From assembly GCF_002214565.1 (NCBI RefSeq), contig NZ_CP015106.1, positions 124,001 to 188,000 on the forward strand: 64,000 nt of DNA, written 5' to 3'. The position numbers and the translations under genes were made by a program. This DNA comes from Thermococcus radiotolerans. Its GTDB lineage: Archaea; Methanobacteriota_B; Thermococci; Thermococcales; Thermococcaceae. Positions 1 through 64,000 of the stretch are shown here, piece by piece (the first letter of the stretch is position 1; each line of letters starts with the position of its first letter). The notes beneath the pieces were generated by a model that did not search any database, had not been told where the DNA came from, and worked only from the letters and a program-made list of their open reading frames with translations.

Positions 1-531
1 AGGGCGCTGATCGAGGCGGCGATAAGGGCACCTACCGCGAGTGGCCTGGAGAACTGGAAGTTCGTGGTCTTCAGGAGTGGAGACGCGAGGGAGAAGCTCT
101 ACAACCTCATAGCGGAGGGCATGATTCGATACTACCGCGCGGTGAACCTGGCGGAGGGGAAGATAGAGAAGCTCAGAAAGCGCATGTACGAGCAGGGTAT
201 GTACCGTGCACCTATCTACGTGGCGGTCTTCATCGACAGGCGCGTTCGATTCCTCCCGGGTGAGGAATTCGATGAGCCCGAGTTCATCTGGAGCGTCGAG
301 AGCGCGGCGATGGCGATTCAGAACCTCATGCTCAAGGCCGTCGAGCTCGGCCTCGGAACGGTTTACATCGGTGTTACGAATTTTCCGGGGATAGACGAGG
401 AGGTTCGGGAGCTTGCTGGCCTCGACGAGAACCACTACCTCGTTGGAGTCATCCCGGTTGGCTATCCCAAGGGGGAAGTTAAGCCTAGGAAGAGGAGAAA
501 GACCCTCGATGAGGTGCTGGTCTTCATCTAA
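1..531 (+). CDS. Nitroreductase family protein (5' end outside window)
   Basis: The reading frame is open from the first base, so the start lies upstream of the window. The visible part begins RALIEAAIRAPTASGLENW, which matches the FMN-phosphate-binding N-terminal segment of nitroreductase-fold proteins (basic residues, then P-T/S-x-x-N). The later stretch around bases 295-400 (SAAMAIQNLMLKAVELGLGT) is the helix and glycine-rich turn typical of the family. C-terminal VGVIPVGYPKGE is also characteristic. The family comprises FMN-dependent NAD(P)H oxidoreductases of varied substrates; the substrate here cannot be told. It ends on a basic tail (KPRKRRK). A GTG at 64 is an internal codon, not the likely start. 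Confidence 0.88.
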   Translation, partial: RALIEAAIRAPTASGLENWKFVVFRSGDAREKLYNLIAEGMIRYYRAVNLAEGKIEKLRKRMYEQGMYRAPIYVAVFIDRRVRFLPGEEFDEPEFIWSVESAAMAIQNLMLKAVELGLGTVYIGVTNFPGIDEEVRELAGLDENHYLVGVIPVGYPKGEVKPRKRRKTLDEVLVFI

Positions 532-572
532 ACGTTTTTATTCCCTCCCTCTCAACTCCAACTGGTGGAAGG

Positions 573-899
573 ATGATAGAGTTCGTGATATTGCTCGGCG
601 TCATCGGCGGCTGGATAATAGTGGCCTCGACGCTCTTCCTCATGCTGGCCCTGGGCAAGATGTGGGGCCTAGTCGGGGTTCTGCTCCTCGTCGTGGCGAT
701 TCAGATAAACCACTGGCTCAAGGGGAAGTACATGCACGCCATAGTCGATGCCACGCCGAGGGCCAAGGCCATAGCCGCGCACATATTCGAGATGAACGAG
801 CTCATCCTTCTCTCGTCCTACCTGATATCGGTGGTTCTCTACGTCGTCATCCAGAAGTACGTGGAGATAGTCATCAAGTTCCCGCACGCACTGGGGTGA
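573..899 (+). CDS. Small membrane protein, function unknown
   Basis: I do not recognise this 108-residue protein. It has an N-terminal hydrophobic segment (about residues 3-24), a second at 28-45, a charged middle (HWLKGKYMHAIVDATPRAKA) and a third near 75-95, so it is probably an integral membrane protein with three helices. The ATG follows a GGTGGAAGG ribosome-binding site, and an AT-rich TATA-like block (GTTTTTATT, near 534-542) lies about 35 bases upstream. It stops four bases before thiI and may be co-transcribed with it, but nothing in its sequence suggests a role in tRNA thiolation. Confidence 0.7.
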   Translation: MIEFVILLGVIGGWIIVASTLFLMLALGKMWGLVGVLLLVVAIQINHWLKGKYMHAIVDATPRAKAIAAHIFEMNELILLSSYLISVVLYVVIQKYVEIVIKFPHALG

Positions 900-903
900 G
901 AGC

Positions 904-2046
904 ATGAACGTCGTCATAGTCAGATACGGAGAGATAGGAACGAAATCCAGGCAGACGAGGAGATGGTTCGAGAGCATACTCATGAACAACATCCGCGAGG
1001 CCCTGGTGAGCGAGGGGATTGAGTTCAAAAAGGTCGAGGCGAAGCACGGAAGGATTCTCGTGAAGACGAATAAAGCTGGAGAGGCCGTTGACGTTCTCAG
1101 GCGGGTCTTCGGCATAGTGTCGCTCTCCCCGGCGATGGAAATCGACGCCGAGCTGGATAAGATCAACAGAACGGCTCTAAAGCTCTTCAGGAGGAAGAAG
1201 AGGGAGCTTGGCCTCGAGAAGCCGAAGTTCCGAGTCACAGCGAGACGTATAACCAAGGAGTTCCCGCTGAAGAGCCCAGAGGTTCAGGCTAAGGTCGGCG
1301 AGTACATCCTTGAGAACGAGGAGAGCGAGGTTGACCTCCACAACTACAACATCGAGGTCGGCGTCGAGCTGATGGAGGGCAAAGCCTACGTCTTCGTTGA
1401 CAAAATCTACGCCTGGGGCGGTCTTCCCATCGGCACCCAGGGCAAGGTGGTGGCACTGCTCAGCGGCGGCATAGATTCGCCGGTTGCCGCTTTCCTCATG
1501 ATGAAGCGCGGCGTTGAGGTCATTCCCGTCCACATATACATGGGCGAGAAAACCCTTGAGAAGGTGCGCAAGATATGGAACCAGCTCAAACGGTACGGCT
1601 ACGGCGGAAAAGGCGAGCTGATAGTCGTCAAGTCCAAAGAGCGTGAGATAATCCTTGAGAAGTTGCGCGAGATGAAGAAGGAGAAGTACACCTGCGTCTT
1701 CTGCAAGTACATGATGGTGAGGCACGCGGATAGGATAGCCCGGGAGTTCGGGGCGAAGGGTATCGTCATGGGTGATTCCCTCGGGCAGGTAGCTTCACAG
1801 ACCCTTGAGAACATGTACATAGTCAGCCAGGCGACGGACCTGCCGATATACCGTCCGCTTATAGGCCTTGATAAGGAGGAAATAGTTAGAATCGCCAAGG
1901 AGATAGGAACCTTCGAGCTCTCAACGTTGCCGGAGGATGAGATTCCGTTCATACCGAAGCATCCCGTTATAAGGGGCTCCTGGGAGGAGTTCAGGAAGCT
2001 CTATCGGGCGGTTTTTGGAGAGGAGCCCAGGAAAAGGCAGTGCTGA
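904..2046 (+). CDS. thiI: tRNA 4-thiouridine synthase ThiI (THUMP + PP-loop ATPase)
   Basis: The 380-residue protein has the N-terminal ferredoxin-like/THUMP RNA-binding region (about residues 1-165) and a PP-loop ATPase domain with SGGIDSP near 187. ThiI adenylates U8 of tRNA and replaces its oxygen with sulfur. There is no rhodanese domain, as usual for archaeal ThiI. A CxxC pair lies at C264/C267. In Methanococcus maripaludis ThiI three cysteines (265, 268, 348) are reported to bind an Fe-S cluster; here the position equivalent to 348 is Ile347, so the third ligand is missing, although a final Cys380 exists. A second, THUMP-less copy of the catalytic domain lies at 3659-4249 and keeps that cysteine. 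Confidence 0.95.
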   Translation: MNVVIVRYGEIGTKSRQTRRWFESILMNNIREALVSEGIEFKKVEAKHGRILVKTNKAGEAVDVLRRVFGIVSLSPAMEIDAELDKINRTALKLFRRKKRELGLEKPKFRVTARRITKEFPLKSPEVQAKVGEYILENEESEVDLHNYNIEVGVELMEGKAYVFVDKIYAWGGLPIGTQGKVVALLSGGIDSPVAAFLMMKRGVEVIPVHIYMGEKTLEKVRKIWNQLKRYGYGGKGELIVVKSKEREIILEKLREMKKEKYTCVFCKYMMVRHADRIAREFGAKGIVMGDSLGQVASQTLENMYIVSQATDLPIYRPLIGLDKEEIVRIAKEIGTFELSTLPEDEIPFIPKHPVIRGSWEEFRKLYRAVFGEEPRKRQC

Positions 2047-2055
2047 GGTGCTCCC

Positions 2056-2625
2056 ATGGACTTCTCCAAGATGTCCGCGTACATCAGCATTTCCCTTCCC
2101 ATCCTCTTCATCGTGGGGCTGCTTATCGTCCTGAGCCGGAATCCCTGGTTCTCCTTCACGGGAAACGCCCTGAGCGACATGGGCTCAGTACGGAACCCGG
2201 TGAACTACTACTTCAACGGCTTCCTTATGGTCTTCGCTGTCATCGGCTTCATAGCCGCCATTGGCGCTCTGAGAAACGGTCTGTCCTACCTAATGCCCCT
2301 CGCGATGGTTTTCCTGTTCCTCGTGGGAGTTTTTCCCGAGGAGTACGCGCCGCACGCCCCGGTGGCGGTTTCCTTCTACGTCCTCGCCCTCGTTGATATA
2401 ACGATCATCGGGCTGAAGCTCGGCAGGAATGGAATGTCGGCAGGCTACATCTGGAGCGTTCTGGCGGTTCTCGCCTTCGCCCTGATGCTCTATCTCGTTA
2501 AGGCGAGGGTTTTCAAGGGGCTCGCGATTCCGGAGCTGGTCGGTGCGGCCACGATACTGGCGTGGTTCGTCTACATCGGCCTGCTCCAGCTGGAGGTTCG
2601 TAGGAATTCCTACAGAAACCTTTAA
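2056..2625 (+). CDS. DUF998-like multi-pass membrane protein
   Basis: This 189-residue protein is mostly hydrophobic with about six transmembrane segments. The segment NPWFSFTGNALSDMGSVRNPVNYYFNGFLM resembles the signature N-terminal region of DUF998 proteins (A-L-S-D-x-G loop between the first two helices); only part of it is quoted as evidence, the family call rests on overall resemblance. Function unknown. The ATG sits ten bases after the thiI stop and follows GAGGTGC, so the two genes are probably one transcript. Confidence 0.72.
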   Translation: MDFSKMSAYISISLPILFIVGLLIVLSRNPWFSFTGNALSDMGSVRNPVNYYFNGFLMVFAVIGFIAAIGALRNGLSYLMPLAMVFLFLVGVFPEEYAPHAPVAVSFYVLALVDITIIGLKLGRNGMSAGYIWSVLAVLAFALMLYLVKARVFKGLAIPELVGAATILAWFVYIGLLQLEVRRNSYRNL

Positions 2626-2655
2626 ATATCATGATGCTGTAGGAATGGCTACACG

Positions 2656-3000
2656 GTGAAGGACGTGCCCGTGAACCTTGATGACCTGAAGGAGAACATC
2701 CGGGAGTACATAGAAACTGGAGAAGACGCTTTCAAGAAGGGTAGGTATAACTCCGCGTCAATACTGTATTTCAAGGCTCTCGTTGGAATATGTGACTACG
2801 TCATCAAGCGGGATCTGAACCTGGAACCCAAGAATCACAGTGAGCGATTTGCGATTTTGAGGCTTCACTACCGTGATCTGTACCGTATCGTCAGCAAGTT
2901 CTTTGATTTCTACAGGGATGCATACGAGAGGAGGCTCACGAGGGACGAGGTGGGGGCGTTGAGGAATGAGGTTCTCAAACTTACCGATAGAATTAAGTGA
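2656..3000 (+). CDS. HEPN-like helical protein, partner of the downstream nucleotidyltransferase
   Basis: The 114-residue, all-helical protein contains the pattern A-F-K-K-G-R-Y-N-S-A-x-x-L-Y-F-K-A-L, typical of HEPN domains (two-helix hairpins found in RNase toxins and in nucleotidyltransferase partners). A possible R-x6-H motif occurs in RFAILRLH, close to but not clearly the catalytic R-x4-6-H of active HEPN RNases. It starts with GTG; a strong TATA-like block (CTTTAAATATC, about 2617-2628) lies close upstream, so the message has almost no leader. Its 3' end overlaps the nucleotidyltransferase gene by 35 bases, so the two are made together. It may be an MNT/HEPN toxin-antitoxin-type pair; the assignment of toxin is not proven. 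Confidence 0.66.
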   Translation: MKDVPVNLDDLKENIREYIETGEDAFKKGRYNSASILYFKALVGICDYVIKRDLNLEPKNHSERFAILRLHYRDLYRIVSKFFDFYRDAYERRLTRDEVGALRNEVLKLTDRIK

Positions 3001-3616
3001 ACTGGAGCAGGCCGCGGAGGAATTTAGTAAGGAGCACGGAAGGGTCTTTGACGTGGTTCTCTACGGCTCTGTGACTCAGGGGAAAGAAGCCCCAAACGAT
3101 TTCGACTTCATGGTACTTCTCACCGGGGCAGATGAGTCGGAGAGGTTTGAGCTTGCCTTCGAGTTCAGGGAGATGCTGATTGACATGGGGTTCCCGCATG
3201 AAAGACTGGACGTTAAGGCGATGAACCTCGAGCAAATGTGGGACCCAAACTACCTCGCCGTTCCAGGGCTGGTTATCACCGGCTATTCACTTATCAGGAG
3301 GCGTCCCCTTCATGAGCTGATGAACGGGGAGGGATATGCGCTGTTCATTCTCGATGTCAGGGGGATGACAAAAAACGAGAAGAACAAGTTCAGCTTCGCA
3401 CTCCGGGGCAGGGACGGGAAAACCGGAGTGTTGAGAGACCTGGAGGGACGCTACCTTGCCCCATGGGTCGTTCTTCTTCCCGTGGAGGCCACTTACAGGT
3501 TCAAGGAGTTTCTAAAAATGTGGAAGGTGCCTTATGAACTCTATCTGATGTTCGGAACTCTCTACGAGTCAAAAGACTGGAGGATTGAGGAGGGCATCGT
3601 GAGGCCTCAACCTTAA
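2966..3616 (+). CDS. Nucleotidyltransferase-domain protein (MNT-like) with C-terminal extension
   Basis: The 216-residue protein has a polymerase-beta-type nucleotidyltransferase core: Gly34-Ser35, then Asp45-x-Asp47 (NDFDF) and a third carboxylate at Asp82 (RLDVKAM), the metal-binding set of the superfamily. The remaining 120 residues form an extension (ALRGRDGKTGVLRDLEGRYL) that minimal MNT antitoxins lack. Family members transfer NMP groups to proteins, RNA or antibiotics; MNT antitoxins AMPylate or bind HEPN toxins. The start codon lies inside the HEPN-like gene, indicating translational coupling. The pair sits between thiI and its short paralogue, but a functional link to thiolation is only positional. 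Confidence 0.72.
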   Translation: MRFSNLPIELSELEQAAEEFSKEHGRVFDVVLYGSVTQGKEAPNDFDFMVLLTGADESERFELAFEFREMLIDMGFPHERLDVKAMNLEQMWDPNYLAVPGLVITGYSLIRRRPLHELMNGEGYALFILDVRGMTKNEKNKFSFALRGRDGKTGVLRDLEGRYLAPWVVLLPVEATYRFKEFLKMWKVPYELYLMFGTLYESKDWRIEEGIVRPQP

Positions 3617-3658
3617 GTTGAGGAAAGCTTCATATATTCTCCCCCGCTTTCCTCAATC

Positions 3659-4249
3659 ATGAAGGCAGTGGCGCTCCTAAGCTCGGGCATTGACTCGCCG
3701 GTGGCAATCTACCTCATGCTTAGAAAGGGCTTTGAGGTAACTCCGGTTCACTTCAGGCAGAGCGGCACGAAGGAGTCCAAGGTTTTTGAGCTCTGCGAGG
3801 TTCTCGGAAGGTACGGAAGGCTGAACGAGCCGGTTATAGTGGATTCTTACGAGGAACAGGCGCCGGTTTTCTCGAGGCTGGCCGAGATTGGAAAGGGGAA
3901 GTGGACGTGCCTTTTCTGCAAGTGGACGATGCTGAGGAAGGCCTGTCGGATAGGGCATCGGATTGGGGCAAAGGCGATAATCACCGGCGACAGCCTCGGC
4001 CAGGTGGCAAGCCAGACCCTCGACAACCTGCTCATCATAAGCACCGCGAGCGACCTTCCGATTCTGCGGCCGCTCATAGGCCTTGACAAGGAGGAGATAG
4101 TCAGGATCGCAAAGGAGATAGGGACGTTCGAGATAAGCATCGAGCAGGAGGAGCCGTGCCCCTTCGTGCCGAGGTATCCCGTTGTTAGGGGCTCCCTCGG
4201 TGAGTTCGAGAGGATAAAGGAGAGGCTCGTGAGGGAAGGGGTGCTTTAA
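3659..4249 (+). CDS. Stand-alone ThiI-like PP-loop protein (no THUMP domain)
   Basis: The 196-residue protein aligns end to end with the C-terminal catalytic half of ThiI at 904-2046: LLSSGIDSPVA (residues 6-16) is the PP-loop, and GDSLGQVASQTLDN and RPLIGLDKEEIVRIAKEIGTFE are nearly identical in both. It lacks the THUMP domain, so it would need another way to bind RNA or acts on another substrate. It has C84-x2-C87 and C167, with an 80-residue interval identical to the reported Fe-S ligands 268 and 348 of methanococcal ThiI. A TATA-like TCATATATTC lies about 25-30 bases before the ATG, so it is probably read from its own near-leaderless promoter. Possible roles are sulfur transfer to another tRNA site or to a cofactor. 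Confidence 0.85.
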   Translation: MKAVALLSSGIDSPVAIYLMLRKGFEVTPVHFRQSGTKESKVFELCEVLGRYGRLNEPVIVDSYEEQAPVFSRLAEIGKGKWTCLFCKWTMLRKACRIGHRIGAKAIITGDSLGQVASQTLDNLLIISTASDLPILRPLIGLDKEEIVRIAKEIGTFEISIEQEEPCPFVPRYPVVRGSLGEFERIKERLVREGVL

Positions 4250-4291
4250 ACATCCCGTTCAGTTCATGAGGGCATATCGAAACGTCACTGG

Positions 4292-5053
4292 TCACCACAG
4301 GCTGATTATCTTGTAGGCCTTCACCCCTTTGGTAGTCTGAACGTAAACGATGTCCCCTTCAAGTTTCACATTTACCGGTCGTTCCCACTCCTCGAATTCT
4401 TTGCAGGCGATTTTGATCAATCCACCCGAAGTAAAAACACAAACCCCATTCCTCTCATTTCCAATCTCATCGTGAAGATAGTACGCAACAGCCACGTATT
4501 TTTCGTTAATGTCAAGCGGCAATCTAACCCCAAGTGGATGGCCTTCAATATTGGCAACTTCTTTTCTCTTTACATCATCTCCACTTATGAGGTACAAAAA
4601 TGCCTTCGTCTCTCCGGAGAAGGTTCCAACACTGTAATACCCTAGAGTGACGTATATCCTGTTATCGACGATCTGAAAGTGCCTCCACCATTTAAGGCTC
4701 AGATTGTAATCAAACAATGCCGCATTAATCCCCACTGCAGGGTCGCCAAGGTAATACGAATAAACAAAGATTCCTTCGGGAATACAAATATGCTTCCCCG
4801 AGACCCCTTCAAGGGTTATGTTCGCTCTCCCGCTTTCCTCATGGGCGAGTGTGAAATTAACAAAGTGATCTAGCTGGTATTGGTAGTATTCTGCTTTCAC
4901 TTGAAGGTCTGGTGGACATGGAAAGAAATCTGAGGTGCCAAGGTCATTGGGGTTTATATCCGCCGGATCTATCTTAATGAGAACTCCCTTTGGGAGGATT
5001 AAGACGACCGCCAGTACGACCAAGGTTACAATGAGCACCTTTTTGGGTACCAT
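4292..5053 (-). CDS. Membrane-anchored extracytoplasmic protein, unknown
   Basis: I do not recognise this 253-residue protein. Residues 5-27 (VLIVTLVVLAVVLILPKGVLI) form one hydrophobic helix without a lipobox or a clear cleavage site, so the rest is probably displayed outside the membrane on an uncleaved anchor. The remainder is rich in beta-type sequence, N-glycosylation sequons (NFT, NIT, NLS) and single hydrophobic strands ending in YVQTTKGVKAYKI, which suggests a beta-propeller-like or beta-sandwich domain. GGAGGA precedes the ATG. The gene is visibly richer in A+T than its neighbours and faces them in opposite orientation, so it may be a lineage-specific acquisition. Confidence 0.66.
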   Translation of the reverse strand: MVPKKVLIVTLVVLAVVLILPKGVLIKIDPADINPNDLGTSDFFPCPPDLQVKAEYYQYQLDHFVNFTLAHEESGRANITLEGVSGKHICIPEGIFVYSYYLGDPAVGINAALFDYNLSLKWWRHFQIVDNRIYVTLGYYSVGTFSGETKAFLYLISGDDVKRKEVANIEGHPLGVRLPLDINEKYVAVAYYLHDEIGNERNGVCVFTSGGLIKIACKEFEEWERPVNVKLEGDIVYVQTTKGVKAYKIISLW

Positions 5054-5223
5054 TATGTTTGTCCTCCACGGTTTTCTGGGGAATATTTATTCCAATGTCG
5101 TATATGAAAATTTCGCTCTCGAGTTATTAAAGCCACTACCGTAGATTACCCAATTTTGTCCACAACTGTTCGTTTTAGGAAAGTTCTTAAGGCTCCCTCC
5201 TCACCCGTTTCCGGTGATGGCAA

Positions 5224-5745
5224 ATGAACGTGTTTAAGGGCACCCTCGAACTGTTCGAGAAGTACAAGCCGACCCCCTGGTCAAACTCTCAGCAGAGAGG
5301 GGGGATGTCTTTTGCCAAGTTAGAGTTCTTTAACCCGTTCAGCAGGAGCATAAAGGAGGGGGCCGTTTTTAACATGCTTACGAAGGCCCTGGAGCGCGGG
5401 GACATCAACGGCACCGCTCTTTTCGAGGCCACATCCGGCAACGTCGGAATCGCCATGGCGGCGCTGGGCAACGTTTTCGGGGTGAAGTTCAAGGCATATC
5501 TGCCGAGACCAACGCCCAGAGCGACGCAGGTTCTCCTGAAGGTTCTGGGCGCGGAAGAGGCCATCGAAGGGGCAATCCGCGTTGCCAGGAGCGGCGGTCT
5601 TCTCGTAGGTCTCAGCTCCGGTGCCGTTTTCAGGGCCTATGAGAAGATCGCCGGAGAACTCGGCGAGAAAACCTACGTCCTCATCTTCCCGGACGATGGG
5701 TTTAAATACGTGGAGGTCTTTGAAAACCATTTGGGGATGACATGA
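5224..5745 (+). CDS. Cysteine-synthase-like PLP enzyme with a large internal deletion
   Basis: The 173-residue protein carries both ends of a fold-type II PLP enzyme of the cysteine synthase family but not the middle. N-terminal landmarks are FNPFSRSIKEGAVF (PLP lysine in SIK) and FEATSGNVGIAMAAL (substrate-binding Ser/Asn loop); the C-terminal ones are GLLVGLSSGAVFRAY and VLIFPDDGFKY. Relatives are about 290-310 residues long; here LLKVLGAE runs straight into EAIEGAIRVA, skipping roughly 120-130 residues that normally include the glycine-rich phosphate-binding loop. The stretch SNSQQRGGMS near residue 21 also looks unlike the family. The frame is intact, but without the phosphate loop it is unlikely to be a working PLP enzyme; it is a probable decaying gene. 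Confidence 0.75.
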   Translation: MNVFKGTLELFEKYKPTPWSNSQQRGGMSFAKLEFFNPFSRSIKEGAVFNMLTKALERGDINGTALFEATSGNVGIAMAALGNVFGVKFKAYLPRPTPRATQVLLKVLGAEEAIEGAIRVARSGGLLVGLSSGAVFRAYEKIAGELGEKTYVLIFPDDGFKYVEVFENHLGMT

Positions 5746-6086
5746 AGCGTCTGAGGGTTGCCTCGTCTCTCCTTTTTCTCAGCGGTTTTCTGCTCCTCTA
5801 CTACGCCTACTACCTAGCCTCACCGATCTACCTTACCTTCGCGATATTCAACATGGGGCTCGGATACGGCGTGGGGATTGAAAACAAGACCGCAATCAAG
5901 GTAGCCCTCGTATACGCCGGCGTGACGTTCTTTTTCTCCCTGCTGTTCCTGATAGCCGGCAACCCCATGGCCCTGGTTGAGGTGGCGATAAGCTTCTTCA
6001 TAATCCACGATATCCTGAGCTACATCAAGGTGGTGGTGCAGGAAGAGGAGGCCGAAGAGGGCCCGGAGACAGGTACTGAGGAGTGA
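5742..6086 (+). CDS. Small membrane protein, unknown
   Basis: This 114-residue protein has three or four hydrophobic segments (about residues 8-29, 31-45, 50-70, 75-95) and an acidic C-terminal tail (EEEAEEGPETGTEE). I cannot assign a family. The ATG overlaps the stop of the preceding PLP-enzyme remnant (ATGA), so it is translationally coupled to it. Downstream, after about 95 bases, begin the DUF257 genes in the same direction. Confidence 0.68.
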   Translation: MKRLRVASSLLFLSGFLLLYYAYYLASPIYLTFAIFNMGLGYGVGIENKTAIKVALVYAGVTFFFSLLFLIAGNPMALVEVAISFFIIHDILSYIKVVVQEEEAEEGPETGTEE

Positions 6087-6182
6087 ATGGGTCGTCTCTC
6101 GAACCGGTTTTGCGGTTCTTGGTGCGGTTTGCGGAACCGTTTTAAGAGTTCGATAAAAAACTTTATACTGGGGGTGGACACC

Positions 6183-6881
6183 ATGGGAGAGAATCTTGAG
6201 AAAACCGTTTTTGGGTACGCCGAGACCATCAGACCCGGTGAACTGGTTCTCGTGGAGTACACATCCAAGGAACCAGTTTACCTGCTTCTCTACGAGGTTC
6301 TCAAATACGCGAGACACAATGGCCTTCCCTACGTAATAGTTGACGTGCTCGACGGGTTGCACGTCGTGAGGGCCCAGTTCAGGTTCGCGGGCCTCGATAC
6401 GTCCCCAATCGATGGCGCTCCAGTGATAAAGATCGGCGGAAGGCTGGACACAGGCAGGGTCCTGGCAAAGATTGACGAGGTTACGGAGCTCCCGATACTG
6501 AAGAGGCGCTTCATGGAGCTCCTTGAGAGCATCGGTGAGGAGATGGGCAGGGAGTCTTTAATCAGGATTGTGATCGGGGCCACGGAGCTTCTCCAGCAGC
6601 TGGAGAGCGACCCGATGAGGCGCGAGGAATTCTTTGCCAGCATAATAAGGCCGATGGTTGGAAACCCCAGAAGTAGAGGCCTCGTCTTCATCAACAGGAA
6701 GCGCGTGGAAGGGCCGTGCATTAAGGAGGTGGAGGAGATTTCCACCCGTGTCCTAAGAACCCGGGTCGAGGACGGACGGTTCGTGGTGGAGGTCGTCAAG
6801 TCGATTTACTTCGATGAATACGGTACCGAAGTGGCGTTTGAGCCAGGCACCATGGGAGGCGGCCAGAATGACGGCGAATAA
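6183..6881 (+). CDS. DUF257 family protein, copy 1
   Basis: The 232-residue protein matches the DUF257 family, a group I know mainly from Thermococcales. Characteristic is the opening RPGELVLVEYTSKEPVYLLLYEVLKYARHNGLPYVIVDVLD (first 20 residues quoted elsewhere as G-E-L-V-L-V-E-Y) followed by DGLHVVRAQFRFAGLD. The alternation of strands and helices resembles a RecA-like fold, but no Walker A motif is present. Function unknown. I chose the ATG at 6183 because it follows GGGGGTGG and matches the start of copy 2; an in-frame ATG at 6087 would add 32 unrelated residues. The next gene is a paralogue overlapping it by 14 bases. Confidence 0.78.
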   Translation: MGENLEKTVFGYAETIRPGELVLVEYTSKEPVYLLLYEVLKYARHNGLPYVIVDVLDGLHVVRAQFRFAGLDTSPIDGAPVIKIGGRLDTGRVLAKIDEVTELPILKRRFMELLESIGEEMGRESLIRIVIGATELLQQLESDPMRREEFFASIIRPMVGNPRSRGLVFINRKRVEGPCIKEVEEISTRVLRTRVEDGRFVVEVVKSIYFDEYGTEVAFEPGTMGGGQNDGE

Positions 6882-7554
6882 AGCCGTGGAAGAGGCCATT
6901 GAGAGCATCGGACTCCTTCAGCCGGGAGAGGTTGTGGTGGTGGAGTACGATTCCCTCGCCCCGGTTCATCTCGCGGCGTCCATAGCCCTCCTCGACCTCA
7001 GCGGGGAGAGGCATATTATAGTCAACGATATCTTCGACCAGCTCCACGTTATACGAGCCCATCTTTCGATAATAGGCGTTGACACTGGGTGGATGGACGA
7101 GATACCCGTGATTAAATTCGGGGGCGTTCTCCATACGGGCAACGTGATCAAAAGGATAAGCGTGCTCAAGGCAGCCTCGATATGGCACAGGGAGTACCTG
7201 GAAGCCCTCGAAGCCTCCCGCGGGCTGAAGTTCGTGGTGACGCTGGGACTCGAGAAGCTCATAACGGTTAAGACAGACATTCCCTCCGCCTCCATGTGCC
7301 GCATGTGCATGGCATCATCCATGGGCTCGGAGGACGTGATTATGATGGCGTTCGTCAACAGGGAGATGCTCCCCGAAAGTGCCCTAGAGGACATAAGAGA
7401 GCTGGCCAGCAGGGTTTTCGAGCTCAGCTTCAGGGACGGCAGGCTCGTGCTCCGCGTGGTTAAGTCGCCCGCCCTTGAGCGCTACGGCTCCGAGTTCTCG
7501 GTCAGCGCCAGTGAACTCGTGGAGTACCTCAAGGGGAGGAGTGGCGGTAAATAG
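6868..7554 (+). CDS. DUF257 family protein, copy 2
   Basis: This 228-residue protein is a diverged paralogue of the preceding gene: LLQPGEVVVVEYDSLAPVHL aligns with RPGELVLVEYTSKEPVYL, FDQLHVIRAHLSIIGVD with LDGLHVVRAQFRFAGLD, and VIKFGGVLHTGNVIKRI with VIKIGGRLDTGRVLAKI. It differs by a short cysteine pair in SMCRMCMASS (about residues 150-159), absent in copy 1, which might bind metal or form a disulfide. The ATG at 6868 lies within the end of copy 1, after GGGAGGCGG, so expression is coupled. The two may form a heteromer; function unknown. Confidence 0.78.
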   Translation: MTANKAVEEAIESIGLLQPGEVVVVEYDSLAPVHLAASIALLDLSGERHIIVNDIFDQLHVIRAHLSIIGVDTGWMDEIPVIKFGGVLHTGNVIKRISVLKAASIWHREYLEALEASRGLKFVVTLGLEKLITVKTDIPSASMCRMCMASSMGSEDVIMMAFVNREMLPESALEDIRELASRVFELSFRDGRLVLRVVKSPALERYGSEFSVSASELVEYLKGRSGGK

Positions 7555-7571
7555 TATCTCAGCTAACGGGG

Positions 7572-8690
7572 ATGCGGGGATTGAGAACCGGCTCCAAGGC
7601 CCTCTACCTCATCCTTATCGCGGGATTCTTCGCGATCCTGGGCTCCACCATGAGCAAGTCCCCCACGCTTCCCCTCTACGCCCAGAGCATCGGGCTCGGA
7701 AAGGAGGAAATCGGCCTCGTTGCTGCCGCCTCGACGGTTACGGGCATCTTCATAAACTTCGCCTCGGGCCTTCTCAGCGACGTTTACGGGAGGAAGAGGC
7801 TCCTCAAGATGAGCGGCTTCGTTTTTCTCAGTGCACCATTGCTGTACTTTCTCGCGGGCGATGCGTTGAGCCTCGCCCTCGTCAGGGTTTACTACGGCGT
7901 TGCGACGGCCATCTTCGTCCCTGTGTCCTTCGCTCTGGTCAGCGATCTCTATCCTGGCAGGAAGGGCACTTTCATGGGGTTCCTGAGCTCATCAACCCTC
8001 GTCGGCCGCGCCCTTGCCCCTGTCCTCGCGGGAAGCATCATATACTTCCTCGGCTTCTCTGTGGTCTTCGTTCTCTGTTCGCTGACTGGCCTGGTGGTTT
8101 TTGCCCTCACTTTTAGGTTCCCCGACACGGGGGGCGAGCTCAAGAGGTTCGAGTTCACGTTCAGTGGAGAGCTCCTCCTGATCGGCCTTCTAGATGCGGC
8201 CGTGTACATGGCCTACCAGGGCATAGAAACCTTCCTGCCCCTCTTCTACTACCTCCAGGGCAAGGCCTGGCTCTCCGGGCTGATACTGACGGTGGAAATC
8301 GCCATAATGGCGGTCGTTAAGCCCTACGCGGGGTACCTCAGCGACAGGATTGGCAGAACGAAGCCGATAGTGGTTGGCATGACAATGGTTGGCCTGGCGA
8401 TGTTTGCGTTTGCCCTCTCCGACTCCCTTCCGCTGGTGGTTCTGGGTGCGGTAGTCTTCTCGGTGGGCGCCTCGATAAGCGAGGCCTCGACGAAACCCCT
8501 GGCCACAGAAGTCTCAAAGCTCCGCGGAACCGCGCTGGGGTTCCTGGAGAGCATAAAGGACATAGGTCAGGCGCTGGGGCCGGTTTTGATAGGGTTCCTC
8601 GGCCTTAGAAGCGGTTTTACATTCATAGGAATATTCGGGATCCTGTCGCTGGGGCTGTTCCTCTTCATCCTCTCGAGGAAGAAAACTTGA
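7572..8690 (+). CDS. Major facilitator superfamily transporter
   Basis: The 372-residue protein has about twelve transmembrane segments. The loop between helices 2 and 3 reads GLLSDVYGRKRLLKM, the classic MFS motif G-x-L-S-D-x-x-G-R-K, and the corresponding loop of the second half reads GYLSDRIGRTKPIV. MFS carriers move small solutes by proton-coupled exchange or symport; resemblance to drug/efflux type members is general and the substrate cannot be told. It starts 17 bases after the DUF257 pair and is likely the last gene of that operon. It faces acdB convergently. Confidence 0.9.
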   Translation: MRGLRTGSKALYLILIAGFFAILGSTMSKSPTLPLYAQSIGLGKEEIGLVAAASTVTGIFINFASGLLSDVYGRKRLLKMSGFVFLSAPLLYFLAGDALSLALVRVYYGVATAIFVPVSFALVSDLYPGRKGTFMGFLSSSTLVGRALAPVLAGSIIYFLGFSVVFVLCSLTGLVVFALTFRFPDTGGELKRFEFTFSGELLLIGLLDAAVYMAYQGIETFLPLFYYLQGKAWLSGLILTVEIAIMAVVKPYAGYLSDRIGRTKPIVVGMTMVGLAMFAFALSDSLPLVVLGAVVFSVGASISEASTKPLATEVSKLRGTALGFLESIKDIGQALGPVLIGFLGLRSGFTFIGIFGILSLGLFLFILSRKKT

Positions 8691-8701
8691 AAAAAGAGGG
8701 G

Positions 8702-9463
8702 TCAAGCACACCTCTCCCTGTACTCGGTGATTATCTCCTCCTTCTTCTCGGTCGGCTCCTTGACGATTATCCTGGCGTCAACGACGACGGCACCCTTGCC
8801 CTTCTCGTAGACGAAGACCGGGTTGAGGTCCATCTCCTTGATGTAGTCGTCGAGGTCGTCCACGAGTTCGCTGACCTTGAGGAGAAGGTTGACTATGGCG
8901 TCTATATCAGCGGGCTCCTCTCCACGAGCTCCTGCGAGAATCGGGTAGCTCTTTATCTCCTGGATCATCTTCCTGGCGTCGCGCTCGGTTATTGGGATTA
9001 TGCGGAAGGTGACGTCCTTGAGAACCTCGACGAAGATTCCACCGAGACCGAACATGAGTGCGTGTCCGAACTGCGGGTCTTCGGTGACGCCTATGATGAT
9101 CTCCCTTCCGACCTTGAGCATCGGGGCTATGAGAACGCCCAGGATTTCAGCGTCCGGGCGGTATTTGCGCGCGTTCTCGTGGATGACTTCCCACTTCTCC
9201 TTCAGCTCCTCGGGGGTCTTGATGTTGAGAAGTACGACTTTCGCGTCGCTCTTGTGGAGAATCTGCGGGGACATCAGCTTCATGGCAACGGGATAGCCGA
9301 TTTCCTCGGCGTACTTGAGTGCCTCGTCAAGGGTCTTGGCGAGCTTTTCCTCCGGAACCGGGAGGCCGTAGGCTTTGAGAACCTGCTTTGCCTCGTACTC
9401 AACGAGCGAAGTCCTTCCGGACTTCAAAACCTCTTCAATAACTTTAAGGGCTTCCTCCTTCAT
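8702..9463 (-). CDS. acdB: Acyl-CoA synthetase (NDP-forming), beta subunit (ATP-grasp)
   Basis: The 253-residue protein is the ATP-grasp beta subunit of ADP-forming acetyl/acyl-CoA synthetase, which makes ATP from acyl-CoA, ADP and phosphate at the end of peptide and sugar fermentation. The N-terminal helix with SLVEYEAKQVLKAYGLPVPE, then GYPVAMKLMSPQILHKSDA and FGHALMFGLGGIFVEVLKDV, are hallmark ATP-grasp strands of this family, and EMDLNPVFVYEKG carries the metal-binding D-x-N-P. In Thermococcales the beta subunit is about 230-240 residues. Its start lies 26 bases after the alpha-subunit stop, so alpha and beta are one operon. Acyl specificity cannot be inferred. Confidence 0.92.
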   Translation of the reverse strand: MKEEALKVIEEVLKSGRTSLVEYEAKQVLKAYGLPVPEEKLAKTLDEALKYAEEIGYPVAMKLMSPQILHKSDAKVVLLNIKTPEELKEKWEVIHENARKYRPDAEILGVLIAPMLKVGREIIIGVTEDPQFGHALMFGLGGIFVEVLKDVTFRIIPITERDARKMIQEIKSYPILAGARGEEPADIDAIVNLLLKVSELVDDLDDYIKEMDLNPVFVYEKGKGAVVVDARIIVKEPTEKKEEIITEYRERCA

Positions 9464-9489
9464 GATACCACCACCGGAAGATTGGGGGG

Positions 9490-10908
9490 TCAGGCCCCCC
9501 TCCTGAGGTATTCAGCGTACTTAACAAGGCCCGCCAGGGCGCGAACACCCCTCTCTGGGGTCGGGTAAACGGGAACTCCCTTGTCCTCGAGGATTCTGGC
9601 GTAGTGGTCGGTCTTCTTACCGCCCATGGCAACGGCAACGATCGGCTTGTTGCTCTTCTTCTGGTACTCGGCCAGGATGTCGATTATCTTCTCCTCCTCG
9701 AGGAGCGGGACCTGGAAGAGAACTATCACCACTATTGCGTCAACGTTGGGATCGTTCACGAAGCCCTCGATGGCGATTCTGTACCTCTCGGCATCGGTGT
9801 CGCCGACGACGTCGGTCGGGTTTCCTGCCACCGCGTGCGGCGGGAAGTTCTCCTTCAGATACTTGAGGGTCTCCTCGCTGAGGTCGGCCATCTTAAGGCC
9901 GAACTTGGCAACCGCATCGCTGGCCATAACGCCGGCTCCACCGCCGTCGGTGATTATTCCTATCCTGTCGCCCTTCGGGAGCTTGTCCTTAAGCGCGGCA
10001 AAGGCCTTCGCGAGGTCGAACATGTGCTCGAAGTCCTCGGCGCGGATGACACCGGTCTGCTTGAAGACGGCATCGTAAATCGTGTCGGCACCAGCGAGTG
10101 AACCGGTGTGGGAAGAGGCTGCCTTCGCTCCGTACTCGGTCCTTCCGCTCTTGAGGGCTATAACCGGCTTGACTTTCGTAATGCGCTTGGCGGCCTCTAT
10201 GAACTTCCTGCCGTCCTTGACACCCTCTATGTAGAAGGTGACGACGTTTATGCCCTCGTCGTGGATGAAGTAGTCCATCAAATCGGCGTCGTCGACGTCG
10301 AGCTTGTTTCCGTAGCTGACCATCTTTCCAATGCCGATACCCGCTCCAGCAGCCCAGTCAAGCATTGCCGCCGCAAACGCGCCGCTCTGAGTTACGAACG
10401 CTATCGGTCCGCTCTTCGGCCTGTCCATCTTGCTCTCCGGCAGGAAAACGGTGTCAACGCCGGTGTCCGGGACGTAGACGCCGACACAGTTCGGGCCGAT
10501 GACCCTTATCCCGTTGGCCTTGGCTATCTCGTATATCTCGCGCTCCAGCTTCTTTCCTTCCTCACCGAGCTCACCGAAGCCGCCGGTGATGATGATAACT
10601 GACTTTATTCCCTTCTCGGCTATGTCCTTCATCGTGGCGGGCACGAAGGGAGCTGGAATCGATATAACGGCCAAATCGGTGTCATCGGGGAGCTCCTTAA
10701 CGCTCTTGTAGACCTTGTAACCCTCTATCTCGTCGAGCTTGGGGTTCACGGGGTATATGTTGCCCTTGAAGATTCCGCGCTCCTTGTTCATCTTGAAGTT
10801 CTCAAAAATGACGTTTCCAACTTTACCCTTCTTGTTTGTTGCGCCGATGATAGCGACCGCCTTCGGGTCGAAGAAGGGCCTCATTTCCTCAACTATCTTT
10901 TCCACCAT
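9490..10908 (-). CDS. acdA: Acyl-CoA synthetase (NDP-forming), alpha subunit
   Basis: The 472-residue protein has the CoA-binding Rossmann domain (MRPFFDPKAVAIIGATNK, residues 9-26) and two CoA-ligase domains (IGPNCVGVYVPD; FVTQSGAFAAAMLDWAA). The motif SSHTGSLAG, His near 267, is the phospho-histidine segment that carries phosphate between the two active sites of these enzymes. I chose the ATG at 10908 because GGAGGG lies seven bases upstream and the sequence matches the family N-terminus; longer in-frame starts exist up to 10995 but run through the promoter. It is transcribed from a TATA box near 10957-10967 together with acdB. Confidence 0.93.
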   Translation of the reverse strand: MVEKIVEEMRPFFDPKAVAIIGATNKKGKVGNVIFENFKMNKERGIFKGNIYPVNPKLDEIEGYKVYKSVKELPDDTDLAVISIPAPFVPATMKDIAEKGIKSVIIITGGFGELGEEGKKLEREIYEIAKANGIRVIGPNCVGVYVPDTGVDTVFLPESKMDRPKSGPIAFVTQSGAFAAAMLDWAAGAGIGIGKMVSYGNKLDVDDADLMDYFIHDEGINVVTFYIEGVKDGRKFIEAAKRITKVKPVIALKSGRTEYGAKAASSHTGSLAGADTIYDAVFKQTGVIRAEDFEHMFDLAKAFAALKDKLPKGDRIGIITDGGGAGVMASDAVAKFGLKMADLSEETLKYLKENFPPHAVAGNPTDVVGDTDAERYRIAIEGFVNDPNVDAIVVIVLFQVPLLEEEKIIDILAEYQKKSNKPIVAVAMGGKKTDHYARILEDKGVPVYPTPERGVRALAGLVKYAEYLRRGA

Positions 10909-10956
10909 TGGTATCCCTCCGCCAGAAACTGCTTCTCGCAAGAACTTCATTTTAAA

Positions 10957-10967
10957 TGTATAAAAGA
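10957..10967 (-). promoter_or_regulatory. TATA box of acdA-acdB
   Basis: On the minus strand CTTTTATACAT lies about 50 bases before the acdA ATG. Transcription would begin about 25 bases downstream, leaving a leader of roughly 25 bases that contains the GGAGGG ribosome-binding site. Positions are read by eye. Confidence 0.5.
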
Positions 10968-11011
10968 GTTGCGTTTTGTAAAAATTGGACGCCAATGAAC
11001 TGAAACGTCCA

Positions 11012-11779
11012 TCAATGCAGGCTTTTCAAAAATTCGAGGCTTCTCCTGGCAGATTCGATGTCGTTGACTTCGAGGGCCCACGTTACCCTCGGGAGCCTTG
11101 GCAGCACCCTGACCCAGGGAACCGTGCCGTCACCCAGGGCGAGGTGCTCATCCCTCTCGCCCCGGTTGTCGTGGAGGTGAACGTGAACTATCCTGTCCCC
11201 GAGGACCTCCAGGAAGCGCTCGAACTTTCCGGTTGTCGTGTTAAGGTGCCCAACGTCGAAGGTTACCCCTATCTCGACGTCCCCGAGTATCTCCCACAGC
11301 CTCTCGCACGTCTGGGCATCGAGGATTACGAAGCGCGGCATGTTCTCGACGCCGATCTTTATCCCGTACTCAAGCCCCCATTCGGAGATTTTCCTCAGGG
11401 ATTCCCTGTGTATCTCCAGGTACTTCCTCCTGTTCTTCACGCTGATCGGCGAGCAGTGCCCGGGGTGTATCGTGACCGAGAGTGCATCGAGCTCGGCCGC
11501 CAGTTCGATGGCCTCCCGGATTACCTCCAGCGATGCCCTCCTCAGCCTGTCGTTGAAGGAGCCTATGTTGACGTCGCTGAATGGTGCATGGACTGTTCTC
11601 TTCATGCCCCAGCCGTCAAGAACCTCAGCGAAGAGGCGGTAGTTGTCCCTCGTCAGGTAGTGGGGCCATTCGCTCAGAATCTCGATGAAATCAAAGCCCA
11701 GCTTTCTCGTCCTCCGAACCCACCCCTCCAGCCCGGAGAGGTCCCTTCCGGAATAGGCCGTCATGGAGAGACCTATCAT
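11012..11779 (-). CDS. Sugar phosphate isomerase/epimerase-like TIM-barrel protein
   Basis: The 255-residue protein fits the xylose-isomerase-like TIM-barrel superfamily that includes endonuclease IV and sugar epimerases. Metal-ligand positions are visible at strand ends: Glu in FDFIEIL, His in SVTIHPGH, Glu in IGVENMP, Asp-x-x-His in FDVGHLN, and His-x-His in VHVHLHDN, then a C-terminal Glu in WALEVND. This complete ligand set suggests a working metalloenzyme, either a sugar isomerase/epimerase or an AP-endonuclease relative; at 255 residues it is shorter than Nfo. Its ATG directly follows the MgtE stop codon (TGAATG), so it is translated from the same message as that transporter. Confidence 0.82.
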   Translation of the reverse strand: MIGLSMTAYSGRDLSGLEGWVRRTRKLGFDFIEILSEWPHYLTRDNYRLFAEVLDGWGMKRTVHAPFSDVNIGSFNDRLRRASLEVIREAIELAAELDALSVTIHPGHCSPISVKNRRKYLEIHRESLRKISEWGLEYGIKIGVENMPRFVILDAQTCERLWEILGDVEIGVTFDVGHLNTTTGKFERFLEVLGDRIVHVHLHDNRGERDEHLALGDGTVPWVRVLPRLPRVTWALEVNDIESARRSLEFLKSLH

Positions 11780-12964
11780 TCAACCACCCACCATCAGCTT
11801 AGCCATGAGCACGACGTAAATCGTGCCGAATATATCGCTGTTGTTGGATATAAGTGGTATCGCCACGTGGTCGGGGTCTATGTTCTTCTGGAAGAGGAAG
11901 TAGGAGACCGTGTAGGAGTAGAACATGATGAACAGGACCATGAACGGGTACGTGAGAACTATCATCCAGGCGGAGCTCGGAACCGTCATCCCGGTAGTTA
12001 GCTTCACAAGGGCGATGCCTATGAGGAGCTTCGTCGTTCCGATGACCGGCGCCGTCGTGAATAGCGCTAGGATGTCTGTGAGGGGCTTCCAGCAGATGAA
12101 GCTCTCTATCTCACCGAGGTGGAGCTTCGTCGAGGTTTTCGCGGCTATTATGGAGCCGTAGTTTCCGAAGCTGCTGAGGAGTGAGGGGTAGATGAAGCTC
12201 AGTATGACCGACGCCTGGATTATCCCGCTGAACTTGGCGAGTATTGAACCGGATATCGTCGAGAGGAGCGCTAGCCCGGTTATCGTTATGAAGACCTGCC
12301 TGAGCTCAACGAACTCCGCCTTCCGGACCCTGCTTATAGCCGCCACGACCGCAAAGAGGGCCAGCATCGCGTAGTTGAAGAGCCTGAATCCCTCCGGTGA
12401 GCGCTCTATGAGGAGGATGAACAGCACCAGCGAGGGAACCGTCAGGAAATCGCCCATTGAAGCGACCAGCGGTGCCGCAACGCTGTCCGGATCGGTGCCG
12501 CGCCTGAAGGAGAATATCGTGACGAATGAGGTGAAGTAGCCGAGGATAAAGGACACGAGTATCGTCGAGGTAACGACTATGAGGAGGACGTCGAGGGCGT
12601 TCTTCTTTACCCCCGTGGCAACGCTTATGGCCCACAGCATGACTATCGGGATGAGCGAGATGAGCATTCTGAGGACTATCTCCTTGAGGACCTTCCTATC
12701 GCGAAGGGAGGGCTCAAGATCACCGAGGTAGAGCATCGTGGAGAAGCGCGATGCCATGGAACCGAAGACGTTCCCGCGGAGGCCCATCATACCCGGCAGA
12801 ACCACCAGAAGGCCGGGAAACTGAGTTCTTATCGTCTCGAAGTACTTACCCAGAAACGTACCGCCGAATAGGCCGAATATCTGCGAGGTGAACAGGGACG
12901 GCAGCGTAACCCTGTAGGCTTCTCCAATTTTATTCCGAAGTTCCAAAAGTATAGTCTCCCTCAT
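11780..12964 (-). CDS. MgtE/SLC41-type divalent cation transporter, copy 1
   Basis: The 394-residue protein consists of two MgtE-type membrane domains in tandem. LPGMMGLRGNVFGSMASRFSTMLYLG (second half of the first domain) carries the P-G-x-x-x-x-R-G-N signature, and a related sequence PSLLSSFGNYGSIIAAKTSTKLHLG occurs in the second half. MgtE/SLC41 proteins are Mg2+ channels or transporters. It has no N-terminal regulatory domain or CBS pair, so gating must come from elsewhere; PhoU/TrkA-C proteins are encoded divergently nearby. A paralogue lies 45 bases upstream in the same direction, and a TIM-barrel gene abuts it downstream. Confidence 0.88.
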   Translation of the reverse strand: MRETILLELRNKIGEAYRVTLPSLFTSQIFGLFGGTFLGKYFETIRTQFPGLLVVLPGMMGLRGNVFGSMASRFSTMLYLGDLEPSLRDRKVLKEIVLRMLISLIPIVMLWAISVATGVKKNALDVLLIVVTSTILVSFILGYFTSFVTIFSFRRGTDPDSVAAPLVASMGDFLTVPSLVLFILLIERSPEGFRLFNYAMLALFAVVAAISRVRKAEFVELRQVFITITGLALLSTISGSILAKFSGIIQASVILSFIYPSLLSSFGNYGSIIAAKTSTKLHLGEIESFICWKPLTDILALFTTAPVIGTTKLLIGIALVKLTTGMTVPSSAWMIVLTYPFMVLFIMFYSYTVSYFLFQKNIDPDHVAIPLISNNSDIFGTIYVVLMAKLMVGG

Positions 12965-13009
12965 TGGTTTTCTGACCTCTAAGATGATAGAGAAGTGAGC
13001 TATTAAAAT

Positions 13010-14203
13010 TTATGCGAGAGTCCCCGCTAAGAGAACCACGTACAATGTTCCGAGAACATCGGAGATCGTTGTTACAGTAGGTATTGCAACATTATCTGGA
13101 TCTATTGAGTGGGTGTACGCAATGTACGCCACGCCAATACCTATCAGGGCGTTAACGATGACTAGGAGAGGATAAGTTATCACGAATGCCCATATCACAT
13201 CTCCATATAGCCCAACGAAATGGGAAACGTAAACGGCTATAAGATTGGTGAGGATGCCTATGACAGGTGAAAGCAGTAAAATCGTGCCAATATCTGCCAC
13301 GAAATTCTTGTCCCTTAGCTCAGAGGGGCCAGCCAAGTTTAGGCGTGTGGATGTTGTTGCAGCAACTATCGAAGAAAAATTCCCCACACTGTCTAAGATT
13401 GAGGGATACATTATGCTGAGAATTATGACCCTAGATATGACCTTGCTGTAGTACTCCAGGGTGGAGCCTGAGAAGATTTCCATTATGGCGAGTAGTGTAA
13501 GTACCAGTGCTATTTCCCGAAAGGACTTCCGGTACTCTCCAGTAAACCTTGATCGAAGGATGAGTATCCCGAAGAGGGCGAGCATGAGTGCTGTGAACGT
13601 GTAAAACTCTCCTGGGTGTTTCTCGTAGAAAAATATCATGTACACCAGGCTTGGTATGGTTATCACATCGGCCACTGATGTTATCAATGGGGCCGCGATT
13701 GTATCGGGGTCAACTGAGTGCCTGTAGGGTATAACTGTAATAAATGCCGTCGAGTATCCGAGGAGAATGCCTATGAACAGGGCGGAGGATACAACAATCG
13801 CTAGGACAACAATCGCTGAATGGGAAAATCCCAGCTGAAGAACTCCCGCGACCCAGAGAATCATCAAAGGAATACTGGAGCTCGTTATTGCCAGTGTTAT
13901 GTTTGTTGTCACCTCTGGGTCTCTGATCCCACGAACCTTTCCTAAGTATAGGGCCGTGGTAAGTCTTGACGCCATAGAACCAAAGACGTTTCCCCTGAGA
14001 TCCATCATCCCTGGCAGAATCACGAGAAGGAGGGGATAGTGTGTTACTATCTTATCAAAGTTCTTTCCCAGAACTCCCCCACCCACAAAATCAAGAGCCA
14101 AGCACAGGAGAAGTGCCGGAAACGTGACGAGAAACGCTCCTCTCAGCCTTTCGCCCCAGTTGCTGTAGCCGGCGGTCCTGTTCTGGACTATCACTGCTAT
14201 CAC
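13010..14203 (-). CDS. MgtE/SLC41-type divalent cation transporter, copy 2
   Basis: The 397-residue protein parallels copy 1: LPGMMDLRGNVFGSMASRL and PSILDSVGNFSSIVAATTSTRLNL are the two domain signatures, and the spacing of about ten transmembrane segments is the same. It differs from copy 1 throughout, so it is an old duplication rather than a recent one, and its codon and base use looks more A+T-rich. The likely start is GTG at 14203; no in-frame ATG near it has a ribosome-binding site. A weak GGAGGT lies upstream. Mg2+ or another divalent ion is the likely substrate. Confidence 0.86.
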   Translation of the reverse strand: MIAVIVQNRTAGYSNWGERLRGAFLVTFPALLLCLALDFVGGGVLGKNFDKIVTHYPLLLVILPGMMDLRGNVFGSMASRLTTALYLGKVRGIRDPEVTTNITLAITSSSIPLMILWVAGVLQLGFSHSAIVVLAIVVSSALFIGILLGYSTAFITVIPYRHSVDPDTIAAPLITSVADVITIPSLVYMIFFYEKHPGEFYTFTALMLALFGILILRSRFTGEYRKSFREIALVLTLLAIMEIFSGSTLEYYSKVISRVIILSIMYPSILDSVGNFSSIVAATTSTRLNLAGPSELRDKNFVADIGTILLLSPVIGILTNLIAVYVSHFVGLYGDVIWAFVITYPLLVIVNALIGIGVAYIAYTHSIDPDNVAIPTVTTISDVLGTLYVVLLAGTLA

Positions 14204-14308
14204 GCTCCATCACTGCCACCTCCGGACTTCAATTGATAGAACGCGTATAAAATTTTCGGCGAAAACTAAATAAGATTTCCCCCCCTTCCTCACATCGGTG
14301 AGAACCGG

Positions 14309-14917
14309 GTGGAAGAGTGGGACGAAATTGAGGTTCCAAGGAACGTTAAGGACATCTTCGTTGAAATGAAGAACACCGCGGAGCTGATGGTTGACCTGGC
14401 CTACTCCTCCATACTCTTCAACGAGGAGGAAATGGCCGAGGAGGTGCTTGAGCTTGAGGAGTACCTCGACCTGCTCAACTACCACCTGATGGTTCATGCG
14501 GTTCTGGCCGCGAGAAGCCCCAAGGAGGCGGAGCAGATAACGTCCATCCTCCACATGGCGCACGCCATAGACGACATGTCCAACGCCGCGGCCGACCTGG
14601 CGAAGATGGTCTTGGAGGGAGTCGAGCTCCATCCGGTCATAACCGAGGCGATACTGGGCAGCGAGGAGATAATCGGCAAGATTTTCGTCTCCGCCGAGTC
14701 CATACTCGTCGGAAAAACGCTGGAGGAGCTGGACCTCGCCACCAACACCGGGGTCTGGATAGTGGCCGTTAGAAGGGGCAAGCGCTGGATTTTTGACCCC
14801 GACGGGGACTTCAAGATATTCCCCGGGGATATACTCATCGGAAGGGGCACGAACACCTCCATAGACTACCTCAAGGAGATAGCCAGGGGCAACATCAAGG
14901 TGATGGGCAATGAATGA
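14309..14917 (+). CDS. PhoU-like/TrkA-C (RCK-C) regulatory protein, copy 1
   Basis: The 202-residue protein has an N-terminal helical PhoU-like half (residues 10-110; repeated pattern VDLAYSSILFNEEEMAEEVLELEEYLD) and a C-terminal TrkA-C domain (AESILVGKTLEELDLATNTGVWIVAVRRGKRW, then GDILIGRGT). TrkA-C domains bind ligands such as nucleotides and gate ion transporters. There is no Rossmann TrkA-N domain and no membrane segment, so it is a soluble regulator. It starts with GTG at 14309. It is divergent from two MgtE transporters that lack regulatory domains and is probably their partner; the next gene is its paralogue. Confidence 0.85.
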   Translation: MEEWDEIEVPRNVKDIFVEMKNTAELMVDLAYSSILFNEEEMAEEVLELEEYLDLLNYHLMVHAVLAARSPKEAEQITSILHMAHAIDDMSNAAADLAKMVLEGVELHPVITEAILGSEEIIGKIFVSAESILVGKTLEELDLATNTGVWIVAVRRGKRWIFDPDGDFKIFPGDILIGRGTNTSIDYLKEIARGNIKVMGNE

Positions 14918-15488
14918 GCTTGAGGAGATTAGGAACTGCCTCATAGAGATGAAGGATCTGTCATCGCTCATGGTCGATCTGGCGTTCTCCTCGGTCATGT
15001 ACAACAGCGAGGATATAGCTGAAGAAGTTTATCTCCTCGAGGAGCGCATGGACGAGCTGACCCTCAAGGTCAAGAAGCTGGCCCTCCTGCTGGCCAAGAG
15101 GGAGGACGATCCCCTCAAGCTCCTCAGCGTCATAGACATGGCAGACATAAACGAGCAGATAAGCGATGCCGCCTACAAGATTTCCGACCTCGTGTTGAGG
15201 GACGTCGAGCCACATCCGATAATCAGGAGGATAATGGAGGACACTGAGGAGGAACTCGGAAGGGTAACGGTTCACGAGGGCTCCGTTCTCCATGGAAGGA
15301 CCCTCGCCCAGCTCAAGCTCCCCAGCAAGATAGGCACGAGGATACTCGCCATAAAGCGCGGGAGCAGGTACATCTACAACCCCGGAAGGGACGACGTCAT
15401 CAGGGAGGGCGACGTTCTCATAGCGGTTGGCTCCGACCTCGACAAGCTGAGGAAGCTCGCCGGCGAGGAAGTGGAAGAGGAGGAATGA
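14910..15488 (+). CDS. PhoU-like/TrkA-C (RCK-C) regulatory protein, copy 2
   Basis: This 192-residue protein aligns with the preceding one along its whole length: MVDLAFSSVMYNSEDIAEEVYLLEERMDE matches the PhoU-like half, and GSVLHGRTLAQLKLPSKIGTRILAIKRGSRYIYNP plus GDVLIAVGS match the TrkA-C half. The ATG overlaps the end of copy 1 by eight bases, so the two are coupled and likely form a heteromer. Two regulators opposite two MgtE transporters suggests one-to-one pairing, though this is inference. The C-terminus ends in an acidic tail (EEVEEEE). Confidence 0.85.
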   Translation: MNELEEIRNCLIEMKDLSSLMVDLAFSSVMYNSEDIAEEVYLLEERMDELTLKVKKLALLLAKREDDPLKLLSVIDMADINEQISDAAYKISDLVLRDVEPHPIIRRIMEDTEEELGRVTVHEGSVLHGRTLAQLKLPSKIGTRILAIKRGSRYIYNPGRDDVIREGDVLIAVGSDLDKLRKLAGEEVEEEE

Positions 15489-15536
15489 CTTTCCTTATTC
15501 GAAAACTTTTTATCATCTTAGATGGTTTTAATTTCG

Positions 15537-16271
15537 ATGCCGATGCAAAGGGACAAAGCGTTCCTGCTTGCACTGCTGGTACTTGTGTTGCTGGCGTATT
15601 CAACGTCCTGGCTCCATGGTAGGACAGTTTCCTCATCTGGCAGGATAAGCGACGCCACACTGGACACGTGGGGTTTTGACATCAACGCGAGCAACCTCTC
15701 CTGCATCCTGGGTCGAGAGAAGTTGGTGGGCTTCTACTCCTTCAAAAACTGGAGCGACATTTTCATAGAGCTTTCCTACTCCCCATCGGCTATGCGGAAC
15801 GTGGGGTGCGACGATTTTCTGATATCCGGTGAGTTCGTCCTCCGTCTCAGGCCAATGAACGATTCGATAGCGATAAGGCGGGTTCTCTTCGTGGCGGAGA
15901 ACGTGAGCAACGTCTCCGTTGACCCCATATTTCCCAAGCAGGTGGGGGTCATGTACTTCAAAACCCCGGACGGCAATTTCGAGGTAACCGAGGCTCACGT
16001 GCCCGGTCTTGAAATATGGCAGGCCATCAGGGCTGAGGCATTGAAACCAACGTGGGGCGAGCCCCTTGACCTAACACCGGTTATTCCTCTCGACATCAGG
16101 AAGGAGGAGGATGTGGGCACTATCGAGGCGAGGATGAGGTTCAGGATAGAAGTCGAGTACCTCGTGAGAACCGGCTTCTTTAAATCGGAGAAGAGAAAGA
16201 TTGGGATAGAGATACCCGCCGTTTACCGTCTGTACGGACTTGAGAACTGTCCCTACGAGTGCGAACCCTGA
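15537..16271 (+). CDS. Membrane-anchored extracytoplasmic protein, unknown
   Basis: I do not recognise this 244-residue protein. It begins with a short basic stretch and a hydrophobic helix (FLLALLVLVLLAYSTSW), giving an uncleaved anchor or signal peptide, followed by a beta-rich domain with several N-x-S/T sites. Two cysteine pairs (LSCILG, VGCDDF; NCPYECEP at the end) could form disulfides outside the cell. A TATA-like ACTTTTTA at 15505-15513 places transcription start at about 15537, so I chose that ATG (leaderless) over an in-frame ATG at 15522. Its last 19 bases overlap nth on the other strand. Confidence 0.62.
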   Translation: MPMQRDKAFLLALLVLVLLAYSTSWLHGRTVSSSGRISDATLDTWGFDINASNLSCILGREKLVGFYSFKNWSDIFIELSYSPSAMRNVGCDDFLISGEFVLRLRPMNDSIAIRRVLFVAENVSNVSVDPIFPKQVGVMYFKTPDGNFEVTEAHVPGLEIWQAIRAEALKPTWGEPLDLTPVIPLDIRKEEDVGTIEARMRFRIEVEYLVRTGFFKSEKRKIGIEIPAVYRLYGLENCPYECEP

Positions 16272-16993
16272 GCCTTCCCCTTTATGTCCGCATCGGTCAC
16301 CAGACCCTTCGCGTAGGGGCACAGCTCCCTCAGCGGACACTCGTTACACTTCGGCCTTATCGGGTTGCATATTCTCTTTCCGTGGTCCACCATCGCGTGG
16401 TTCACGTATATCCACTTCTCGTAGGGAATCAGCTCCGCGAGGTACTCCTCAACCTTCTCGGGCGGAACCCTGGGCGGAGCCAGGCCGAGGCGCTTGCTTA
16501 TCCTGTTCACATGGGTGTCAACGGGTATCGCCTGCCTGCCGAAGCCGTAGGCCAGGACTATGTTGGCGCACTTCCTCCCGATTCCAGGGAGATTCATCAG
16601 CTCCCTAATGTCGTCTGGAACCCTTCCGCCGTACTTTTCGAGGATTATTTGCGACGCCCTCACGATCCACTCGCCCTTGGTCTTCCAGAGGCCGACCCCG
16701 TTCTTTTTCAGGAACTCCTGCATCTCCTCAACCGGCGTGTTGGCTATCCTGTGGATGTCTCCGTATCTCTCAAACAGCCTCTCCCAGACCTTGTAGGTTA
16801 CCTCATCCCTCATGCGCTGCGAGATTATGCAGTGTATCAGCGTTCTGTAGGGGTCGCCGATGAGGAGCTTCTCCCTGGGGTGCGTCTCCATCAGAATCTT
16901 GACGATTCTCTCCGCACGCTTTCTCTTCTCCTCCCAGCTTTCATCGAAGGTGAACTTTTCAAGGCTTAACGAGCCTGATTTTGCTTCCGCCAT
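16253..16993 (-). CDS. nth: Endonuclease III (DNA glycosylase/AP lyase)
   Basis: The 246-residue enzyme removes oxidised pyrimidines and nicks at AP sites in base-excision repair. The helix-hairpin-helix LPGIGRKCANIV (about residues 133-144) contains the catalytic lysine region, the catalytic aspartate lies in PVDTHVNRI (about 158), and the C-terminus has the [4Fe-4S] loop C-x6-C-x2-C-x5-C (CNPIRPKCNECPLRELC). Length is slightly above the usual 210-220 because of extensions at both ends. Its start overlaps the following small gene by 35 bases. GGTGAT precedes the ATG. Confidence 0.95.
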   Translation of the reverse strand: MAEAKSGSLSLEKFTFDESWEEKRKRAERIVKILMETHPREKLLIGDPYRTLIHCIISQRMRDEVTYKVWERLFERYGDIHRIANTPVEEMQEFLKKNGVGLWKTKGEWIVRASQIILEKYGGRVPDDIRELMNLPGIGRKCANIVLAYGFGRQAIPVDTHVNRISKRLGLAPPRVPPEKVEEYLAELIPYEKWIYVNHAMVDHGKRICNPIRPKCNECPLRELCPYAKGLVTDADIKGKAQGSHS

Positions 16994-17390
16994 GGATTAT
17001 CACCACTGTCCCTTTGGAGACCCTAACTCTGTTAAGTTCCTCGAACTCATCGCTATAAATCTTTTGCCCATTGTGGTTCAGAATCAGAACCTTACTTGCA
17101 AGCACAACAACGAACCCCTTTTCAAAGGGGATTACATCCCTCACGGATTCATCGAACTCAAAATCAACGACTTCAACCTCGCCCTGCGAGAACTCTATCC
17201 TAGTACTCCTGTTCACCTTCAGCGGCGAGGGCTCCGCTAGGACGACCTTGAAGCGGAGGGACTTCCCGAGGAGCTCGACTTCGATTTCCTCTCCAGTTCT
17301 GAGTTCCTCCCCGATGAGCTTGCCCTTTATGACCTCGCTGAAATCCGCCGGCAGTTCGGCCTCGAAGAGGGGCTTTAGAACGGCCCTCAT
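16959..17390 (-). CDS. Small beta-rich protein, unknown
   Basis: The 143-residue soluble protein is rich in short strands (GEEIEVELLGKSLRFKVVLAEPSPL; VVIIHGGSKIRLVKP) and has no motif I recognise. The first half (KGKLIGEELRTGEEIEVELL) resembles small beta-barrel or translation-factor-like folds; this is only an impression. I chose the ATG at 17390 because GGTGAT lies just upstream; a longer frame to 17456 would run over the promoter. It is transcribed away from padR across a shared intergenic region and overlaps the start of nth, so the two form an operon. Confidence 0.7.
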   Translation of the reverse strand: MRAVLKPLFEAELPADFSEVIKGKLIGEELRTGEEIEVELLGKSLRFKVVLAEPSPLKVNRSTRIEFSQGEVEVVDFEFDESVRDVIPFEKGFVVVLASKVLILNHNGQKIYSDEFEELNRVRVSKGTVVIIHGGSKIRLVKP

Positions 17391-17453
17391 GGTATCACCA
17401 CTGAATCCTCGAGGTGGTGGGTAATAAGCGTTCCCCACCGCAATCTTTTTAAG

Positions 17454-17475
17454 CAATATATCGTTCGATATATTG
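17454..17475. promoter_or_regulatory. Perfect palindromic operator upstream of padR
   Basis: A 22-bp perfect palindrome with 10-bp arms CAATATATCG and CGATATATTG around TT. It sits after a TATA-like CTTTTTAAG (17445-17453) and just before the TTG start of the PadR gene (17486), so it covers the expected transcription start and would block transcription when bound. PadR proteins are often autorepressors binding such sites; that this is the PadR operator is inferred from position. Confidence 0.7.
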
Positions 17476-17485
17476 GGTGAGATAA

Positions 17486-17950
17486 TTGGAGCGTCCGAGC
17501 TTCAAGGGTTATATGAAGATACTCGTGCTGGACCTCCTCAGGGAGCCAAAGCACGGGTACGGGATAATGTCCGAACTAGAGAACCTCTACGGGATAAAGC
17601 TGAGCGCAGGGACTGTGTATCCGATACTATCCTCACTGAGAAGGAGCGGCCTCATCGAAGTCGCCGGAACGGGGGCGAGGGACAGGAAAACCTACATAAT
17701 AACCGAAAAGGGCCAGACGTACCTAGCGGAGCATGAGGAGGAACTCAGGGAGATAAAGGCGAGAATGCGCGCCTACAAGGCATTCCTCGAGCTGGGAGGC
17801 GACGAGCTGAGGGCGGCATTCAGGGAGCTCTTTGAGTCGATGGATGAACTGACGGACGAGCAGAGGGAGAGGATCAGGGAGCTATTCACAGGCTGCGCGA
17901 GGGAACTCCGGTTGATTCTACTTGGAGGTGGACGGTATGAACGCGATTGA
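17486..17950 (+). CDS. PadR family transcriptional regulator
   Basis: The 154-residue protein has the PadR winged-helix domain: LDLLREPKHGYGIMSELENL, then LSAGTVYPILSSLRRSGLIE (recognition helix and wing) and YIITEKGQTYL. The C-terminal 70 residues are a helical dimerisation region. It starts with TTG at 17486 after GGGTGAG. The ABC transporter ATPase gene begins inside its last codons, so regulator and exporter form one operon, most simply a PadR repressor sensing the compound exported by the ABC-2 system. A perfect palindrome overlies its promoter. Confidence 0.92.
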   Translation: MERPSFKGYMKILVLDLLREPKHGYGIMSELENLYGIKLSAGTVYPILSSLRRSGLIEVAGTGARDRKTYIITEKGQTYLAEHEEELREIKARMRAYKAFLELGGDELRAAFRELFESMDELTDEQRERIRELFTGCARELRLILLGGGRYERD

Positions 17951-18923
17951 GGTTGAGAACCTGGTGAAGAAGTACGGGGATTTTGAAGCCGTTAAAGGAA
18001 TATCGTTCAACGTGAGACAGGGCGAGATATTTGCCTTTCTGGGCCCCAACGGGGCCGGGAAGACCACAACCGTCCACGTCCTCACCACGCTGTTGAAGCC
18101 GACCGCTGGAAGGGCCATAGTTGCTGGTCATGACGTCGTGAAGGAGTCGATAGCGGTTAGGAAGAAGATAGGCATAGTCTTTCAGGACCCGAGCGTTGAT
18201 AGAGAGCTTACCGCATACGAGAACATGCTCATCCACGGCAAGATATACGGCCTGGGTGGAAATGAGCTGAAGGAGAAGATAGAGCGCCTCCTCAAGTTCG
18301 TCGAGCTCTGGGAGTTCAGAAACAGACCTGTCAAGACCTTCTCCGGCGGAATGCAGCGCAGGCTTGAGATAGCCCGCTCGCTGCTCCACGAGCCTGAGAT
18401 CCTCTTCCTCGACGAGCCGACCATAGGCCTCGACCCGCAGACTAGGGCCCACATCTGGGACTACATAAGGGCCATGAAGGAGGAGCACAACATGACGATT
18501 TTCCTCACCACGCACTACATGGACGAGGCGGAGCAGCTGGCCGACAGGATAGCCATAATGGACCACGGAAAGATAATCGCAGAGGGAACGGCGGAGGAGC
18601 TGAAAAAACTCGTGGGCAACGACATAATCTACCTGAAGCTCCAGAGCCCGAAGGAGGAGCTCAAGTGCCTCAAGGCTGACTTCATCAAGGGCTGCAAGAT
18701 GCTCCCGGACGGTAGGATACGGCTTGACGTGGACAACGCCGCCGAAGCCCTGCCAAAGCTCTTTGAGCTGGCGAAGGAAACAGACGTTAGGATTCTCGAG
18801 GTCACCTATCATCGGCCGACGCTCAACGACGTCTTCCTGCATCTGACGGGCAGGGAAATCAGGGACGAAGGCGGCGAGGGGAACGTGGCGAAGATGATAA
18901 TGAAGGCGAGGATGAGGAGGTGA
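17937..18923 (+). CDS. ABC-2 exporter ATP-binding protein (DrrA/NatA-like)
   Basis: The 328-residue ATPase has Walker A GPNGAGKTTT (about residues 37-46), the signature FSGGMQRRLEIA, Walker B ILFLDEPTIGLD and the switch histidine TTHYMDEAEQLA, all intact. The C-terminal 90 residues are of the drug-export DrrA type. I chose the ATG at 17937, preceded by GGAGGTGG, over an in-frame ATG 15 bases earlier. With the permease encoded four bases later it forms an ABC-2 exporter for drugs, lipids or ions; substrate unknown. Confidence 0.94.
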   Translation: MNAIEVENLVKKYGDFEAVKGISFNVRQGEIFAFLGPNGAGKTTTVHVLTTLLKPTAGRAIVAGHDVVKESIAVRKKIGIVFQDPSVDRELTAYENMLIHGKIYGLGGNELKEKIERLLKFVELWEFRNRPVKTFSGGMQRRLEIARSLLHEPEILFLDEPTIGLDPQTRAHIWDYIRAMKEEHNMTIFLTTHYMDEAEQLADRIAIMDHGKIIAEGTAEELKKLVGNDIIYLKLQSPKEELKCLKADFIKGCKMLPDGRIRLDVDNAAEALPKLFELAKETDVRILEVTYHRPTLNDVFLHLTGREIRDEGGEGNVAKMIMKARMRR

Positions 18924-18927
18924 TGGC

Positions 18928-19692
18928 ATGCAGGTCTTTCTCACAATGATATACCGCGAGCTGAAGCGCTTTTCCCGCTCGCGGGCGAGGGTCATCGGGA
19001 GCATAATCAATCCTCTCATCTGGCTCATATTCTTCGGAAAGGGCTGGAGCGGCGTCTTCAACAATCCCATGGCGGCCCCGATATTTGGCGGCGTCGACTA
19101 CATGACTTACCTGGTGCCGGGTATAATCGCCATGACGGTCTTCAACATGAGCTTCATGCAGGGTATAACCATCATCTGGGACAAGCAGTTCGGCTTTCTG
19201 AAGGAGATCCTCGTCGCCCCCGCGAGCAGAACGGAAGCGATACTCGGCAGAATCACCGGTGGCGCTTTGATGGCCATGATACAGGGCGTCATAATCCTGG
19301 CGCTCAGCTTTTTCCTAGCAGACCTCAAGGTGAGCGGAATCCTTCCGGCGCTGGGCCTCAGCTTCCTGGTGGGCCTCGCCATAGCGGGCATGGGGGTTGC
19401 AATAGCCCTCAAGATGAGCAGCATGGAAGGCTTCCAGATGATCGTCATGATGATAATGCTCCCCATGACGTTCCTCAGCGGGGCCTTCTATCCAGTAAAG
19501 ACGATGCCGGAGTGGATGCAGTGGCTGGCCAAGGTGAACCCGCTGACGTACGCGGTGGACGGCTCGCGCTACTACCTCGCTGGAGTCGAGCCGACGTTTG
19601 GAATCGTTACGGACTGGGTCGTTCTCATCGGCCTGGCGGCGCTGTTTGCCGGAATCGCGGCACTGGGCTTCAGGAAGGCGACGATAGACTGA
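18928..19692 (+). CDS. ABC-2 type transporter permease
   Basis: The 254-residue membrane protein has six helices and the ABC-2 permease layout: N-terminal amphipathic TMIYRELKRFSRSRARV, then LVPGIIAMTVFNMSFMQG and the signature LPMTFLSGAFYPVKTMPEWMQWLAKVNPLTYAVDG. It partners the ATPase just upstream and forms the membrane channel of the exporter. It lies in the PadR operon. A small membrane protein gene follows after 11 bases and may belong to the same transcript. Confidence 0.93.
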   Translation: MQVFLTMIYRELKRFSRSRARVIGSIINPLIWLIFFGKGWSGVFNNPMAAPIFGGVDYMTYLVPGIIAMTVFNMSFMQGITIIWDKQFGFLKEILVAPASRTEAILGRITGGALMAMIQGVIILALSFFLADLKVSGILPALGLSFLVGLAIAGMGVAIALKMSSMEGFQMIVMMIMLPMTFLSGAFYPVKTMPEWMQWLAKVNPLTYAVDGSRYYLAGVEPTFGIVTDWVVLIGLAALFAGIAALGFRKATID

Positions 19693-19703
19693 GGGGAGGG
19701 AAG

Positions 19704-20012
19704 ATGAAGAAGCAGATGCTTACAATGCTCTGCGTGGCCCTTGCGGGCCTCATATTCATCCCCACCGTCTTTTTTAACCAGCCGCTCTTTGCCCTGGCGG
19801 GAGCGTTCTTTGACTGGCTCCCCCTCCCGACGGGCTGGATGAAACCCGGAGGGGAGATAAACAGAACCTTCCTCAAACTTCACGTGGCGGTGACGCTCGT
19901 AGCCTACGCGATATTCGTCGGGTGGCTCGTCACGGGAACTGCCACGGTGGGCTTCGCCTTCCTCGAGGTCTGGTGGGTGGCGGTAATCTTCGGCGTGCTG
20001 ATGGGCTACTGA
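19704..20012 (+). CDS. Small membrane protein, unknown
   Basis: The 102-residue protein has three hydrophobic segments (residues 5-30, 60-75, 82-100) with a proline/glycine-rich loop between the first two. No family recognised. GGGGAGGG precedes the ATG at 19704, and only 11 bases separate it from the ABC-2 permease, so it is likely the last gene of the PadR operon and might be a small accessory subunit. That role is a guess from position. Confidence 0.65.
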   Translation: MKKQMLTMLCVALAGLIFIPTVFFNQPLFALAGAFFDWLPLPTGWMKPGGEINRTFLKLHVAVTLVAYAIFVGWLVTGTATVGFAFLEVWWVAVIFGVLMGY

Positions 20013-20072
20013 AGTTTTCATTTCCGGTCGAAATCTTTTTAACTTTTGGACGTTTTAATACTCCGGGGGAAA

Positions 20073-20615
20073 ATGAACGGTGAGGTTCTTCCCGCCATAG
20101 CGCTCGCAGTTGGCGTCCCTTTCTTCGGCATCTACCCAGCCTACCTCTTCCGAAAGGGAGGGCTCTCGCTGGAATCCCTGCTGGTCTACCTGGCCTTCAC
20201 GGCATGGGCCGTCATGGTGGCCCTCGGGGCAATCCTTGACAACGGCTTCCTCCTAATCGGTTCCTTCGTTGTCATGCTGCTCACCGCCGGACTCGCGATT
20301 GCGTTCCGACGGGAGATGCTGAGGGACGCCTACTCGGTGGAAGTTTCTCCAGGTGAACAGCTCAGACTCCGCTGGCTGGTGGCGCTTAATCCATCGTTTT
20401 GGATATGGCTCGCGTATCGCTACGGGGCAACGCTGGCGGCCATCCTCAACGTCCTCACGACCTATCTTATAGTCCTGGGAACCCTTGCCCTGCTGAATCA
20501 CCTCATCGGCGGCACCTTCCCCCTGAAATCCTTCGCGGTGCTCTATGCGATTATCATGGTTTTTCAGTTCAGGTGTGTGTATAGGAGGCTCTACGAGAAA
20601 ACCGGAATTGACTGA
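20073..20615 (+). CDS. Membrane protein, unknown
   Basis: The 180-residue protein has about six hydrophobic segments and no motif I can name. The ATG at 20073 follows CCGGGGGAA; a TATA-like CTTTTTAACTTTTGG (about 20033-20047) lies upstream, giving it its own promoter after the ABC operon. A longer frame from TTG at 20046 is less likely because it would begin inside the promoter. The segment LRWLVALNPSFWIWLAYRYG recalls conserved loops of small archaeal membrane families, without a firm match. Confidence 0.66.
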   Translation: MNGEVLPAIALAVGVPFFGIYPAYLFRKGGLSLESLLVYLAFTAWAVMVALGAILDNGFLLIGSFVVMLLTAGLAIAFRREMLRDAYSVEVSPGEQLRLRWLVALNPSFWIWLAYRYGATLAAILNVLTTYLIVLGTLALLNHLIGGTFPLKSFAVLYAIIMVFQFRCVYRRLYEKTGID

Positions 20616-20663
20616 ACTCGATAGCCTTAAATCCCGAAGCGCGTAGGAAAGGCCGTGGGTTCG

Positions 20664-21185
20664 ATGGCGGAAGGGGCCGAAGCGGGTGGAGAAGTCTCTA
20701 AACGGGAGGAACTGGAGGAGCTCGAAGAGGCACTGAGCGTAGCCGACCACGTTCATAACATCTTCGTGATGGCGCTCATAGTCTCCACCATAACCTCGGG
20801 GGTTATATGGATCTACGAGAGGGCCTTTCATTCGAAGGCGGTTCCCATTCCCCTCGAGATACAGGCGATGGTGGTTTTCCTCGTGGCCTTCGCCGCGACC
20901 TTCTACATAACAAACGCGAGAAAGATGAGGCACGGCTACGCCATCACCGGGGCCGTTCTGCTGTTCCTGGCCCTCTGGGGCGTTGAAACTGTTCTCAGCA
21001 GGGTCGAATCGGCGGAGGAGAGGATACTGATAGTTTCATCCCTCATCCTTGGAATCATAGGGCACGTTCTCTACTCGAACAGAAAACTGATGGAAAGGGT
21101 CGAGTGGCTCCTGATGCTGCTCCTTGGGGGCATCCTAATCGCCGTGCTCCTCGTCTGGCTGTTCACCCTTCAAGCAGGCCCTTGA
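20664..21185 (+). CDS. Membrane protein with acidic N-terminus, unknown
   Basis: The 173-residue protein begins with a charged coiled region (KREELEELEEALSVADHVHNI) and continues with four or five hydrophobic helices. Unknown family. I prefer the ATG at 20664 to a GTG at 20655. The last 23 bases overlap pgk, which is read on the other strand, so the two genes end into each other. Confidence 0.66.
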   Translation: MAEGAEAGGEVSKREELEELEEALSVADHVHNIFVMALIVSTITSGVIWIYERAFHSKAVPIPLEIQAMVVFLVAFAATFYITNARKMRHGYAITGAVLLFLALWGVETVLSRVESAEERILIVSSLILGIIGHVLYSNRKLMERVEWLLMLLLGGILIAVLLVWLFTLQAGP

Positions 21186-22398
21186 AGCGTTCGTAGCTCT
21201 CCTTGAATGCCTCCAGAACGGGGAGCTTTTCACCGGCGAAGAAGCTCAGCATCGCGCCGCCGCCTGTGGAGACGTGGCTTATGCCCGTTATGTTGTGCTG
21301 GTATATGCTCGCTATCGAGTGGCCTCCCCCGACTATGCTGAAGGCTGGACTCTCTCCTATCGCCCTGAAGACGCCGACGGTGCCCACCGCGAACTCCTCG
21401 CGCTCGAAGACGCCCATCGGGCCGTTTGCGACTATTATCTTCGCTCCCATAAGCACCTCGCGGTATTTCTCAATGGTTCTTGAACCTATGTCAAGTATGG
21501 GATACTCGTCGAACAGCCATTTCTCCTCGCTCAGCAGGTCAACTTCGACACGCTCCCCCTTGTAATCAACGGCGAAATCAACGGGAGTTCTCACGTAGGG
21601 ATAGAACTCGTTGAGTATCTCCTCCGCCCAGTCCACCAGTTCGAGAAGGCTCCTCCTCTCCATGAACTCGAGGTTAGAGTCGCCGAGATGGAAGCCCTTG
21701 GCGAGGGTGAACACGTGACCCACCAGTCCCCCGGTGAGTATGACCTCGGCCCTGCCGTTCCTCAGCACGTTCTCCGCCACGCGGAGGGAGTCGTCAACCT
21801 TCGCACCGCCGAGCACGTAGACCCTCGGCTTCTCCTGGGTCTCGTAGGCTTTTGTGAGGGCCTGGACCTCCCTCTCCATGAGGAAGCCCATTATCATGGG
21901 CTTCAGCCTTGCGAACCCCACCAGGGAGGGCTGGCTCCTGTGGGCGGCGGCGAAGGCATCGTTCACGACGTAATCGATCAGGGGTGCGAGTTTTCTCACG
22001 AAAAACGTCTTCTCGCAATCCTCAATCGGCTTGTATTTGACCTCCTCCGCGGCAAAGCGGAGGTTCTCTAACATAAGGGCCTCGCCGGGCTTTAGGGCTT
22101 GTATCTTCTCGCGGGCGTATTTTCCAAAGATGTCCTCAACGTACTCCACTTCCTGGCCGAGCAACCCGCCCAGTATCTCGGCGTGCTGCTCCGTGGTGAT
22201 GTAGTCCCCCTTGTATGGCTTGCTCTGGTGCGTCCCTATGACGAGTTTGGCCCCGTGCTCGAGGAGGTATATTATCGTCGGGAGAACCGCTCTAAACCTG
22301 GCGTCGCTGATTATCCTTCCGTCCTTGACGGGAGAGTTGAGATCGGCCCTCAGAAACACTGTCCTGTTGTGATAGCTGAAGTCCGTGAGCCTGAACAT
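21163..22398 (-). CDS. pgk: Phosphoglycerate kinase
   Basis: The 411-residue enzyme interconverts 1,3-bisphosphoglycerate + ADP and 3-phosphoglycerate + ATP. N-terminal FLRADLNSPVKDGRI and the basic-patch residues are typical, as are RVYVLGGAKVDDSL and the C-terminal nucleotide loop STGGGAMLSFFAGEKLPVLEA. Thermococcales bypass this step in glycolysis with GAPOR/GAPN, so the enzyme serves gluconeogenesis. Consistent with that, a TGM-like site for the Tgr regulator lies just upstream of the TATA box (22446-22462), the arrangement reported for genes activated under gluconeogenic conditions. Confidence 0.96.
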   Translation of the reverse strand: MFRLTDFSYHNRTVFLRADLNSPVKDGRIISDARFRAVLPTIIYLLEHGAKLVIGTHQSKPYKGDYITTEQHAEILGGLLGQEVEYVEDIFGKYAREKIQALKPGEALMLENLRFAAEEVKYKPIEDCEKTFFVRKLAPLIDYVVNDAFAAAHRSQPSLVGFARLKPMIMGFLMEREVQALTKAYETQEKPRVYVLGGAKVDDSLRVAENVLRNGRAEVILTGGLVGHVFTLAKGFHLGDSNLEFMERRSLLELVDWAEEILNEFYPYVRTPVDFAVDYKGERVEVDLLSEEKWLFDEYPILDIGSRTIEKYREVLMGAKIIVANGPMGVFEREEFAVGTVGVFRAIGESPAFSIVGGGHSIASIYQHNITGISHVSTGGGAMLSFFAGEKLPVLEAFKESYERFKGLLEG

Positions 22399-22445
22399 TC
22401 CATCACCACACCGGTGTTAAATTCCTCCCGTTAAAAACTTATTTT

Positions 22446-22462
22446 GAACACTTCGGGTGATA
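22446..22462 (-). promoter_or_regulatory. Candidate Thermococcales glycolytic motif (TGM) upstream of pgk
   Basis: On the minus strand the sequence TATCAC-CCGAA-GTGTTC fits the Tgr consensus TATCAC-N5-GTGATA with a perfect left half, correct spacer length and four of six matches in the right half. It lies about five bases upstream of the pgk TATA-like AAGTTTTTAA (22431-22440). In the published system sites upstream of TATA activate gluconeogenic genes. Assignment is by match and position only. Confidence 0.6.
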
Positions 22463-22544
22463 ATGAATTTTCGGGGGAAAGAGATTTATAAAATGAGGTT
22501 CAAAAATATTCCAGTGTCTGATTTCGCTTTCATAGGTGAGAATG

Positions 22545-24683
22545 ATGCCGTGGACTCAGGATATAATAATGCTGGCACCTGAGGACGTTCTCATTGAAAA
22601 CGTAATCGAACTGCTCAAGAGAATGGGTTTCAGGGACTACGAAAAGGTCGCGAGCAAGAAGGACTGGGGAATAGACATCGTGGCCATAAGGGACGACCCA
22701 ATAGCCGGTATGGAGAAGCTCGTCATAGCCGTTCACCGGAAGGGACTCGCTTCATCGCGCGACGTCAATGTCTTCGCCGGGCTCGTGGACAAGTATAAGG
22801 CGGACAAGGGGATACTCATCTCGACCGCTGGCTTCACCAAGGACGCCAAGGTTCTCATCTCACGGGAGCACCGGGGAAGGATAATCCCCTGGGATGGTGA
22901 GAAGCTCATCTCGCTCTTCCACAACTATTCGCTTGAGCCGCCGGAGGAGCTCCTCAAGATGGCCGAGAGCGCCAAGAAGGAATCCGAGAAAAAGAGCCCC
23001 CTGAACGAGTTCGAGCTCGATGCTCCCCTCCTCTACGAGTTCTCCGCCCAGGATGTGTTCAAGAAGGTCGCCTCCTTCGCCTCATCCAAGTACCCGATCA
23101 AGCCCTCCGAGATGAGCCTCCAGGCCCTCTCCGTGACGCTCTCCAGCGCCTACATATTCTCCTGGTCCGTTGAGGGAGGAGAGGAGAAGGACAAGGCGGT
23201 GGTGTTCTCGGGGGAGGACATAGTCCTTCGCGCAACCGAGGACAAGAGGCTCAGCGTCCCGGTGACCAAGGCCCTCCTCAACGATGCCTCCTCCATTCAG
23301 GCGACCGAGAGGTACATCGAGGTTCCGATAAGCCCGAGCGAGGCGGTTCTGATACTCAAGGAACGGGCCGCCAGGGAACTGGGCGTCGCCGAGGGAAAGG
23401 TCTCAATCCACGAGCGGAAGAAGGTCTACGTTCCGAAGCTTGCCAAGCTCGACCTCAAGGTTGGTGAGAACACCGCGAAGGCCACCGTTAACCTGGAGAG
23501 CGGCAAGGTCGAGTTCGAGATAAGCCCCCTCCCGGACGACTACTTCGTCGGAAAGACCGAGGAGATAGTCCTCAAGCAGACAGGTGAGGAAGTGCTAGAA
23601 AAGGAGCTGAAGAGGGACAAGGGCAAGGTGAAGATATCCGGTAGAACCAAGAGCTTCTCCTTTGAAATGACCTTCAACGAGTACACCGGGAAGTCCCTCA
23701 GCCTCGAGGCCCTGCTGAGCGACGAGGCGCTGGACGAACTCCTGAGGAAGGCATACCCGAGCGGGAAAGTTATGAACCTCGAGAAGGGCAAGAAGGTTGC
23801 CGTTGCCGACATCCTGCTCGACGACGGCATAGCAGTCCTCGAGGTTGACCTAACCACCGGAAAGCACTCCGAAGTTAGGAAGCTTCCGTCCCCGCAGGAG
23901 GCCTTCAAAAACGCCAAGGAGGTCATAGAGGGCAACTTCCCGCTCAGGGACCTTGAGATGAGCTCTTACCGCGTTCTGGAGCACAAGTACCTCGAACTGA
24001 CCCTTGAGAGCCCCGATGGCAAGGCAGTAGTTAAGGTGGACGGCGCCACGGGCGACGTTCTGGACTACCTCGTCGAGATAACCCCCGAGCGTGCCAAGGA
24101 GCTGGTGGCCGAGAGGTATCCAGACTTTGAGATAACTTCCGTTGAAGGAAAGGAGGCGGAGTACGTACTCAAGGCCGAGAACGAAAGGCACGTGGTTACA
24201 ATAAGGCTCAGCAAGGATGGCAAGCTCGTTGAGGAAGTTGACCGCGTCCTCAGGAAGGAGCTGGCAGAGAAGATAGCCCTGAAGCGCGCGAGGGAGATCG
24301 ACGAGGAGGCCGGTATCGACTCAATCTCCCTGAACGAAAACTGGGAGGTCGAGTTCGCTGGCAAGACGAAGATTGGAACACTAGTTCTCGACAGGGCCAC
24401 AGGGGAGGTTCTCGAGGAGAACGTGCGCTTCACGGAGATGGCGATAGAGGCCATGTACCACGAGCACCTGAGGATGGCCTTTGGAGAGAATGAGCTTAAG
24501 ACCGAGAGGCTGACCCACTACAAGGATAAGGGATACATAACCATCAAGGTCTCCGGCGCCGAGAGGTTCTACTACGCGCGGATAGACACCAGAACGGGGA
24601 AAATAATAAGCGAGGACGCGGCCCCCATGAAGGGAATAACGGCGAAGCTGAAGCAGATTCAGCTGGAGAGCAAATACAAGTGA
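22545..24683 (+). CDS. Mrr-like nuclease domain fused to PepSY-like repeats
   Basis: The 712-residue soluble protein begins with a restriction-endonuclease-like Mrr domain (residues 9-135): VIELLKRMGFRDYEKVASKKDWGIDIVAI leads to Asp44, and LVIAVHRKG puts His64-x-Lys66 where canonical Mrr enzymes have Gln/Glu-x-Lys. The remaining 550 residues form repeated units of the type A-x-E-L-V-A-E-R-Y-P-D-F-E-I-T-S-V-E-G-K, followed by strands and L-x-x-x-T-G-x-V-L-x, resembling PepSY domains, at least five times. No signal peptide or membrane helix is visible. The start is uncertain (GTG 22536, ATG 22542, ATG 22545); the last has the best distance from GGTGAG. It may be a DNA-end or damage-processing protein or a defence nuclease; role unknown. 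Confidence 0.75.
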   Translation: MPWTQDIIMLAPEDVLIENVIELLKRMGFRDYEKVASKKDWGIDIVAIRDDPIAGMEKLVIAVHRKGLASSRDVNVFAGLVDKYKADKGILISTAGFTKDAKVLISREHRGRIIPWDGEKLISLFHNYSLEPPEELLKMAESAKKESEKKSPLNEFELDAPLLYEFSAQDVFKKVASFASSKYPIKPSEMSLQALSVTLSSAYIFSWSVEGGEEKDKAVVFSGEDIVLRATEDKRLSVPVTKALLNDASSIQATERYIEVPISPSEAVLILKERAARELGVAEGKVSIHERKKVYVPKLAKLDLKVGENTAKATVNLESGKVEFEISPLPDDYFVGKTEEIVLKQTGEEVLEKELKRDKGKVKISGRTKSFSFEMTFNEYTGKSLSLEALLSDEALDELLRKAYPSGKVMNLEKGKKVAVADILLDDGIAVLEVDLTTGKHSEVRKLPSPQEAFKNAKEVIEGNFPLRDLEMSSYRVLEHKYLELTLESPDGKAVVKVDGATGDVLDYLVEITPERAKELVAERYPDFEITSVEGKEAEYVLKAENERHVVTIRLSKDGKLVEEVDRVLRKELAEKIALKRAREIDEEAGIDSISLNENWEVEFAGKTKIGTLVLDRATGEVLEENVRFTEMAIEAMYHEHLRMAFGENELKTERLTHYKDKGYITIKVSGAERFYYARIDTRTGKIISEDAAPMKGITAKLKQIQLESKYK

Positions 24684-25307
24684 CTAGGTCATCAGCATGT
24701 TCTCTATCATTTTTATGGCTTCCACTATCTTTCTCTCTGGCTTTTCCTCGTTCTTCGGTATCTCCAGGTTTATGACGAGCCTCTCCTCCTTGCTGTCCTC
24801 GAAGTCGTAGACCTCAAGCTCCTCGACCTCGACGTCCTCGAAGATGCTCTCTATCTCCGGGCTGATTATCTTCTTGTCATTGCCGTAAACCTCGACGCGC
24901 ACAACGTCCTCCGTCGTCGAGGCTATGACTATTATCTCGTACGCACCGACCTTTTTGGTGAAGCGGAGGACACTTCCGTAGCCCTCGACCTCCTCCTTGA
25001 AGCCGAGCTGGTGCATGGTGCTCCTTATGGCCTCGGTCTTGCTCTTTATCCTGTTCAGAATCCTCTCGCGGAGCTTGTAGCTCTCCTGGAGGGCCTTCTT
25101 TATCCCCTCCCCGGCATCCTCGATCGTGCCCTCCCAGATGCCGATGACCTTGATGCCCGATGAGGTTGGTTTGAGCTCTATCTTGATTGAGTCTATATCG
25201 AAGTCTCGCAGGTCGTCTATTTTAAGCTCGCTCAGCGTGAGGATGTCGAATTCCATCCTCACGATGTTGCCGAAGGCCTTGCCCTTGAACTTCACCTTCA
25301 TCACCAT
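24684..25307 (-). CDS. Conserved-looking soluble protein, unknown
   Basis: The 207-residue, highly charged protein has alternating strands and helices (KIDDLRDFDIDSIKIELKPT; helix EGIKKALQESYKLRERILNRIKSKTEAIRSTM) and no recognised motif. Its stop codon abuts the stop of the Mrr-fusion gene, so the two converge without any spacer. A TATA-like GTTTTTAAAC at about 25322-25333 puts the transcription start near 25304, so the ATG at 25307 or 25301 is probably used without a leader; an upstream GTG-type start at 25343 is less likely. Confidence 0.7.
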   Translation of the reverse strand: MVMKVKFKGKAFGNIVRMEFDILTLSELKIDDLRDFDIDSIKIELKPTSSGIKVIGIWEGTIEDAGEGIKKALQESYKLRERILNRIKSKTEAIRSTMHQLGFKEEVEGYGSVLRFTKKVGAYEIIVIASTTEDVVRVEVYGNDKKIISPEIESIFEDVEVEELEVYDFEDSKEERLVINLEIPKNEEKPERKIVEAIKMIENMLMT

Positions 25308-25388
25308 GGTGGGCTTATGGCGACGGTTTAAAAACTCTTCCATCTGGGTGATGCGCGACGTTACAAAAAATGGAGGGGAGGAGGGCTT

Positions 25389-27368
25389 TCACTTCCTTCT
25401 CCTGAGGAAGGCCGGGATAAGTGCTATGGCCACCAGGGCGGCCGGACCGCAGGTACTGCCCTCCGACGGGCTGCTGGTGGTAGTGGTTGTCGCGGATGCG
25501 TACTCGTAGGTGGTCTCGGCTGTGTTGCCGTAGAAGTCCTCAACGACCACCTTCAGGGTGAATTCCGAGGAGTTCACCGTGAACTGGCTGAAGTAGTTGC
25601 CCTTGACGTCCCACGGGTTGGTAGAGAATGCAGGATAAGTCGCAACGACTTTGCCGTCCACTATCACCTGAATCTCCGCGCTCTTTATTCCGACGTTGTC
25701 GTTGGCGTCGAAGAAGACCTTGATAAGCGTTCCCGGCTTCGGCTTCCTTGGTGAGATGTAGCCGAACTCGACGGTCGGCTTCTGGGTGTCCTTCTCCTTG
25801 ACGACCGCCAGCTGACTCTCACCCTCAGGCACGGTGACGTTCAGCAGCATGTAGTAATTGCCGCCTATCTCCCTCTCCGCGATGACCTTGTAGGTTATGG
25901 TGGTCGCGTCGGGGTCAACCTTGGCGCCCTCGGGTATCTGAACCACGAGGGGACCGCTGACGGCTTTACCCAGGTCGTTGAAGAAGTGAACCGCGCTTCC
26001 ATCCTCACCGTTCTGCCTGAGAACGACGAACTTCTGGGGAACCGGCAGGGAGCTTATCCCCGGGTGAAGGACGTCGTCCATCTCAGGGAATGCCACCGTT
26101 CCGTTGGGATAAACGTATATCACTTGGGAGCCGTACCAGGAGGGAACGTTGTAGTTGTGGGACAGATCGGCCTTGCTCGGGGGGTTGCTGGTCTTGTCCG
26201 GCGCTCCCGTGGTGGTCAGGGTGTAGAACCAGTGCTCGTTCCCGTCCTTGTCGATGTACAGTATCGGCTTGTCGTGGTGTATGTGGCCGGCGAGTATGAG
26301 CCTGACGTTGTACTTCTCGACGAGCTGGAGGAAGTACCTTGCTATGTCCTGGTACTGTCCGTCTTTGCCCGCCCAGTCCCAGCTGATGTACTTCATGAGG
26401 GCGTTCCAGTCGTTGTCGTCGAAGGCGGTGTAGCCCTTTATGGTGCCGTACTGTCCCTCGTCGGTCTTGTACCAGAACGGGTGGTGGACGAGGACTATGA
26501 CCGTCTTGTTCGGGTGGGATTTGAGTACGTCCTCCATCCACTGGAGCTGCTCCATCTCGGGATGCCTCTCCTCGCCGCGGCTGTCAAGGCCAATGATGAG
26601 GAAGTTCCCGATGACCTCGTAGAAGTACCTGGGGCCGACGTACTTCGAGTAGTAGGTCGGCGGGTGGTCGTGGTTGCCCTTGATGCTTATGAAGGGCATT
26701 CCGGCGGCGGTTCCGTGGAGGATCGCCAGGTCGAAGAGCTGGTAGCCCCTCTTGTCGCCGTTGGTGTCAACATCATCGCCGGTGCTTATCATGACGTTTA
26801 CCTCGCCGCTGTCCACCATGGCGTAGTACGTCATGAAGCTGTCCGTGGCGGTGTAGCTGTGCATCGGTATCGGATCGTCGCAGTACTTGAGTATCTCGGG
26901 GATGCTCTTCTGGAAGTACTCCCCGCAGACGAAGCCCATCTTCGAGCCGCTCGTCACGTGGAAATCGCTTCCATGGGCGATCTTGAGAACCGTCGGGGCC
27001 TCCTTCATGACCCAAACGCCGTTCGGAATAGTCACTTCTCCCTTGTCGCTCTTCACGACAAGGAAGTAAACGTCCGGGGCGGCGTCCTCGGGTATCTTTG
27101 CCTTAACGACTCCGTTTTCGGTTCCAAGTATCTGAAGGTCGTACGGGCCGTGGAGAATCGAGATTATCTGCAATCCCTGGATTGTAACTCCTTCGGCCGG
27201 CTGCACCTCTATCGTGTCTCCGGGAAGGCCGATTGCTGGAACGCCTGGAAGGGGCCTCAGGATGATGTCCCCCGGCGTCACTGTGGTTCCTGCCTTGACT
27301 GGGGCCGATAAAACCGCCACGACGGCGAGAAGGGCAACGATTATTGCAATGGCTCTTTTGATGGCCAT
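25389..27368 (-). CDS. Secreted metallophosphoesterase with CGP-CTERM anchor
   Basis: The 659-residue protein has a signal peptide (residues 1-26, AIAIIVALLAVVAVLS, cleavage near VKAG), a beta-rich N-terminal domain, then a calcineurin-type phosphoesterase domain with all metal motifs: SDFH (about 134), GDDVD, GNHDH (about 229), VHHPF and GHIHH (about 361). A beta-sandwich region with IKSAEIQVIVDGKVVA follows, then a Thr/Ser linker and the CGP-CTERM tail CGPAALVAIALIPAFLRRRK, a sorting signal known in Thermococcales that is probably exchanged for a lipid anchor. It likely hydrolyses phosphate esters at the cell surface, perhaps for phosphate or nucleotide scavenging. Confidence 0.92.
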   Translation of the reverse strand: MAIKRAIAIIVALLAVVAVLSAPVKAGTTVTPGDIILRPLPGVPAIGLPGDTIEVQPAEGVTIQGLQIISILHGPYDLQILGTENGVVKAKIPEDAAPDVYFLVVKSDKGEVTIPNGVWVMKEAPTVLKIAHGSDFHVTSGSKMGFVCGEYFQKSIPEILKYCDDPIPMHSYTATDSFMTYYAMVDSGEVNVMISTGDDVDTNGDKRGYQLFDLAILHGTAAGMPFISIKGNHDHPPTYYSKYVGPRYFYEVIGNFLIIGLDSRGEERHPEMEQLQWMEDVLKSHPNKTVIVLVHHPFWYKTDEGQYGTIKGYTAFDDNDWNALMKYISWDWAGKDGQYQDIARYFLQLVEKYNVRLILAGHIHHDKPILYIDKDGNEHWFYTLTTTGAPDKTSNPPSKADLSHNYNVPSWYGSQVIYVYPNGTVAFPEMDDVLHPGISSLPVPQKFVVLRQNGEDGSAVHFFNDLGKAVSGPLVVQIPEGAKVDPDATTITYKVIAEREIGGNYYMLLNVTVPEGESQLAVVKEKDTQKPTVEFGYISPRKPKPGTLIKVFFDANDNVGIKSAEIQVIVDGKVVATYPAFSTNPWDVKGNYFSQFTVNSSEFTLKVVVEDFYGNTAETTYEYASATTTTTSSPSEGSTCGPAALVAIALIPAFLRRRK

Positions 27369-27433
27369 GGTATCACCAAGAAGAGGTGGTACAACTCAAT
27401 TATAAGCTTTCCTTCCTACACTGGAAGGCATTT

Positions 27434-28033
27434 TCATGGGACCCTCTCCAACAGCTCCCTTGCCCACGCCACGATTCTCTCCGCGATTTCCGAGCTTCCC
27501 CCGAAACGGAGGTAGAGGCCGTAGTTTTCCTCTATCCTGTCGCCCAGCTTCAGTGACAGTTCCCTTCTCCCCGCATCGGCGGCAACGATGAGCCGCGTCA
27601 GGTCAACGGCCATCTCTATCAGCATGCAGTCCGCCCTGCTGAGGGGCCTGTTCGGGAGGTTCCCGCTTATCTCGCCCTCGGGGGCCATGGAGCACACCAG
27701 AATCCTAGTCTCCCCAAGTTCGTCCTCGTAGGGCTCTTCGCGGGCATCAACCCTTCCGTAGAATCCGGGTAGTCCTTTGATCCATCTGAATCCATCCGCC
27801 CCTTCGAACTCAAGGCTCACCGGGAGGTTCAGGCCGAGTTTCACCAGGAGTTCGGCGTCGTTGGTTATCTGTATCGAGGCGTACGGGTGTTCCTTGAGCT
27901 CCTCCGCACTCTTCCCTCCGAAGAGCCTGAAGAACAGTCTGTTTCCTCTCCTCACAACGCCCACTGGGGTGACGTTTGACCTCGTGACCAGCAGAACCTC
28001 GTAGACCTGCCCCTCTCTAAAGAGCTCGAGCAT
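27434..28033 (-). CDS. DUF447 family protein (flavin-reductase-like fold)
   Basis: The 199-residue protein matches the archaeal DUF447 family: N-terminal GQVYEVLLVTRSNVTPVGVVRRGNRLFFRLFGGK and EHPYASIQITNDAELLVKLGLN fit a split-barrel FMN-binding fold, and NRPLSRADCMLIEMAVDLTRL is the helical C-terminal part. Family members have been discussed with methanopterin/tetrahydromethanopterin-linked metabolism in other prokaryotes; in Thermococcales the role is unknown. It is alone between the phosphoesterase and the ABC transporter, all on the minus strand. Confidence 0.8.
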   Translation of the reverse strand: MLELFREGQVYEVLLVTRSNVTPVGVVRRGNRLFFRLFGGKSAEELKEHPYASIQITNDAELLVKLGLNLPVSLEFEGADGFRWIKGLPGFYGRVDAREEPYEDELGETRILVCSMAPEGEISGNLPNRPLSRADCMLIEMAVDLTRLIVAADAGRRELSLKLGDRIEENYGLYLRFGGSSEIAERIVAWARELLERVP

Positions 28034-28066
28034 GAAACCACCAAAGGGAGATAGAAAAAGGGGGAT

Positions 28067-29131
28067 TTAAAGCTGCTGCTTCGGAAGGACGATTATGTCG
28101 TCCCTCTCGACGTAGAAGGTTACCTCCTGCAGGGGCCTGAGTCCCGCAACTTCCCTGTCGCTGATGGTTCTGGCGATTATCCTGGTGTCCCCGAAGAGGC
28201 CAACGACCTCGATGAAGAAGCCGTAGTACTCGACGAGGTCAACGGTTCCGGTGAATGAGACCGCGTTCTCGACGGGCTTGAGCTGTATCCTCTCGGGCCT
28301 GATGACGATGACGACGTCGTCACTTTCGTCGGTGTAGTAGAGGCCGTCGAGCCTTATGCCCTCGAACTCGACGGTAACCCTGTCGCCGTTCCTCTCCACG
28401 ACCTTGGCCGGGATGACGTTGGTCTTGCCCATGAAGCTCGCCACGAACTCGGTCCTCGGGCTCTCGTATATCTCCTTCGGCGTTCCGACCTGCTCGACGG
28501 TTCCGACGTTCATAACTGCAATCCTGTCGCTTATCGCCATTGCCTCCTCCTGGTCGTGGGTGACGTAGATGACGGTAATGCCGAGCTCGCGCTGGATTCT
28601 CCTTATCTCCGAACGCATCTCAAGGCGGAGCTTTGCGTCGAGGTTGCTCAGCGGTTCATCGAGGAGAAGAACCTTCGGCTCGACGACGAGGGCTCTGGCT
28701 ATTGCAACACGCTGCTGCTGACCACCGGAAAGCTGGGTTGGATAGCGGTCCTCGAAGCCCTTGAGCTTGACCAGCTCAAGCGCCCACTCAACCTTCTTCC
28801 TTACCTCTTCCTTGGAGAGCTTTTTGAGCTTTAGGCCGTAGGCAACGTTGTCGAATACGGTCATGTGCGGCCAGAGGGCATAGTTCTGGAAGACGAGCAC
28901 CGCTCCGCGCTTGCTGGAGGGGAGGTAAGTGACCTCCTCGTCTCCGAAGTGTATGGTTCCACTGTCCGGGAAGTCCAGGCCGGCTATGATTCTCAGCGTC
29001 GTTGACTTTCCACAGCCGCTCGGTCCGAGCAGTGTGAAGAGCTCTCCGGCTTTTATATGAAGGTCTATCCCCTTAAGGGCAACGGTTTCTCCGAAAGTTT
29101 TAACGATGTTTTCAAGCTTGACGTCAACCAT
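28067..29131 (-). CDS. ABC importer ATP-binding protein (ferric/CUT1-like, TOBE domain)
   Basis: The 354-residue ATPase has Walker A GPSGCGKSTT (about residues 35-44), LSGGQQQRVAIARAL, Walker B LLLDEPLSNLDAKLR and the H-loop VTHDQEEAM, followed by a TOBE regulatory domain (VIRPERIQLKP, TVDLVEYYGFFIEV). This is the type that drives iron(III), thiamine, phosphonate or polyamine importers. I chose the ATG at 29131 after GAGGTGG. It lies directly after the fused permease gene, and the binding protein is encoded further upstream. Confidence 0.93.
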   Translation of the reverse strand: MVDVKLENIVKTFGETVALKGIDLHIKAGELFTLLGPSGCGKSTTLRIIAGLDFPDSGTIHFGDEEVTYLPSSKRGAVLVFQNYALWPHMTVFDNVAYGLKLKKLSKEEVRKKVEWALELVKLKGFEDRYPTQLSGGQQQRVAIARALVVEPKVLLLDEPLSNLDAKLRLEMRSEIRRIQRELGITVIYVTHDQEEAMAISDRIAVMNVGTVEQVGTPKEIYESPRTEFVASFMGKTNVIPAKVVERNGDRVTVEFEGIRLDGLYYTDESDDVVIVIRPERIQLKPVENAVSFTGTVDLVEYYGFFIEVVGLFGDTRIIARTISDREVAGLRPLQEVTFYVERDDIIVLPKQQL

Positions 29132-29141
29132 CCCAACCACC

Positions 29142-30983
29142 TCATGTGAGACCTATGAATGAGTACCTCTGCTTGGTTATCACGTTGGCGAGGACTATGG
29201 CTATGATCTGCACGGTCATGAGGAAGACACCGAGCGCGGCCGCTAGATTAGCGCTTCCGACGGCACTCGTCATCAGCTCGACCATTCTGGCGGTTATCGG
29301 GTAGTACTCCGGGTTTATTGAACCGAGCGTGATGCCGACGCTGGTCTCGCTCATACAGTAGACGAAGCTCAGCATCGCGCCGCCCAGGAGGTTCAGGAGT
29401 ATCAGCGGCATGAGGATTCCTGTGAGTGCCTTCCACCTTCCGGCGCCGAGGTTGAGCGCCGCCTCCTCGAGGGACACGTGCACCTGCTGGATTCCGGCGG
29501 AGATGGAGCGCGCCGCGAAGGGCAGACGCCTTATGGAGTAGGCCAGCACCAAGACCATCGCCGGGTTGAAGCCGAGCAGGTTGGTGGGGTCGAGTGGCGT
29601 GTCCGGGAACACCTTGGCGAAGAAGAAGAAATAGCTCATGGCTATGACGATACCTGGAACCGCTATCGGGATGGTCGAGAGGCTGTCGAGGACCGGACCG
29701 AGCTTGCTCTTCTTGAACCTGCTGGAGGCGTAGGATGCCGTGAGCGAGAGCAGAAGGATGACGATTATCGCTGCCGTAGAATACATAACGCTGTTCATGA
29801 TGACCCTCTCGATGTCCGGCTGCGTGATGATGCTCTGTATGTGTGCCGTCGTGAAGCCCTGTGGCCACGTTCCGGACCAGCTCTCACTGAAGGCGAGGAG
29901 AACCACACCCACCTGCGGGAATATTGAGATGAGGAGCATCGGGAGGACGACGAGGTATATGAGAACTGCCTGCCAGCCCTTGGGCTTGGCCACGCGGGGC
30001 TTCCACCTTCCACCCTTGCTGAGCATCGCGTACTGGCGCAGGCTGACGTACTTCCTGATTCCAAGGAACATCAGGATGGCGATGGTGAGCATTATGAGCG
30101 CGAGGGCGGCGAGCTGTGGACTGCCCACGTTGAAACCGCTGGTGAATGCGCTGTAAATCTGGAAGGACATGAGCTTTCTGGCAAGGGCGTTGCCCTGGAA
30201 GACTATCGGCGCGGCGAGGTCCTCAAGGCTGAAGATGCCGACGAGGGTTGCACCGGCCGCTATTCCCGGAAGGGCAAGCGGGAAGGTGACCGTTCTGAAG
30301 AGGTGAAAGCTGCTACTTCCGAGGTTCTCGGCCTGCTCCTCGAGGGTGGGGTCGATGTTGATAAAGCTAGCGTAGGCGTTGAGGTAGACTATCGGGTAGT
30401 AGGTCATGGTCTGGGCGACTATAACACCGACTAGGCCGTCGATGACGATCCTGTGCGGGAACAGGTGAAGCATGTCGAAGAACAGCCAGTTGATGAGGCC
30501 GTTGGGGAGGAACATCTTCTTGACGATGAAGACGTTGACGAAGGGTGTGACGAGGAGGGGAACGAAGAGCAGAATTCTAACGATGTTCTTGCCCGGAAAG
30601 TCGTAGCGGGCCATGACGAAGGCGAATATCGTTCCGAGAATCGTCGTCAGTATCATGACGCTTATTGAGACGAGCAGGGAATTCAAGATGACTCCAAAGT
30701 CGACGCCCTGCACGTAGTATATCTGCTCTCCGTTGGGCATCGTGATGAGTCTGTAGAATTCTCCCGTCGGTCTGAAGCTGATATAATAGTCCGACGTCAG
30801 GATACTGGTGAACCAGTGGAATGAGAAGTGGCCGTTGTACTCGAAGGCCACCGCCAGCATCGTCAGCACGGGGATTATCAGGAATGCCACCAGGTAGAGG
30901 AGTGGGAACATGAATGACGCTGTCACAACAGGGTCGAAGATTGGCGTCCCAAAGAGATTCTCGCTCCACTTGCTAACCTTCAT
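29142..30983 (-). CDS. ABC importer permease, two fused permease domains (ferric type)
   Basis: The 613-residue membrane protein has two binding-protein-dependent permease halves. EAA-type loops that contact the ATPase are visible in each: EEQAENLGSSSFHLFRTVTFPLALPG in the first and EEAALNLGAGRWKALTGILMPLIL in the second. Such fused permeases occur in iron(III) and related importers (FbpB-like), which otherwise are dimers of one protein. It is transcribed with the ATPase from a TATA-like AATATTTAAATAG around 31043-31055, separated from the binding-protein gene by a T-rich terminator. Confidence 0.93.
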   Translation of the reverse strand: MKVSKWSENLFGTPIFDPVVTASFMFPLLYLVAFLIIPVLTMLAVAFEYNGHFSFHWFTSILTSDYYISFRPTGEFYRLITMPNGEQIYYVQGVDFGVILNSLLVSISVMILTTILGTIFAFVMARYDFPGKNIVRILLFVPLLVTPFVNVFIVKKMFLPNGLINWLFFDMLHLFPHRIVIDGLVGVIVAQTMTYYPIVYLNAYASFINIDPTLEEQAENLGSSSFHLFRTVTFPLALPGIAAGATLVGIFSLEDLAAPIVFQGNALARKLMSFQIYSAFTSGFNVGSPQLAALALIMLTIAILMFLGIRKYVSLRQYAMLSKGGRWKPRVAKPKGWQAVLIYLVVLPMLLISIFPQVGVVLLAFSESWSGTWPQGFTTAHIQSIITQPDIERVIMNSVMYSTAAIIVILLLSLTASYASSRFKKSKLGPVLDSLSTIPIAVPGIVIAMSYFFFFAKVFPDTPLDPTNLLGFNPAMVLVLAYSIRRLPFAARSISAGIQQVHVSLEEAALNLGAGRWKALTGILMPLILLNLLGGAMLSFVYCMSETSVGITLGSINPEYYPITARMVELMTSAVGSANLAAALGVFLMTVQIIAIVLANVITKQRYSFIGLT

Positions 30984-31042
30984 CGAGCATCAACCTCCGT
31001 TGTTTTGAACTCCCAGTCACTCTGATTGGGTCGAGGTGGACT

Positions 31043-31055
31043 CTATTTAAATATT
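31043..31055 (-). promoter_or_regulatory. TATA box of the permease-ATPase genes
   Basis: On the minus strand AATATTTAAATAG lies about 60-70 bases before the permease ATG and after a T-rich stretch ending the binding-protein transcript. It suggests that the transporter core is transcribed separately from its binding protein. Confidence 0.45.
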
Positions 31056-31090
31056 TCCAAAAATTTGTTGATTCGCCGGCATCTAAACGG

Positions 31091-31106
31091 AGGGAAAAAA
31101 GGGAAG
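31091..31106 (-). terminator. T-rich terminator after the ABC binding-protein gene
   Basis: On the minus strand a pyrimidine run (TTCCCTTTTTTCCCT) lies about 25 bases after the binding-protein stop. Archaeal RNA polymerase terminates at such oligo-T tracts; the strength here is unknown. Confidence 0.45.
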
Positions 31107-31129
31107 GAATATCCAGGGAGATATCAAAT

Positions 31130-32569
31130 TCAACCGGTCATGCTCTGAAGGTCCTGGAGGACCTTGTCGTACTTGTTGCCGGCGGCCTGGCGCCACTCCT
31201 GGACGAGCTGGTCCTGGAAGTTCCTGTCTTTGGTTATCTTGTCGTTTATCTTCTTGGCGTACTCCTCGGTGAAGGTGACCATCTGGCCGGTCTCGGGGTC
31301 CTTGAACTGTATCGGGGCGGTGAGCTCTTCCTTGAGCTGCTCGAACTGCTCCTTGGTTATCTTGCCGTCCTTGTACGCCTGCACTATGGCAACCCAGGCG
31401 TCGTGGAGCTTCTGGTTCGGGTCAACGAGGGTGGCCTTGAAGTAGTACTGGAGCGCGCTGACGGTCTCAAGGGCGCGCTTGTCATCGAACGGTATTCCTT
31501 CGGCGTTTATGGCGTCCTGGTAGGCCTTCTTGAGGGCGGGCCTGACCTGGCCGTAGGTCTCTCCCTCGTGCTGGCCCTTGAATATGACGTCGGCGTAGGT
31601 CTTGGTTATCTTCATATCGAAGATGTTCGGGTTGATCGGGAGTCTGTTGACGTCGGGGCTCATCCAGACTGCCTGGCCCTCGGTGAGGACCCAGTATATG
31701 AAGGCCTGGGCCGCCTCGGGGTGCTGGGCGTTCTTGAGGAGCGCTATCGGGTCGCCGTTGATGATGCTCTCTCCCTTCGGGACTATGTACTGGCAGTCGG
31801 GGTTCTGCTGCATGGCGGTGTAGCCGTAGAAGTCGATGGTGTTTCCTGCCGCTATCTCGCCGTTTATGACGGCATCCCTGACGGCGTCACTCTGCATGTA
31901 TATCTTGGAGTTGGCCGCTATGAGGGTCATGATGCGCCAGCCCTGGTCCCAGCCGAAGGCCTGGACGATGATCTGGTAAATCCTCGTGTTGGACGTGCTC
32001 CTGGTCGGGTCGGCTATGCCGTACTGCGGCGGGTTGAGGGCCCACTGCTCGCTGGCGACGTCCTCCCACTTCTCGGGAACGGGGAGGTTCCACTTCTTGA
32101 GCTGTGCCTTGTTGATCGTGAATCCGAACGATGAGAGCGCGGCGGCTATCCAGTATACGTTGTCGCCTTCCTTCCTTATCATGGGCATTCCGGCGAGCTG
32201 GGTTGGAATCTGGTTGCCTACGAGACCGAGAACCTTCTCGTCCGTTATCGGTGCGAGGTAGCCGGCCTTGTAGAGGTCGTCGAATAGGGTCGGACCTCCG
32301 CCCCAGCCGACGTCGGCGCCCTTCTCGATGTAGCTTGGCCAGAGGCTCTCCGGAACCTTGATGAACTTGAGGTCCTCGATGTTGTACTGCTTCGCGATCT
32401 CGCTCTTGAGGAATGCCTGCTTGGCCATGTACTGTATGGTGGCATCGTGTCTGGTGACGATAACAAGGGTTATGCCGCTGCTTTCGCCACCGCCGCCACT
32501 GATGCAGCCGCTGGCCACAACACTGATGGCAAGAAGCAGGATAAGACCAAGGGAGGCCCATTTCTTCAT
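31130..32569 (-). CDS. ABC importer substrate-binding lipoprotein (ferric-type)
   Basis: The 479-residue protein has a lipoprotein signal: hydrophobic helix then VASGC (Cys near 22), with a glycine-serine linker behind it. The body fits a periplasmic-binding type 2 fold of the iron(III)/thiamine/polyamine group (YNIEDLKFIKVPESLWPSYIEKGADVGWGGGPTL; EAAQAFIYWVLTEGQAVWMSP). It is longer than the usual 330-380 residues, with an extra helical C-terminal segment of about 110 residues (KDGKITKEQFEQLKEEL). It delivers its ligand to the permease and ATPase encoded downstream on the same strand; the ligand is not known. Confidence 0.9.
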   Translation of the reverse strand: MKKWASLGLILLLAISVVASGCISGGGGESSGITLVIVTRHDATIQYMAKQAFLKSEIAKQYNIEDLKFIKVPESLWPSYIEKGADVGWGGGPTLFDDLYKAGYLAPITDEKVLGLVGNQIPTQLAGMPMIRKEGDNVYWIAAALSSFGFTINKAQLKKWNLPVPEKWEDVASEQWALNPPQYGIADPTRSTSNTRIYQIIVQAFGWDQGWRIMTLIAANSKIYMQSDAVRDAVINGEIAAGNTIDFYGYTAMQQNPDCQYIVPKGESIINGDPIALLKNAQHPEAAQAFIYWVLTEGQAVWMSPDVNRLPINPNIFDMKITKTYADVIFKGQHEGETYGQVRPALKKAYQDAINAEGIPFDDKRALETVSALQYYFKATLVDPNQKLHDAWVAIVQAYKDGKITKEQFEQLKEELTAPIQFKDPETGQMVTFTEEYAKKINDKITKDRNFQDQLVQEWRQAAGNKYDKVLQDLQSMTG

Positions 32570-32658
32570 GGTTTATCACCCAGTTATGTTCAATCAGTGG
32601 AAGTTCCTCAAACTCAATAAAAAATTAATGGTTCAAGGGGCTAAAAAAGAAGAAAGAT

Positions 32659-33708
32659 TCACCTCTTCCTCCTGTAGAGGGCGAGCGGTATGAGGGCGAG
32701 TCCGACGAGAGCGGCCGGACCGCAGGTGCTTCCGCCTCCACCCTCTTCCTTGCCGAGGCTCTGCTGGAGGTCAATGGTCCAGTGGATGAAGTTGGTGACG
32801 AACTGCGGGCCGTCGAGGTCAACGCCGTGGTAGGTCGGGCTCCACATGGGCTCGTAGCCGCCGTAGGGGGTCTCACCGCTGACGATGAGGACGTTCTTCT
32901 TGTCCGGGAAGACCTCAACCGCCATGAGCGGGAACTGGCCGGTTGAACCGGCAGTGTAGGCCTGGGCGGCAGGGTCGGTGTTCTCAACTATCTGACCGTC
33001 GCCGCTGCTGGTGACGATGACGTAGACGTTCTCAATGCCCCCTCCAGCAGGGAGCGTCTTCCAGTTGCCCTCGTCGTCAACGTAGGCGACGACACCCGGG
33101 CCGTGGAAGAGAACCTTGCCACCGTTGGCGAGGTCCTTTGTGAGCATGTCCTTGTTCGGGGTGTTGGCCTCGGGGTTAACGAGTCCAACTACACGGTATC
33201 CAGCGCCAGCGTTGCTGGTGGCGTCCTCAACGGAAGCCTGGTCAACCCTGAGGTGAACTCCAAGGGCGTCGAGAACCGAGTCGGCGTAGTCAATCCTGTC
33301 CTTACCATCGCCGTAGTCGCTGTCGGCGGCGATCCAGAGAATCTTTCCCCCCTGGTTCCACCAGTCCTCCAGGGCCTTTATCTCGTCGTTGCTGAAGGGC
33401 TGGCTGGGCTGGCCGATGATAAGGAAGTCAACGTCCTTGAGGGCATCGGCGGTTATCTTCTCGCCGACGCTCTGTATTCCGAGCTGGTCCGCGAGAGCGG
33501 GGTCACCGATGTAAACCCAGTTGACATCCGTTATGGTCTTGATCATTCCTTCGGCGAGGACATTGCCCTCCTTGTCCGTCAGCACTGCCAGGCCCTTGTC
33601 GCTTTCACCATGGGAGAGGTCAACACCGATGGTGGTGGCACTGGCCATGGCAAATCCAAACACTCCAAAGAAAACAAACACCGCAAGTATTATTGCAGCC
33701 TTCCTCAT
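32659..33708 (-). CDS. Secreted CGP-CTERM protein with GATase/DUF4350-like domain
   Basis: The 349-residue protein has a signal peptide (residues 3-24) and a CGP-CTERM tail (STCGPAALVGLALIPLALYRRKR, beginning near 327). Between them lies a domain with alternating strands: DVDFLIIGQPSQPFSNDEIKALEDWWNQGGKILWIAADSD resembles class-I glutamine-amidotransferase-like domains (DUF4350/ThuA type), which often occur in extracytoplasmic proteins. No catalytic Cys is apparent in the expected elbow, so it may bind a ligand. It is upstream of the ABC binding-protein gene on the same strand but separated by a T-rich tract, so a link is only positional. Confidence 0.78.
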   Translation of the reverse strand: MRKAAIILAVFVFFGVFGFAMASATTIGVDLSHGESDKGLAVLTDKEGNVLAEGMIKTITDVNWVYIGDPALADQLGIQSVGEKITADALKDVDFLIIGQPSQPFSNDEIKALEDWWNQGGKILWIAADSDYGDGKDRIDYADSVLDALGVHLRVDQASVEDATSNAGAGYRVVGLVNPEANTPNKDMLTKDLANGGKVLFHGPGVVAYVDDEGNWKTLPAGGGIENVYVIVTSSGDGQIVENTDPAAQAYTAGSTGQFPLMAVEVFPDKKNVLIVSGETPYGGYEPMWSPTYHGVDLDGPQFVTNFIHWTIDLQQSLGKEEGGGGSTCGPAALVGLALIPLALYRRKR

Positions 33709-33830
33709 GGTATCACCGGGTTATTTAAGGCTCAGGAAGTTATAAATCTTATGAATCCGAACTTTAACAGTCTCGAAAAAGTTCCGTAAAGTCCTTAAAG
33801 GCTTATACCGTTCTGGGCTTGGTGGTGAGT

Positions 33831-34958
33831 ATGGACATTGAGAGAAGGATAGAGCTTATCAAGAGAAAGCCCACGGAGGAGCTCCTGACGGAGGAAAACC
33901 TCAGGCACCTGCTCGAAGTTGGAGTTCCAATGCAGCACTACATCGGATTTGAGATAAGCGGTTACATTCATCTGGGAACCGGTTTGATGGCCGGAGCGAA
34001 GATAGCCGACCTTCAGAAGGCTGGAATCAAGACGAGAATCTTCCTCGCCGACTGGCACAGCTGGATAAACGACAAGCTCGGCGGGGATTTGGAGGTCATC
34101 CAGAAGGTCGCGCTGAGCTACTTCAAGGAGGGCATGAAGCAGAGCGTAAAGGTCATGGGCGGCGACCCGGATAAGGTCGAGTTCGTTCTGGCCAGCGAGA
34201 TACTGGAGAAAGGTGATTACTGGCAGACGGTCATAGACATCTCCAAGAACGTGACTTTGGCGAGGATGATGCGCTCCATAACCATCATGGGCCGCCAGAT
34301 GGGGGAGGGCATAGACTTCGCGAAGCTCATCTACCCCGCCATGCAGGTTGCCGACATCTACTACCAAGGCGTCACGATAGCCCACGCGGGAATGGACCAG
34401 AGAAAGGCCCATGTTATAGCTATCGAAGTGGCCCAGAAGCTCAAGTACCACGCCCTCGAATGGAAGGGTGAGAAGCTCAAGCCGGTTGCTCTGCACCACC
34501 ACCTCCTGCTCGGCCTCCAGGAACCGCCGGTGTGGCCCATTGAGAGCGAGGAGCAGTTCAAAGAGCTGAAGACCCAGATGAAGATGAGCAAGAGCAAGCC
34601 CTACTCCGCGGTCTTCATACACGACAGCCCGGAGGAGATACGGCAGAAGCTCAGAAAGGCTTTCTGTCCGGCGAAAGAGGTCAAGTACAACCCGGTCCTC
34701 GACTGGGCCGAGTACATAATCTTCCGCGAGGAGCCGACGGAGTTCACAATCCACCGCCCGGCCAAGTTCGGCGGCGACGTAACCTACACCACCATCGAGG
34801 AGCTCAAGAGGGACTTCGCCGAGGGCAAGCTCCACCCGCTCGACCTCAAGAACGCTGTCGCCGAATACCTCATCGAACTCCTCAAGCCGGTCAGGGACTA
34901 CTTCGAGAGGAACCCGGAGCCGCTTGAGCTGATGCGGGAGATAAAGATAACCCGCTGA
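33831..34958 (+). CDS. tyrS: Tyrosyl-tRNA synthetase
   Basis: The 375-residue class I synthetase charges tRNA-Tyr. Its class signature is YIHLGTG near residue 47 (HIGH variant), and the KMSKS loop reads KMSKSKP near 250, both in the form seen in archaeal TyrRS; 375 residues equals the usual archaeal length. I chose the ATG at 33831 because GGTGGTGAG lies directly upstream; GTG codons 12 and 9 bases earlier are part of that site. The promoter is shared in a divergent region with the CGP-CTERM gene. Confidence 0.95.
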   Translation: MDIERRIELIKRKPTEELLTEENLRHLLEVGVPMQHYIGFEISGYIHLGTGLMAGAKIADLQKAGIKTRIFLADWHSWINDKLGGDLEVIQKVALSYFKEGMKQSVKVMGGDPDKVEFVLASEILEKGDYWQTVIDISKNVTLARMMRSITIMGRQMGEGIDFAKLIYPAMQVADIYYQGVTIAHAGMDQRKAHVIAIEVAQKLKYHALEWKGEKLKPVALHHHLLLGLQEPPVWPIESEEQFKELKTQMKMSKSKPYSAVFIHDSPEEIRQKLRKAFCPAKEVKYNPVLDWAEYIIFREEPTEFTIHRPAKFGGDVTYTTIEELKRDFAEGKLHPLDLKNAVAEYLIELLKPVRDYFERNPEPLELMREIKITR

Positions 34959-34988
34959 TTTTTCCTTCCCTTTTAGCTGGTGGAGCCG

Positions 34989-35462
34989 ATGCCGGGAATA
35001 GACGAGAAGGACAGGGAGATACTCCGAATCCTTCGGAAGGAGGGCAGAATAACCCTAACCGAGCTCGGGAAGAGGGTTGGCCTATCCCCGGCGAGCGTGA
35101 AGAACAGGGTCGAAAAGCTGGAGAAGCTCGGGGCCATTAAGGGCTACTCCGCCATCGTTGACCCGGCTTTCCTCGATGAATACGTCCAAGCGTTCTTTGA
35201 GTTGCGCCTGGCCATAGACGACCACACGATCGACCAGATTCTGATGAAGATTGCTCGCATGGAGGAGGTTCAGAGCCTCTACCGGCGCAGCGGTGAGAGG
35301 CAGATACTCGTGAGGGCGAGCTTCCACGACACGGATGAGGTCAAGGCCTTCGCGGGAAGGCTCAAACGGTTCTTCGGCAAAAACCTCGAGCGGGTGGAGG
35401 TTACGCTCATAATAGACACCTTCAAGGAGAACTGGGTGTCTGGGGAGATTGAGAGGCGCTGA
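34989..35462 (+). CDS. Lrp/AsnC family transcriptional regulator
   Basis: The 157-residue protein has the AsnC helix-turn-helix (DEKDREILRILRKEGRITLTELGKRVGLSPASVKNRVEKLEKLG, residues 4-48) and a C-terminal RAM ligand domain (VQAFFELRLAIDDHTIDQI; RQILVRASFHDTDEVKAF). Proteins of this family sense amino acids and regulate amino-acid and stress genes. I chose ATG 34989, preceded by GGTGG, over a GTG at 34980. The helicase gene begins directly after its stop codon, so both are in one operon. Confidence 0.93.
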   Translation: MPGIDEKDREILRILRKEGRITLTELGKRVGLSPASVKNRVEKLEKLGAIKGYSAIVDPAFLDEYVQAFFELRLAIDDHTIDQILMKIARMEEVQSLYRRSGERQILVRASFHDTDEVKAFAGRLKRFFGKNLERVEVTLIIDTFKENWVSGEIERR

Positions 35463-35483
35463 TTGCTTGGTGAGGCGGTGGGG

Positions 35484-38099
35484 ATGCTCTTCGTCGTGAG
35501 ACCAGGGAGAAAGAAGAACGAGCTTGAGGCATTCTTCATCGAGAACGAGCCCGAAAAGCTCACCGCCATGAAGAACCTGAAGGCCGACAGGATATACCGC
35601 TTCATAATGCGCGAGGGGAGGCTCTTCAAGGTTCTCGAGGGAAGTCAGTATCGCAATCCTAAGGAGATCGAGAAGCTCCTCCGCGGTGCCAGAATCGTCC
35701 TTGTGAACGCCGACGAGTGGGAGGACTACTTCAAGAGGAGGCTCCAGAACAAGATGGTTGAACGCGCCGAGCTCTGTCGCCTCTGCCTCCTCGACGGCAG
35801 GATAACCGTCCTCACCGAGGGCAACCGCATTAAATACCACGGCGAGTACATCTGCGAGCGCTGTGCCGAGGACGAGCTGAAGAGGGAGCTCCGCTTCAGG
35901 TTCAAGAGCGTTGCCATGTTCGACCAGGCGAAGAAGCTCCTCGACAGGTTTAGAGACCTCGACAAGGTTCTCTACGCCTTCGACCCCCGCTTTGACCCGA
36001 CGAGGCATCCGGAGATAACCAAGTGGGATGAACTGAAGGCCAAGCACGTGCGCGTTGAGAAAATACACCTCGACGAGCTCCCGCTTCCCGAGAAGTTTAA
36101 ATCCGTTCTCAAAGCTGAAGGCGTTAACGAGCTCCTCCCGGTCCAGAGCTTGGCGGTAAAGGGCGGCCTCCTCGAGGGTGAGAGCCTCCTAGTGGTTTCG
36201 GCAACTGCGAGCGGCAAAACCCTCATCGGCGAGCTGGCCGGTGTCCCGAAGGCCATGAAAGGCCAGAAGATGCTCTTCCTAGTCCCCCTCGTCGCGCTGG
36301 CCAACCAGAAGTACGAGGACTTCAAGAGGAGGTATTCAAAGCTCGGTCTCCGCGTGGCCATCCGCGTCGGAATGAGCCGCATAAAGACCCGGGACGAGCT
36401 TGTGGTCGTTGACACGGGCATCGATGCCGACATCATAGTGGGAACCTACGAGGGCATAGACTACCTCCTCCGTGCCGGCAGGAAGATCGGCAACGTTGGA
36501 ACCATCGTGATAGACGAGATACACACCCTCGACGACGAGGAGCGCGGGCCGAGGCTTGACGGACTAATTGCGAGGCTGAGGAAGCTCTATCCGAGCGCGC
36601 AGTTCATCGGTCTCTCCGCAACCGTTGGAAACGCCGGTGAACTGGCGAAGGAGCTTGGCCTGAAGCTGGTGCTCTACGACGAGAGACCGGTGGATCTTGA
36701 GAGGCACATAATCATAGCGAGAAACGAGTCCGAGAAGTGGCGCCACATAGCGGTTCTCTGCCGGGCGGAGGCAATGAGGAAATCCCGGCAGGGCTACAAG
36801 GGGCAGACGATAGTCTTCACCTTCTCGCGCAAGAGGACGCACGAGCTTGCGGCTTATCTCACGAGCAAAGGCCTGAAAGCCAAGCCTTACCACTCCGGCC
36901 TGCCCTACAAACAGAGGAAGCTCACCGAGATGGAGTTCCTGGCCCAACGGTTGGATGTGGTCGTTACAACAGCGGCTTTGGGAGCCGGTGTTGACTTTCC
37001 CGCTTCTCAGGTCATCTTCGAGAGCCTCGCAATGGGCAACAAGTGGCTGAGTGTAAGGGAGTTCCACCAGATGCTCGGTCGTGCCGGAAGGCCGCTCTAC
37101 CACGAAAAGGGCAGGGTCTACCTCATCGTTGAGCCGGGGAGGAAGTACTCGGCCCAGATGGAGAGCTCCGAGGACGAGATCGCGTTCAAGCTGCTCACCG
37201 CACCGATTGAACCCGTCCTCGTCGAGTGGGGCGACGAGCTTGAGCAGGACAACGTTTTGGCCCATTCCTGCGTCTTCAATAGGCTCGACGTCATCGAGGA
37301 TGTCCAATCCAAATGCCTCGGCGCCAACCAGAGTGCGGAAAAGGTTCTCGAAAAGCTTGAGGAGTTCGGCTTCGTCCGGCTTAAGGGCTCCCTCGTCGAC
37401 GTCACCCCCTACGGAAGAGCAGTGAGTATGAGCTTTCTCCTGCCCAAGGAGGCTTCATTCATAAAGAACAGCCTGGGGAAGAAGCCCGCTCAGTGGATAG
37501 CCGTCAAGCTCTTGCCCTTCGAGAACCTCTACCTGAGCGGAACGCTCCAGAGGGAGCTTGAGAGTGCAGTGAGGGGGAGGCTGAGCGCCAACGTATTCTC
37601 GCCGAGCTTTGCTTCCATCCTTGAGGAGCTCGACAAGGTCATCCCGGAGCTCAGCCCTAACGCCGCCGAGAGGCTCTTCACGCTCTACCAAGAGTTCTTC
37701 ATGTGTCCCGAGGAGGACTGCACGGACTATGCCATGGAGCGCGTTAGCAACATGATAATCGAGCTGAGGAGGAACGGTAAGCACCCCACGCAGATAGCGG
37801 AGCACTTCAGGAAGGTCTACGGGCTGATAGTCTATCCTGGAGACGTCTTCACGTGGCTTGACGGCATCGTGAGGAAGCTTGAGGCGGTGGAGAGGATCGC
37901 GAGGGTCTTCCGCGTGAGAAGTGCCGAGGAGGAGGCGAAGGTTCTGAAGAGGGAAATCGAGGAGGGCAGAACGATACGCAGGGACCGCGGGGAGGAGAGA
38001 AGTTACCAGAGGCCTTCAAGCCGTGGATACCACGGGAAACCGGGGAATAGGACCCAGACCCGAAAAGGGCTGGACGGTAGGAGGAAAAGGGCAGGCTGA
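35484..38099 (+). CDS. SF2 DEAD/DEAH-box helicase with N-terminal zinc-finger domain
   Basis: The 871-residue helicase has two RecA-like domains: Walker A SATASGKTLIGELAG (about 239), motif II DEIHTLDDEERG (about 344), motif III FIGLSATVGN, and motif VI HQMLGRAGRP. This is the Ski2/Hel308-like branch. N-terminal to it lies a domain with two cysteine pairs CRLC and CERC (about residues 98-127), a zinc ribbon, matching the architecture of archaeal DUF5814-containing helicases. The C-terminal region is helical, with a basic tail (RRKRAG). ATG 35484 follows GGTGGGG; an upstream TTG also exists. It probably acts on RNA or branched DNA; substrate unknown. Confidence 0.9.
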   Translation: MLFVVRPGRKKNELEAFFIENEPEKLTAMKNLKADRIYRFIMREGRLFKVLEGSQYRNPKEIEKLLRGARIVLVNADEWEDYFKRRLQNKMVERAELCRLCLLDGRITVLTEGNRIKYHGEYICERCAEDELKRELRFRFKSVAMFDQAKKLLDRFRDLDKVLYAFDPRFDPTRHPEITKWDELKAKHVRVEKIHLDELPLPEKFKSVLKAEGVNELLPVQSLAVKGGLLEGESLLVVSATASGKTLIGELAGVPKAMKGQKMLFLVPLVALANQKYEDFKRRYSKLGLRVAIRVGMSRIKTRDELVVVDTGIDADIIVGTYEGIDYLLRAGRKIGNVGTIVIDEIHTLDDEERGPRLDGLIARLRKLYPSAQFIGLSATVGNAGELAKELGLKLVLYDERPVDLERHIIIARNESEKWRHIAVLCRAEAMRKSRQGYKGQTIVFTFSRKRTHELAAYLTSKGLKAKPYHSGLPYKQRKLTEMEFLAQRLDVVVTTAALGAGVDFPASQVIFESLAMGNKWLSVREFHQMLGRAGRPLYHEKGRVYLIVEPGRKYSAQMESSEDEIAFKLLTAPIEPVLVEWGDELEQDNVLAHSCVFNRLDVIEDVQSKCLGANQSAEKVLEKLEEFGFVRLKGSLVDVTPYGRAVSMSFLLPKEASFIKNSLGKKPAQWIAVKLLPFENLYLSGTLQRELESAVRGRLSANVFSPSFASILEELDKVIPELSPNAAERLFTLYQEFFMCPEEDCTDYAMERVSNMIIELRRNGKHPTQIAEHFRKVYGLIVYPGDVFTWLDGIVRKLEAVERIARVFRVRSAEEEAKVLKREIEEGRTIRRDRGEERSYQRPSSRGYHGKPGNRTQTRKGLDGRRKRAG

Positions 38100-38102
38100 G
38101 GC

Positions 38103-38909
38103 TCAGCCCCCTATCTGGAGCACCAGCTGGGCCGGGTCCCTTATGGCCGGCCCCAGGCCGAGAACGTAGACCATGAGATACCACAGGCGCCTCTCTTCTT
38201 CGTCTGGAACCAGCTTCTGGAGGCCGTAGTAGACAGCAACGAGGATGATGGTTATCCAGGGGTAGTAGAAGTACGCCCCGAAGTGCTGAACTAGGATGTT
38301 CTCCAGCCAGTGAACCTCGCGGTAGCCGTAGAAGTGTATGGCAACGACCGTTGAGCCCATGTCGTAGAGGTGCGCTAAAACCGCGTAGAGGTAGAGCCTG
38401 TCGAAGGGCCTGTACTTGTATACCAGTAGCGCCGGAACCCACGATACAAAGGTGTGAAGGAGCGTCAGCCCGTAGGGCTCCCAGCTCTTGGCGTGGGTCA
38501 CGAGGAGGTAGTTGGCCCAGAGGGCGAGCACGGCTCCCCATCCAAGGGTTAGCTTTGGATACGTCTTCAGCTTTGCGTCTATCACTATCGCGGGGAGCAT
38601 TATGAAGAACGTCGTGAAGAAGATTCCGGGGGTAAGTATCAGGGGATTCTGGGGGAGTATGCCCCCATCGACGAGGGCCCTCACCGTGGAGCCGAAGACA
38701 ACCATCAGGGTGACCGCGATGAAGAGCGTCCTGTCGATTTTTATCTTGAGGGGTTTCAGTATATACCTATATGTATATATGGCTCCGAAGCCGAGCATGA
38801 ACGCGTACACGAGGGTGTTTATTGGGTTGTAGCCGCTCCTGGTGAACATCGGCTCCCAGAAGTACTTGTAGATGAAACCCCAGACCTCGTTCCACAGTGA
38901 TTCCAGCAT
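38103..38909 (-). CDS. DUF63 family membrane protein
   Basis: The 268-residue protein has about seven transmembrane segments. NEVWGFIYKYFWEPMFTRSGYNPINTLVYAFMLGFGAIYTYRY is typical of the DUF63 N-terminus, and GSTVRALVDGGILPQ and LAHLYDMGSTVVAIHFYGY are conserved loops. DUF63 occurs widely in euryarchaea with unknown function. Its stop lies three bases from the stop of the helicase gene, convergent. Confidence 0.85.
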   Translation of the reverse strand: MLESLWNEVWGFIYKYFWEPMFTRSGYNPINTLVYAFMLGFGAIYTYRYILKPLKIKIDRTLFIAVTLMVVFGSTVRALVDGGILPQNPLILTPGIFFTTFFIMLPAIVIDAKLKTYPKLTLGWGAVLALWANYLLVTHAKSWEPYGLTLLHTFVSWVPALLVYKYRPFDRLYLYAVLAHLYDMGSTVVAIHFYGYREVHWLENILVQHFGAYFYYPWITIILVAVYYGLQKLVPDEEERRLWYLMVYVLGLGPAIRDPAQLVLQIGG

Positions 38910-39012
38910 CTCTTTCCCCCTGCCTGAGTCGCCCTCCCGGTTTAAAGGTCTTTTGGAGCGAAAACGGGAACTTTAATAAATCCGTGCCCGAATGATGGTT
39001 GGAGGTGAGAGG

Positions 39013-39399
39013 ATGGCGCACGGACCCGCGATGGTCTTTGGAATAGGCGCTGCGGCGATACTCGGGTTCCTGCTGGCGCTGTTCATAGCGGCCCTGTTCC
39101 TGTGGATGGCCGCGAAGCTCATCGGAATCAAAAACGCCTCTATAGGGAAGGCCATGATCGCGATACTCGGTGGCGGAATATTGGGTGCCCTGATCAGTGC
39201 TATCGTCGGGGCGATATTCCAGCCTCTCGGCCCGATACTTGGTTTCCTGGCCAACCTCTGGGTGATAAAGGCGGTCTTTGACACCGACTGGCTCAGGGCC
39301 TTCCTCGCGTGGATACTCTCGGCCGTGATAGCGGCTATAGTCATGGGAATCCTGATCCTCCTAGGGGTATTCACAATCGGCGCCCTCGCGGCGCTCTGA
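39013..39399 (+). CDS. Small glycine/alanine-rich membrane protein
   Basis: The 128-residue protein has four hydrophobic helices with repeated small residues (GKAMIAILGGGILGALISAIVGAIF), recalling small archaeal membrane families without a firm match. ATG 39013 follows GGAGGTGAGAGG; a GTG or ATG further upstream would enter the promoter. A T-rich stretch (TTTCTCTTTTTT) just after its stop is a likely terminator. Confidence 0.7.
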   Translation: MAHGPAMVFGIGAAAILGFLLALFIAALFLWMAAKLIGIKNASIGKAMIAILGGGILGALISAIVGAIFQPLGPILGFLANLWVIKAVFDTDWLRAFLAWILSAVIAAIVMGILILLGVFTIGALAAL

Positions 39400-39400
39400 G

Positions 39401-39412
39401 TTTCTCTTTTTT
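39401..39412 (+). terminator. T-rich terminator
   Basis: TTTCTCTTTTTT directly follows the stop of the small membrane protein gene and precedes the TATA box of the next gene; typical of archaeal intrinsic termination. Confidence 0.5.
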
Positions 39413-39451
39413 GGGTAAGGTATAAATATCCCCAGCGCTCTAAGCTATGTG

Positions 39452-40087
39452 ATGCCTATGTTTTTCAAACCGGCCGAGCTCCAATCCAGGGAGGTGAAGC
39501 CCTTCGAAGGGTTCCCCTTCGGTCTCAGCGAGGGGAGCCTAGCGGGTGTAATCTCAACCGACGAGCTGGCCGAGACGGCTTTTCTGTACCACCTCGTCGC
39601 GAACGCCCTTAAGGATGGCCCCGTCTATCATATAGGCCCTGGAGCATCGTTTTCAGTCAAGGTTCTGAAGCGCCTCACCGAGGACGTTTCCAACCTGTAC
39701 GCCGGCAACGTCTACTCGGTTGAGGAACTCCTCCAAGCGCTTAACGTCGTTGAGGATGGCTCCCTTGTGGTGGTCTCGCTCTTCCCGGCGCTTCTCAACC
39801 GCTCCGCCGAGGGGGTAGTCGAGGTTCGGAAGCTGGTGGACAGAAAAGGGCTCATCCTGGTTCTGGGGCACACCACCATAGAGCTCAACGAGCTCGACCT
39901 TCCGGGAGAATTCAGGCGCCTCTACGACCTGCCGGAGATATTCGAGGCGCTGGCCGTTCTGAGAACCAGCTCCTACCGCGGCCATTACCGCCTCAACATG
40001 ACCGTTCTCAAGGCACCCCCTGACTACGTCTCCGCCGTTGGTGACCACTCGATACCCATAGACTCCTTGATAAAGCCCCTTCTCTAG
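39452..40087 (+). CDS. Soluble protein, possibly degenerate RecA-like, unknown
   Basis: I do not recognise this 211-residue protein. Its strand-helix alternation (SLAGVISTDELAETAFLYHLVANALKDGPVYHIGP; GSLVVVSLFPALLNRS; GLILVLGHTTIELNEL) recalls RecA-fold proteins without a Walker A loop. A TATA box TATAAATATC at 39421-39430 predicts transcription start near 39450, so the ATG at 39452 or 39458 is probably read without a leader. It overlaps the end of ecfT by four bases on the opposite strand. Confidence 0.66.
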   Translation: MPMFFKPAELQSREVKPFEGFPFGLSEGSLAGVISTDELAETAFLYHLVANALKDGPVYHIGPGASFSVKVLKRLTEDVSNLYAGNVYSVEELLQALNVVEDGSLVVVSLFPALLNRSAEGVVEVRKLVDRKGLILVLGHTTIELNELDLPGEFRRLYDLPEIFEALAVLRTSSYRGHYRLNMTVLKAPPDYVSAVGDHSIPIDSLIKPLL

Positions 40088-40845
40088 CCGTATATGCTAA
40101 CGTGGCCGAGTCCCAGGCCGTAGCGAACGTAGAGCGCCAGTCCAAAGAGGATCAGGATGACCACCATGGCCGCGTAATCCCTGCCCTTCATCTCGATATC
40201 GTAGAGAAACGTCCTCTTCTTGGTGGCGCCGAGGGCGCGGCTCTCGAGGGCTATGCTCAGCTCGTGGGCGGTCTTCAGGGACGCCACGAGAAGGGGGATT
40301 AGGACTGCGCTCATCCTCTTCATCCTGAGGAGGAAATTCCCCTTCTCGACTTCCCAGCCGCGGCTCTTCTGGGCGTCCATGATGTTGCTCGTAAGTATGT
40401 AGAGCGTTGGGATGTAGCGGAGCGCTATGGAGATCGTCAGACCGAACTCGTAGGGCATGCCGAGCCTGACGAAGCCGAGGATGAGGTCGCGTTGGGTCGT
40501 CGTCATCAGCAGCATGAACGTCAACAGGGCGAAGGTCAGCAGGCGCATCGAGAAGGAGAGGCCAAAGAGAAGCCCCTGAAGCCTCGGCTTGTATATCAGG
40601 GGCCATATTATGAGCGTTATAATGACTATGGGGATGAGGGGCTTCAGGAGGCGGAGCCCTTCCCGGATTTCAATCTTTCCGAGCACCCTCATGGCGATGA
40701 GCGTCATGAAGAACAACGGAATCAGGAAAATCGGGTCGTTGTAGAGCATTATCGCCGCTATTCCGGCTATGGTCCCGATTATCTTGACCCTCGGGTCGAG
40801 GCAGTGGAGGATGGAGTCCTTCTCGAAGTAGAACGGGTATATCAT
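40084..40845 (-). CDS. ecfT: ECF transporter transmembrane component EcfT
   Basis: The 253-residue protein has five or six helices and the energy-coupling factor T signature: N-terminal LHCLDPRVKIIGTI and, near residue 195, ALESRALGA, the A-R-G coupling motif that contacts the ATPase. It links ATP hydrolysis by EcfA to a substrate-specific S component. Its start overlaps the ecfA stop by four bases. BioY, encoded divergently after ecfA, is the likely S partner, so this module probably imports biotin; EcfT can also serve other S proteins. Confidence 0.9.
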   Translation of the reverse strand: MIYPFYFEKDSILHCLDPRVKIIGTIAGIAAIMLYNDPIFLIPLFFMTLIAMRVLGKIEIREGLRLLKPLIPIVIITLIIWPLIYKPRLQGLLFGLSFSMRLLTFALLTFMLLMTTTQRDLILGFVRLGMPYEFGLTISIALRYIPTLYILTSNIMDAQKSRGWEVEKGNFLLRMKRMSAVLIPLLVASLKTAHELSIALESRALGATKKRTFLYDIEMKGRDYAAMVVILILFGLALYVRYGLGLGHVSIYG

Positions 40846-41633
40846 CGCGAACCACCCGCCAGGGCGTTTATAACCTCTGAGGCACTCCTAACAAACCCTA
40901 TTCCGAGCCTCTCGCTTATTCTGAGGAGCTCCGGCTTTTCAAGTCCGTAGTCGTGGAGTTCGAGCGAGAAGAACTCCCTTACGGAACCGTCGAAAACCTT
41001 CCTCCCCTCATGGAGGAGCAAAACCCTCTCGGCCAGCTCCAGAACCAGGTCCATGTCGTGGGTTATGAGCAGTATCCCGTGACCGTCCCTCCTGAGCTCG
41101 CGTATCGTCTCGACGACTCCCGCGGCGCTCCTGGCGTCCAATCCGGTCGTTGGTTCGTCGAGTATCAGGTACTTCGGCTTCATCGCCAGAACGCAGGCTA
41201 TCGCCAGTCTCTGCTTCTCACCGCCGCTCAGGGAGTAGGGGGTTCTCCTCTCGTAGCCGTCTAGATGAACAACCTTCAGCGCCCACCGAACGCGCTCCTC
41301 GACCTCTTCCTCGCTCAGGCCGAGGTTCTTCGGCCCGAAGGCCACCTCCTTGAAGACGTCCTCCTCGAAGAACATGTGTTCCGGGTTCTGAAAGACGTAG
41401 CCGACGACGCGCGAGAGCTCGGCGACGGTGTGCTCCCTCGTGTCCATTCCGTCAATCACGACCTCTCCCCTGGTGGGCTTCAGAAGGCCGTTCAGATGCT
41501 TCGCTAGCGTTGTCTTTCCGCTCCCGTTCTGCCCCACCAGCGCCACTATCTCCTCGCCCATCTCAAAGTCTACGCCCCTCAGGGCCTCCTTGCCATTCTC
41601 GTAGACGTGCCAAAGATTTTTAACCCGGATCAT
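40842..41633 (-). CDS. ecfA: ECF transporter ATPase
   Basis: The 263-residue ATPase has Walker A GQNGSGKTTLA (about residues 34-44), Q-loop VFQNPEHMFFEEDV (the ECF-type sequence), LSGGEKQRLAIACVLAMKP, and Walker B LILDEPTTGLDARS with the switch His in LLITHDMDLV. A single ATPase is encoded here, so it probably acts as a homodimer, as in group I ECF or BioMNY-type systems. It is followed by ecfT, and its promoter faces bioY across a short intergenic region with an inverted repeat. Confidence 0.93.
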   Translation of the reverse strand: MIRVKNLWHVYENGKEALRGVDFEMGEEIVALVGQNGSGKTTLAKHLNGLLKPTRGEVVIDGMDTREHTVAELSRVVGYVFQNPEHMFFEEDVFKEVAFGPKNLGLSEEEVEERVRWALKVVHLDGYERRTPYSLSGGEKQRLAIACVLAMKPKYLILDEPTTGLDARSAAGVVETIRELRRDGHGILLITHDMDLVLELAERVLLLHEGRKVFDGSVREFFSLELHDYGLEKPELLRISERLGIGFVRSASEVINALAGGSR

Positions 41634-41645
41634 CGTGAACCTTTC

Positions 41646-41666
41646 AAGTTTTAAGTTTAAAAACTT
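41646..41666. promoter_or_regulatory. Inverted repeat in the ecfA/bioY divergent promoter
   Basis: AAGTTTT and AAAACTT form perfect 7-bp arms around a 7-bp centre (AAGTTTA). The element lies within the 48-base region between the two starts and contains TATA-like stretches for both directions, so it may be a control site for biotin uptake genes. No regulator is identified. Confidence 0.45.
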
Positions 41667-41681
41667 TGCAAGGTGGATGAA

Positions 41682-42200
41682 ATGAGGGGCAGGGATGTAG
41701 CATTCGCGGCGCTCTTTGCGGCCCTAACCGCCGTTGGCGCTCAAATAAGCATTCCGATAGGGCCCGTCCCGATAACGCTTCAGGTTCTGGTCGTTCTCCT
41801 GAGCGGGCTAATTCTCGGGGCGAGGCTCGGCTTTCTGAGCCAGCTTGTTTACGTGGCTATGGGCGCGGTGGGACTCCCCGTGTTCGCCAACCTTCAGGGC
41901 GGGTTTGCGGTGCTCTACGGACCGACCGGGGGATACATAGTCGCCTTCCCGATAGCGGCGTTCATAGCTGGATACATGGCCGAAAAGACTGGAGGAAAAA
42001 CTGGCATGATTGGAGGCTCCCTGGTGGGAATTGCCGTGATATACCTCCTCGGCTGGCTGAGGCTCGGCCTCTTCCTCGGAGGGGACTTCCACAAGGCACT
42101 CCTCATCGGGGTGCTACCGTTCGTTCCACTGGATATTGGTAAGGCTGCCCTGGCGGCTCTGATAGCCGACAGGGTGAAAAAAGCAACGGATTTGGGATGA
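41682..42200 (+). CDS. bioY: Biotin ECF transporter substrate-binding protein BioY
   Basis: The 172-residue membrane protein has six helices and the BioY signatures QISIPIGPVPITLQVLVVLLSG and YVAMGAVGLPVFANLQGG, GPTGGYIVAFPIAAFIAGY, and a C-terminal FVPLDIGKAALAALIADRV. BioY binds biotin and is energised by EcfA/EcfT. ATG 41682 follows AGGTGGA; a GTG nine bases earlier belongs to that site. No biotin biosynthesis gene is seen, so the organism may depend on uptake. Confidence 0.95.
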   Translation: MRGRDVAFAALFAALTAVGAQISIPIGPVPITLQVLVVLLSGLILGARLGFLSQLVYVAMGAVGLPVFANLQGGFAVLYGPTGGYIVAFPIAAFIAGYMAEKTGGKTGMIGGSLVGIAVIYLLGWLRLGLFLGGDFHKALLIGVLPFVPLDIGKAALAALIADRVKKATDLG

Positions 42201-42206
42201 TGGCCT

Positions 42207-43238
42207 TCACCAGTCGGCCATTCCCTCTTCAAGTATTCCCACTGCCTGCTTCTGGTGAAGCGCTGCCTTTCTCAGGTCTATGAAGATGTAGATCCTCGGG
42301 AAGTTCGCAACAACCGGTCCGTACTGGCTCGCGTTGGCGTAGTAGTCAGCCGCGGTGTCGTTCTGTACGGTCGCCAGCCCGAGGGTTTCGTTGTCCATTC
42401 CGCCGTCGACGGCCTCTCCGTAGAGGGTGTTGTATTTGTCGAGGTTCCTGTGGTACTGGATGTAGTAGTAGAAGTTGAAGAGCATCACGTTTATTCCCTT
42501 TTGAACCGGCGCCTCAGGGGTGGGTATCATCGATGAGTAACCGAGGTTGTTCATAATAATCTCCTTGTAGAACGCTTCCCATTCGGGTCCCTTCCTTGCG
42601 ACGCTGTACTCAATGGTCAGGCCGGTAACGAAGACCTTGCCGCTTCCCAGGGTGTATATCGCGGTGCTTGGCTTGGTGTTGTCGGGGGTCCCACTGGGTG
42701 CCTGGACTGTGATTATCTCGGCGTTCGCCGGAAGACCAGTGAAGTAACCGTGGCTTGCGTAGCTGCTGATGAGCGTCGTGTTGTTGGCTATTACGTAGTC
42801 GCGGGTTGAGTAGCTCCTCTGTATCTCCGCTCCTCCGGGCAAGGGGTTTAACCAGCGGCCTCCGCTCCAGCCCCAGTTGGCGGCGTGGATTTCGAGAACC
42901 TTCCCGGCCTTCACGTACTCCTCCAGTTTGCCCATCTGCGGGTCTATCTCGTTGTAGAACTGCTGCCTCTGGTCGCTGACGATGATAATCATGTCGTAGG
43001 TGCCTATGAGGTCCTGAGCCGTTTTGTTCTGGAGCTCAGTGCTCGTCATGACGTCGTAGGGTATACTCATGTTTGTGAGGGTTTTTTCAACGCTGGGCGA
43101 GCCCCATGCGTCAGAGTTCTTTAGAATCAGTACGTTGTAACTCGTTAGGGGCTTTGCGGAAACCGACGGGGGTCCCAGCACCGCCACCAAACTGAACAGC
43201 ATGAGCAGCGATAAAGCTGCGCTTAAAACTTTTTTCAT
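42207..43238 (-). CDS. Secreted protein with GATase-like N-terminal domain, unknown
   Basis: The 343-residue protein has a signal peptide (residues 3-26, cleavage after VSA). TSYNVLILKNSDAWGSPSVEKTLTNMSIPYDVMTSTELQN and DMIIIVSDQRQQFYNEIDPQMGKLEEYVKAGKVLEIHAAN resemble a glutamine-amidotransferase-like Rossmann domain, as in surface-layer-associated sugar-binding proteins. The C-terminal half is aromatic and Asn-rich (FNFYYYIQYHRNLDKYN). It has no CGP-CTERM tail or lipobox, so it is secreted or bound otherwise. Its stop lies six bases from the end of bioY, convergent. Confidence 0.72.
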   Translation of the reverse strand: MKKVLSAALSLLMLFSLVAVLGPPSVSAKPLTSYNVLILKNSDAWGSPSVEKTLTNMSIPYDVMTSTELQNKTAQDLIGTYDMIIIVSDQRQQFYNEIDPQMGKLEEYVKAGKVLEIHAANWGWSGGRWLNPLPGGAEIQRSYSTRDYVIANNTTLISSYASHGYFTGLPANAEIITVQAPSGTPDNTKPSTAIYTLGSGKVFVTGLTIEYSVARKGPEWEAFYKEIIMNNLGYSSMIPTPEAPVQKGINVMLFNFYYYIQYHRNLDKYNTLYGEAVDGGMDNETLGLATVQNDTAADYYANASQYGPVVANFPRIYIFIDLRKAALHQKQAVGILEEGMADW

Positions 43239-43362
43239 ACAAATCTCTCCTTTTTGGTCCGAACCGAGCAGAAGAACTTTTAGGGACTCCTACCCTTAGC
43301 CTATTGTAGGCTTTACACTATTTAAGTCTTCTTACACAATTTTGAAGGATCTCCAATCAAAT

Positions 43363-43956
43363 TTACCCCTGCAGATTTCTGAGGGTCTCGGCCGCGAACC
43401 TAACGTCGAAGGAGTTCCTTACCCTGAAGAAGCTCAGCGTCACCTTGGGGTTCCTCTTCGCAAGCTCCTCAATGGACAGCGGTTCGTAGTCGAGGAACTC
43501 AATTATTCTGCTCAGGCTCCGGTAACCCTCGGCCAGAGCCGCGTTTATCGCGTCTTCCAGGGCGTCGGGCTCATAGACCGCATGTGTAACCTCGGCCGTG
43601 CCGTCCTTCCAGACCGGTACCAGTGCCTCGGGCTCGTTCTCGTAGAAGAGCCCGGTCATGTAGTTCACGAGGAAGGGCATTATCAGCGGCATGTTGCCCT
43701 CGGCCAGGAAGAACGGCTCCCCTGGGAGGGCTTTCAGGAGGGCCTCCATCCTGCTCCTCGCGGCAACGGGAAGGGGATTCGAGACGTGGAGGGAATAGGT
43801 TCTGAGCTTGTCCTTCCTGACCACCGTGATGACCTCATCTATCCTCTTGCTCGCGAGGAGCCTCCTCTCCGTGAGCCTGACGACGGGTTCATCCGCAACG
43901 GGAAGGGTGTAGTTCTCCCACCGCTTCTCCGGAAACGCCAAGATGTACGCCCTCAT
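43363..43956 (-). CDS. MobA-like nucleotidyltransferase family protein
   Basis: The 197-residue protein begins with RAYILAFPEKRW and has DEPVVRLTERRLLASKRIDEVITVVRKD, GEPFFLAEGNMPLIMPFLVNYM and PVWKDGTAEVTHAVYEP, resembling the glycosyltransferase-A-fold of MobA/IspD nucleotidyltransferases. However the usual G-G-x-S-x-R-M-G loop at the start is replaced by the non-glycine EKRW, so nucleotide binding may be altered. A TATA-like TTTTAAAC lies about 25-30 bases upstream on the minus strand, so the ATG at 43956 would be leaderless. Substrate unknown. Confidence 0.7.
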   Translation of the reverse strand: MRAYILAFPEKRWENYTLPVADEPVVRLTERRLLASKRIDEVITVVRKDKLRTYSLHVSNPLPVAARSRMEALLKALPGEPFFLAEGNMPLIMPFLVNYMTGLFYENEPEALVPVWKDGTAEVTHAVYEPDALEDAINAALAEGYRSLSRIIEFLDYEPLSIEELAKRNPKVTLSFFRVRNSFDVRFAAETLRNLQG

Positions 43957-44070
43957 GGGCCGAACTAGGGCGGGTCGTTTAAAAACCTTTTTCCATCCTC
44001 CTGTCATTTGTACGAATTTTTCTCCAAAAATCTTAAATCATGCCAGTTCTTTGCCATTTTGGTGGGATAA

Positions 44071-45495
44071 ATGATACCAAGAACGATGAGCACTCAGCAT
44101 CCTGACAACGTATTCATTCCCTTTTTCGCGGGCAGTCCGACGATGGGCGGTGAGGACGAGGTCGTCGAGGCTTTCTACGCCTTCAGCGTTCTGGGGATAG
44201 ACGAGCAGATGTGGGACTTCGAGGGCAAAGAAGTGGACGAGTTCGTCGTCAAGAAGCTATTCGAGCGCTATGGCTATTTCTTCAAGCGCAAAAAGCTCGG
44301 GGAAGAACTCAGACTGACGCCGCGCGTCCCCAACCCCAGCGTCGAAAAGGCCGAGGCGAAACTCCTCCTTGAGACCCTGGAGGCGATACCCCGCTCGGCG
44401 GACTACGCGAGGCTGTTCTACGGTGAAGAGCTTCCTCCGATATTTGAGGTCATCCTCCCTATGACAACCTCCTCCCAGGAACTGAACAGGGTTTACGAGC
44501 TCTACAGGCACTACATAGCCGGAAAGCAGTACAAGCGGGTCCACGACATCAAGCTCCACGAGTGGATAGGGGAGTTCTACCCCTCAGAGATAGGCGTCAT
44601 CCCGCTCTTCGAGAGCAGGGAGGCGATACTGGGCGCGGCGGACATCGTGCGGGAGTACCTCGGCGGGAAGGAGGTCGAATATCAGCGCGTTTTCCTTGCC
44701 AGGAGCGACCCCGCGATGAACTACGGCCTCATAAGCGCGGTGCTCTACGACAAGCTGGCGCTCTTCGAACTTCAGGGACTCGAGGAGGAACTCGGGATTC
44801 CAATCTATCCGATAATCGGCGTCGGCGGTGCGCCGTTCAGGGGGCACTTCACCCCTGAGAACGTCGAGGGGGTTCTGGCCGAATACCCGAGCGTCCAGAC
44901 CTTCACTATACAGAGCTCGTTCAAGTACGACAGGACGCCGAAGGACGTCATAAGGGCCGTTGAGCGGATCAGGGAATCGAAGAGGGGAAAAGCCCTGCCC
45001 GTTCCGGAGGAGGCGTTTGAGATCCTCAAGAAGTACGGGGCCAGATACTCAGAGGAGCTCAGGGCGCTCGCTCCCTTCATCAGGGAGGTCGCAAAGTTCG
45101 TCCCGTCGAGGAGACGGAGGAAGCTCCACATCGGTCTCTTCGGCTACTCGCGCGAGGTGAACGGCTCGGCGCTGCCGAGGGCAATAAAGTTCACGGCCTC
45201 GCTCTACTCCCTCGGAATCCCGCCAGAGCTCCTCGGCCTGAGTGCATTGAGCGAGAAGGAGCTCGAATTCCTCGGCGACTACTACCTGGGCCTTTATCGG
45301 GACTTCGAGTTCGCCTTCCGTTACTTCAACCCCGAGGCTTCCGAAAGGTTCCCGTTCCTCAAACCCCTCGCGGAGATGGCCAGAAACTACGAGCGTGACG
45401 AAAGGCACAGCGAGATAACCTCAAGGATACTGGTCGGAGAGCTGAACAGCGAGCTGATAGTTGAGGCGGCTGGAATAAGGGGTTTTTTGGGATAA
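44071..45495 (+). CDS. ppcA: Phosphoenolpyruvate carboxylase, archaeal type
   Basis: The 474-residue protein is the archaeal PEP carboxylase (about half the size of the bacterial enzyme), forming oxaloacetate from PEP and bicarbonate. Its hallmark N-terminus is MSTQHPDNVFIPFF, followed by GEDEVVEAFYAFSVLGIDEQMWDFEGKEV, VILPMTTSSQEL and FLARSDPAMNYGL with catalytic basic residues. It has no neighbouring partners and is probably monocistronic, with GGTGGG close to its ATG. It supplies C4 acids for amino-acid synthesis. Confidence 0.96.
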   Translation: MIPRTMSTQHPDNVFIPFFAGSPTMGGEDEVVEAFYAFSVLGIDEQMWDFEGKEVDEFVVKKLFERYGYFFKRKKLGEELRLTPRVPNPSVEKAEAKLLLETLEAIPRSADYARLFYGEELPPIFEVILPMTTSSQELNRVYELYRHYIAGKQYKRVHDIKLHEWIGEFYPSEIGVIPLFESREAILGAADIVREYLGGKEVEYQRVFLARSDPAMNYGLISAVLYDKLALFELQGLEEELGIPIYPIIGVGGAPFRGHFTPENVEGVLAEYPSVQTFTIQSSFKYDRTPKDVIRAVERIRESKRGKALPVPEEAFEILKKYGARYSEELRALAPFIREVAKFVPSRRRRKLHIGLFGYSREVNGSALPRAIKFTASLYSLGIPPELLGLSALSEKELEFLGDYYLGLYRDFEFAFRYFNPEASERFPFLKPLAEMARNYERDERHSEITSRILVGELNSELIVEAAGIRGFLG

Positions 45496-45520
45496 AGCTG
45501 CAAAAAACGGGAAGGTTTCA

Positions 45521-45847
45521 TTATATGCTCTGGAGCCTCAGCTCCTTGAATTCTTCATTTATCCACTCAAAGTGTTTGTCCTTCGTGACGAGCGTTAGCT
45601 CCCGATTCATTGCAACCGCTGCGACGATGGCATCAACCGCGGGAACGGGCGTTCCTTTCCTGACCATCGCCTGAGATATCTTGATTGCGAGCAGGTAGTC
45701 TTCGAGGCTCGGCGTTATCACCGTTAGTCCAAGCTCGAGCGCCCTCGGAAACTCCACGACGTTGAGGACCGTGGTGTATCCGTTGAGGGGTTTTCCGGAT
45801 TTTGCCGCGTCTATCAGGACGTTGGTGTCGTAGAGAGCCTTTTCCAT
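45521..45847 (-). CDS. vapC: VapC-type PIN-domain toxin
   Basis: The 108-residue protein has the PIN-domain acidic set: Asp7 in YDTNVLID, Glu32 in LNVVEFPR, Asp72 in VPAVDAIVAA, and Asp90 in LVTKDKHF. VapC toxins are Mg2+-dependent RNases. The gene is shorter than the usual 125-140 residues but all four carboxylates are present, so it is probably active. Its start lies inside the antitoxin gene (34-base overlap), as in most VapBC operons. Confidence 0.88.
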   Translation of the reverse strand: MEKALYDTNVLIDAAKSGKPLNGYTTVLNVVEFPRALELGLTVITPSLEDYLLAIKISQAMVRKGTPVPAVDAIVAAVAMNRELTLVTKDKHFEWINEEFKELRLQSI

Positions 45848-46086
45848 TCCGCATCCCTCGTTTTCTTGAGCGCCTTCTCGTACTTTTCAACGGGCGTGCT
45901 CTCAAGCTCTTTCCTGAAGTCCTCGCCGAGAAGAGATAGCAGTTCGTCCGAACTGAGTTCTTCGGCCTCGATTTTGGCTAAATACTCCGCTATGGCCTTT
46001 CTCGCCACCTCACTCCACTTTATTTCGGGATGCTTCTTCATTCTCCTGTAGAGGTCGGGCGGGACGGAGAGGGTTATGTTCGGCAT
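45814..46086 (-). CDS. vapB: VapB-type ribbon-helix-helix antitoxin
   Basis: The 90-residue protein starts with ITLSVPPDLYRRMKKHPEIKWSEVARKAIAEYLAKIE (residues 4-40), the ribbon-helix-helix pattern of CopG/VapB DNA-binding antitoxins, followed by an acidic helical tail (LSSDELLSLLGEDFRKELE) that would wrap around the toxin. It is encoded just upstream of vapC and overlaps it. Autoregulation at its promoter is expected but no operator was identified. Confidence 0.85.
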   Translation of the reverse strand: MPNITLSVPPDLYRRMKKHPEIKWSEVARKAIAEYLAKIEAEELSSDELLSLLGEDFRKELESTPVEKYEKALKKTRDAEWKRLSTTPTS

Positions 46087-46146
46087 GCCATCACCGCACA
46101 GAATTATGTGAGTTCACATATTTAAGGGTTGTGGAAAGAAAAGAAA

Positions 46147-48045
46147 TCAGTCCTTCAGCCACCTCTCCATCCACCCGACGATCAGCCCAAGCCTCTTGAC
46201 CCGGTGCTTCGGCTTTCCGCCCCTGCTGAGATCGTGGTTCTCGCCGGGGAAGAGAGCGAGCTCAACGGTCTTGCCGAGGTATTTGAGCGCCGTGTAGAAC
46301 TGCAACGCCTCCGGTAGCCAGCAGCGGTAGTCTTCCATCGAGTGGATTATGAGGAGAGGAGTTTCGACGTTCGGCGCGTACTTCAGCGGGCTCTTCTCCC
46401 AGTAGCCGTCGGTGTTGCTCCACGGGTCACCGCCTATCTGGTCGGGCGCGAAGAAGTAGCCTATATCGGTCGTCCCGAAGAAGCTCACCCAGTTAGAGAT
46501 TGAGCGCTGGGTTACCGCCGCTTTAAAGCGCTTCGTGTGGCCGACTATCCAGTTGGTCATGAAGCCGCCGTAGGAACCGCCGGTGATGCCGAGCCTCTCC
46601 CCGTCGATGAAGTCGAAGCGCTTCAGTGCTTCATCAACGACCTCCATGAGGTCCTGATAATCCCTCTCCCCGTAGTGCTCCCTTATATCGGCGAACTCCT
46701 CACCGTAGCCGTCGCTGCCGCGCGGGTTGGAGAATATCACGACGAAGCCTTTGGCGGTTAAAACATGGAACTCATGCATGAAGGAGTAGCCGTAGGCGGT
46801 CTTCGGCCCTCCATGAATCTCCAGAACGGCGGGATACTTCCTTCCGGGATCAAAGTCAACGGGCTTCATAATCCAGGCGTCGATTTCCACTCCATCGCTG
46901 GCCTTGACCTTGAAGTGCTCCGGCTTAGAGAGGGTGTACTCCTTTATCCAGCCGTTGAAGTTCGTGAGCTTTTTCTCCTTCCCATCCCTGAGAACGTAGA
47001 GCTCCGTCGGAGTGACCGCGTCCTGGGCGGTGAAGGCTATGTAGTCGCCGATTGCGAAGCTCTCGACGCTCCTATCGCCGCCGATGACGCGCTCTATCTT
47101 CCCCTCAAGGTTCACCCTGAAGAGGTTCGCCCTCGGGCCGTCGGTTGCTATGTAATAAACCCAGCCGTCCTTGAAAACCAGTTCTGCCCTCTGGCTCCCC
47201 CTGACGTCGCAGTTCAGGGAGTTGTATGCAGCCCTGTCGAGTTCCGCGGTGAGCTTCCTCATCTCGCCCGTCTCGGGGTTGTAGTGGTAGATGTGGGTGT
47301 TCGTCGGAATCCCGCGCTCGCGGGTGTTGGCCTTGAGGATGAACGTGCCGTCGTCGAGGGGTATGAAGTCCTGAACGCTCCACTCCCCTGGGGTTAGTCT
47401 CTTCGCCTTCCTGCCCTCAAGGACGTAGAGGTCGCTCACCATCGGCTTCCTCTCGCGGTCCTCCTGGGCCGTGAAGTAGAGCTTTCCTTCATGGAACCTG
47501 ATCTGCGAGACGTCGAGGTTCTTCGGCGTTACGCGCCTCTTCCTGCCCGTCTCAATGTCAACGAGGTAGACGACGCTCCTCTTTCCATAGACCCAGCCGA
47601 CGCCGTTGAACCAGAAGGGAATCTCCTTGATGATGTGGACGTCGTCCTTCGGTTTCTTCTCGACGTCTATCGGCGTAACGACCGCTATGCTCTTCCCGTC
47701 CTCCGTGAAGCGGATGTTTTTGATCCCGTACTTGAACTTCGTCAGAAGCCTCGCCTCGCCGCCGTCGGTCGGAATAACGTACAGCTCGGCTTCCTTGCTC
47801 TCCTTATCGCGCTTCGAGGTGAAGGTTATCAGCTTCCCGTCCGGGGAGAAGCGCGGGTTTCCGTCCTTCTTTCCGGAGGTGAAATGTTTAACCTTTCTGC
47901 CGTCGTAGAGGTAGAGCCTCGAGAAGTAGTCGTCCTTCTCAACGCTTATCTCCGTTACCTGGAAAACGAGCCTTCTCCTGAAGGCGTCGATATTTCCAAC
48001 GAGCTTGAACTTTCCGAGGTCTTTCTCGCTCAGGCCTTTCGCCAT
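46147..48045 (-). CDS. Acylaminoacyl-peptidase-like S9 serine peptidase
   Basis: The 632-residue protein has an N-terminal beta-propeller (repeated strands such as RLYLYDGRKVKHFTSGKKDGNPRFSPDGKLITFTS) and a C-terminal alpha/beta hydrolase domain. The catalytic triad is visible: Ser in GGSYGGFMTNW (about 490), Asp in SMEDYRCW (about 569) and His in PGENHDL (about 604), with oxyanion part HGGP in EIHGGPK. The propeller gates access to short peptides, so it removes acylated amino acids or digests oligopeptides from peptide fermentation. It is cytoplasmic, without a signal peptide. ATG 48045 follows GGTGG. Confidence 0.94.
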   Translation of the reverse strand: MAKGLSEKDLGKFKLVGNIDAFRRRLVFQVTEISVEKDDYFSRLYLYDGRKVKHFTSGKKDGNPRFSPDGKLITFTSKRDKESKEAELYVIPTDGGEARLLTKFKYGIKNIRFTEDGKSIAVVTPIDVEKKPKDDVHIIKEIPFWFNGVGWVYGKRSVVYLVDIETGRKRRVTPKNLDVSQIRFHEGKLYFTAQEDRERKPMVSDLYVLEGRKAKRLTPGEWSVQDFIPLDDGTFILKANTRERGIPTNTHIYHYNPETGEMRKLTAELDRAAYNSLNCDVRGSQRAELVFKDGWVYYIATDGPRANLFRVNLEGKIERVIGGDRSVESFAIGDYIAFTAQDAVTPTELYVLRDGKEKKLTNFNGWIKEYTLSKPEHFKVKASDGVEIDAWIMKPVDFDPGRKYPAVLEIHGGPKTAYGYSFMHEFHVLTAKGFVVIFSNPRGSDGYGEEFADIREHYGERDYQDLMEVVDEALKRFDFIDGERLGITGGSYGGFMTNWIVGHTKRFKAAVTQRSISNWVSFFGTTDIGYFFAPDQIGGDPWSNTDGYWEKSPLKYAPNVETPLLIIHSMEDYRCWLPEALQFYTALKYLGKTVELALFPGENHDLSRGGKPKHRVKRLGLIVGWMERWLKD

Positions 48046-48173
48046 AGAAACCACCGAACTAACATCGGCCTTTTCGTATAAAAACTTAGCGTTTCGATGA
48101 TTATCGAGAAGCTTTCAAAACCGCCTAACCTTTTTAAATCCCCCTTCTCCCTTTTATCCGGGAGGTGGCGGCC

Positions 48174-50609
48174 GTGACCGTCAAGGTCCGCTTTGACAAG
48201 GAAGTGAGAGAGTACGCGAAAGGCGAGAATGTTAAGGACTCGGTTCTCAAGCTCACGGAGACCGCTCTGGCTCAGGCGCTTGAGAAATTCCACAGGAGAA
48301 TGATAATCATAGAGGGAGATACGGTAAGAAAGGCCGAACTGGCCGGAATCCTAGCCGGCGCATCGGCCAGAACCCTGGGGGAGATTCTCGACGACCTCCG
48401 CGAGAAACGGTTGAGGGACGAGAGCGAGGACAGAATCGAACTCCTCTACGCAACCGATGCACTCGGCGAGGAGACCTTCGGGAGGAAGCGCTACGAGGCC
48501 TTCAGAAAGCACTTCGACGTTCTGGCAGGCTCGGCCGCCGAGGTTAAGGCGGTTACGTTCAAGCACACCCGCGACATACTGGGCAGGACCTTCGACATTC
48601 TCGTCCTGGACATGAGCTACGACTACTCGCCGAACGACCTCGGAAGGATAATCGAGACCGTCCGCGGCGGCGGACTCATCTTCATACTCGCCCACCCGTT
48701 CGAGAAGTGGAAAAACATGTGGACGGGCTTCCACAAGAGCCTCGTCACGCCGCCCTACACGATAGACGACGTTAAGAAGCGCTTCAACAGGCGGCTCATC
48801 AGGAAGTTCACGGAGCACGACGGCATCTACATCATCACCGAGAACGGCAAGCTCAAGAAGAAGCCGAAGAGGAACAAGAGCCAGGCGAAGATTAAATCGA
48901 GGAAAGGGGTTCCGATTCCCGAGGAGACCCTTTTCCCGCGCGAGCTGTACGAGATGGCCCTCACCGAGGGGCAGGTTGAGGTTCTGAAGGCCTTCGAGGG
49001 GCTGGTTGAGGAGGAGGGCATGCTCGTTCTCACCGCGGACAGGGGTCGCGGAAAGAGCGTCTCCGTTGGAATAGCTGCGATAGGTCTGGCCCTGGCCCTC
49101 GGAAAGCGCACGCGTGTAGTCGTGACGGCCCCCGAGCCGGAGAACGTTCAGGCTCTGTTCCGCTTCGCCAAACGTGCCCTTCAGAGGCTCGGCTTCAAGC
49201 CCCACGTCGTCGAGGAGAAGGGGCTGATCAAGGAGCTCTACGCCAGGAAGATCGGTCTGAGGTATTATCCGCCGGCCGAAGGCTACAAGAAGACGGCCGA
49301 CCTGTACATCCTCGACGAGGCGGCCGGAATCCACGTGCCTATACTCCACAAGTACCTCAACAAGCCCCGCGTTGTGTACTCCTCTACCATTCATGGCTAC
49401 GAGGGTGCCGGAAGGGGCTTCTCCGTCAAGTTCCTGAAGAAGGCGAGGGAGAAGCGCTCTTTTAAGGAGCTTCACATGGAGGAGCCCATCCGCTACGCCG
49501 AGAACGACCCCATCGAGAAGTGGCTCTTTGACGTCCTCCTGCTCGATGCCGAGCCGGTTGAGCTCACGGAGGATGACTATGGGCTTATAAAGAACAAGGA
49601 GGTCTACTTTGAGGAGCCCGACCTCGACGACTGGTTCGAGAAGGACAGAGAAGACCTGAGGAACTTCGTCGGTATCTACATCCTCGCCCACTACCGCAAC
49701 AGGCCGAGTGACGTTGCCCTGCTCGCCGACGCGCCTCACCACAGGGCCCGCGTCCTTCGCCTCAAGAACGGCAAGATAGTGACCGGAGTTCAGATAGCGG
49801 AGGAGGGCAACATACCCAAGAAGGTCATCGAGAAGATGGCAAAGGGCTACAAGCCGCGCGGCAACATAATCCCGGACATGATGGTCAAGCACCACATGGC
49901 GAAGGAGTTCGCGAAGCTGAAGGGCTACCGCATAGTGAGGATAGCGACCCATCCGGACGCGATGGACATGGGGCTGGGCAGCAAGGCGCTGGAGCTCCTC
50001 GAAAAGGAGGCCAGGGAGAAAGGCCTTGACTGGATAGGTTCCGGCTTCGGTGCCAGCGAGGAGCTCGTCCGCTTCTGGGTCAGGAACGGCTTTGCCGTCG
50101 TCCACCTGAGCCCCGCGAGAAACCCTGTGAGCGGTGAGTTCACCGCCATAGTTCTCAAGCCGATAAGCGAGAGGGCGAAGAAGCTCATCAGGAAGGCCAA
50201 CGACGAGTTCAGGATAAGGCTCACGGAGTGGCTGGGTGATACCCACCGCGAGATCGAGCCCGAGATAGTCAGGTGGCTCTTCGAGACGCCGTTCGGTGAG
50301 GCGGTGGATTATCCGATTCACCTCACAGAGGTTCAGAGAAAGCGCCTCGATGCCTTCACGGGCAAGGTTCTGACCTACGACACTGTGGTTGACGCCGTTA
50401 AGCCCATCGTGAAGCTATACTTCCTCGACGGCTGGATGAAGCCCTATCTCGACGAGAGGCAGATAAAGCTGCTCATCTACCGCGTGCTCCAGGCCCACAG
50501 CTGGGAGGAGACGGCGAGGCTCATTGACAGAACCGAAACCTTCACCATGATAGAGGTGCGCGATATCATAAGGGGACTCTGGTACTATTACAAGAGGGTC
50601 ATTTCCTGA
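48174..50609 (+). CDS. tmcA: RNA cytidine acetyltransferase TmcA (Nat10 family)
   Basis: The 811-residue protein has the TmcA architecture: an N-terminal domain, a helicase-like domain with Walker A TADRGRGKS (about residues 288-296) and Walker B YILDEAAGIHV, a GNAT acetyltransferase domain (ATHPDAMDMGLGSKALELLE, acetyl-CoA loop) and a C-terminal RNA-binding part. It makes N4-acetylcytidine in RNA using acetyl-CoA and ATP. In Thermococcus kodakarensis the homologue acetylates many rRNA, tRNA and other RNA sites and aids growth at high temperature, so the same is likely here. I chose the GTG at 48174, after GGAGGTGG, over a GTG at 48165 inside that site. Confidence 0.94.
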   Translation: MTVKVRFDKEVREYAKGENVKDSVLKLTETALAQALEKFHRRMIIIEGDTVRKAELAGILAGASARTLGEILDDLREKRLRDESEDRIELLYATDALGEETFGRKRYEAFRKHFDVLAGSAAEVKAVTFKHTRDILGRTFDILVLDMSYDYSPNDLGRIIETVRGGGLIFILAHPFEKWKNMWTGFHKSLVTPPYTIDDVKKRFNRRLIRKFTEHDGIYIITENGKLKKKPKRNKSQAKIKSRKGVPIPEETLFPRELYEMALTEGQVEVLKAFEGLVEEEGMLVLTADRGRGKSVSVGIAAIGLALALGKRTRVVVTAPEPENVQALFRFAKRALQRLGFKPHVVEEKGLIKELYARKIGLRYYPPAEGYKKTADLYILDEAAGIHVPILHKYLNKPRVVYSSTIHGYEGAGRGFSVKFLKKAREKRSFKELHMEEPIRYAENDPIEKWLFDVLLLDAEPVELTEDDYGLIKNKEVYFEEPDLDDWFEKDREDLRNFVGIYILAHYRNRPSDVALLADAPHHRARVLRLKNGKIVTGVQIAEEGNIPKKVIEKMAKGYKPRGNIIPDMMVKHHMAKEFAKLKGYRIVRIATHPDAMDMGLGSKALELLEKEAREKGLDWIGSGFGASEELVRFWVRNGFAVVHLSPARNPVSGEFTAIVLKPISERAKKLIRKANDEFRIRLTEWLGDTHREIEPEIVRWLFETPFGEAVDYPIHLTEVQRKRLDAFTGKVLTYDTVVDAVKPIVKLYFLDGWMKPYLDERQIKLLIYRVLQAHSWEETARLIDRTETFTMIEVRDIIRGLWYYYKRVIS

Positions 50610-50688
50610 CCCTAAACTAACTTTTTATAGGATTGGCGCGTAGTTCCCTCGGTATGTCATTGGTGTATCCATTCCAACGGTGACTCCT

Positions 50689-51198
50689 ATGCCGGGCGGC
50701 AACTGGGAGAAGATAATTTCGATAACGAAGGATGGCATGAGGAGCATAGGAACGATGAGACGAAAGATAAGCAGGGGTAAGAGGATAGCACTTCTCATCG
50801 ACGGCCCCAACATCCTCAGGAAGGAGTTCGGCGTCAAGCTGGAGGACATAGTTGAGGCCCTGGAGGGACTGGGCGACCTCAGGGTCTCCAAGGTGATACT
50901 GAACCAGTACGCCCCCCAGGGGCTCATAGAGGCGGTATCGAACCAGGGCTTTGAGGCAATCGTCGTCTCGGGCGAGACGGGTGTGAAGCTCGCCGTCGAG
51001 GCGATGAGGGAGATATACAACCCGAACATCGACGTTATCGCCCTGGCCACCAGAAACGCGGAGTTCCTGCCTGTGATTCTCAAGGCCAAGGAGCGCGGCA
51101 AGGAAACCATCGTCATCGGAATCGAGCCGGGCTTCTCGGCGGCGCTGAAGCATGCCGCCGACTACACCATAATCCTCGAGGGCGGTGAGGAGAAATGA
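50689..51198 (+). CDS. NYN-domain protein A (catalytic carboxylates replaced)
   Basis: The 169-residue protein has a PIN-like NYN domain: [14 protein letters not shown] (Asp38, Asn41), [32 protein letters not shown] (residues 94-106), [11 protein letters not shown] (119-128) and [14 protein letters not shown] domains usually cleave RNA. Compared with its neighbour, G-D-T-D has become G-E-T-G (Glu96, Gly98) and R-D-A-D has become R-N-A-E (Asn123, Glu125). At least two metal-binding aspartates are lost, so it may not be catalytic. It starts with ATG 50689 after GGTGA. It overlaps gene B by four bases and probably forms a complex with it. Confidence 0.8.
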
Positions 51199-51716
51199 AG
51201 GAGCGCTTTTTCAGGGTTCTGAGGCGCGGGGAGAAGGAGGTCAAGGAGGTCAGCGAGGAGACGCCCAAGCCGAAGAAGAAGAGAAGCATAGGCCTCATCA
51301 TCGACGGTCCCAACATTCTCAGAAAGGAGTTCGGGATAAAGCTGGAGGACATCATAGACGCCCTCGAGCGGATTGGAAAGCTCAGGGTGGCCAAGGTAGT
51401 TCTCAACCAGTACGCTCCCCAGGGGCTCATAGAGGCCGTCGTGAACCAGGGGCTTGAGCCGATAATAGTGGCCGGCGACACCGACGTGAGGATAGCCATC
51501 GAGGCCATGGAGCTCATCTACAACTCCGACGTCGACGTTATCGCTCTGGCCACCAGGGACGCGGACTTCCTCCCGATAGTCAACGAGGCGAAGCGCAGGG
51601 GTAAGGAGACGATAGTCATAGGGGTGGAGCCGGGCTTCTCGGTCGCGCTCCAGAACGCAGCGGACTACGTCATCAAGATGGAGGGCAAAGGTATCGACGC
51701 TCACGAGGCCAAATAG
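51195..51716 (+). CDS. NYN-domain protein B (catalytic residues intact)
   Basis: The 173-residue paralogue of the preceding gene has [14 protein letters not shown] (Asp37, Asn40), [13 protein letters not shown] (Asp95, Asp97), [11 protein letters not shown] (Asp122, Asp124) and VEPGFSVAL, the complete set of acidic residues for a NYN nuclease, plus a basic N-terminal extension (KPKKKRS). It may cleave RNA or DNA as a heterodimer with protein A. Both carry the motif ALATR-x-A-x-FLP at the same distance. The ATG lies in the stop codon region of A (ATGA), giving tight translational coupling. Confidence 0.84.
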
Positions 51717-51756
51717 CTTTTAAGCTTTCTTTCCAGCCCTATTCTGGTGGGAGAAA

Positions 51757-52698
51757 GTGATAGTTGAAATCATCCTCTTCGCGCTCGGCCTCATCCTGCT
51801 CATCAAGGGGAGCGACTATTTTGTAGAAGCCGCCTCGCGCGTTGCGAAGGGCTTTGGCGTCAGCGAGTTCATCATAGCGCTCGTCCTGGCGAGCATAGCC
51901 ACCACCCTTCCGGAGGTCACAGTCTCCGCCATCTCGTCCTACCAGGGAAAGCCCGACATAGCCCTCGGTAACGCGATAGGAAGTGCCCTCGCGAACATCG
52001 CCCTCATTCTCGGCGTTTCCGCCCTGCTCCGTCCGCTGAAGGTCGAGAAAACCGCCTGGAAGAATGCCCTCTTCATGATAGGCGTTACTGCCTACGCCGG
52101 CCTGCTCATGTACGATGGCACGATAAGCCGGCTCGACGGCGCCAGCCTGATACTCATCTACTTCGGGTTCCTCTACTACCTCTACCGCAAGCACATGACC
52201 TTGGAGGAGCTCCCCGAAGGCGGACGCGGGAACCCTAGAAGGGACGCCCTCATAATGTTCGGGAGCGGCATACTCGTCGTGACCGGTGCCAAGCTCGTGG
52301 TCGACAGCGCGGTCACGATAGCCAGAGCCTTTGGAGTTCCCGAGGTCGTCATAGGCCTCACGATGGTCTCGATCGGGACTTCCCTGCCCGAGTTCACCAA
52401 CTCCCTCATGGCGACCATCAAGAGGCTCCCGAACATCAGCGTGGGCAACATAATCGGCGCGAACATCCTCGACGTCCTCATGGTCATCGGCATAGCGGCC
52501 CTCATAAACCCGATCAGGGTGGACGCGACGATATACACCTTCACCCTGCCCCTGACGCTCCTCGTCATGGGCATACTCACCGCCGTTCTCCGTCTCACCG
52601 GCAGGATAGACAGGCTCACCGGCGGAGTGCTGCTGGCGATTTACTCGTACTTCATCTACGTCTACCTCACCGGTGGCGTCCACCTGCCGCAGGGCTGA
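51757..52698 (+). CDS. Ca2+/Na+ (cation) antiporter, CaCA family
   Basis: The 313-residue protein has about ten helices in two homologous halves, each with an alpha repeat: ALVLASIATTLPEVTVSAISS with GNAIGSALANIALILG in the first half and GLTMVSIGTSLPEFTNSLMA with GNIIGANILDVLMVIG in the second. These contain the conserved T-x-x-P-E ion-binding glutamates of CaCA exchangers such as YrbG. It exchanges Ca2+ for Na+ or H+. It starts with GTG at 51757 after GGTGGGAGA. Confidence 0.94.
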   Translation: MIVEIILFALGLILLIKGSDYFVEAASRVAKGFGVSEFIIALVLASIATTLPEVTVSAISSYQGKPDIALGNAIGSALANIALILGVSALLRPLKVEKTAWKNALFMIGVTAYAGLLMYDGTISRLDGASLILIYFGFLYYLYRKHMTLEELPEGGRGNPRRDALIMFGSGILVVTGAKLVVDSAVTIARAFGVPEVVIGLTMVSIGTSLPEFTNSLMATIKRLPNISVGNIIGANILDVLMVIGIAALINPIRVDATIYTFTLPLTLLVMGILTAVLRLTGRIDRLTGGVLLAIYSYFIYVYLTGGVHLPQG

Positions 52699-52811
52699 CC
52701 CGTTTCCCTCTTTTACGCTATTTTCAGTCCACAATTCTGGGGCGCAAAGCTTTTTAATCCGCCCTATTACTCCCTTATGAAAACCAAAAACCTGTTCATG
52801 GGGGTGAAAGA

Positions 52812-53948
52812 ATGAGGAAGCTCGCCACGCTGCTGCTCACCCTCCTGCTCCTCGGTGCCATCGGGGCTTCGAGGCCCGTTAAAGCCCAGGAGCAGCTGAC
52901 GGTTTACTCCTACGACAGCATAGAGTGGTGGATGAAGGAGATAGTTCCGATTTTCGAGCAGAAATACGGCGTCAAGGTGAACCTCGTCCTCATCGGCGAC
53001 GCCGGTGAGGTTCTCAACAGGCTCATCCTTGAGAAGGACAACCCGCAGGCGGACGTTGTGGTGGGCATAGACAACAGCTACCTGGCCAAAGCCATTGACG
53101 CCGGCGTGCTGGAACCCTACAAGCCGGCCAACGCCGACGTGATTCCGGGCTGGATCGTTGAGAAGTTCGACCCGAGTTATCACCTCACGCCCTACGACTA
53201 CGGCTTCATAGCCATCAACTACCGCAAGGATATGGTTCAGAACCCGCCAACCAGCCTCGAAGACCTCACCAAGCCGGAGTGGAAGGGTAAGCTGATAATC
53301 GAAGACCCGCGCACCAGCTCACCGGGAATGGCCTTTCTCCTCTGGACGATAGCGGTCTACGGCGACGACTGGCTCTACTACTGGGAGAAGCTGAAGGAGA
53401 ACGACGTCCAGATAGTCGAGGGCTGGAGCGCAGCCTGGAACGCCTTCACCAAAGGTGAATACCCGCTGGTCCTCAGCTACGCCACCTCGCCGGCTGCAAC
53501 CGTCTACTACGACAACAACACCAACGTCGGTGCCGTGGCGTTCAAGGAGGGCAACTACCTCCAGATAGAGGGCGCGGGAATCGTCAAGGGCGCCAAGCAC
53601 CCTGAGCTGGCCAAGAAGTTCATCGAGTTTCTCATCAGCGAGGAGGCACAGGAGAAGCTCCCGCTCAACCAGTGGATGTATCCCGTCAACAAAAACGTTC
53701 AGACCCCGGAGGTCTTCAAGTACGCGGTGAAGATAGACAAACCGGTGACCGTCGACCCCAAGGAGATCGAGAACAACTACGACCTCTGGCTCAAGCAGTG
53801 GACCCAGCTCATGATAGAGGGCAAGAGCCCGGACGAGATACTCGGGAAGACGACCACGACGACCCCTGAGGAGAACGGGGGAATCTGCGGTCCTGCACTG
53901 ATAGTTGGCCTGGCCCTGATACCGCTCCTCCTCAGGAGGAGGCGGTGA
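52812..53948 (+). CDS. Thiamine ABC transporter substrate-binding protein with CGP-CTERM anchor
   Basis: The 378-residue protein has a signal peptide (residues 1-25, cleavage after VKA) and a type 2 periplasmic-binding domain of the thiamine/TbpA group (LTVYSYDSIEWWMKEIVPIFEQKYGVKVNLVLIGDAGEVLNRLI; HLTPYDYGFIAINYRKDM; GWSAAWNAFTKGEYPLVLSYATSPAATVYYD). A Thr-rich linker (TTTTTPEENGG) leads to a CGP-CTERM tail (CGPALIVGLALIPLLLRRRR). Unlike the ABC lipoprotein at 31130-32569 it has no lipobox, so it is tethered differently. No permease or ATPase gene is adjacent, so it must work with an importer elsewhere. TATA-like CTTTTTAAT lies near 52750. Confidence 0.9.
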   Translation: MRKLATLLLTLLLLGAIGASRPVKAQEQLTVYSYDSIEWWMKEIVPIFEQKYGVKVNLVLIGDAGEVLNRLILEKDNPQADVVVGIDNSYLAKAIDAGVLEPYKPANADVIPGWIVEKFDPSYHLTPYDYGFIAINYRKDMVQNPPTSLEDLTKPEWKGKLIIEDPRTSSPGMAFLLWTIAVYGDDWLYYWEKLKENDVQIVEGWSAAWNAFTKGEYPLVLSYATSPAATVYYDNNTNVGAVAFKEGNYLQIEGAGIVKGAKHPELAKKFIEFLISEEAQEKLPLNQWMYPVNKNVQTPEVFKYAVKIDKPVTVDPKEIENNYDLWLKQWTQLMIEGKSPDEILGKTTTTTPEENGGICGPALIVGLALIPLLLRRRR

Positions 53949-53973
53949 GGTTTCTCCCTTTTTCCTCACCGCA

Positions 53974-53984
53974 ACTTTTATAAG
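53974..53984 (+). promoter_or_regulatory. TATA box of tRNA-Arg
   Basis: ACTTTTATAAG lies about 25-30 bases before the mature tRNA 5' end, the usual distance from TATA to transcription start in archaea. The preceding pyrimidine-rich block (CTCCCTTTTTCC) probably ends the upstream transcript. Confidence 0.6.
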
Positions 53985-54008
53985 AGCGCCCCGGCACCTT
54001 AGGAGCGA

Positions 54009-54086
<78 letters not shown>

Positions 54087-54087
54087 A

Positions 54088-54111
54088 GAAACTTTGCCTT
54101 CGCAAAGTTTC
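54088..54111. repeat. Short perfect inverted repeat just after the tRNA
   Basis: GAAACTTTG and CAAAGTTTC form 9-bp perfect arms around a six-base loop. It is part of the left end of the larger palindrome and lies three bases after the tRNA CCA. It may also help end the tRNA transcript. Confidence 0.65.
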
Positions 54112-54228
54112 ATCAAAGTTGGTGATTGCTTTTCAAAGTGTCTTCTTTTAGAGTGCACGTTATTAAAAGGCTGGTTCTAGTTGGATTTCCTTGTTTTTAA
54201 TTAAGCTTTCACCGAGTCCCTTAAATAT

Positions 54229-54245
54229 GACGCCCTACGGGCGTC
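54229..54245. repeat. Central hairpin GACGCCC/GGGCGTC
   Basis: A perfect 7-bp stem with a TAC loop, GC-rich inside an AT-rich region, lying at the midpoint of the 54086-54391 palindrome. A-rich sequence follows it. Confidence 0.7.
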
Positions 54246-54584
54246 AAAAAGAAAAATGGACTCAAAGGTTAACGGCAAATTTCAAGTGAAATTACTATCT
54301 AAATGCTAAATTTGAATGTGCACCGTTTAAACGGCTAATTCAAATGGCAATCACAAACTTTGGTCAAGCCTTGCAAGAGCAAAGTTTCCTGTACTCTCAA
54401 ACCCCCGGAGTGGGACTTTACCACTTAATATATTCTGAAGTTAGTGTGCTATCTACCTATAAGAGCGCTTTTGCCAAGCAGGGGCTTGAGAGCTTTTAGG
54501 TTCATGACTCTCTGAATCAACTCTGTTGGAAGTAATTACCTAGAAGAAAATTATTTAAATTTTGCCTTAAAAAGGACATATGTT

Positions 54585-55286
54585 ATGAGTTATGTAGAGT
54601 GGTTTATCGTTGGGTTGTTTGTAATATCGGGATTGGCAAGCCTAGTTATATTTAGAAAGTTGTTATGTATCTTTTTCTGGTATTACTCCCCAAGTTCAAT
54701 GCTTCCTCCAGGATGTAAGAGATATAAAAGAAACGAACTTCTGAAGAATCGAGTGTGGGAGAGAGCCTTTCAAATTAATAGACAATTTGGGACTATTATC
54801 GAGATATCAATCTTGCTTGTCTGTTATTATACTCCTTTTGTGATTTTGTATTTTTTGATGTTACTGCTTCTCCAGTTTGGAGTTTCCATGGGAATTCAGG
54901 CTTTAGATGCAATAGTCGCTCCTCTATTGGGTATGTTTTGTGGACTTGTCTTTTCATGGACTATTTTATTGCTTTTCGCGTGGTATCAAAGAGAGTTCTC
55001 GAGGAGTATCAAACAGGGACTTCTGTCTCCGTTGATTACTACGTTCCTCTTAATATTGCCAGTGATTATTGAGATTATAGGCCCAGAGCAAATTCGGAAT
55101 TATCTCTCGCGGATAGTGCATCAGGATTTAACGTTTTCGATGTTGTTCAAAATTTCGCTGACTCCTAAATTCTTAGTAGAAAGCATTGTAGAAATAGTTC
55201 AAATCTTGTTTTTCTTGAATTTAGTTCTTGTGCTTGTGGTAGGCTACAGAGTTGGAAAAATTAGAAATGAAATACTACCCAGATAA
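54585..55286 (+). CDS. Orphan AT-rich membrane protein, unknown
   Basis: The 233-residue protein has about six hydrophobic helices (residues 7-30, 70-100, 105-125, 155-172, 205-225) and no known motif. Its base composition is strikingly A+T-rich and its codon use (TTA, ATA, TTT, AGA) differs from neighbours such as asnS, which suggests recent acquisition. It lies in the islet between tRNA-Arg and asnS, right after the palindromic element. A TATA-like TTATTTAAATTTT (about 54548-54562) precedes the ATG, which has no clear ribosome-binding site and may be leaderless. Confidence 0.66.
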   Translation: MSYVEWFIVGLFVISGLASLVIFRKLLCIFFWYYSPSSMLPPGCKRYKRNELLKNRVWERAFQINRQFGTIIEISILLVCYYTPFVILYFLMLLLLQFGVSMGIQALDAIVAPLLGMFCGLVFSWTILLLFAWYQREFSRSIKQGLLSPLITTFLLILPVIIEIIGPEQIRNYLSRIVHQDLTFSMLFKISLTPKFLVESIVEIVQILFFLNLVLVLVVGYRVGKIRNEILPR

Positions 55287-55362
55287 TGTTGAACTCTTGT
55301 GAGCATGTTTGATCTTCCTAAATCAAGCAATATTAAAAGAAACAGAATATGCTTTGAAGACC

Positions 55363-56655
55363 TTAAGGATACAACCTACTGGGCGTCCTCGGGAAGAGCG
55401 TGGCCCAGCGGACGTGGTCGAGCTTCAGCACCCAGGCAACGAGCCTCTCAAGGCCGAGGCCGAAGCCGCTGTGCGGGACGCTGCCGTACTTCCTGAGGTC
55501 GAGGTACCACTCGTAGTCCTTCGGGTCCATGCCCTCGTCGAGAATCCTCTGCACGAGCTTGTCGTAGTCGTCCTCACGCTGTGAACCACCGATGACCTCG
55601 CCGTATCCCTCCGGCGCGAGCATGTCCGCCGCGAGAACCTTTCTCGGATCCTCCGGGTCCTCCTTCATGTAGAATGCCTTGATGTGCTTCGGATAGCCGT
55701 AGACGAAGAACGGGGCCTCGAACTCCTGGGTGAGGATCCTCTCCTCGTCGGCGCCCATGTCCTCGCCCCACTCTATCCCGACGCCCTTGCTCTGGAGGAT
55801 GTCTATGGCCTCGTCGTAGCTTATCCTCGGGAAGGGCGGAACGGTGTTCTTGAGTGTGGTGAAGTCCTTCCTGAAGGTCTCGATGTCGCCCTTCCTGAGC
55901 TCAAGCGTTCTCTGCACCATGTAGCTCACAAGCTCCTCCTCGACCTTCATTATGTCCCAGAGGTCCATCCAGGCACCCTCAAGCTCAAGGTGCCAGAACT
56001 CGGTGAGGTGCCTTCTCGTCCTGCTCTTCTCCGCTCTAAAGCTCGGCGTGAGCGACCAGACCTTTTCGAGGCCAAAGATGGCGGCCTCAAGGTAGAGTTG
56101 GGCCGACTGGCTGAGGTAAGCCGTCTTGTCGAAGTACTTGAGCTTGAAGAGCGTCGCACCGCCCTCAACGGCTCCGGTGACGAGTATCGGCGGAAAGACC
56201 TCGTACCAGCCGTCCTGGAGGAGCCACTCTCTAGCTGCCTGCATCATCGTTGCCTTGACCTTCATTATTGAGGCGACCTTCGGCGAGTGCAGGTGCAAGT
56301 GCCTCACATCCAGCAGGAACTCGTCGCTCGCGTCCTTGGTTATCGGGAAGAAGTCAACGTTCTGGACAATCTGAATCCTGTCCGCCTGAATCTCGATCCC
56401 AGTGGGGGCGCGGGGGTCGGCTTTAACGGTACCCTCGACTATCACGCTGGACTCTATTCCGGCTTTCTTTGCCTCGGCGTAGGCCTCATCGCTCAGCTCC
56501 TTCTTGAATATGGTCTGGACTATTCCGCTTGAGTCGCGGAGGACTATGAACACCTTCTTTCCAACTTCTCTCTTCCTATAAACCCATCCGGCGAGTTTAA
56601 CGCGCTTGCCTTCCATATCGGGCCGAACGTCGGCGCAATAAACCTTATCAATCAT
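55363..56655 (-). CDS. asnS: Asparaginyl-tRNA synthetase
   Basis: The 430-residue class II synthetase charges tRNA-Asn. An N-terminal OB-fold anticodon-binding domain (VKLAGWVYRKREVGKKVFIVLRD) is followed by the catalytic core: motif 2 FRAEKSRTRRHLTEFWHLE and motif 3 GFGLGLERLVAWVL. YLSQSAQLYLEAAIFGLEKVW and the C-terminal LFPRTPSRLYP are of the AsnRS rather than AspRS kind. ATG 56655 follows GGAGGTGG; a GTG nine bases earlier is inside that site. It is transcribed toward the AT-rich islet. Confidence 0.93.
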   Translation of the reverse strand: MIDKVYCADVRPDMEGKRVKLAGWVYRKREVGKKVFIVLRDSSGIVQTIFKKELSDEAYAEAKKAGIESSVIVEGTVKADPRAPTGIEIQADRIQIVQNVDFFPITKDASDEFLLDVRHLHLHSPKVASIMKVKATMMQAAREWLLQDGWYEVFPPILVTGAVEGGATLFKLKYFDKTAYLSQSAQLYLEAAIFGLEKVWSLTPSFRAEKSRTRRHLTEFWHLELEGAWMDLWDIMKVEEELVSYMVQRTLELRKGDIETFRKDFTTLKNTVPPFPRISYDEAIDILQSKGVGIEWGEDMGADEERILTQEFEAPFFVYGYPKHIKAFYMKEDPEDPRKVLAADMLAPEGYGEVIGGSQREDDYDKLVQRILDEGMDPKDYEWYLDLRKYGSVPHSGFGLGLERLVAWVLKLDHVRWATLFPRTPSRLYP

Positions 56656-56918
56656 CGTTACCACCTCCAGAGGCTTTGAAGGGGACTTTATAACGGTAGC
56701 GATTGGGCTACCAGAAGAGCGTCAATTTATCCAAAGGGGAAATGCCCCTATTCTATGTTCCACGACTATCATCAGCGGCATGGGTGTAGGTTTGAAAACC
56801 ATAATTTAAATTCTTTGTCCCCTCGATTGTCATTTCATCATGAAGTATGGAAATTCTCCCAAAATATGACGATACCCAGTGTTGGGCACCCTCGAAGGAG
56901 TTGGGAGTCATCCAATCC

Positions 56919-56937
56919 TTGGATAATTTTTATCCAA
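56919..56937. promoter_or_regulatory. Inverted repeat TTGGATA/TATCCAA upstream of earA
   Basis: Perfect 7-bp arms TTGGATA and TATCCAA around ATTTT. Further copies of the half site lie at 56728-56735 and 56939-56946. It could be an operator for asnS or earA; no regulator is known to me. Confidence 0.4.
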
Positions 56938-57028
56938 ACTGGATAAACCTTCAACAATGGAATATCTATTGGGATAATAATTACATTTTGACAAGTTGAA
57001 AAGGGTTATTAGTTCACAAATGGTAACA

Positions 57029-57037
57029 TTTATATAG
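57029..57037 (+). promoter_or_regulatory. TATA box of earA-fam
   Basis: TTTATATAG lies about 80 bases before the earA ATG, which implies a leader of about 50 bases containing GGTGGGGGG as ribosome-binding site. Confidence 0.55.
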
Positions 57038-57112
57038 TATCGTGCTCAACATATTTTGGTGAGAATTGGAGAGTCTTTAATTATTGCGGGGTAGTGGTGG
57101 GGGGATGTTCAA

Positions 57113-57433
57113 ATGTTCATTGATCCCTTTGTAATCCGCTCTATCAACCGCAGCGAACTGAGGAAGCGGATACTCTTCTATCTCGATGAAATATATCCCA
57201 CCCCCACCTACCTCTCTGAAATCGCGCGGGTGGTCAAATCAGACCCCTCAAATGTGAAGGGTGCTCTTATCGGCCTTGGGAACCGATACAACGGCCACAG
57301 CTCCCTCGTGAGCCTCGGACTCGTGGAGGTCGTTACCGAGAAGGGCTTCAAGTACTACCGGCTCACTGAGTACGGGAAGCAGGTCGTCAAGCTCCTGAAG
57401 TCCTACCACTCATACTATTCGAGGTACACCTGA
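57113..57433 (+). CDS. earA: Archaellum transcription regulator EarA (winged helix)
   Basis: The 106-residue protein is a winged-helix factor: RSELRKRILFYLDEIYPTPTYLSEIARVVKSDPSNVKGALIGLG is the helix-turn-helix and YNGHSSLVSLGLVEVVTEKGFKYYRLTEYGKQVV the wing and following helix. Position just upstream of the archaellum operon and size match EarA, the euryarchaeal activator of archaellum genes studied in Methanococcus and Pyrococcus, which binds TACATA-type boxes. Such boxes occur before flaB in this window. The ATG follows GGTGGGGGG. fam starts 10 bases after its stop. Confidence 0.85.
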   Translation: MFIDPFVIRSINRSELRKRILFYLDEIYPTPTYLSEIARVVKSDPSNVKGALIGLGNRYNGHSSLVSLGLVEVVTEKGFKYYRLTEYGKQVVKLLKSYHSYYSRYT

Positions 57434-57443
57434 GGTGACGGCA

Positions 57444-58406
57444 ATGAACCCACTGGCGGAGATACTCGACAGGAACCTTGAGGCGATCGTCGACTTATCC
57501 CTTGGGCATCTCCTCAGGCTCGGGTTAAAGTACGGCATATTCCGCAGGCTCGCGAGTGGAATGCCCCGTGAAGAATTGCTGTCAGTGATCCCGGTCTCCA
57601 ACAAGGCGTACCTGGGAAGGCTCATAGATACCTACGTCTCCCTTGGCTTCGTGGAGGAGTCCGACGGCATCCTTAAGATGCCGGGTTTCTCCTACGAGTT
57701 CAACTTAAGCGCGGAAGACGCAGGAAAGCTCCTCTCCGACTGGGTCCAGATAGTTGAGGAGCTTTACAAGATGGCGGATTACGCCTTCATCTCCGCGGAG
57801 CACCCGAAGATACTCATGGACTTCGACAAGGGCGCCGACTTCTGGGACATGCGCCTACTGATGGAGCTCAACAGGACCTACCGGCAGCTTGCAGCGAGTC
57901 TCCTCGGCCTCGAGGATGGCATGCGCATCCTCGACCTCGGTTGCGGCTCCGTCTCCCCCGTGGAACTTGGGGAAGCCGTTGGTCCAAACGGGAAGTACGT
58001 TGGCGTTGACTTTTCTCCGGGACTGCTGAGCATAGCCAAGGTCCGCGTTAGGAACGCCCGCATGGACTGGGTGGTTCTACGGGAGATGGACATAAGGAAA
58101 CTTGTGGTCAAGAACACCTACGATGCCGTGGTGATGAGCTTCGTCTTGGAGTACTTGGAGAACCCCGGAGCGGCCGTCAAGAGGGCAATTGGAACCCTGG
58201 AGCCTGGCGGGAAGCTCGTTATAATCGAACCCTTCAGGGACAACTACCCACGGATCGCCGCCCTGGAGTTCTTTGAGAGCCTGACCAGGGAATTCACCCG
58301 CTTCCCGAGCTCTGAAGATATAATCGCTGCCGTCGAGGAGAGTCCATACGACGTGAAGGTTGAGCCCGTCGGTAAATCCGCCCTGCTGGTGACGCGCTTG
58401 ATGTAA
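57444..58406 (+). CDS. fam: fla-associated methyltransferase
   Basis: The 320-residue protein has a winged-helix-like N-terminal half (residues 5-75, RLGLKYGIFRRLASGMPREELLSVI) and a Rossmann methyltransferase domain: motif I GMRILDLGCGSVSPVELGE, motif II KYVGVDFSPG, and TYDAVVMSFVLEYLENPG. This matches the methyltransferase named Fam in Thermococcales archaellum clusters; its target, perhaps archaellin or a small molecule, is not known. ATG 57444 follows AGGTGA. It lies between earA and flaB, and has no strong terminator after it. Confidence 0.85.
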   Translation: MNPLAEILDRNLEAIVDLSLGHLLRLGLKYGIFRRLASGMPREELLSVIPVSNKAYLGRLIDTYVSLGFVEESDGILKMPGFSYEFNLSAEDAGKLLSDWVQIVEELYKMADYAFISAEHPKILMDFDKGADFWDMRLLMELNRTYRQLAASLLGLEDGMRILDLGCGSVSPVELGEAVGPNGKYVGVDFSPGLLSIAKVRVRNARMDWVVLREMDIRKLVVKNTYDAVVMSFVLEYLENPGAAVKRAIGTLEPGGKLVIIEPFRDNYPRIAALEFFESLTREFTRFPSSEDIIAAVEESPYDVKVEPVGKSALLVTRLM

Positions 58407-58480
58407 CGTTTCTTCACATTCTACCCGTTATCTTCGTTGTAGAATCTGCCATCCTGTATTTATCTCTTGAAGTAGTATCA

Positions 58481-58513
58481 ACCTACATATGTAGGTACAC
58501 TAGTTTCTACATA
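58481..58513 (+). promoter_or_regulatory. EarA boxes upstream of flaB
   Basis: TACATA occurs at 58484-58489, inside a perfect 16-bp palindrome ACCTACATATGTAGGT (58481-58496), and again at 58508-58513 (CTACATAAT). This is the hexamer described for EarA-bound archaellum promoters. Both lie 20-50 bases upstream of the flaB TATA box. Confidence 0.7.
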
Positions 58514-58530
58514 ATTACCAACAAAAAATC

Positions 58531-58540
58531 GATTTATATG
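58531..58540 (+). promoter_or_regulatory. TATA box of the flaB operon
   Basis: GATTTATATG lies about 50 bases before the flaB ATG and immediately downstream of the two EarA boxes. It implies transcription start near 58562 and a leader of about 27 bases with the strong ribosome-binding site GGGAGGTG. Confidence 0.65.
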
Positions 58541-58588
58541 CAAAGCTCCTAGAATATATTGCAAAATCCCTAAGGGAGGTGCCAGGAG

Positions 58589-59245
58589 ATGAGGTTGCTG
58601 AAGAAGAAGAGGGGTGCCGTCGGTATCGGTACCCTGATAGTGTTCATAGCCATGGTTCTAGTGGCCGCAGTAGCCGCCGCCGTTCTCATCAACACCAGCG
58701 GCTACCTCCAGCAGAGGGCCGAGGCCACGGGCAGGCAGACCACCCAGGAGGTTTCAACGGGCATAAAGATCGACGCAGTGACTGGTTACGCGCCCTCTTC
58801 CAACAACATGACCTTGATGACGATACAGGTCTCTCTTAACGCTGGAAGCAGCCCCATTGACCTCAACCAGACCAAGATCTACCTTGACAATGGTGAGAAA
58901 CAGGTTGTTCTCTCCTACGGTGGCGCTAAGGGTACCATAAGCGGCAGTATGTTTGACACCAACTCCGCTCCTTGGAACGCAACTGGCATAAACTGGAGCC
59001 ATGAGTTTGGAATCCTCATCGTCCAGGACGCTGACCGCTCCCTCAGCGGCACCATTCCGACCCTTACCACCGGAGACATAGCCCTGCTCACCGTCAACCT
59101 CACCGCCGTCTTCGGCGGTGTTGAGCCGAGGACTCCAATAACCATCAGGGTCGTTCCTGAGTTCGGTGCTCCTGGCTACACTAAGGTCATCACCCCGACC
59201 GCCTACGGTCTCAGCGACACCGACAAGATAGTCGACCTCAAGTGA
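58589..59245 (+). CDS. flaB: Archaellin (flagellin) FlaB
   Basis: The 218-residue major archaellin has the class III signal peptide: KKKRG with cleavage after Gly9 by the FlaK-type peptidase, followed by AVGIGTLIVFIAMVLVAAVAAAVLI, the hydrophobic helix that forms the filament core. The C-terminal domain is beta-rich with several N-x-S/T sites (NMT, NAT, NLT) for glycosylation. Only one archaellin gene is seen, whereas many Thermococcales have several in tandem. The ATG follows GGGAGGTG. A pyrimidine-rich tract follows the stop. Confidence 0.96.
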   Translation: MRLLKKKRGAVGIGTLIVFIAMVLVAAVAAAVLINTSGYLQQRAEATGRQTTQEVSTGIKIDAVTGYAPSSNNMTLMTIQVSLNAGSSPIDLNQTKIYLDNGEKQVVLSYGGAKGTISGSMFDTNSAPWNATGINWSHEFGILIVQDADRSLSGTIPTLTTGDIALLTVNLTAVFGGVEPRTPITIRVVPEFGAPGYTKVITPTAYGLSDTDKIVDLK

Positions 59246-59255
59246 AGCCATATAC

Positions 59256-59270
59256 CCTCTTTCCTTTTTC
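59256..59270 (+). terminator. Pyrimidine-rich tract between flaB and flaC
   Basis: CCTCTTTCCTTTTTC lies 10-25 bases after the flaB stop. Such tracts cause partial termination in archaea, which would give more archaellin message than message for the motor genes downstream. Confidence 0.45.
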
Positions 59271-59296
59271 CACAACTTTCCTCGCGGGTGATCGGA

Positions 59297-59800
59297 ATGT
59301 CGTTTTCGTACCTGAAGAACAAGTTCAAGAAGAAAAAGGAGGGGGAGGAGAAGGCGGAAGACAACAGGGAGATAATCAAGCTTGATGAGCTGGAGCAGGA
59401 AGCCGCGGAAGAGATGGCTCAGAAGAAAAAGGAGGAAGAGGAGCTCATAACCCAGGTCATGACGAGAATAAACGAGATCGAGAACGACATTCCCCGCATA
59501 AAGGTGAGTATAGACACCCTCAAGACCCAGATAAACGAGCTCCGTGAGGAGATAGATCGCCTGGATAAGGTGATAAAGGACGTTATGGTCCTCTATGAGA
59601 TAGTTTCGCAGCAGATTAATCCGTTTAAGGATGTTGATTCCGCTAATCCCTTACTTAGCGAGATTCAGGAGTTGAGCGAGGAGATTGAGAGCCTGAAAGC
59701 TGAGATAGCGCAGATAAAATCTGACTTGAGGCTCCTTGTAATCGACGGTATGGACCTCGATGATCTGATATACGAAGCCATATCGGAGGGAGGGGTATGA
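59297..59800 (+). CDS. flaC: Archaellum protein FlaC
   Basis: The 167-residue protein has a basic N-terminus (KNKFKKKKEGEEK), an acidic coiled coil (EEEELITQVMTRINEIENDIPRIKVSIDTLKTQINELREEIDRLDKVI, about residues 45-110), and a second helical segment. This fits FlaC, which with FlaD/E links the archaellum motor to chemotaxis proteins in euryarchaea. ATG 59297 follows GGGTGAT. It overlaps flaD by four bases. Confidence 0.87.
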   Translation: MSFSYLKNKFKKKKEGEEKAEDNREIIKLDELEQEAAEEMAQKKKEEEELITQVMTRINEIENDIPRIKVSIDTLKTQINELREEIDRLDKVIKDVMVLYEIVSQQINPFKDVDSANPLLSEIQELSEEIESLKAEIAQIKSDLRLLVIDGMDLDDLIYEAISEGGV

Positions 59801-60699
59801 TTACCGAAACCGAGATTGAGGAGAGGCTCAAGCGCCTCAGGGGCAAGGTCCCGAACTTCCTTATCGACGACCTCAAAGACCGCCTCATGAAGAAGCGCGA
59901 CATACTGACTCCGGAGCAGGTTGACAGGATAGTTGACAAGGTGCTCCGCACCTACGCCGGGCAGATCGAGAAGCTCTCCCGGCTCGACAGCCGCGTGGAC
60001 GAGATCGGCAGGTACCTGGAGGAGATACGCAATCACCTCATGAACCTCTCGCAGGCGGCTCAGGCTAATCAGTCACTGTGGGGCGAGGCCCAGAATCAAC
60101 CAATGGGAGGGGCCCAGGTCGTGGAGTACGGTGAACTCATGGGTGCTGGAAACAGCGGAGGTTTCGGTGAGGGGTCCCTCGCCAGTGAAACCCATGTGGA
60201 GGAAGCACCGGCTCCTGAGTCTCCCGCCCAAAACCCGACGGAGGTAGAGCCCATGGAGAAGGAGTTTGAGCTTTCCAAGGGGTTTGAAATCCCCTCTGAA
60301 ATTAGGGACGTCCTGATCAGTCCTCCACGCACCAAGGCAAGGCTCGAGCACATACCGAACGACATGGTCTCGACCATGATGGCGCTGAAGTGGCTTGGCT
60401 TCCTCATAGACAGGGTCGGCATGCAGAACCTCGAGGATGTGCTTGAGTTCTACTACCAGATCGGCTGGATTTCTGAGGACGTGCTGAATACTTTGCTCAG
60501 GTACGCTGAGGGCATAAGGCCTCACCACCGGGAGCCCGACTGGAGGCCGGACGAGAAGCTCACGATACAGGATCACCTCGTTTCGCTGCTCTTCATAGAG
60601 CGCCTTAGGGGAGCCAGGATAACCAGGGAACTGCTGGACGCCATAGAGAGGGAAATGCGGGTGATCGGCAGGGTGCTGGAAGACGTGTACGGAGTTTAG
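59797..60699 (+). CDS. flaD: Archaellum protein FlaD
   Basis: The 300-residue protein has an N-terminal helical domain (residues 1-95, coiled-coil QIEKLSRLDSRVDEIGRYLEEIRNHL), a flexible middle rich in Gly, Ala, Pro, Glu and Ser (EAPAPESPAQNPTEVEP), and the conserved C-terminal FlaD/E domain (DMVSTMMALKWLGFLIDRVGMQNLEDVLEFYYQIGWISEDVLN). It is the euryarchaeal partner of FlaC in linking the motor to the chemotaxis adaptor. The ATG overlaps the flaC stop. Confidence 0.92.
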   Translation: MITETEIEERLKRLRGKVPNFLIDDLKDRLMKKRDILTPEQVDRIVDKVLRTYAGQIEKLSRLDSRVDEIGRYLEEIRNHLMNLSQAAQANQSLWGEAQNQPMGGAQVVEYGELMGAGNSGGFGEGSLASETHVEEAPAPESPAQNPTEVEPMEKEFELSKGFEIPSEIRDVLISPPRTKARLEHIPNDMVSTMMALKWLGFLIDRVGMQNLEDVLEFYYQIGWISEDVLNTLLRYAEGIRPHHREPDWRPDEKLTIQDHLVSLLFIERLRGARITRELLDAIEREMRVIGRVLEDVYGV

Positions 60700-60708
60700 G
60701 GGATTCCC

Positions 60709-61212
60709 ATGGGGGTCAGTGTACCAGCAGCCTTCGCTGTGCTGCTGATAGCAACGCTGGTTTCCTTCGGGATGCTCTACGTCTCGAGTGAGAACGCATA
60801 CTCCATGGTGCATCAGGCGACGGAAGACTACAACCAGATGGCCCTGAAGGCAAAGACATCGGAGCTCGAGCTCACAGGGTACAACTACACGGTCGTAACA
60901 GGGTTTTACGACATCACCTTCAACATAACAAACGAGGGAAGCACCCTGTCGCCGGCGAAGTGGACGTACATATACAACGGAGACCTGACGACATCGAAGG
61001 TCCTGACCTCCGGCAGGGAATACCTCCTGCCCGGCGAATGGATGGAGCTGACCGTTCAAAACCTCCGAATGAATCAAACTTTGGTTAATTCCCTCGTGAT
61101 AAGCACCGAGGTTGGCTGTGGGCTGAAGATAAAATGGAAGTGGGTCGGTAACGCGACCAACGGATCCCCGCAGGTGATTAGCAGTGCCTGGTACTGCCCT
61201 GTGGAGGGGTAA
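60709..61212 (+). CDS. flaF: Archaellum stator protein FlaF
   Basis: The 167-residue protein has an N-terminal membrane helix (VPAAFAVLLIATLVSFGMLYV, residues 5-25) and an extracytoplasmic beta-sandwich (GYNYTVVTGFYDITFNITNEGSTL) like FlaF of Sulfolobus, which binds the S-layer as part of the stator. It ends with cysteines in GCGLKI and YCPVEG that could form a disulfide. It starts ten bases after flaD, and flaG follows two bases after its stop. Confidence 0.92.
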   Translation: MGVSVPAAFAVLLIATLVSFGMLYVSSENAYSMVHQATEDYNQMALKAKTSELELTGYNYTVVTGFYDITFNITNEGSTLSPAKWTYIYNGDLTTSKVLTSGREYLLPGEWMELTVQNLRMNQTLVNSLVISTEVGCGLKIKWKWVGNATNGSPQVISSAWYCPVEG

Positions 61213-61214
61213 TA

Positions 61215-61661
61215 ATGGCGAGTTCAGTGGTGTCGGAGCTTGTACTATTCATCGTCTCACTACTGGTAGCGGGTATGGTAGCCGGGGGTCTGTACGTGGT
61301 TACCCAGGATATTTCGGGCGGTATCCTCACAAAAGGCCAGGATGTGGCCGAGAGTCTGCGTACTAATTTTGAGATAATTAACGATCCCGAGAACATTCCC
61401 GTTTCTGGCTCTTCGTACGTCTTCTACATCCGCAACATCGGTAAAGACTCCTTCTCCTTCGACCCCAACTCCGTCGTCGTTATGATAGACGGCTCGATGA
61501 TACCCCCCGCGAACCTTACCTTCGAGCCCTCGGGCGCACTCGCCCCGTATGAGGTTGGTAAAATCTACGTTCCCACGGCCTTCATATCATCGGGTTATCA
61601 CAAGATCACGGTCGTCATCGAGACAGGGAAGAGAAAATCGCTCGTGTTCGAGGTGGGGTGA
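61215..61661 (+). CDS. flaG: Archaellum stator protein FlaG
   Basis: The 148-residue protein has an N-terminal hydrophobic helix (VSELVLFIVSLLVAGMVAGGLYVV, residues 5-28) and a beta-sandwich (FEIINDPENIPVSGSSYVFYIRNIGKDSFSF), a FlaF-like fold. FlaG forms filaments capped by FlaF in the periplasm-like space as the stator. It lies in order between flaF and flaH, overlapping the latter's region by a few bases. Confidence 0.92.
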   Translation: MASSVVSELVLFIVSLLVAGMVAGGLYVVTQDISGGILTKGQDVAESLRTNFEIINDPENIPVSGSSYVFYIRNIGKDSFSFDPNSVVVMIDGSMIPPANLTFEPSGALAPYEVGKIYVPTAFISSGYHKITVVIETGKRKSLVFEVG

Positions 61662-61666
61662 TGACC

Positions 61667-62362
61667 ATGGGGAGCCTCCTTAAGATTCAGATACCCAACG
61701 ACGAGCTTCACCGGCGCCTTGGAGGGGGCATCCCGGCCGGGAGTATAGTTCTGATCGAGGGAGACAGGGGTACCGGTAAGTCCATATTCTCCCAGAGGCT
61801 CCTTTACGGGCTCCTGAGGAACGATTACACCGCCACCTATGTTTCCAGTCAGTATACCACCCCCGAGTTCATAAATCAGATGGATTCGCTGGGGTACAGC
61901 ATAATCCAGGATCTGATAAAGAGGCGCCTCATGTTCGTCTCCCTCTATCCCCTGCTCGTCGGAGTCTCCGACAGGCGGAAGTTCCTCTCGAGGTTCGTTG
62001 GTGAGCCGAGGCTGTGGAAAACCGACGTCATGATAATCGATTCCCTTTCCGCCCTGCTTCCATCCGAACTCGACAGGGAGGAGATAAGGGCATTCTCGCT
62101 TCATCTGAAGAGGCTGAGCTCCCTGGGAAAGGTCACGATAATGACGGTGAACCCAGCAGACATAGACCCGGAGTTCCTCAAGATACTCGAAGAGGCATCC
62201 AGCCTGCTCATACGGCTGAGCGTGAAGACGTTCGGCGGCGACCTGAAGAACTCCGCCACCATAGTCAAGTACAACAACGCCATGGGCATCTTCCAGAAGA
62301 TAATCCCGTTCAGGGTGGAGCCGAGGGTTGGATTCATAGTCGAGATAGCCGCGGTGGTGTGA
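61667..62362 (+). CDS. flaH: Archaellum motor ATP-binding protein FlaH
   Basis: The 231-residue RecA-like protein binds ATP at the base of the archaellum: Walker A GDRGTGKS (about residues 32-39) and Walker B VMIIDSLSALL (about 121-131). In the family the Walker B glutamate is absent, so hydrolysis is weak; here the position following Asp is Ser. It forms a ring beneath FlaI. Three starts are possible (GTG 61658, ATG 61661, ATG 61667); the last is at the best distance from GAGGTGGG. Confidence 0.94.
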   Translation: MGSLLKIQIPNDELHRRLGGGIPAGSIVLIEGDRGTGKSIFSQRLLYGLLRNDYTATYVSSQYTTPEFINQMDSLGYSIIQDLIKRRLMFVSLYPLLVGVSDRRKFLSRFVGEPRLWKTDVMIIDSLSALLPSELDREEIRAFSLHLKRLSSLGKVTIMTVNPADIDPEFLKILEEASSLLIRLSVKTFGGDLKNSATIVKYNNAMGIFQKIIPFRVEPRVGFIVEIAAVV

Positions 62363-62363
62363 T

Positions 62364-63992
62364 ATGCCGGTCAGGAGGGACGTCAGCGACAACATCGAGG
62401 TTGCAATGGCGCGGAATCCCCATCTGCGGAGGTACGTGGAGGAATTCGTCAAGAAGACCGGCAAGTTTCCGGAGTTCTACGCCCAGCTCAGCAGGGACAT
62501 GAAGGACATCAAGTACCCGAACATACTCTACCCCGTCGGCGACCCGATATTCATCCACATCTACGGCGACCTGAACACCGAGAAGAGGTACATAGTCATT
62601 GAGCCCAGGATAACCCGCCCGGAGGAGGAGCGGAAGTACGAACTCCTGAAGGACAAGATACTCGAGCTTGCACCGGAGAAGAAGATTCCCGAGGACAGCG
62701 AGGAGTTCGAGCGCTTTCTGGACGACCTGATGGACGAGGCTCTGAGCAAGATTGGAGGGGGACTGTTCAACCGCAGGCGGGTCTCGTTCACGGCCGAGGA
62801 AGTTGCTAAATTTCGCTATCTCCTCAAGAGGGACATCGTCGGAATCGGCCCCCTCGAGCCCCTCATGCGCGACCCCTACATCGAGGATATCCACATAATA
62901 GGCGCCAACTACGTCTCCCTCATCCACAAGATATTCGATGCAATGGAGACCAACATAACCTTCGGCGATAACCTCCGCCTGGCGGACTACTTCAAGAACC
63001 TCAGCGAGAGGATGGGGAGGCCTGTCAGCGACAAGAACCCGATCGTTGACGGAACCCTGCCGGATGGCTCGCGTATCAACATCATCTACTCGCCCGACGT
63101 CAGCATCCAGGGCCCGAGCGCAACTATCCGTAAGTTCTCGGCGACGCCACTGAGCGTCGTCCAGCTCGTTAAGTGGAACACCTTCTCGGCAGAGGTCGCT
63201 GCCTACCTCTGGCTGGCCCTCGAGTACGGTATGAGCGTCTTCGTCTGCGGTGAGACGGCGAGCGGAAAGACCACGACGCTCAATTCAATCATCCCGTTCA
63301 TCAAGCCAGACGCTAAAGTCTACACCGCTGAGGATACACCAGAGGTCGTCGTTCCGCACAAGAACTGGCAGAGGCTCACCACCAGGGAGCGCGGCCCAGA
63401 GGAGAGCAGGGTTACGCTCTTCGACCTCCTGAAGGCAGCCCTACGTTCGAGGCCGAACTACATCATAGTCGGTGAGATCCGTGGAGCCGAGGGTGCCATA
63501 GCCTTCCAAGCAATGCAGACGGGCCACCCGGTTATGGCGACGTTCCACGCGGGCGACGTCAGGAAGATGATACAGCGTTTCACCGGTTCGCCGATAAACA
63601 TCCCGGTCACGTTCATAGACAACCTAAACATAGCCCTCTTCCAGCAGGCGGTCTACGTCCGCGGCAGGTTCCTGAGGAGGGTTCTGAGCGTCGTCGAGAT
63701 AGAGGGCTACTACGAGGAACTCGGCGGCGTTGCGACGAGGAACGTCTTCGAGTGGGACTCGGTGACGGACAGGCACATCTTCCGTGGAATGAACAACTCG
63801 TATATCCTAGAGAGGAAGATAGCCGAAGTTGCCGGCTACGAGGACCCGAAGGAGATATACAACGAGCTCTTCCTGAGGGCGAGGATAATCAAGAGGATGG
63901 CAGAGCTTGGCATAACGGACTACTACGCCGTTCACCGTGAGATCAAGGCCTTCTACGAGAAGGGAATCGAGGGACTGAGCTTCAGGCTGTGA
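62364..63992 (+). CDS. flaI: Archaellum motor/assembly ATPase FlaI
   Basis: The 542-residue secretion-type ATPase powers both assembly and rotation. It has the N-terminal domain (about 1-220), Walker A GETASGKTTT (about 296), Walker B IIVGEIRGAEG and the His box (TFHAGD). Its ATG lies one base after the flaH stop. The complete coding sequence is in the window. A GAGGTGGTAA ribosome-binding site for the next gene, presumably flaJ, follows at the window edge. Confidence 0.95.
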   Translation: MPVRRDVSDNIEVAMARNPHLRRYVEEFVKKTGKFPEFYAQLSRDMKDIKYPNILYPVGDPIFIHIYGDLNTEKRYIVIEPRITRPEEERKYELLKDKILELAPEKKIPEDSEEFERFLDDLMDEALSKIGGGLFNRRRVSFTAEEVAKFRYLLKRDIVGIGPLEPLMRDPYIEDIHIIGANYVSLIHKIFDAMETNITFGDNLRLADYFKNLSERMGRPVSDKNPIVDGTLPDGSRINIIYSPDVSIQGPSATIRKFSATPLSVVQLVKWNTFSAEVAAYLWLALEYGMSVFVCGETASGKTTTLNSIIPFIKPDAKVYTAEDTPEVVVPHKNWQRLTTRERGPEESRVTLFDLLKAALRSRPNYIIVGEIRGAEGAIAFQAMQTGHPVMATFHAGDVRKMIQRFTGSPINIPVTFIDNLNIALFQQAVYVRGRFLRRVLSVVEIEGYYEELGGVATRNVFEWDSVTDRHIFRGMNNSYILERKIAEVAGYEDPKEIYNELFLRARIIKRMAELGITDYYAVHREIKAFYEKGIEGLSFRL

Positions 63993-64000
63993 GGTGGTAA
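63993..64000 (+). other. Ribosome-binding site of the gene after flaI (probably flaJ)
   Basis: The window ends with GAGGTGGT immediately after the flaI stop. In this conserved order the next gene is flaJ, the membrane platform of the archaellum; its coding sequence is outside the window. Confidence 0.45.

Follow-up and report, generated by a model that had tools for sequence, protein, structure and literature searches.

We take the Fe-S ligands of the ThiI of M. maripaludis to be C265, C268, and C348, with an 80-residue interval between C268 and C348, and for these residue numbers we rely on the original prediction made from the DNA considered here. That the enzyme has a CXXC pair and a third cysteine, all of which are required, has been published (PMC5372739). 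The ThiI of T. maritima dimerizes chiefly via its PP-loop domains, and RNA held by the NFLD/THUMP region of one subunit places its U8 at the partner subunit's active site (PMC4041423). The tRNA of T. kodakarensis contains s4U, to which the accessible text of the report assigns no gene (PMC11323500). As far as the available part of another report extends, PH1313 of Pyrococcus horikoshii is described as missing conserved residues, several ThiI homologs are noted per Pyrococcus genome, and no partner is named (PMC9957541).

The locus in the window

The window, a stretch of 64,000 nucleotides from Thermococcus radiotolerans (contig NZ_CP015106.1, positions 124,001 to 188,000), encodes a full-length ThiI and a THUMP-less neighbor, which we label A and B across our Thermococcales set; a third full-length type is labeled C. 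Degenerate A proteins, in which the catalytic motifs are gone from the PP-loop domain (n = 11), are denoted A', and the short PP-loop proteins adjoining degenerate A in three genomes (G001, G050, and G055) are denoted S. Column 347 was scored in a MAFFT alignment of 70 A, 74 B, and 44 type C proteins.

904..2046, + strand: gene A, full-length ThiI/TtuI-like protein of 380 aa with ferredoxin-like, THUMP, and PP-loop domains (TIGR00342, 346.8 bits; cutoff, 264.5)
910..1128, + strand: ThiI ferredoxin-like domain of A, residues 3 to 75 (PF22025, E = 6.5e-18)
1147..1401, + strand: THUMP domain of A, residues 82 to 166 (PF02926, E = 1.2e-13)
1432..2007, + strand: PP-loop domain of A, residues 177 to 368 (PF02568, E = 8.1e-66)
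1462..1479, + strand: PP-loop motif SGGIDS of A, residues 187 to 192 (intact in 69/70 A)
1693..1704, + strand: CxxC of A; C264, TGC at 1693-1695 (68/70 A), and C267, TGC at 1702-1704 (70/70 A)
1942..1944, + strand: Ile347 of A (ATT), at the Cys column of other ThiI PP-loop domains
2041..2043, + strand: C-terminal Cys380 of A (TGC), candidate substitute for Cys347
2056..2625, + strand: gene for a DUF998 membrane protein, lying between A and B (PF06197, E = 2.5e-13)
3659..4249, + strand: gene B, stand-alone PP-loop paralog of 196 aa without THUMP (NF006222, 323.7 bits; cutoff, 251)
3680..3697, + strand: PP-loop motif SSGIDS of B, residues 8 to 13 (71/71 readable B)
3908..3919, + strand: CxxC of B; C84, TGC at 3908-3910, and C87, TGC at 3917-3919 (74/74 B)
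4157..4159, + strand: third Cys of B, C167 (TGC), 80 residues after C87 (74/74 B)

A scores above the curated TIGR00342 (ThiI/TtuI) cutoff with all three domains and the SGGxDS motif, and its AlphaFold2 structure (pLDDT, 92.6) resembles both 4kr7 (TM, 0.88/0.87) and 1vbk (TM, 0.74/0.91). It has Ile347 at the position of the conserved PP-loop-domain cysteine (the E. coli Cys344 column) and so has the CxxC of archaeal [4Fe-4S]-type ThiI/TtuI proteins with no third cysteine at its column. B belongs to NF006222/PRK08349, a family titled "hypothetical protein," whose cutoff is also exceeded by the C-terminal half of A (267.4 bits). A domain profile search found no THUMP or ferredoxin-like match in B, which reaches 182 bits against TIGR00342, below the cutoff; it carries the PP-loop, CxxC, and third Cys with the 80-residue interval of the [4Fe-4S] archaeal proteins, and its predicted structure (pLDDT, 94.5) matches the PP domain of 4kr6 (TM, 0.88).

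BLASTP aligned residues 181 to 366 of A with residues 2 to 186 of B at 55% identity (E = 4e-68), setting I347 opposite C167, and MAFFT placed these two residues in one column. Thus, the residues first read from the sequence (C264/C267 and Ile347 in A; C84/C87/C167 in B) are confirmed by the codons and both alignments, and a chance alignment shift is ruled out by the level of identity, the gap-free surroundings of the column, and the concordance of the two programs. A and B lie within 2.9 kb on the same strand in all 58 retrieved loci that carry both.

The column-347 cysteine and Cys380 of A

Among the 70 Thermococcales A proteins, column 347 is occupied by Ile in 55, Val in 11, Met in 1, and Cys in 3; the loss proposed from this single genome is therefore real and lineage-wide. 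Since a change from ATT to TGT or TGC takes two substitutions and the state is common to 67 of the 70 orthologs, it is not explained by chance or by a sequencing error. The original prediction had treated Cys at this column in other Thermococcales ThiI proteins as a sign of such an error; the three instances all come from genomes in which no B and no type C protein was detected, and the error is ruled out. The column is Cys in 74/74 B and 44/44 type C proteins, in all other active-looking ThiI domains that could be scored, and even in ThiI proteins without any CxxC; by motif, we take it to be the Cys kept in bacterial ThiI (Cys344 of E. coli). Thus, A has lost a family-wide residue, and column 347, as the alignments read, is more than an Fe-S ligand position.

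Cys380, earlier raised as an alternative donor, is present in 65 of the 67 A proteins lacking Cys347 (66/70 overall) and missing from five of the six A or S proteins that have Cys347, while exactly three cysteines (264, 267, and 380) occur in 47/70 A. We regard it as a strong candidate for the substitute. Of the 10 A proteins without intact B, 3 have Cys347, whereas none of the 60 accompanied by B does (Fisher P = 0.002); counted along the tree, this difference comes down to one to three independent pairs, which is insufficient for significance. One Cys347-bearing A (G034) falls outside the main A clade in a tree of the PP domain only and is nested with that of G015 in the whole-protein tree; its Cys347 may represent regain, gene conversion, or retention, which the trees do not separate. 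Natural versions with and without Cys347 or Cys380 in near relatives make the relocation of an essential Fe-S or catalytic cysteine testable.

Mean p-distance rises from the PP domain of A (0.111) through its THUMP half (0.167) to B (0.266). The PP-loop and CxxC of A are kept in 68 to 70 of the 70 proteins (66 to 70 when C380 is included), and its ATP-contact residues are conserved. Such strong constraint suggests that A probably does more than bind RNA here, and a purely RNA-binding role is unsupported, the PP domain being its slowest-diverging part. The predicted division of functions between the copies holds in relatives with a motif-less THUMP protein and a short protein bearing all motifs, and not for A as an RNA binder only in the window genome. 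The ratio of B to N-half distance is 0.93 in Pyrococcus, where the partner is a degenerate A', versus 1.6 beside intact A; by this measure, B is under relatively stronger constraint in Pyrococcus.

Split pairs in relatives

The A' proteins of Pyrococcus (e.g., PH1313) have a PP-loop domain without SGGIDS or CxxC that ends before column 347. Six genomes of the genus have degenerate A plus B, with no type C found and B as the sole complete site; P. horikoshii is among them: its A' is PH1313/1VBK, the sequence found for A' in G006, and its B lies at G006:C1:1556192-1556767. In G001, G050, and G055, degenerate A is directly followed by an S protein with all motifs, and no further ThiI was found in the latter two. 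A single origin of A' within Thermococcales is compatible with the trees (AU P = 0.30). A THUMP plus pseudo-PP-loop protein with a separate three-Cys PP-loop protein also occurs in three other families of the Thermococci class, and the split gene pair recurs in Thermoplasmata and Aenigmatarchaeota. Among 98 sampled Thermoplasmatota genomes, with the split type called by match range, 53 have both halves, 6 the THUMP half only, and 1 the PP half only; with full-length-ThiI genomes excluded, the co-occurrence of the halves gives a Fisher P of 1.2e-12, a value that ignores kinship. The stand-alone PP proteins have the full Cys triad wherever readable, except for one Parvarchaeal protein without CxxC. 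A is found alone in six genomes (including G041, with a broken B), several of the A-alone genomes being incomplete MAGs, and type C is found alone in five; A and B can thus each be dispensed with. The RuBisCO of G024 is the same as that of T. kodakarensis (1GEH), and A and B are its only ThiI types; we accordingly count T. kodakarensis, whose tRNA contains s4U, as having A and B only.

Readings of the A-B pair

We lean toward the reading that A and B together make up a heteromeric tRNA uridine-8 sulfurtransferase (ThiI/TtuI) that has been duplicated and partly split, with B catalytic and served by the THUMP domain of A, and with the site of A kept and one of its cysteines relocated. B would be a PP-loop subunit with a complete [4Fe-4S]-type site (PP-loop, CxxC, and C) and no tRNA-holding module of its own, the ferredoxin-like/THUMP module of A would grip the tRNA 3' end on its behalf, and the A-B dimer would place U8 in the site of B, a delivery made feasible by the ThiI arrangement in which the THUMP domain of one subunit offers U8 to its partner's PP-loop domain. 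Thermococcus A would also retain a constrained ATP site and CxxC, its third cysteine having moved from 347, most likely to Cys380. In Pyrococcus and several archaeal groups, the enzyme would be split further, with the PP-loop domain of the THUMP protein motif-less and the stand-alone protein providing the sole catalytic site. Physical A-B contact, a cluster in B, and the role of Cys380 are what we infer from the sequences, columns, domains, trees, and phyletic patterns observed here and from the published T. kodakarensis s4U and T. maritima dimer geometry.

Some points weigh against this split, among them the genomes that have A alone or type C alone. A pure binder-plus-catalyst scheme does not need the PP-loop domain of A to be the most conserved part of the Thermococcus pair, and A alone could be the source of the s4U of T. 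kodakarensis. According to the accessible part of the report (PMC9957541), P. horikoshii has yet to be examined for s4U, so genomes with A' and B may be without it. An ATP-contacting loop that lies near the dimer interface is gone from the pseudo-PP domains, which may therefore dimerize differently from ThiI.

We consider it rather unlikely that A alone is the s4U8 synthetase, its Fe-S or catalytic cysteine having moved from 347 to C380, with B an A-independent paralog for another target (e.g., U9 or another RNA). B has no RNA-binding domain for such a role, although s4U9 beside s4U8 is possible in archaea (PMC6313347), and the highly constrained PP-loop domain of A, the near-regular replacement of Cys347 by Cys380, and the lost or broken B of the A-keeping genomes G015, G034, G041, and G059 do agree with self-sufficiency of A. 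However, no ThiI-type catalyst other than the stand-alone PP protein, which occurs with a site-less THUMP protein, was found in Pyrococcus, G050/G055, f2, f5, or the majority of the Thermoplasmatota sampled.

It is improbable that A is decaying, with the chemistry done by B (or type C), the loss of Cys347 an early step to the dead PH1313 state, and C380 incidental. A substitution common to 67 proteins without decay, in a slow-evolving domain that keeps its PP-loop, CxxC, and C380, argues against this, even though the end state is known from the 11 A' proteins and damaged motifs occur in a few g4/g5 A proteins (SGSIDS in G078, YTYVFC in G082, and YIGIFC in G088). Moreover, the A proteins of G034 and G067 carry Cys347, come from genomes in which neither B nor C turned up, and group inside the main clade when the tree is built from whole proteins, which suggests that A can act as an enzyme. 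Very improbable is a capping role in which C380, as an extra or alternative ligand of A's cluster, silences the site and leaves A a scaffold for B, like the ADAT3 C terminus capping a zinc site: this has a precedent in a tRNA-modifying heterodimer (PMC8216470) and accords with the near invariance of C380 and the three-cysteine composition of most A, but a silenced site would not need the conserved PP-loop and ATP-contact residues.

Building on the partly split heteromer, we tentatively propose, at slightly less than even odds, a third archaeal s4U synthetase class. In this heterodimer, a THUMP protein whose PP-loop domain is dead would hold the tRNA, and a separate small [4Fe-4S] PP-loop protein would be the catalyst. 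The class would be the common form in the sampled Thermoplasmatota and the sole ThiI-type set found in several Pyrococcus genomes, with Thermococcus A-B a partly split version whose ligand cysteine has moved to the C terminus of the larger subunit. We recognized no description of a split ThiI among the open-access papers that our searches returned, judged mostly by title and abstract. If true, the proposal would give an identity to PH1313, whose structure is solved but whose function is unproven, and a function to NF006222, a family still named hypothetical; it would also point to candidate s4U genes in archaea where a full-length ThiI was not found and mean that the sulfurtransferase is divisible, with tRNA holding and sulfur chemistry on separate chains, as the known dimer geometry permits.

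Among known systems, the archaeal [4Fe-4S]-type ThiI/TtuI proteins (M. maripaludis and P. furiosus) share their defining PP-loop, CxxC, and C with B and type C (PMC5372739 and the accessible part of PMC9957541); B differs in having no ferredoxin-like or THUMP domain, whereas A has these domains but not the usual third cysteine. PH1313, annotated as a "ThiI-like protein" (1VBK), is orthologous to the N-terminal half of A, but it is shorter and has lost the PP-loop and CxxC that Thermococcus A keeps. Bacterial ThiI proteins (E. coli, B. anthracis 2C5S, and T. maritima 4KR6) have the same domain order and fold as A; they lack CxxC and keep the column cysteine, whereas A has CxxC, no column cysteine, and no rhodanese domain. 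Our working analogies, Ncs6/Ncs2 and ADAT2/ADAT3, differ from A-B, for which contact is presumed, in their target positions and, for ADAT, in being a deaminase. Both are two-subunit tRNA-modifying enzymes, and ADAT joins a catalytic subunit to an inactive homolog that may bind tRNA through its N-terminal ferredoxin-like domain (PMC8216470).

The full-length protein and its stand-alone paralog

The region encodes a full-length ThiI/TtuI-like protein with ferredoxin-like, THUMP, and PP-loop domains (A) and a stand-alone PP-loop paralog without THUMP (B):

904-2046, + strand: A, 380 aa; passes the ThiI model
3659-4249, + strand: B, 196 aa; passes the NF006222 model ("hypothetical protein")

The two proteins align at 55% identity across the PP-loop domain of A, with Cys167 of B facing Ile347 of A, which bears out the original prediction that A has Ile where B keeps a Cys; a codon check likewise confirmed the position of every Cys that it had named. 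A and B lie on one strand and are separated by a DUF998 gene followed by a nucleotidyltransferase-like gene pair. The latter (2656-3616, between DUF998 and B) consists of a small ORF overlapped by a downstream nucleotidyltransferase-like ORF (PF18765/PF01909, below the cutoff) and looks like a HEPN-MNT pair. The A-B gap is about 450 to 640 bp in most loci and >800 bp in 13 of 58; thus, insertions seem to be accepted at the spot between DUF998 and B. Further downstream are a PALP-fold ORF (5224-5745, 173 aa) and two tandem DUF257 genes (6087-7554; Pyrococcus protein of unknown function). The PALP-fold ORF matches PF00291 in two stretches but is much shorter than the 295 positions of that model; it may be an internally deleted pyridoxal-phosphate enzyme.

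To place column 347 in context, we located A- and B-like places in 94 Thermococcales genomes, took 140 stretches, and read their proteins, which fall into five classes: A (n = 70); A' (n = 11), whose PP-loop domain lacks SGGIDS and CxxC and terminates ahead of column 347; S (n = 3), short proteins nearest to A; B (n = 74); and C (n = 44), full-length proteins with ~47% identity to A, of which none was found in the genome studied here. The absence of Cys from A is lineage-wide: the column holds Ile in 55, Val in 11, Met in 1, and Cys in only 3 of the 70 A proteins, while all B, S, and C proteins have Cys. Outside Thermococcales, every scorable ThiI PP-loop domain has Cys here (a few loci had no readable tail), including bacterial and archaeal ThiI without CxxC; hence, the loss in A is unusual family-wide and not merely within the Fe-S class.

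Catalytic features and the C-terminal cysteine of A

The PP-loop, CxxC (intact in 68/70), and ATP-contact residues of A are nearly invariant. Over 61 genomes with A and B, divergence is 0.111 for the PP domain of A, 0.167 for its N-terminal half, and 0.266 for B, whereas in eight Pyrococcus genomes with A' and B it is 0.386 for the PP remnant, 0.187 for the N-terminal half, and 0.174 for B. Decay would therefore look unlike A. AlphaFold2 predicts the structures of A and B with confidence (pLDDT 92.6 and 94.5), and both models match Thermotoga maritima ThiI.

A C-terminal Cys (C380) ends A in 66 of 70 proteins, and in 47 of the 70 the only Cys are those at 264, 267, and 380. C380 occurs in 65/67 A proteins without Cys347 versus 1/6 A and S proteins with it (Fisher P = 8 × 10−6, kinship ignored), and we infer that C380 may stand in for Cys347. 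Of the three A proteins that bear Cys347, those of G034 and G067 nest within the main A clade when whole proteins are used for the tree, and their genomes yielded neither B nor C; a tree-aware test of Cys347 against absence of B had too few independent pairs for significance. In the PP-domain tree, the G034 protein lies outside that clade (both trees were built in quick mode), so retention, regain, and gene conversion are all compatible with its Cys347.

Split pairs in relatives

In six genomes of the Pyrococcus genus code, including P. horikoshii, A' and B are the sole ThiI-type genes found, and two more add C; species were established by test for P. horikoshii and T. kodakarensis, the other Pyrococcus assignments being by shared genus code. 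G050 and G055 have only A' and S. In these two and in G001 (L071, L075, and L094), S begins inside or right after the end of A', which suggests that the tRNA-holding gene and the catalytic gene are translationally coupled. B is interrupted by an internal TGA in L050 (G029) and a frameshift in L061 (G041) and is fragmented in L036 (G015).

Genomes from other families of the class (G094, G095, and G112 to G114) have separate genes matching the THUMP and PP-loop halves of A; the THUMP proteins read retain a PP-loop domain that has lost its motifs, and the complete Cys triad is present in the separate PP-loop proteins. In G112, the THUMP protein (L238, 997-2292) extends, by eye, into a NUDIX-like C-terminal part within a 432-aa open frame. 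Only the PP half was found in G110. The gene pair is also present in one Aenigmatarchaeota and one Thermoplasmata genome and recurs in further members of that Thermoplasmata class. By match ranges from translated searches, 98 Thermoplasmatota genomes include 53 with both halves (most known by match range alone), 6 with the THUMP half only, 1 with the PP half only, and 18 with a full-length protein; individual THUMP halves were read in the cases named here, and gene absences in metagenome-assembled genomes may be assembly gaps.

Thiouridine formation and the ThiI dimer

The T. kodakarensis genome, recognized by a RuBisCO identical to 1GEH, has A and B, and no C was found in it. Since its tRNA contains s4U (PMC11323500), A and B, or A alone, are likely sufficient for this modification. 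The [4Fe-4S] class is established for Methanococcus maripaludis and P. furiosus (PMC5372739, PMC9957541). Our literature search, mostly of titles and abstracts and without the main paper on that class, met no description of split pairs, and we accordingly claim no priority for them.

T. maritima ThiI dimerizes chiefly via its PP-loop domains; one chain grips the RNA with its ferredoxin-like and THUMP domains and so puts U8 into the active site of its partner chain (PMC4041423). Because U8 is thus presented across chains, a THUMP protein with a PP-loop-like remnant and a free PP-loop domain could together rebuild one working half of the ThiI dimer. A and B would, by this analogy, be in physical contact; B probably carries a cluster.

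Follow-up and report, generated by a model that had tools for sequence, protein, structure and literature searches.

A tandem pair of NYN-domain paralogues in Thermococcaceae with an asymmetric acidic site and reciprocal loss of ancestral residues

Two overlapping genes of Thermococcus radiotolerans, here named A and B, encode paralogous NYN-domain proteins, and the acidic site that is complete in B is incomplete in A (Table 1). Is A the inactive partner of a nuclease B, as an earlier note on this DNA proposed, or does it act on its own? The pair lies in a window of 64,000 nt (the whole stretch analyzed; contig NZ_CP015106.1, positions 124,001 to 188,000), to which the coordinates below refer.

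The gene pair and its locus

The open reading frames, their 4-base overlap and the residues that the earlier note had read in A and B all proved correct by translation and alignment. The A protein (169 aa) and the B protein (173 aa) are 68% identical over 140 aa. Both exceed the cut-offs of the PF01936 NYN profile (78.1 bits for A and 91.2 bits for B; cut-off 24.2) and of TIGR00288 (206.6 and 218 bits; cut-off 178.45), an uncharacterized family (NCBIfam), and they are the only TIGR00288-family copies in the T. radiotolerans genome. The ATG at 50689, taken as the start of A, is conserved as Met in 88 of the 89 relatives; a further in-frame GTG is located at 50680. The gene upstream of A is tmcA (48165-50609), which encodes a TmcA-type RNA cytidine acetyltransferase, and profile matches downstream of B indicate a calcium/sodium antiporter and a thiamine-type binding protein. 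Because a TATA-like stretch at ~50623-50630 and a GGTGA motif ahead of the ATG can be read by eye, the sequence suggests that the pair may have its own promoter and ribosome-binding site.

Table 1. Features of the A-B locus (positions in the window)
Feature	Position	Strand	Basis
Gene A: NYN/TIGR00288 paralogue with incomplete acidic site (Asp38, Glu96, Gly98, Asn123, Glu125)	50689..51198	+	ORF, profiles, alignment
Gene B: NYN/TIGR00288 paralogue with full acidic site (Asp37, Asp95, Asp97, Asp122, Asp124) but Glu131/Arg134	51195..51716	+	ORF, profiles, alignment
ATGA, overlap of A stop and B start	51195..51198	+	sequence; 4-base overlap in 52/89 relatives
A N-terminal segment, residues 1-32, highly conserved in A; spacing like single-copy Thermococci homologues	50689..50784	+	comparison by eye
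A codons Glu96-Thr97-Gly98, replacing Asp-x-Asp	50974..50982	+	Glu 89/89, Gly 89/89
A codons Asn123-Ala124-Glu125, replacing Asp-x-Asp	51055..51063	+	Asn 89/89, Glu 89/89
A codons Lys132 to Glu135, ancestral helix residues retained in A	51082..51093	+	alignment
B codons Glu131 to Arg134, ancestral Lys131/Glu134 substituted in B	51585..51596	+	alignment

The family is present in 89 of the 94 Thermococcaceae genomes searched; four of the five genomes devoid of it are incomplete assemblies, and the other is 96% complete. In all 89, A immediately precedes B on the same strand. When the B start codon nearest to the A stop was picked, the junction was a 4-base overlap in 52 genomes and an overlap of ~50 bases in 19, the others ranging from +6 to -119. 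The earlier note had concluded from the overlap that both proteins are made in equal amounts, which is unsupported; the 4-base overlap suggests translational coupling, which varies among relatives. The surroundings of the pair are less constant. The tmcA gene is found upstream in 67 of the 87 loci having at least 800 bases of flanking sequence and is missing there in one genus (g3) and in most of another (g4), and A and B stay together at loci with changed surroundings, including those without tmcA. This permanent linkage supports a probable functional coupling of A and B and is silent on their amounts.

A functional link of the pair to tmcA was considered weak, as the pair is retained without tmcA upstream, and the regions beside the outgroup copies gave no tmcA match. 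Nor could a function be read from the outgroup neighbors, which have nothing common to the lineages; those that recur resemble, by eye and without profiles, an ATP-grasp protein, a PLP enzyme, a polyprenyl synthase and RtcA.

The constant gene order, A being encoded first and B closely coupled behind, is what would be expected of a protective partner, that is, if A were an antitoxin-like inhibitor or chaperone made first to restrain the nuclease. We regard this role as quite improbable: archaea commonly carry a single-copy relative that has the full acidic set but no such partner, and the pair is near-universal in Thermococcaceae, unlike a mobile toxin-antitoxin pair.

The acidic site and its conservation

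Across Thermococcaceae, the five acidic sites read D-D-D-D-D in B (89/89 genomes) and D-E-G-N-E in A (89/89, bar one row misaligned at Asp38), counts that represent a single ancestral event since retained and not 89 independent events. The replacements in A are thus conserved among relatives, and a return of the acids in A of other species, which the earlier note had named as evidence against the asymmetry, occurred in 0 of 89 genomes. Among the outgroups, 86 of 101 distinct sequences carry exactly the complete canonical acidic set. B and the outgroups share one residue, with an invariance of at least 95%, at 44 positions, and at six of these A was fixed for a different residue, having lost four acids, Gly33 and Asn154. 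That four of these six differences fall among the five acidic sites has a hypergeometric P of 5e-4 if positions are taken as independent.

Over 75 genome pairs in which dS was between 0.1 and 1 for both genes, the median dN/dS came to 0.015 in A and 0.014 in B. In view of these values, A is under purifying selection as strong as that on B and is not decaying. Chance or a local pseudogene as the source of the A pattern was therefore rejected, given a pattern fixed in 89/89 genomes and a dN/dS of 0.015.

Among the solved structures compared by sequence, only 2QIP was a plausible match. Asp37, Asp97 and Asp122 of B correspond to chain residues 17, 95 and 118 of 2QIP, which are D14, D92 and D115 (offset 3); Asp97 and Asp122 were matched by sequence alignment and Asp37 by the family profile. 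These 2QIP residues have been matched to D13/D118/D143 of the Bacteroides fragilis NYN protein, whose activity is abolished by D13A, and to D358/D426/D452 of MARF1 (PMC11346440). The CRISPR-associated NYN ribonuclease, MARF1 NYN and 2QIP are alike in the NYN fold and in the three catalytic aspartates equivalent to those of B; at ~15-22% identity, they are described without an inactive paralogous partner (PMC11346440). All three NYN catalytic aspartates are present in B. By alignment to the published NYN nucleases, A keeps one of these three essential residues, Asp38, the remaining two being replaced by Gly98 and Asn123 in 89/89 genomes. A is probably catalytically inactive.

Glutamate, which accounts for two of the four replacements in A, is still able to bind metal. 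A might then be an enzyme of altered chemistry, with Asp38, Glu96 and Glu125 (plus Asn123) forming a site that prefers another metal or substrate, and the two enzymes would differ in their targets. All four replacements are invariant, whereas a relaxed pseudo-site should vary, and two of them are Asp to Glu. We nevertheless hold this explanation to be improbable, as Gly98 and Asn123 substitute two of the three aspartates matched to NYN catalytic residues.

Duplication and division of ancestral features

In the tree, A and B form clades of their own (support 100/99 and 97/94), which are sisters (97/86); their neighbor in the tree is a clade (97/91) made up of copies from the other families of the class. 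Most genomes of these other families have a single match. Since A and B are sisters and the other families mostly have single copies, the tree places a tandem duplication on the Thermococcaceae stem, confined to this family. An ancient duplication shared with methanogens was ruled out: the sister clades of A and B fall within Thermococci, and the second copies of methanogens have a clade to themselves.

This separate clade (99/88) consists of a second TIGR00288 paralogue of Methanobacteria, which is similar to A in that an independent duplication left one copy with Asn for Asp122 and the other unchanged. Asn122 is present in 6 of the 7 sampled (L249, L250, L251, L253, L254 and L219), two of which also have Glu124, and Ile131 in 7/7. 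Unlike A, the second paralogue is unlinked to the canonical copy in the genomes examined, its altered copies keep Asp95/Asp97 and lose Lys131, and its origin is separate. Because the methanogen clade is separate from Thermococcaceae A, the change of Asp122 to Asn in one of two paralogues arose, on this tree, at least two times. The independent loss in the methanogen paralogue suggests that the TIGR00288 family repeatedly evolves altered partners.

Several further copies were observed. In a third, more distant NYN copy from genus g4 (L279:1501-1926, genome G077), Asn takes the place of the first Asp (NGPN), Arg that of Asp95 and His that of Asp124; this genome has six family matches in total, one of them split between frames. 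In a genome from the phylum of Methanobacteria (G140, L214), the only TIGR00288 copy found has Gly for Asp122. An Archaeoglobus-type copy in a Thermococcus sp. MAG (S139, L085), which groups with Archaeoglobus in the tree, is probably a binning error. A third TIGR00288 match of 270.7 bits (G091:C77:4331-4795), in a Thermococcaceae genome with 3% contamination, is probably the same foreign contig.

The TIGR00288/PF01936 relatives in other Thermococci, Archaeoglobi and methanogens are mostly single-copy and resemble the pair in fold, length and sequence family, with the full acidic set as in B. Among the lineages sampled, the others have one canonical copy or unlinked copies, and only Thermococcaceae have a tandem pair in which one copy lacks the acidic set and the other lacks Lys131. 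The latter residue sits on the helix after the Asp122/Asp124 motif (B Glu131 is equivalent to A Lys132, and B Arg134 to A Glu135). This position is Lys in 87/87 canonical outgroups and 89/89 A proteins and Glu in 89/89 B proteins. Glu134 is retained by A and by almost all outgroups, but 84 of 89 B proteins have Arg there. The charge is reversed between A and B at three matching positions, namely Arg/Lys107 in A versus Glu106 in B, Lys132 versus Glu131, and Glu135 versus Arg134.

The N-terminal segment was likewise divided. In A, Trp6, Glu7, Ile9, Gly16, Ile20 and Arg29 are conserved in 88 of 89 genomes, and by eye the segment resembles, with the same spacing, that of single-copy Thermococci homologues such as L191 WKKITGVGRGLTKSVGKIAKRKKK. 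The N-terminus of B, also compared by eye, is a variable basic tail in which no more than the first few of these residues persist.

As judged from the alignments, ancestral features of one chain are now divided between A and B, a reciprocal split newly described here. Because the losses are reciprocal, B cannot be viewed simply as the old enzyme, nor A as wreckage. The description as an active/inactive pair therefore holds in part: the asymmetry is real, fixed in 89/89 genomes and accompanied by constraint on A, but B, having lost Lys131 and mostly Glu134, cannot simply be equated with the intact ancestor. This division would fit complementary degeneration within an obligate partnership. The altered Methanobacteria copy lacks the same complementary pattern, as both Asp122 and Lys131 are lost from it.

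The working form of the pair

In a sole genome (L052, also L127), A and B share a reading frame, with TGA and TAG between them, and a natural A-B chain was built by reading these codons as residues. AlphaFold2 was run twice on this chain, with either A-plus-outgroup rows or B-plus-outgroup rows, and the alignments were kept separate because MAFFT places B rows on the A half when both are present. Both NYN domains folded at pLDDT ~90, including the half with its own sequence only, and the best Foldseek matches of the fold were 2QIP and MARF1 NYN. A and B are both predicted to adopt the NYN fold. With these unpaired, one-sided alignments, the pTM values of the read-through chain were 0.52 and 0.48, without confident docking, a result that weighs little for or against contact.

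The lack of predicted A-B docking from unpaired alignments is in line with separate homomers, of which B would be a nuclease and A a stand-alone nucleic-acid-binding or regulatory pseudonuclease, sharing an operon through common regulation without contact. The conserved N-terminal segment of A, predicted to be disordered on its own, could bind RNA or another partner in such a protein. We consider separate homomers rather unlikely, though worth weighing. B is altered at Lys131, a change tolerated by no canonical outgroup and unexpected if B continued the ancestral homomer, and A and B are never apart in 89 genomes.

The working form is most likely an A-B hetero-oligomer in which B would cleave and A would supply residues in trans, a reading to which the sequence comparisons lead us with about even confidence. 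Operon linkage and shared constraint would arise without contact too, which counts against it, as do the low pTM of the read-through chain and the differing pattern of the methanogen copy. The duplication, the fixed asymmetry, the reciprocal loss, the constraint, the linkage and the NYN fold come directly from the analyses above, and from them we infer the physical association, the RNA substrate and the division of labor by trans-complementation as follows. Both genes arose from a single NYN ribonuclease-type ancestor by tandem duplication at the base of Thermococcaceae. B retained the acidic metal site, expected to cut RNA in a metal-dependent manner. A lost this site and kept the Lys132/Glu135 helix motif and the N-terminal segment, which probably bind RNA or the other subunit. 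In the A:B hetero-oligomer, in the simplest case a 1:1 dimer, A would provide B in trans with substrate-binding or site-completing residues, as SMG5 does for SMG6. Lys132 and Glu135 of A are, by their conservation, candidate contributors to the B active site. Tentatively, we propose that only an A:B heteromer would rebuild the full composite site, with the acids surviving in B and the helix Lys131/Glu134 and N-terminal segment in A.

In SMG5-SMG6, the active PIN domain receives an aspartate and contacts to the substrate from the dead one (PMC12923823). This human composite PIN endonuclease is similar to the pair in that, of two paralogous PIN-like domains, one has the acidic site and the other lacks it, with a proposed division of labor (PMC12923823). 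Unlike A and B, whose partnership is deduced from sequence, SMG5 and SMG6 are separate large proteins from a different branch of the PIN-like superfamily and are biochemically proven. As part of the composite-site reading, A-B might by analogy be an independently evolved archaeal NYN counterpart of SMG5-SMG6, a possibility that we likewise put below an even chance.

Enzyme/pseudoenzyme pairs are known in the PIN-like superfamily. A search of the open-access literature, mostly titles and abstracts, returned no paper on TIGR00288 or evidently on the A-B pair. An enzyme/pseudoenzyme pair with reciprocal loss appears to be new in the archaeal NYN family.

A and B constitute an uncharacterized pair kept by nearly every genome of the Thermococcaceae, which are genetically manipulable organisms, and their residues point to a testable mechanism. 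If A-B works as a single enzyme whose active site is divided, the partnership of an active and a dead nuclease recently established for human nonsense-mediated decay would have arisen independently in archaea. The pair would then be a small, heat-stable system for studying the mutual dependence of an enzyme and a pseudoenzyme.
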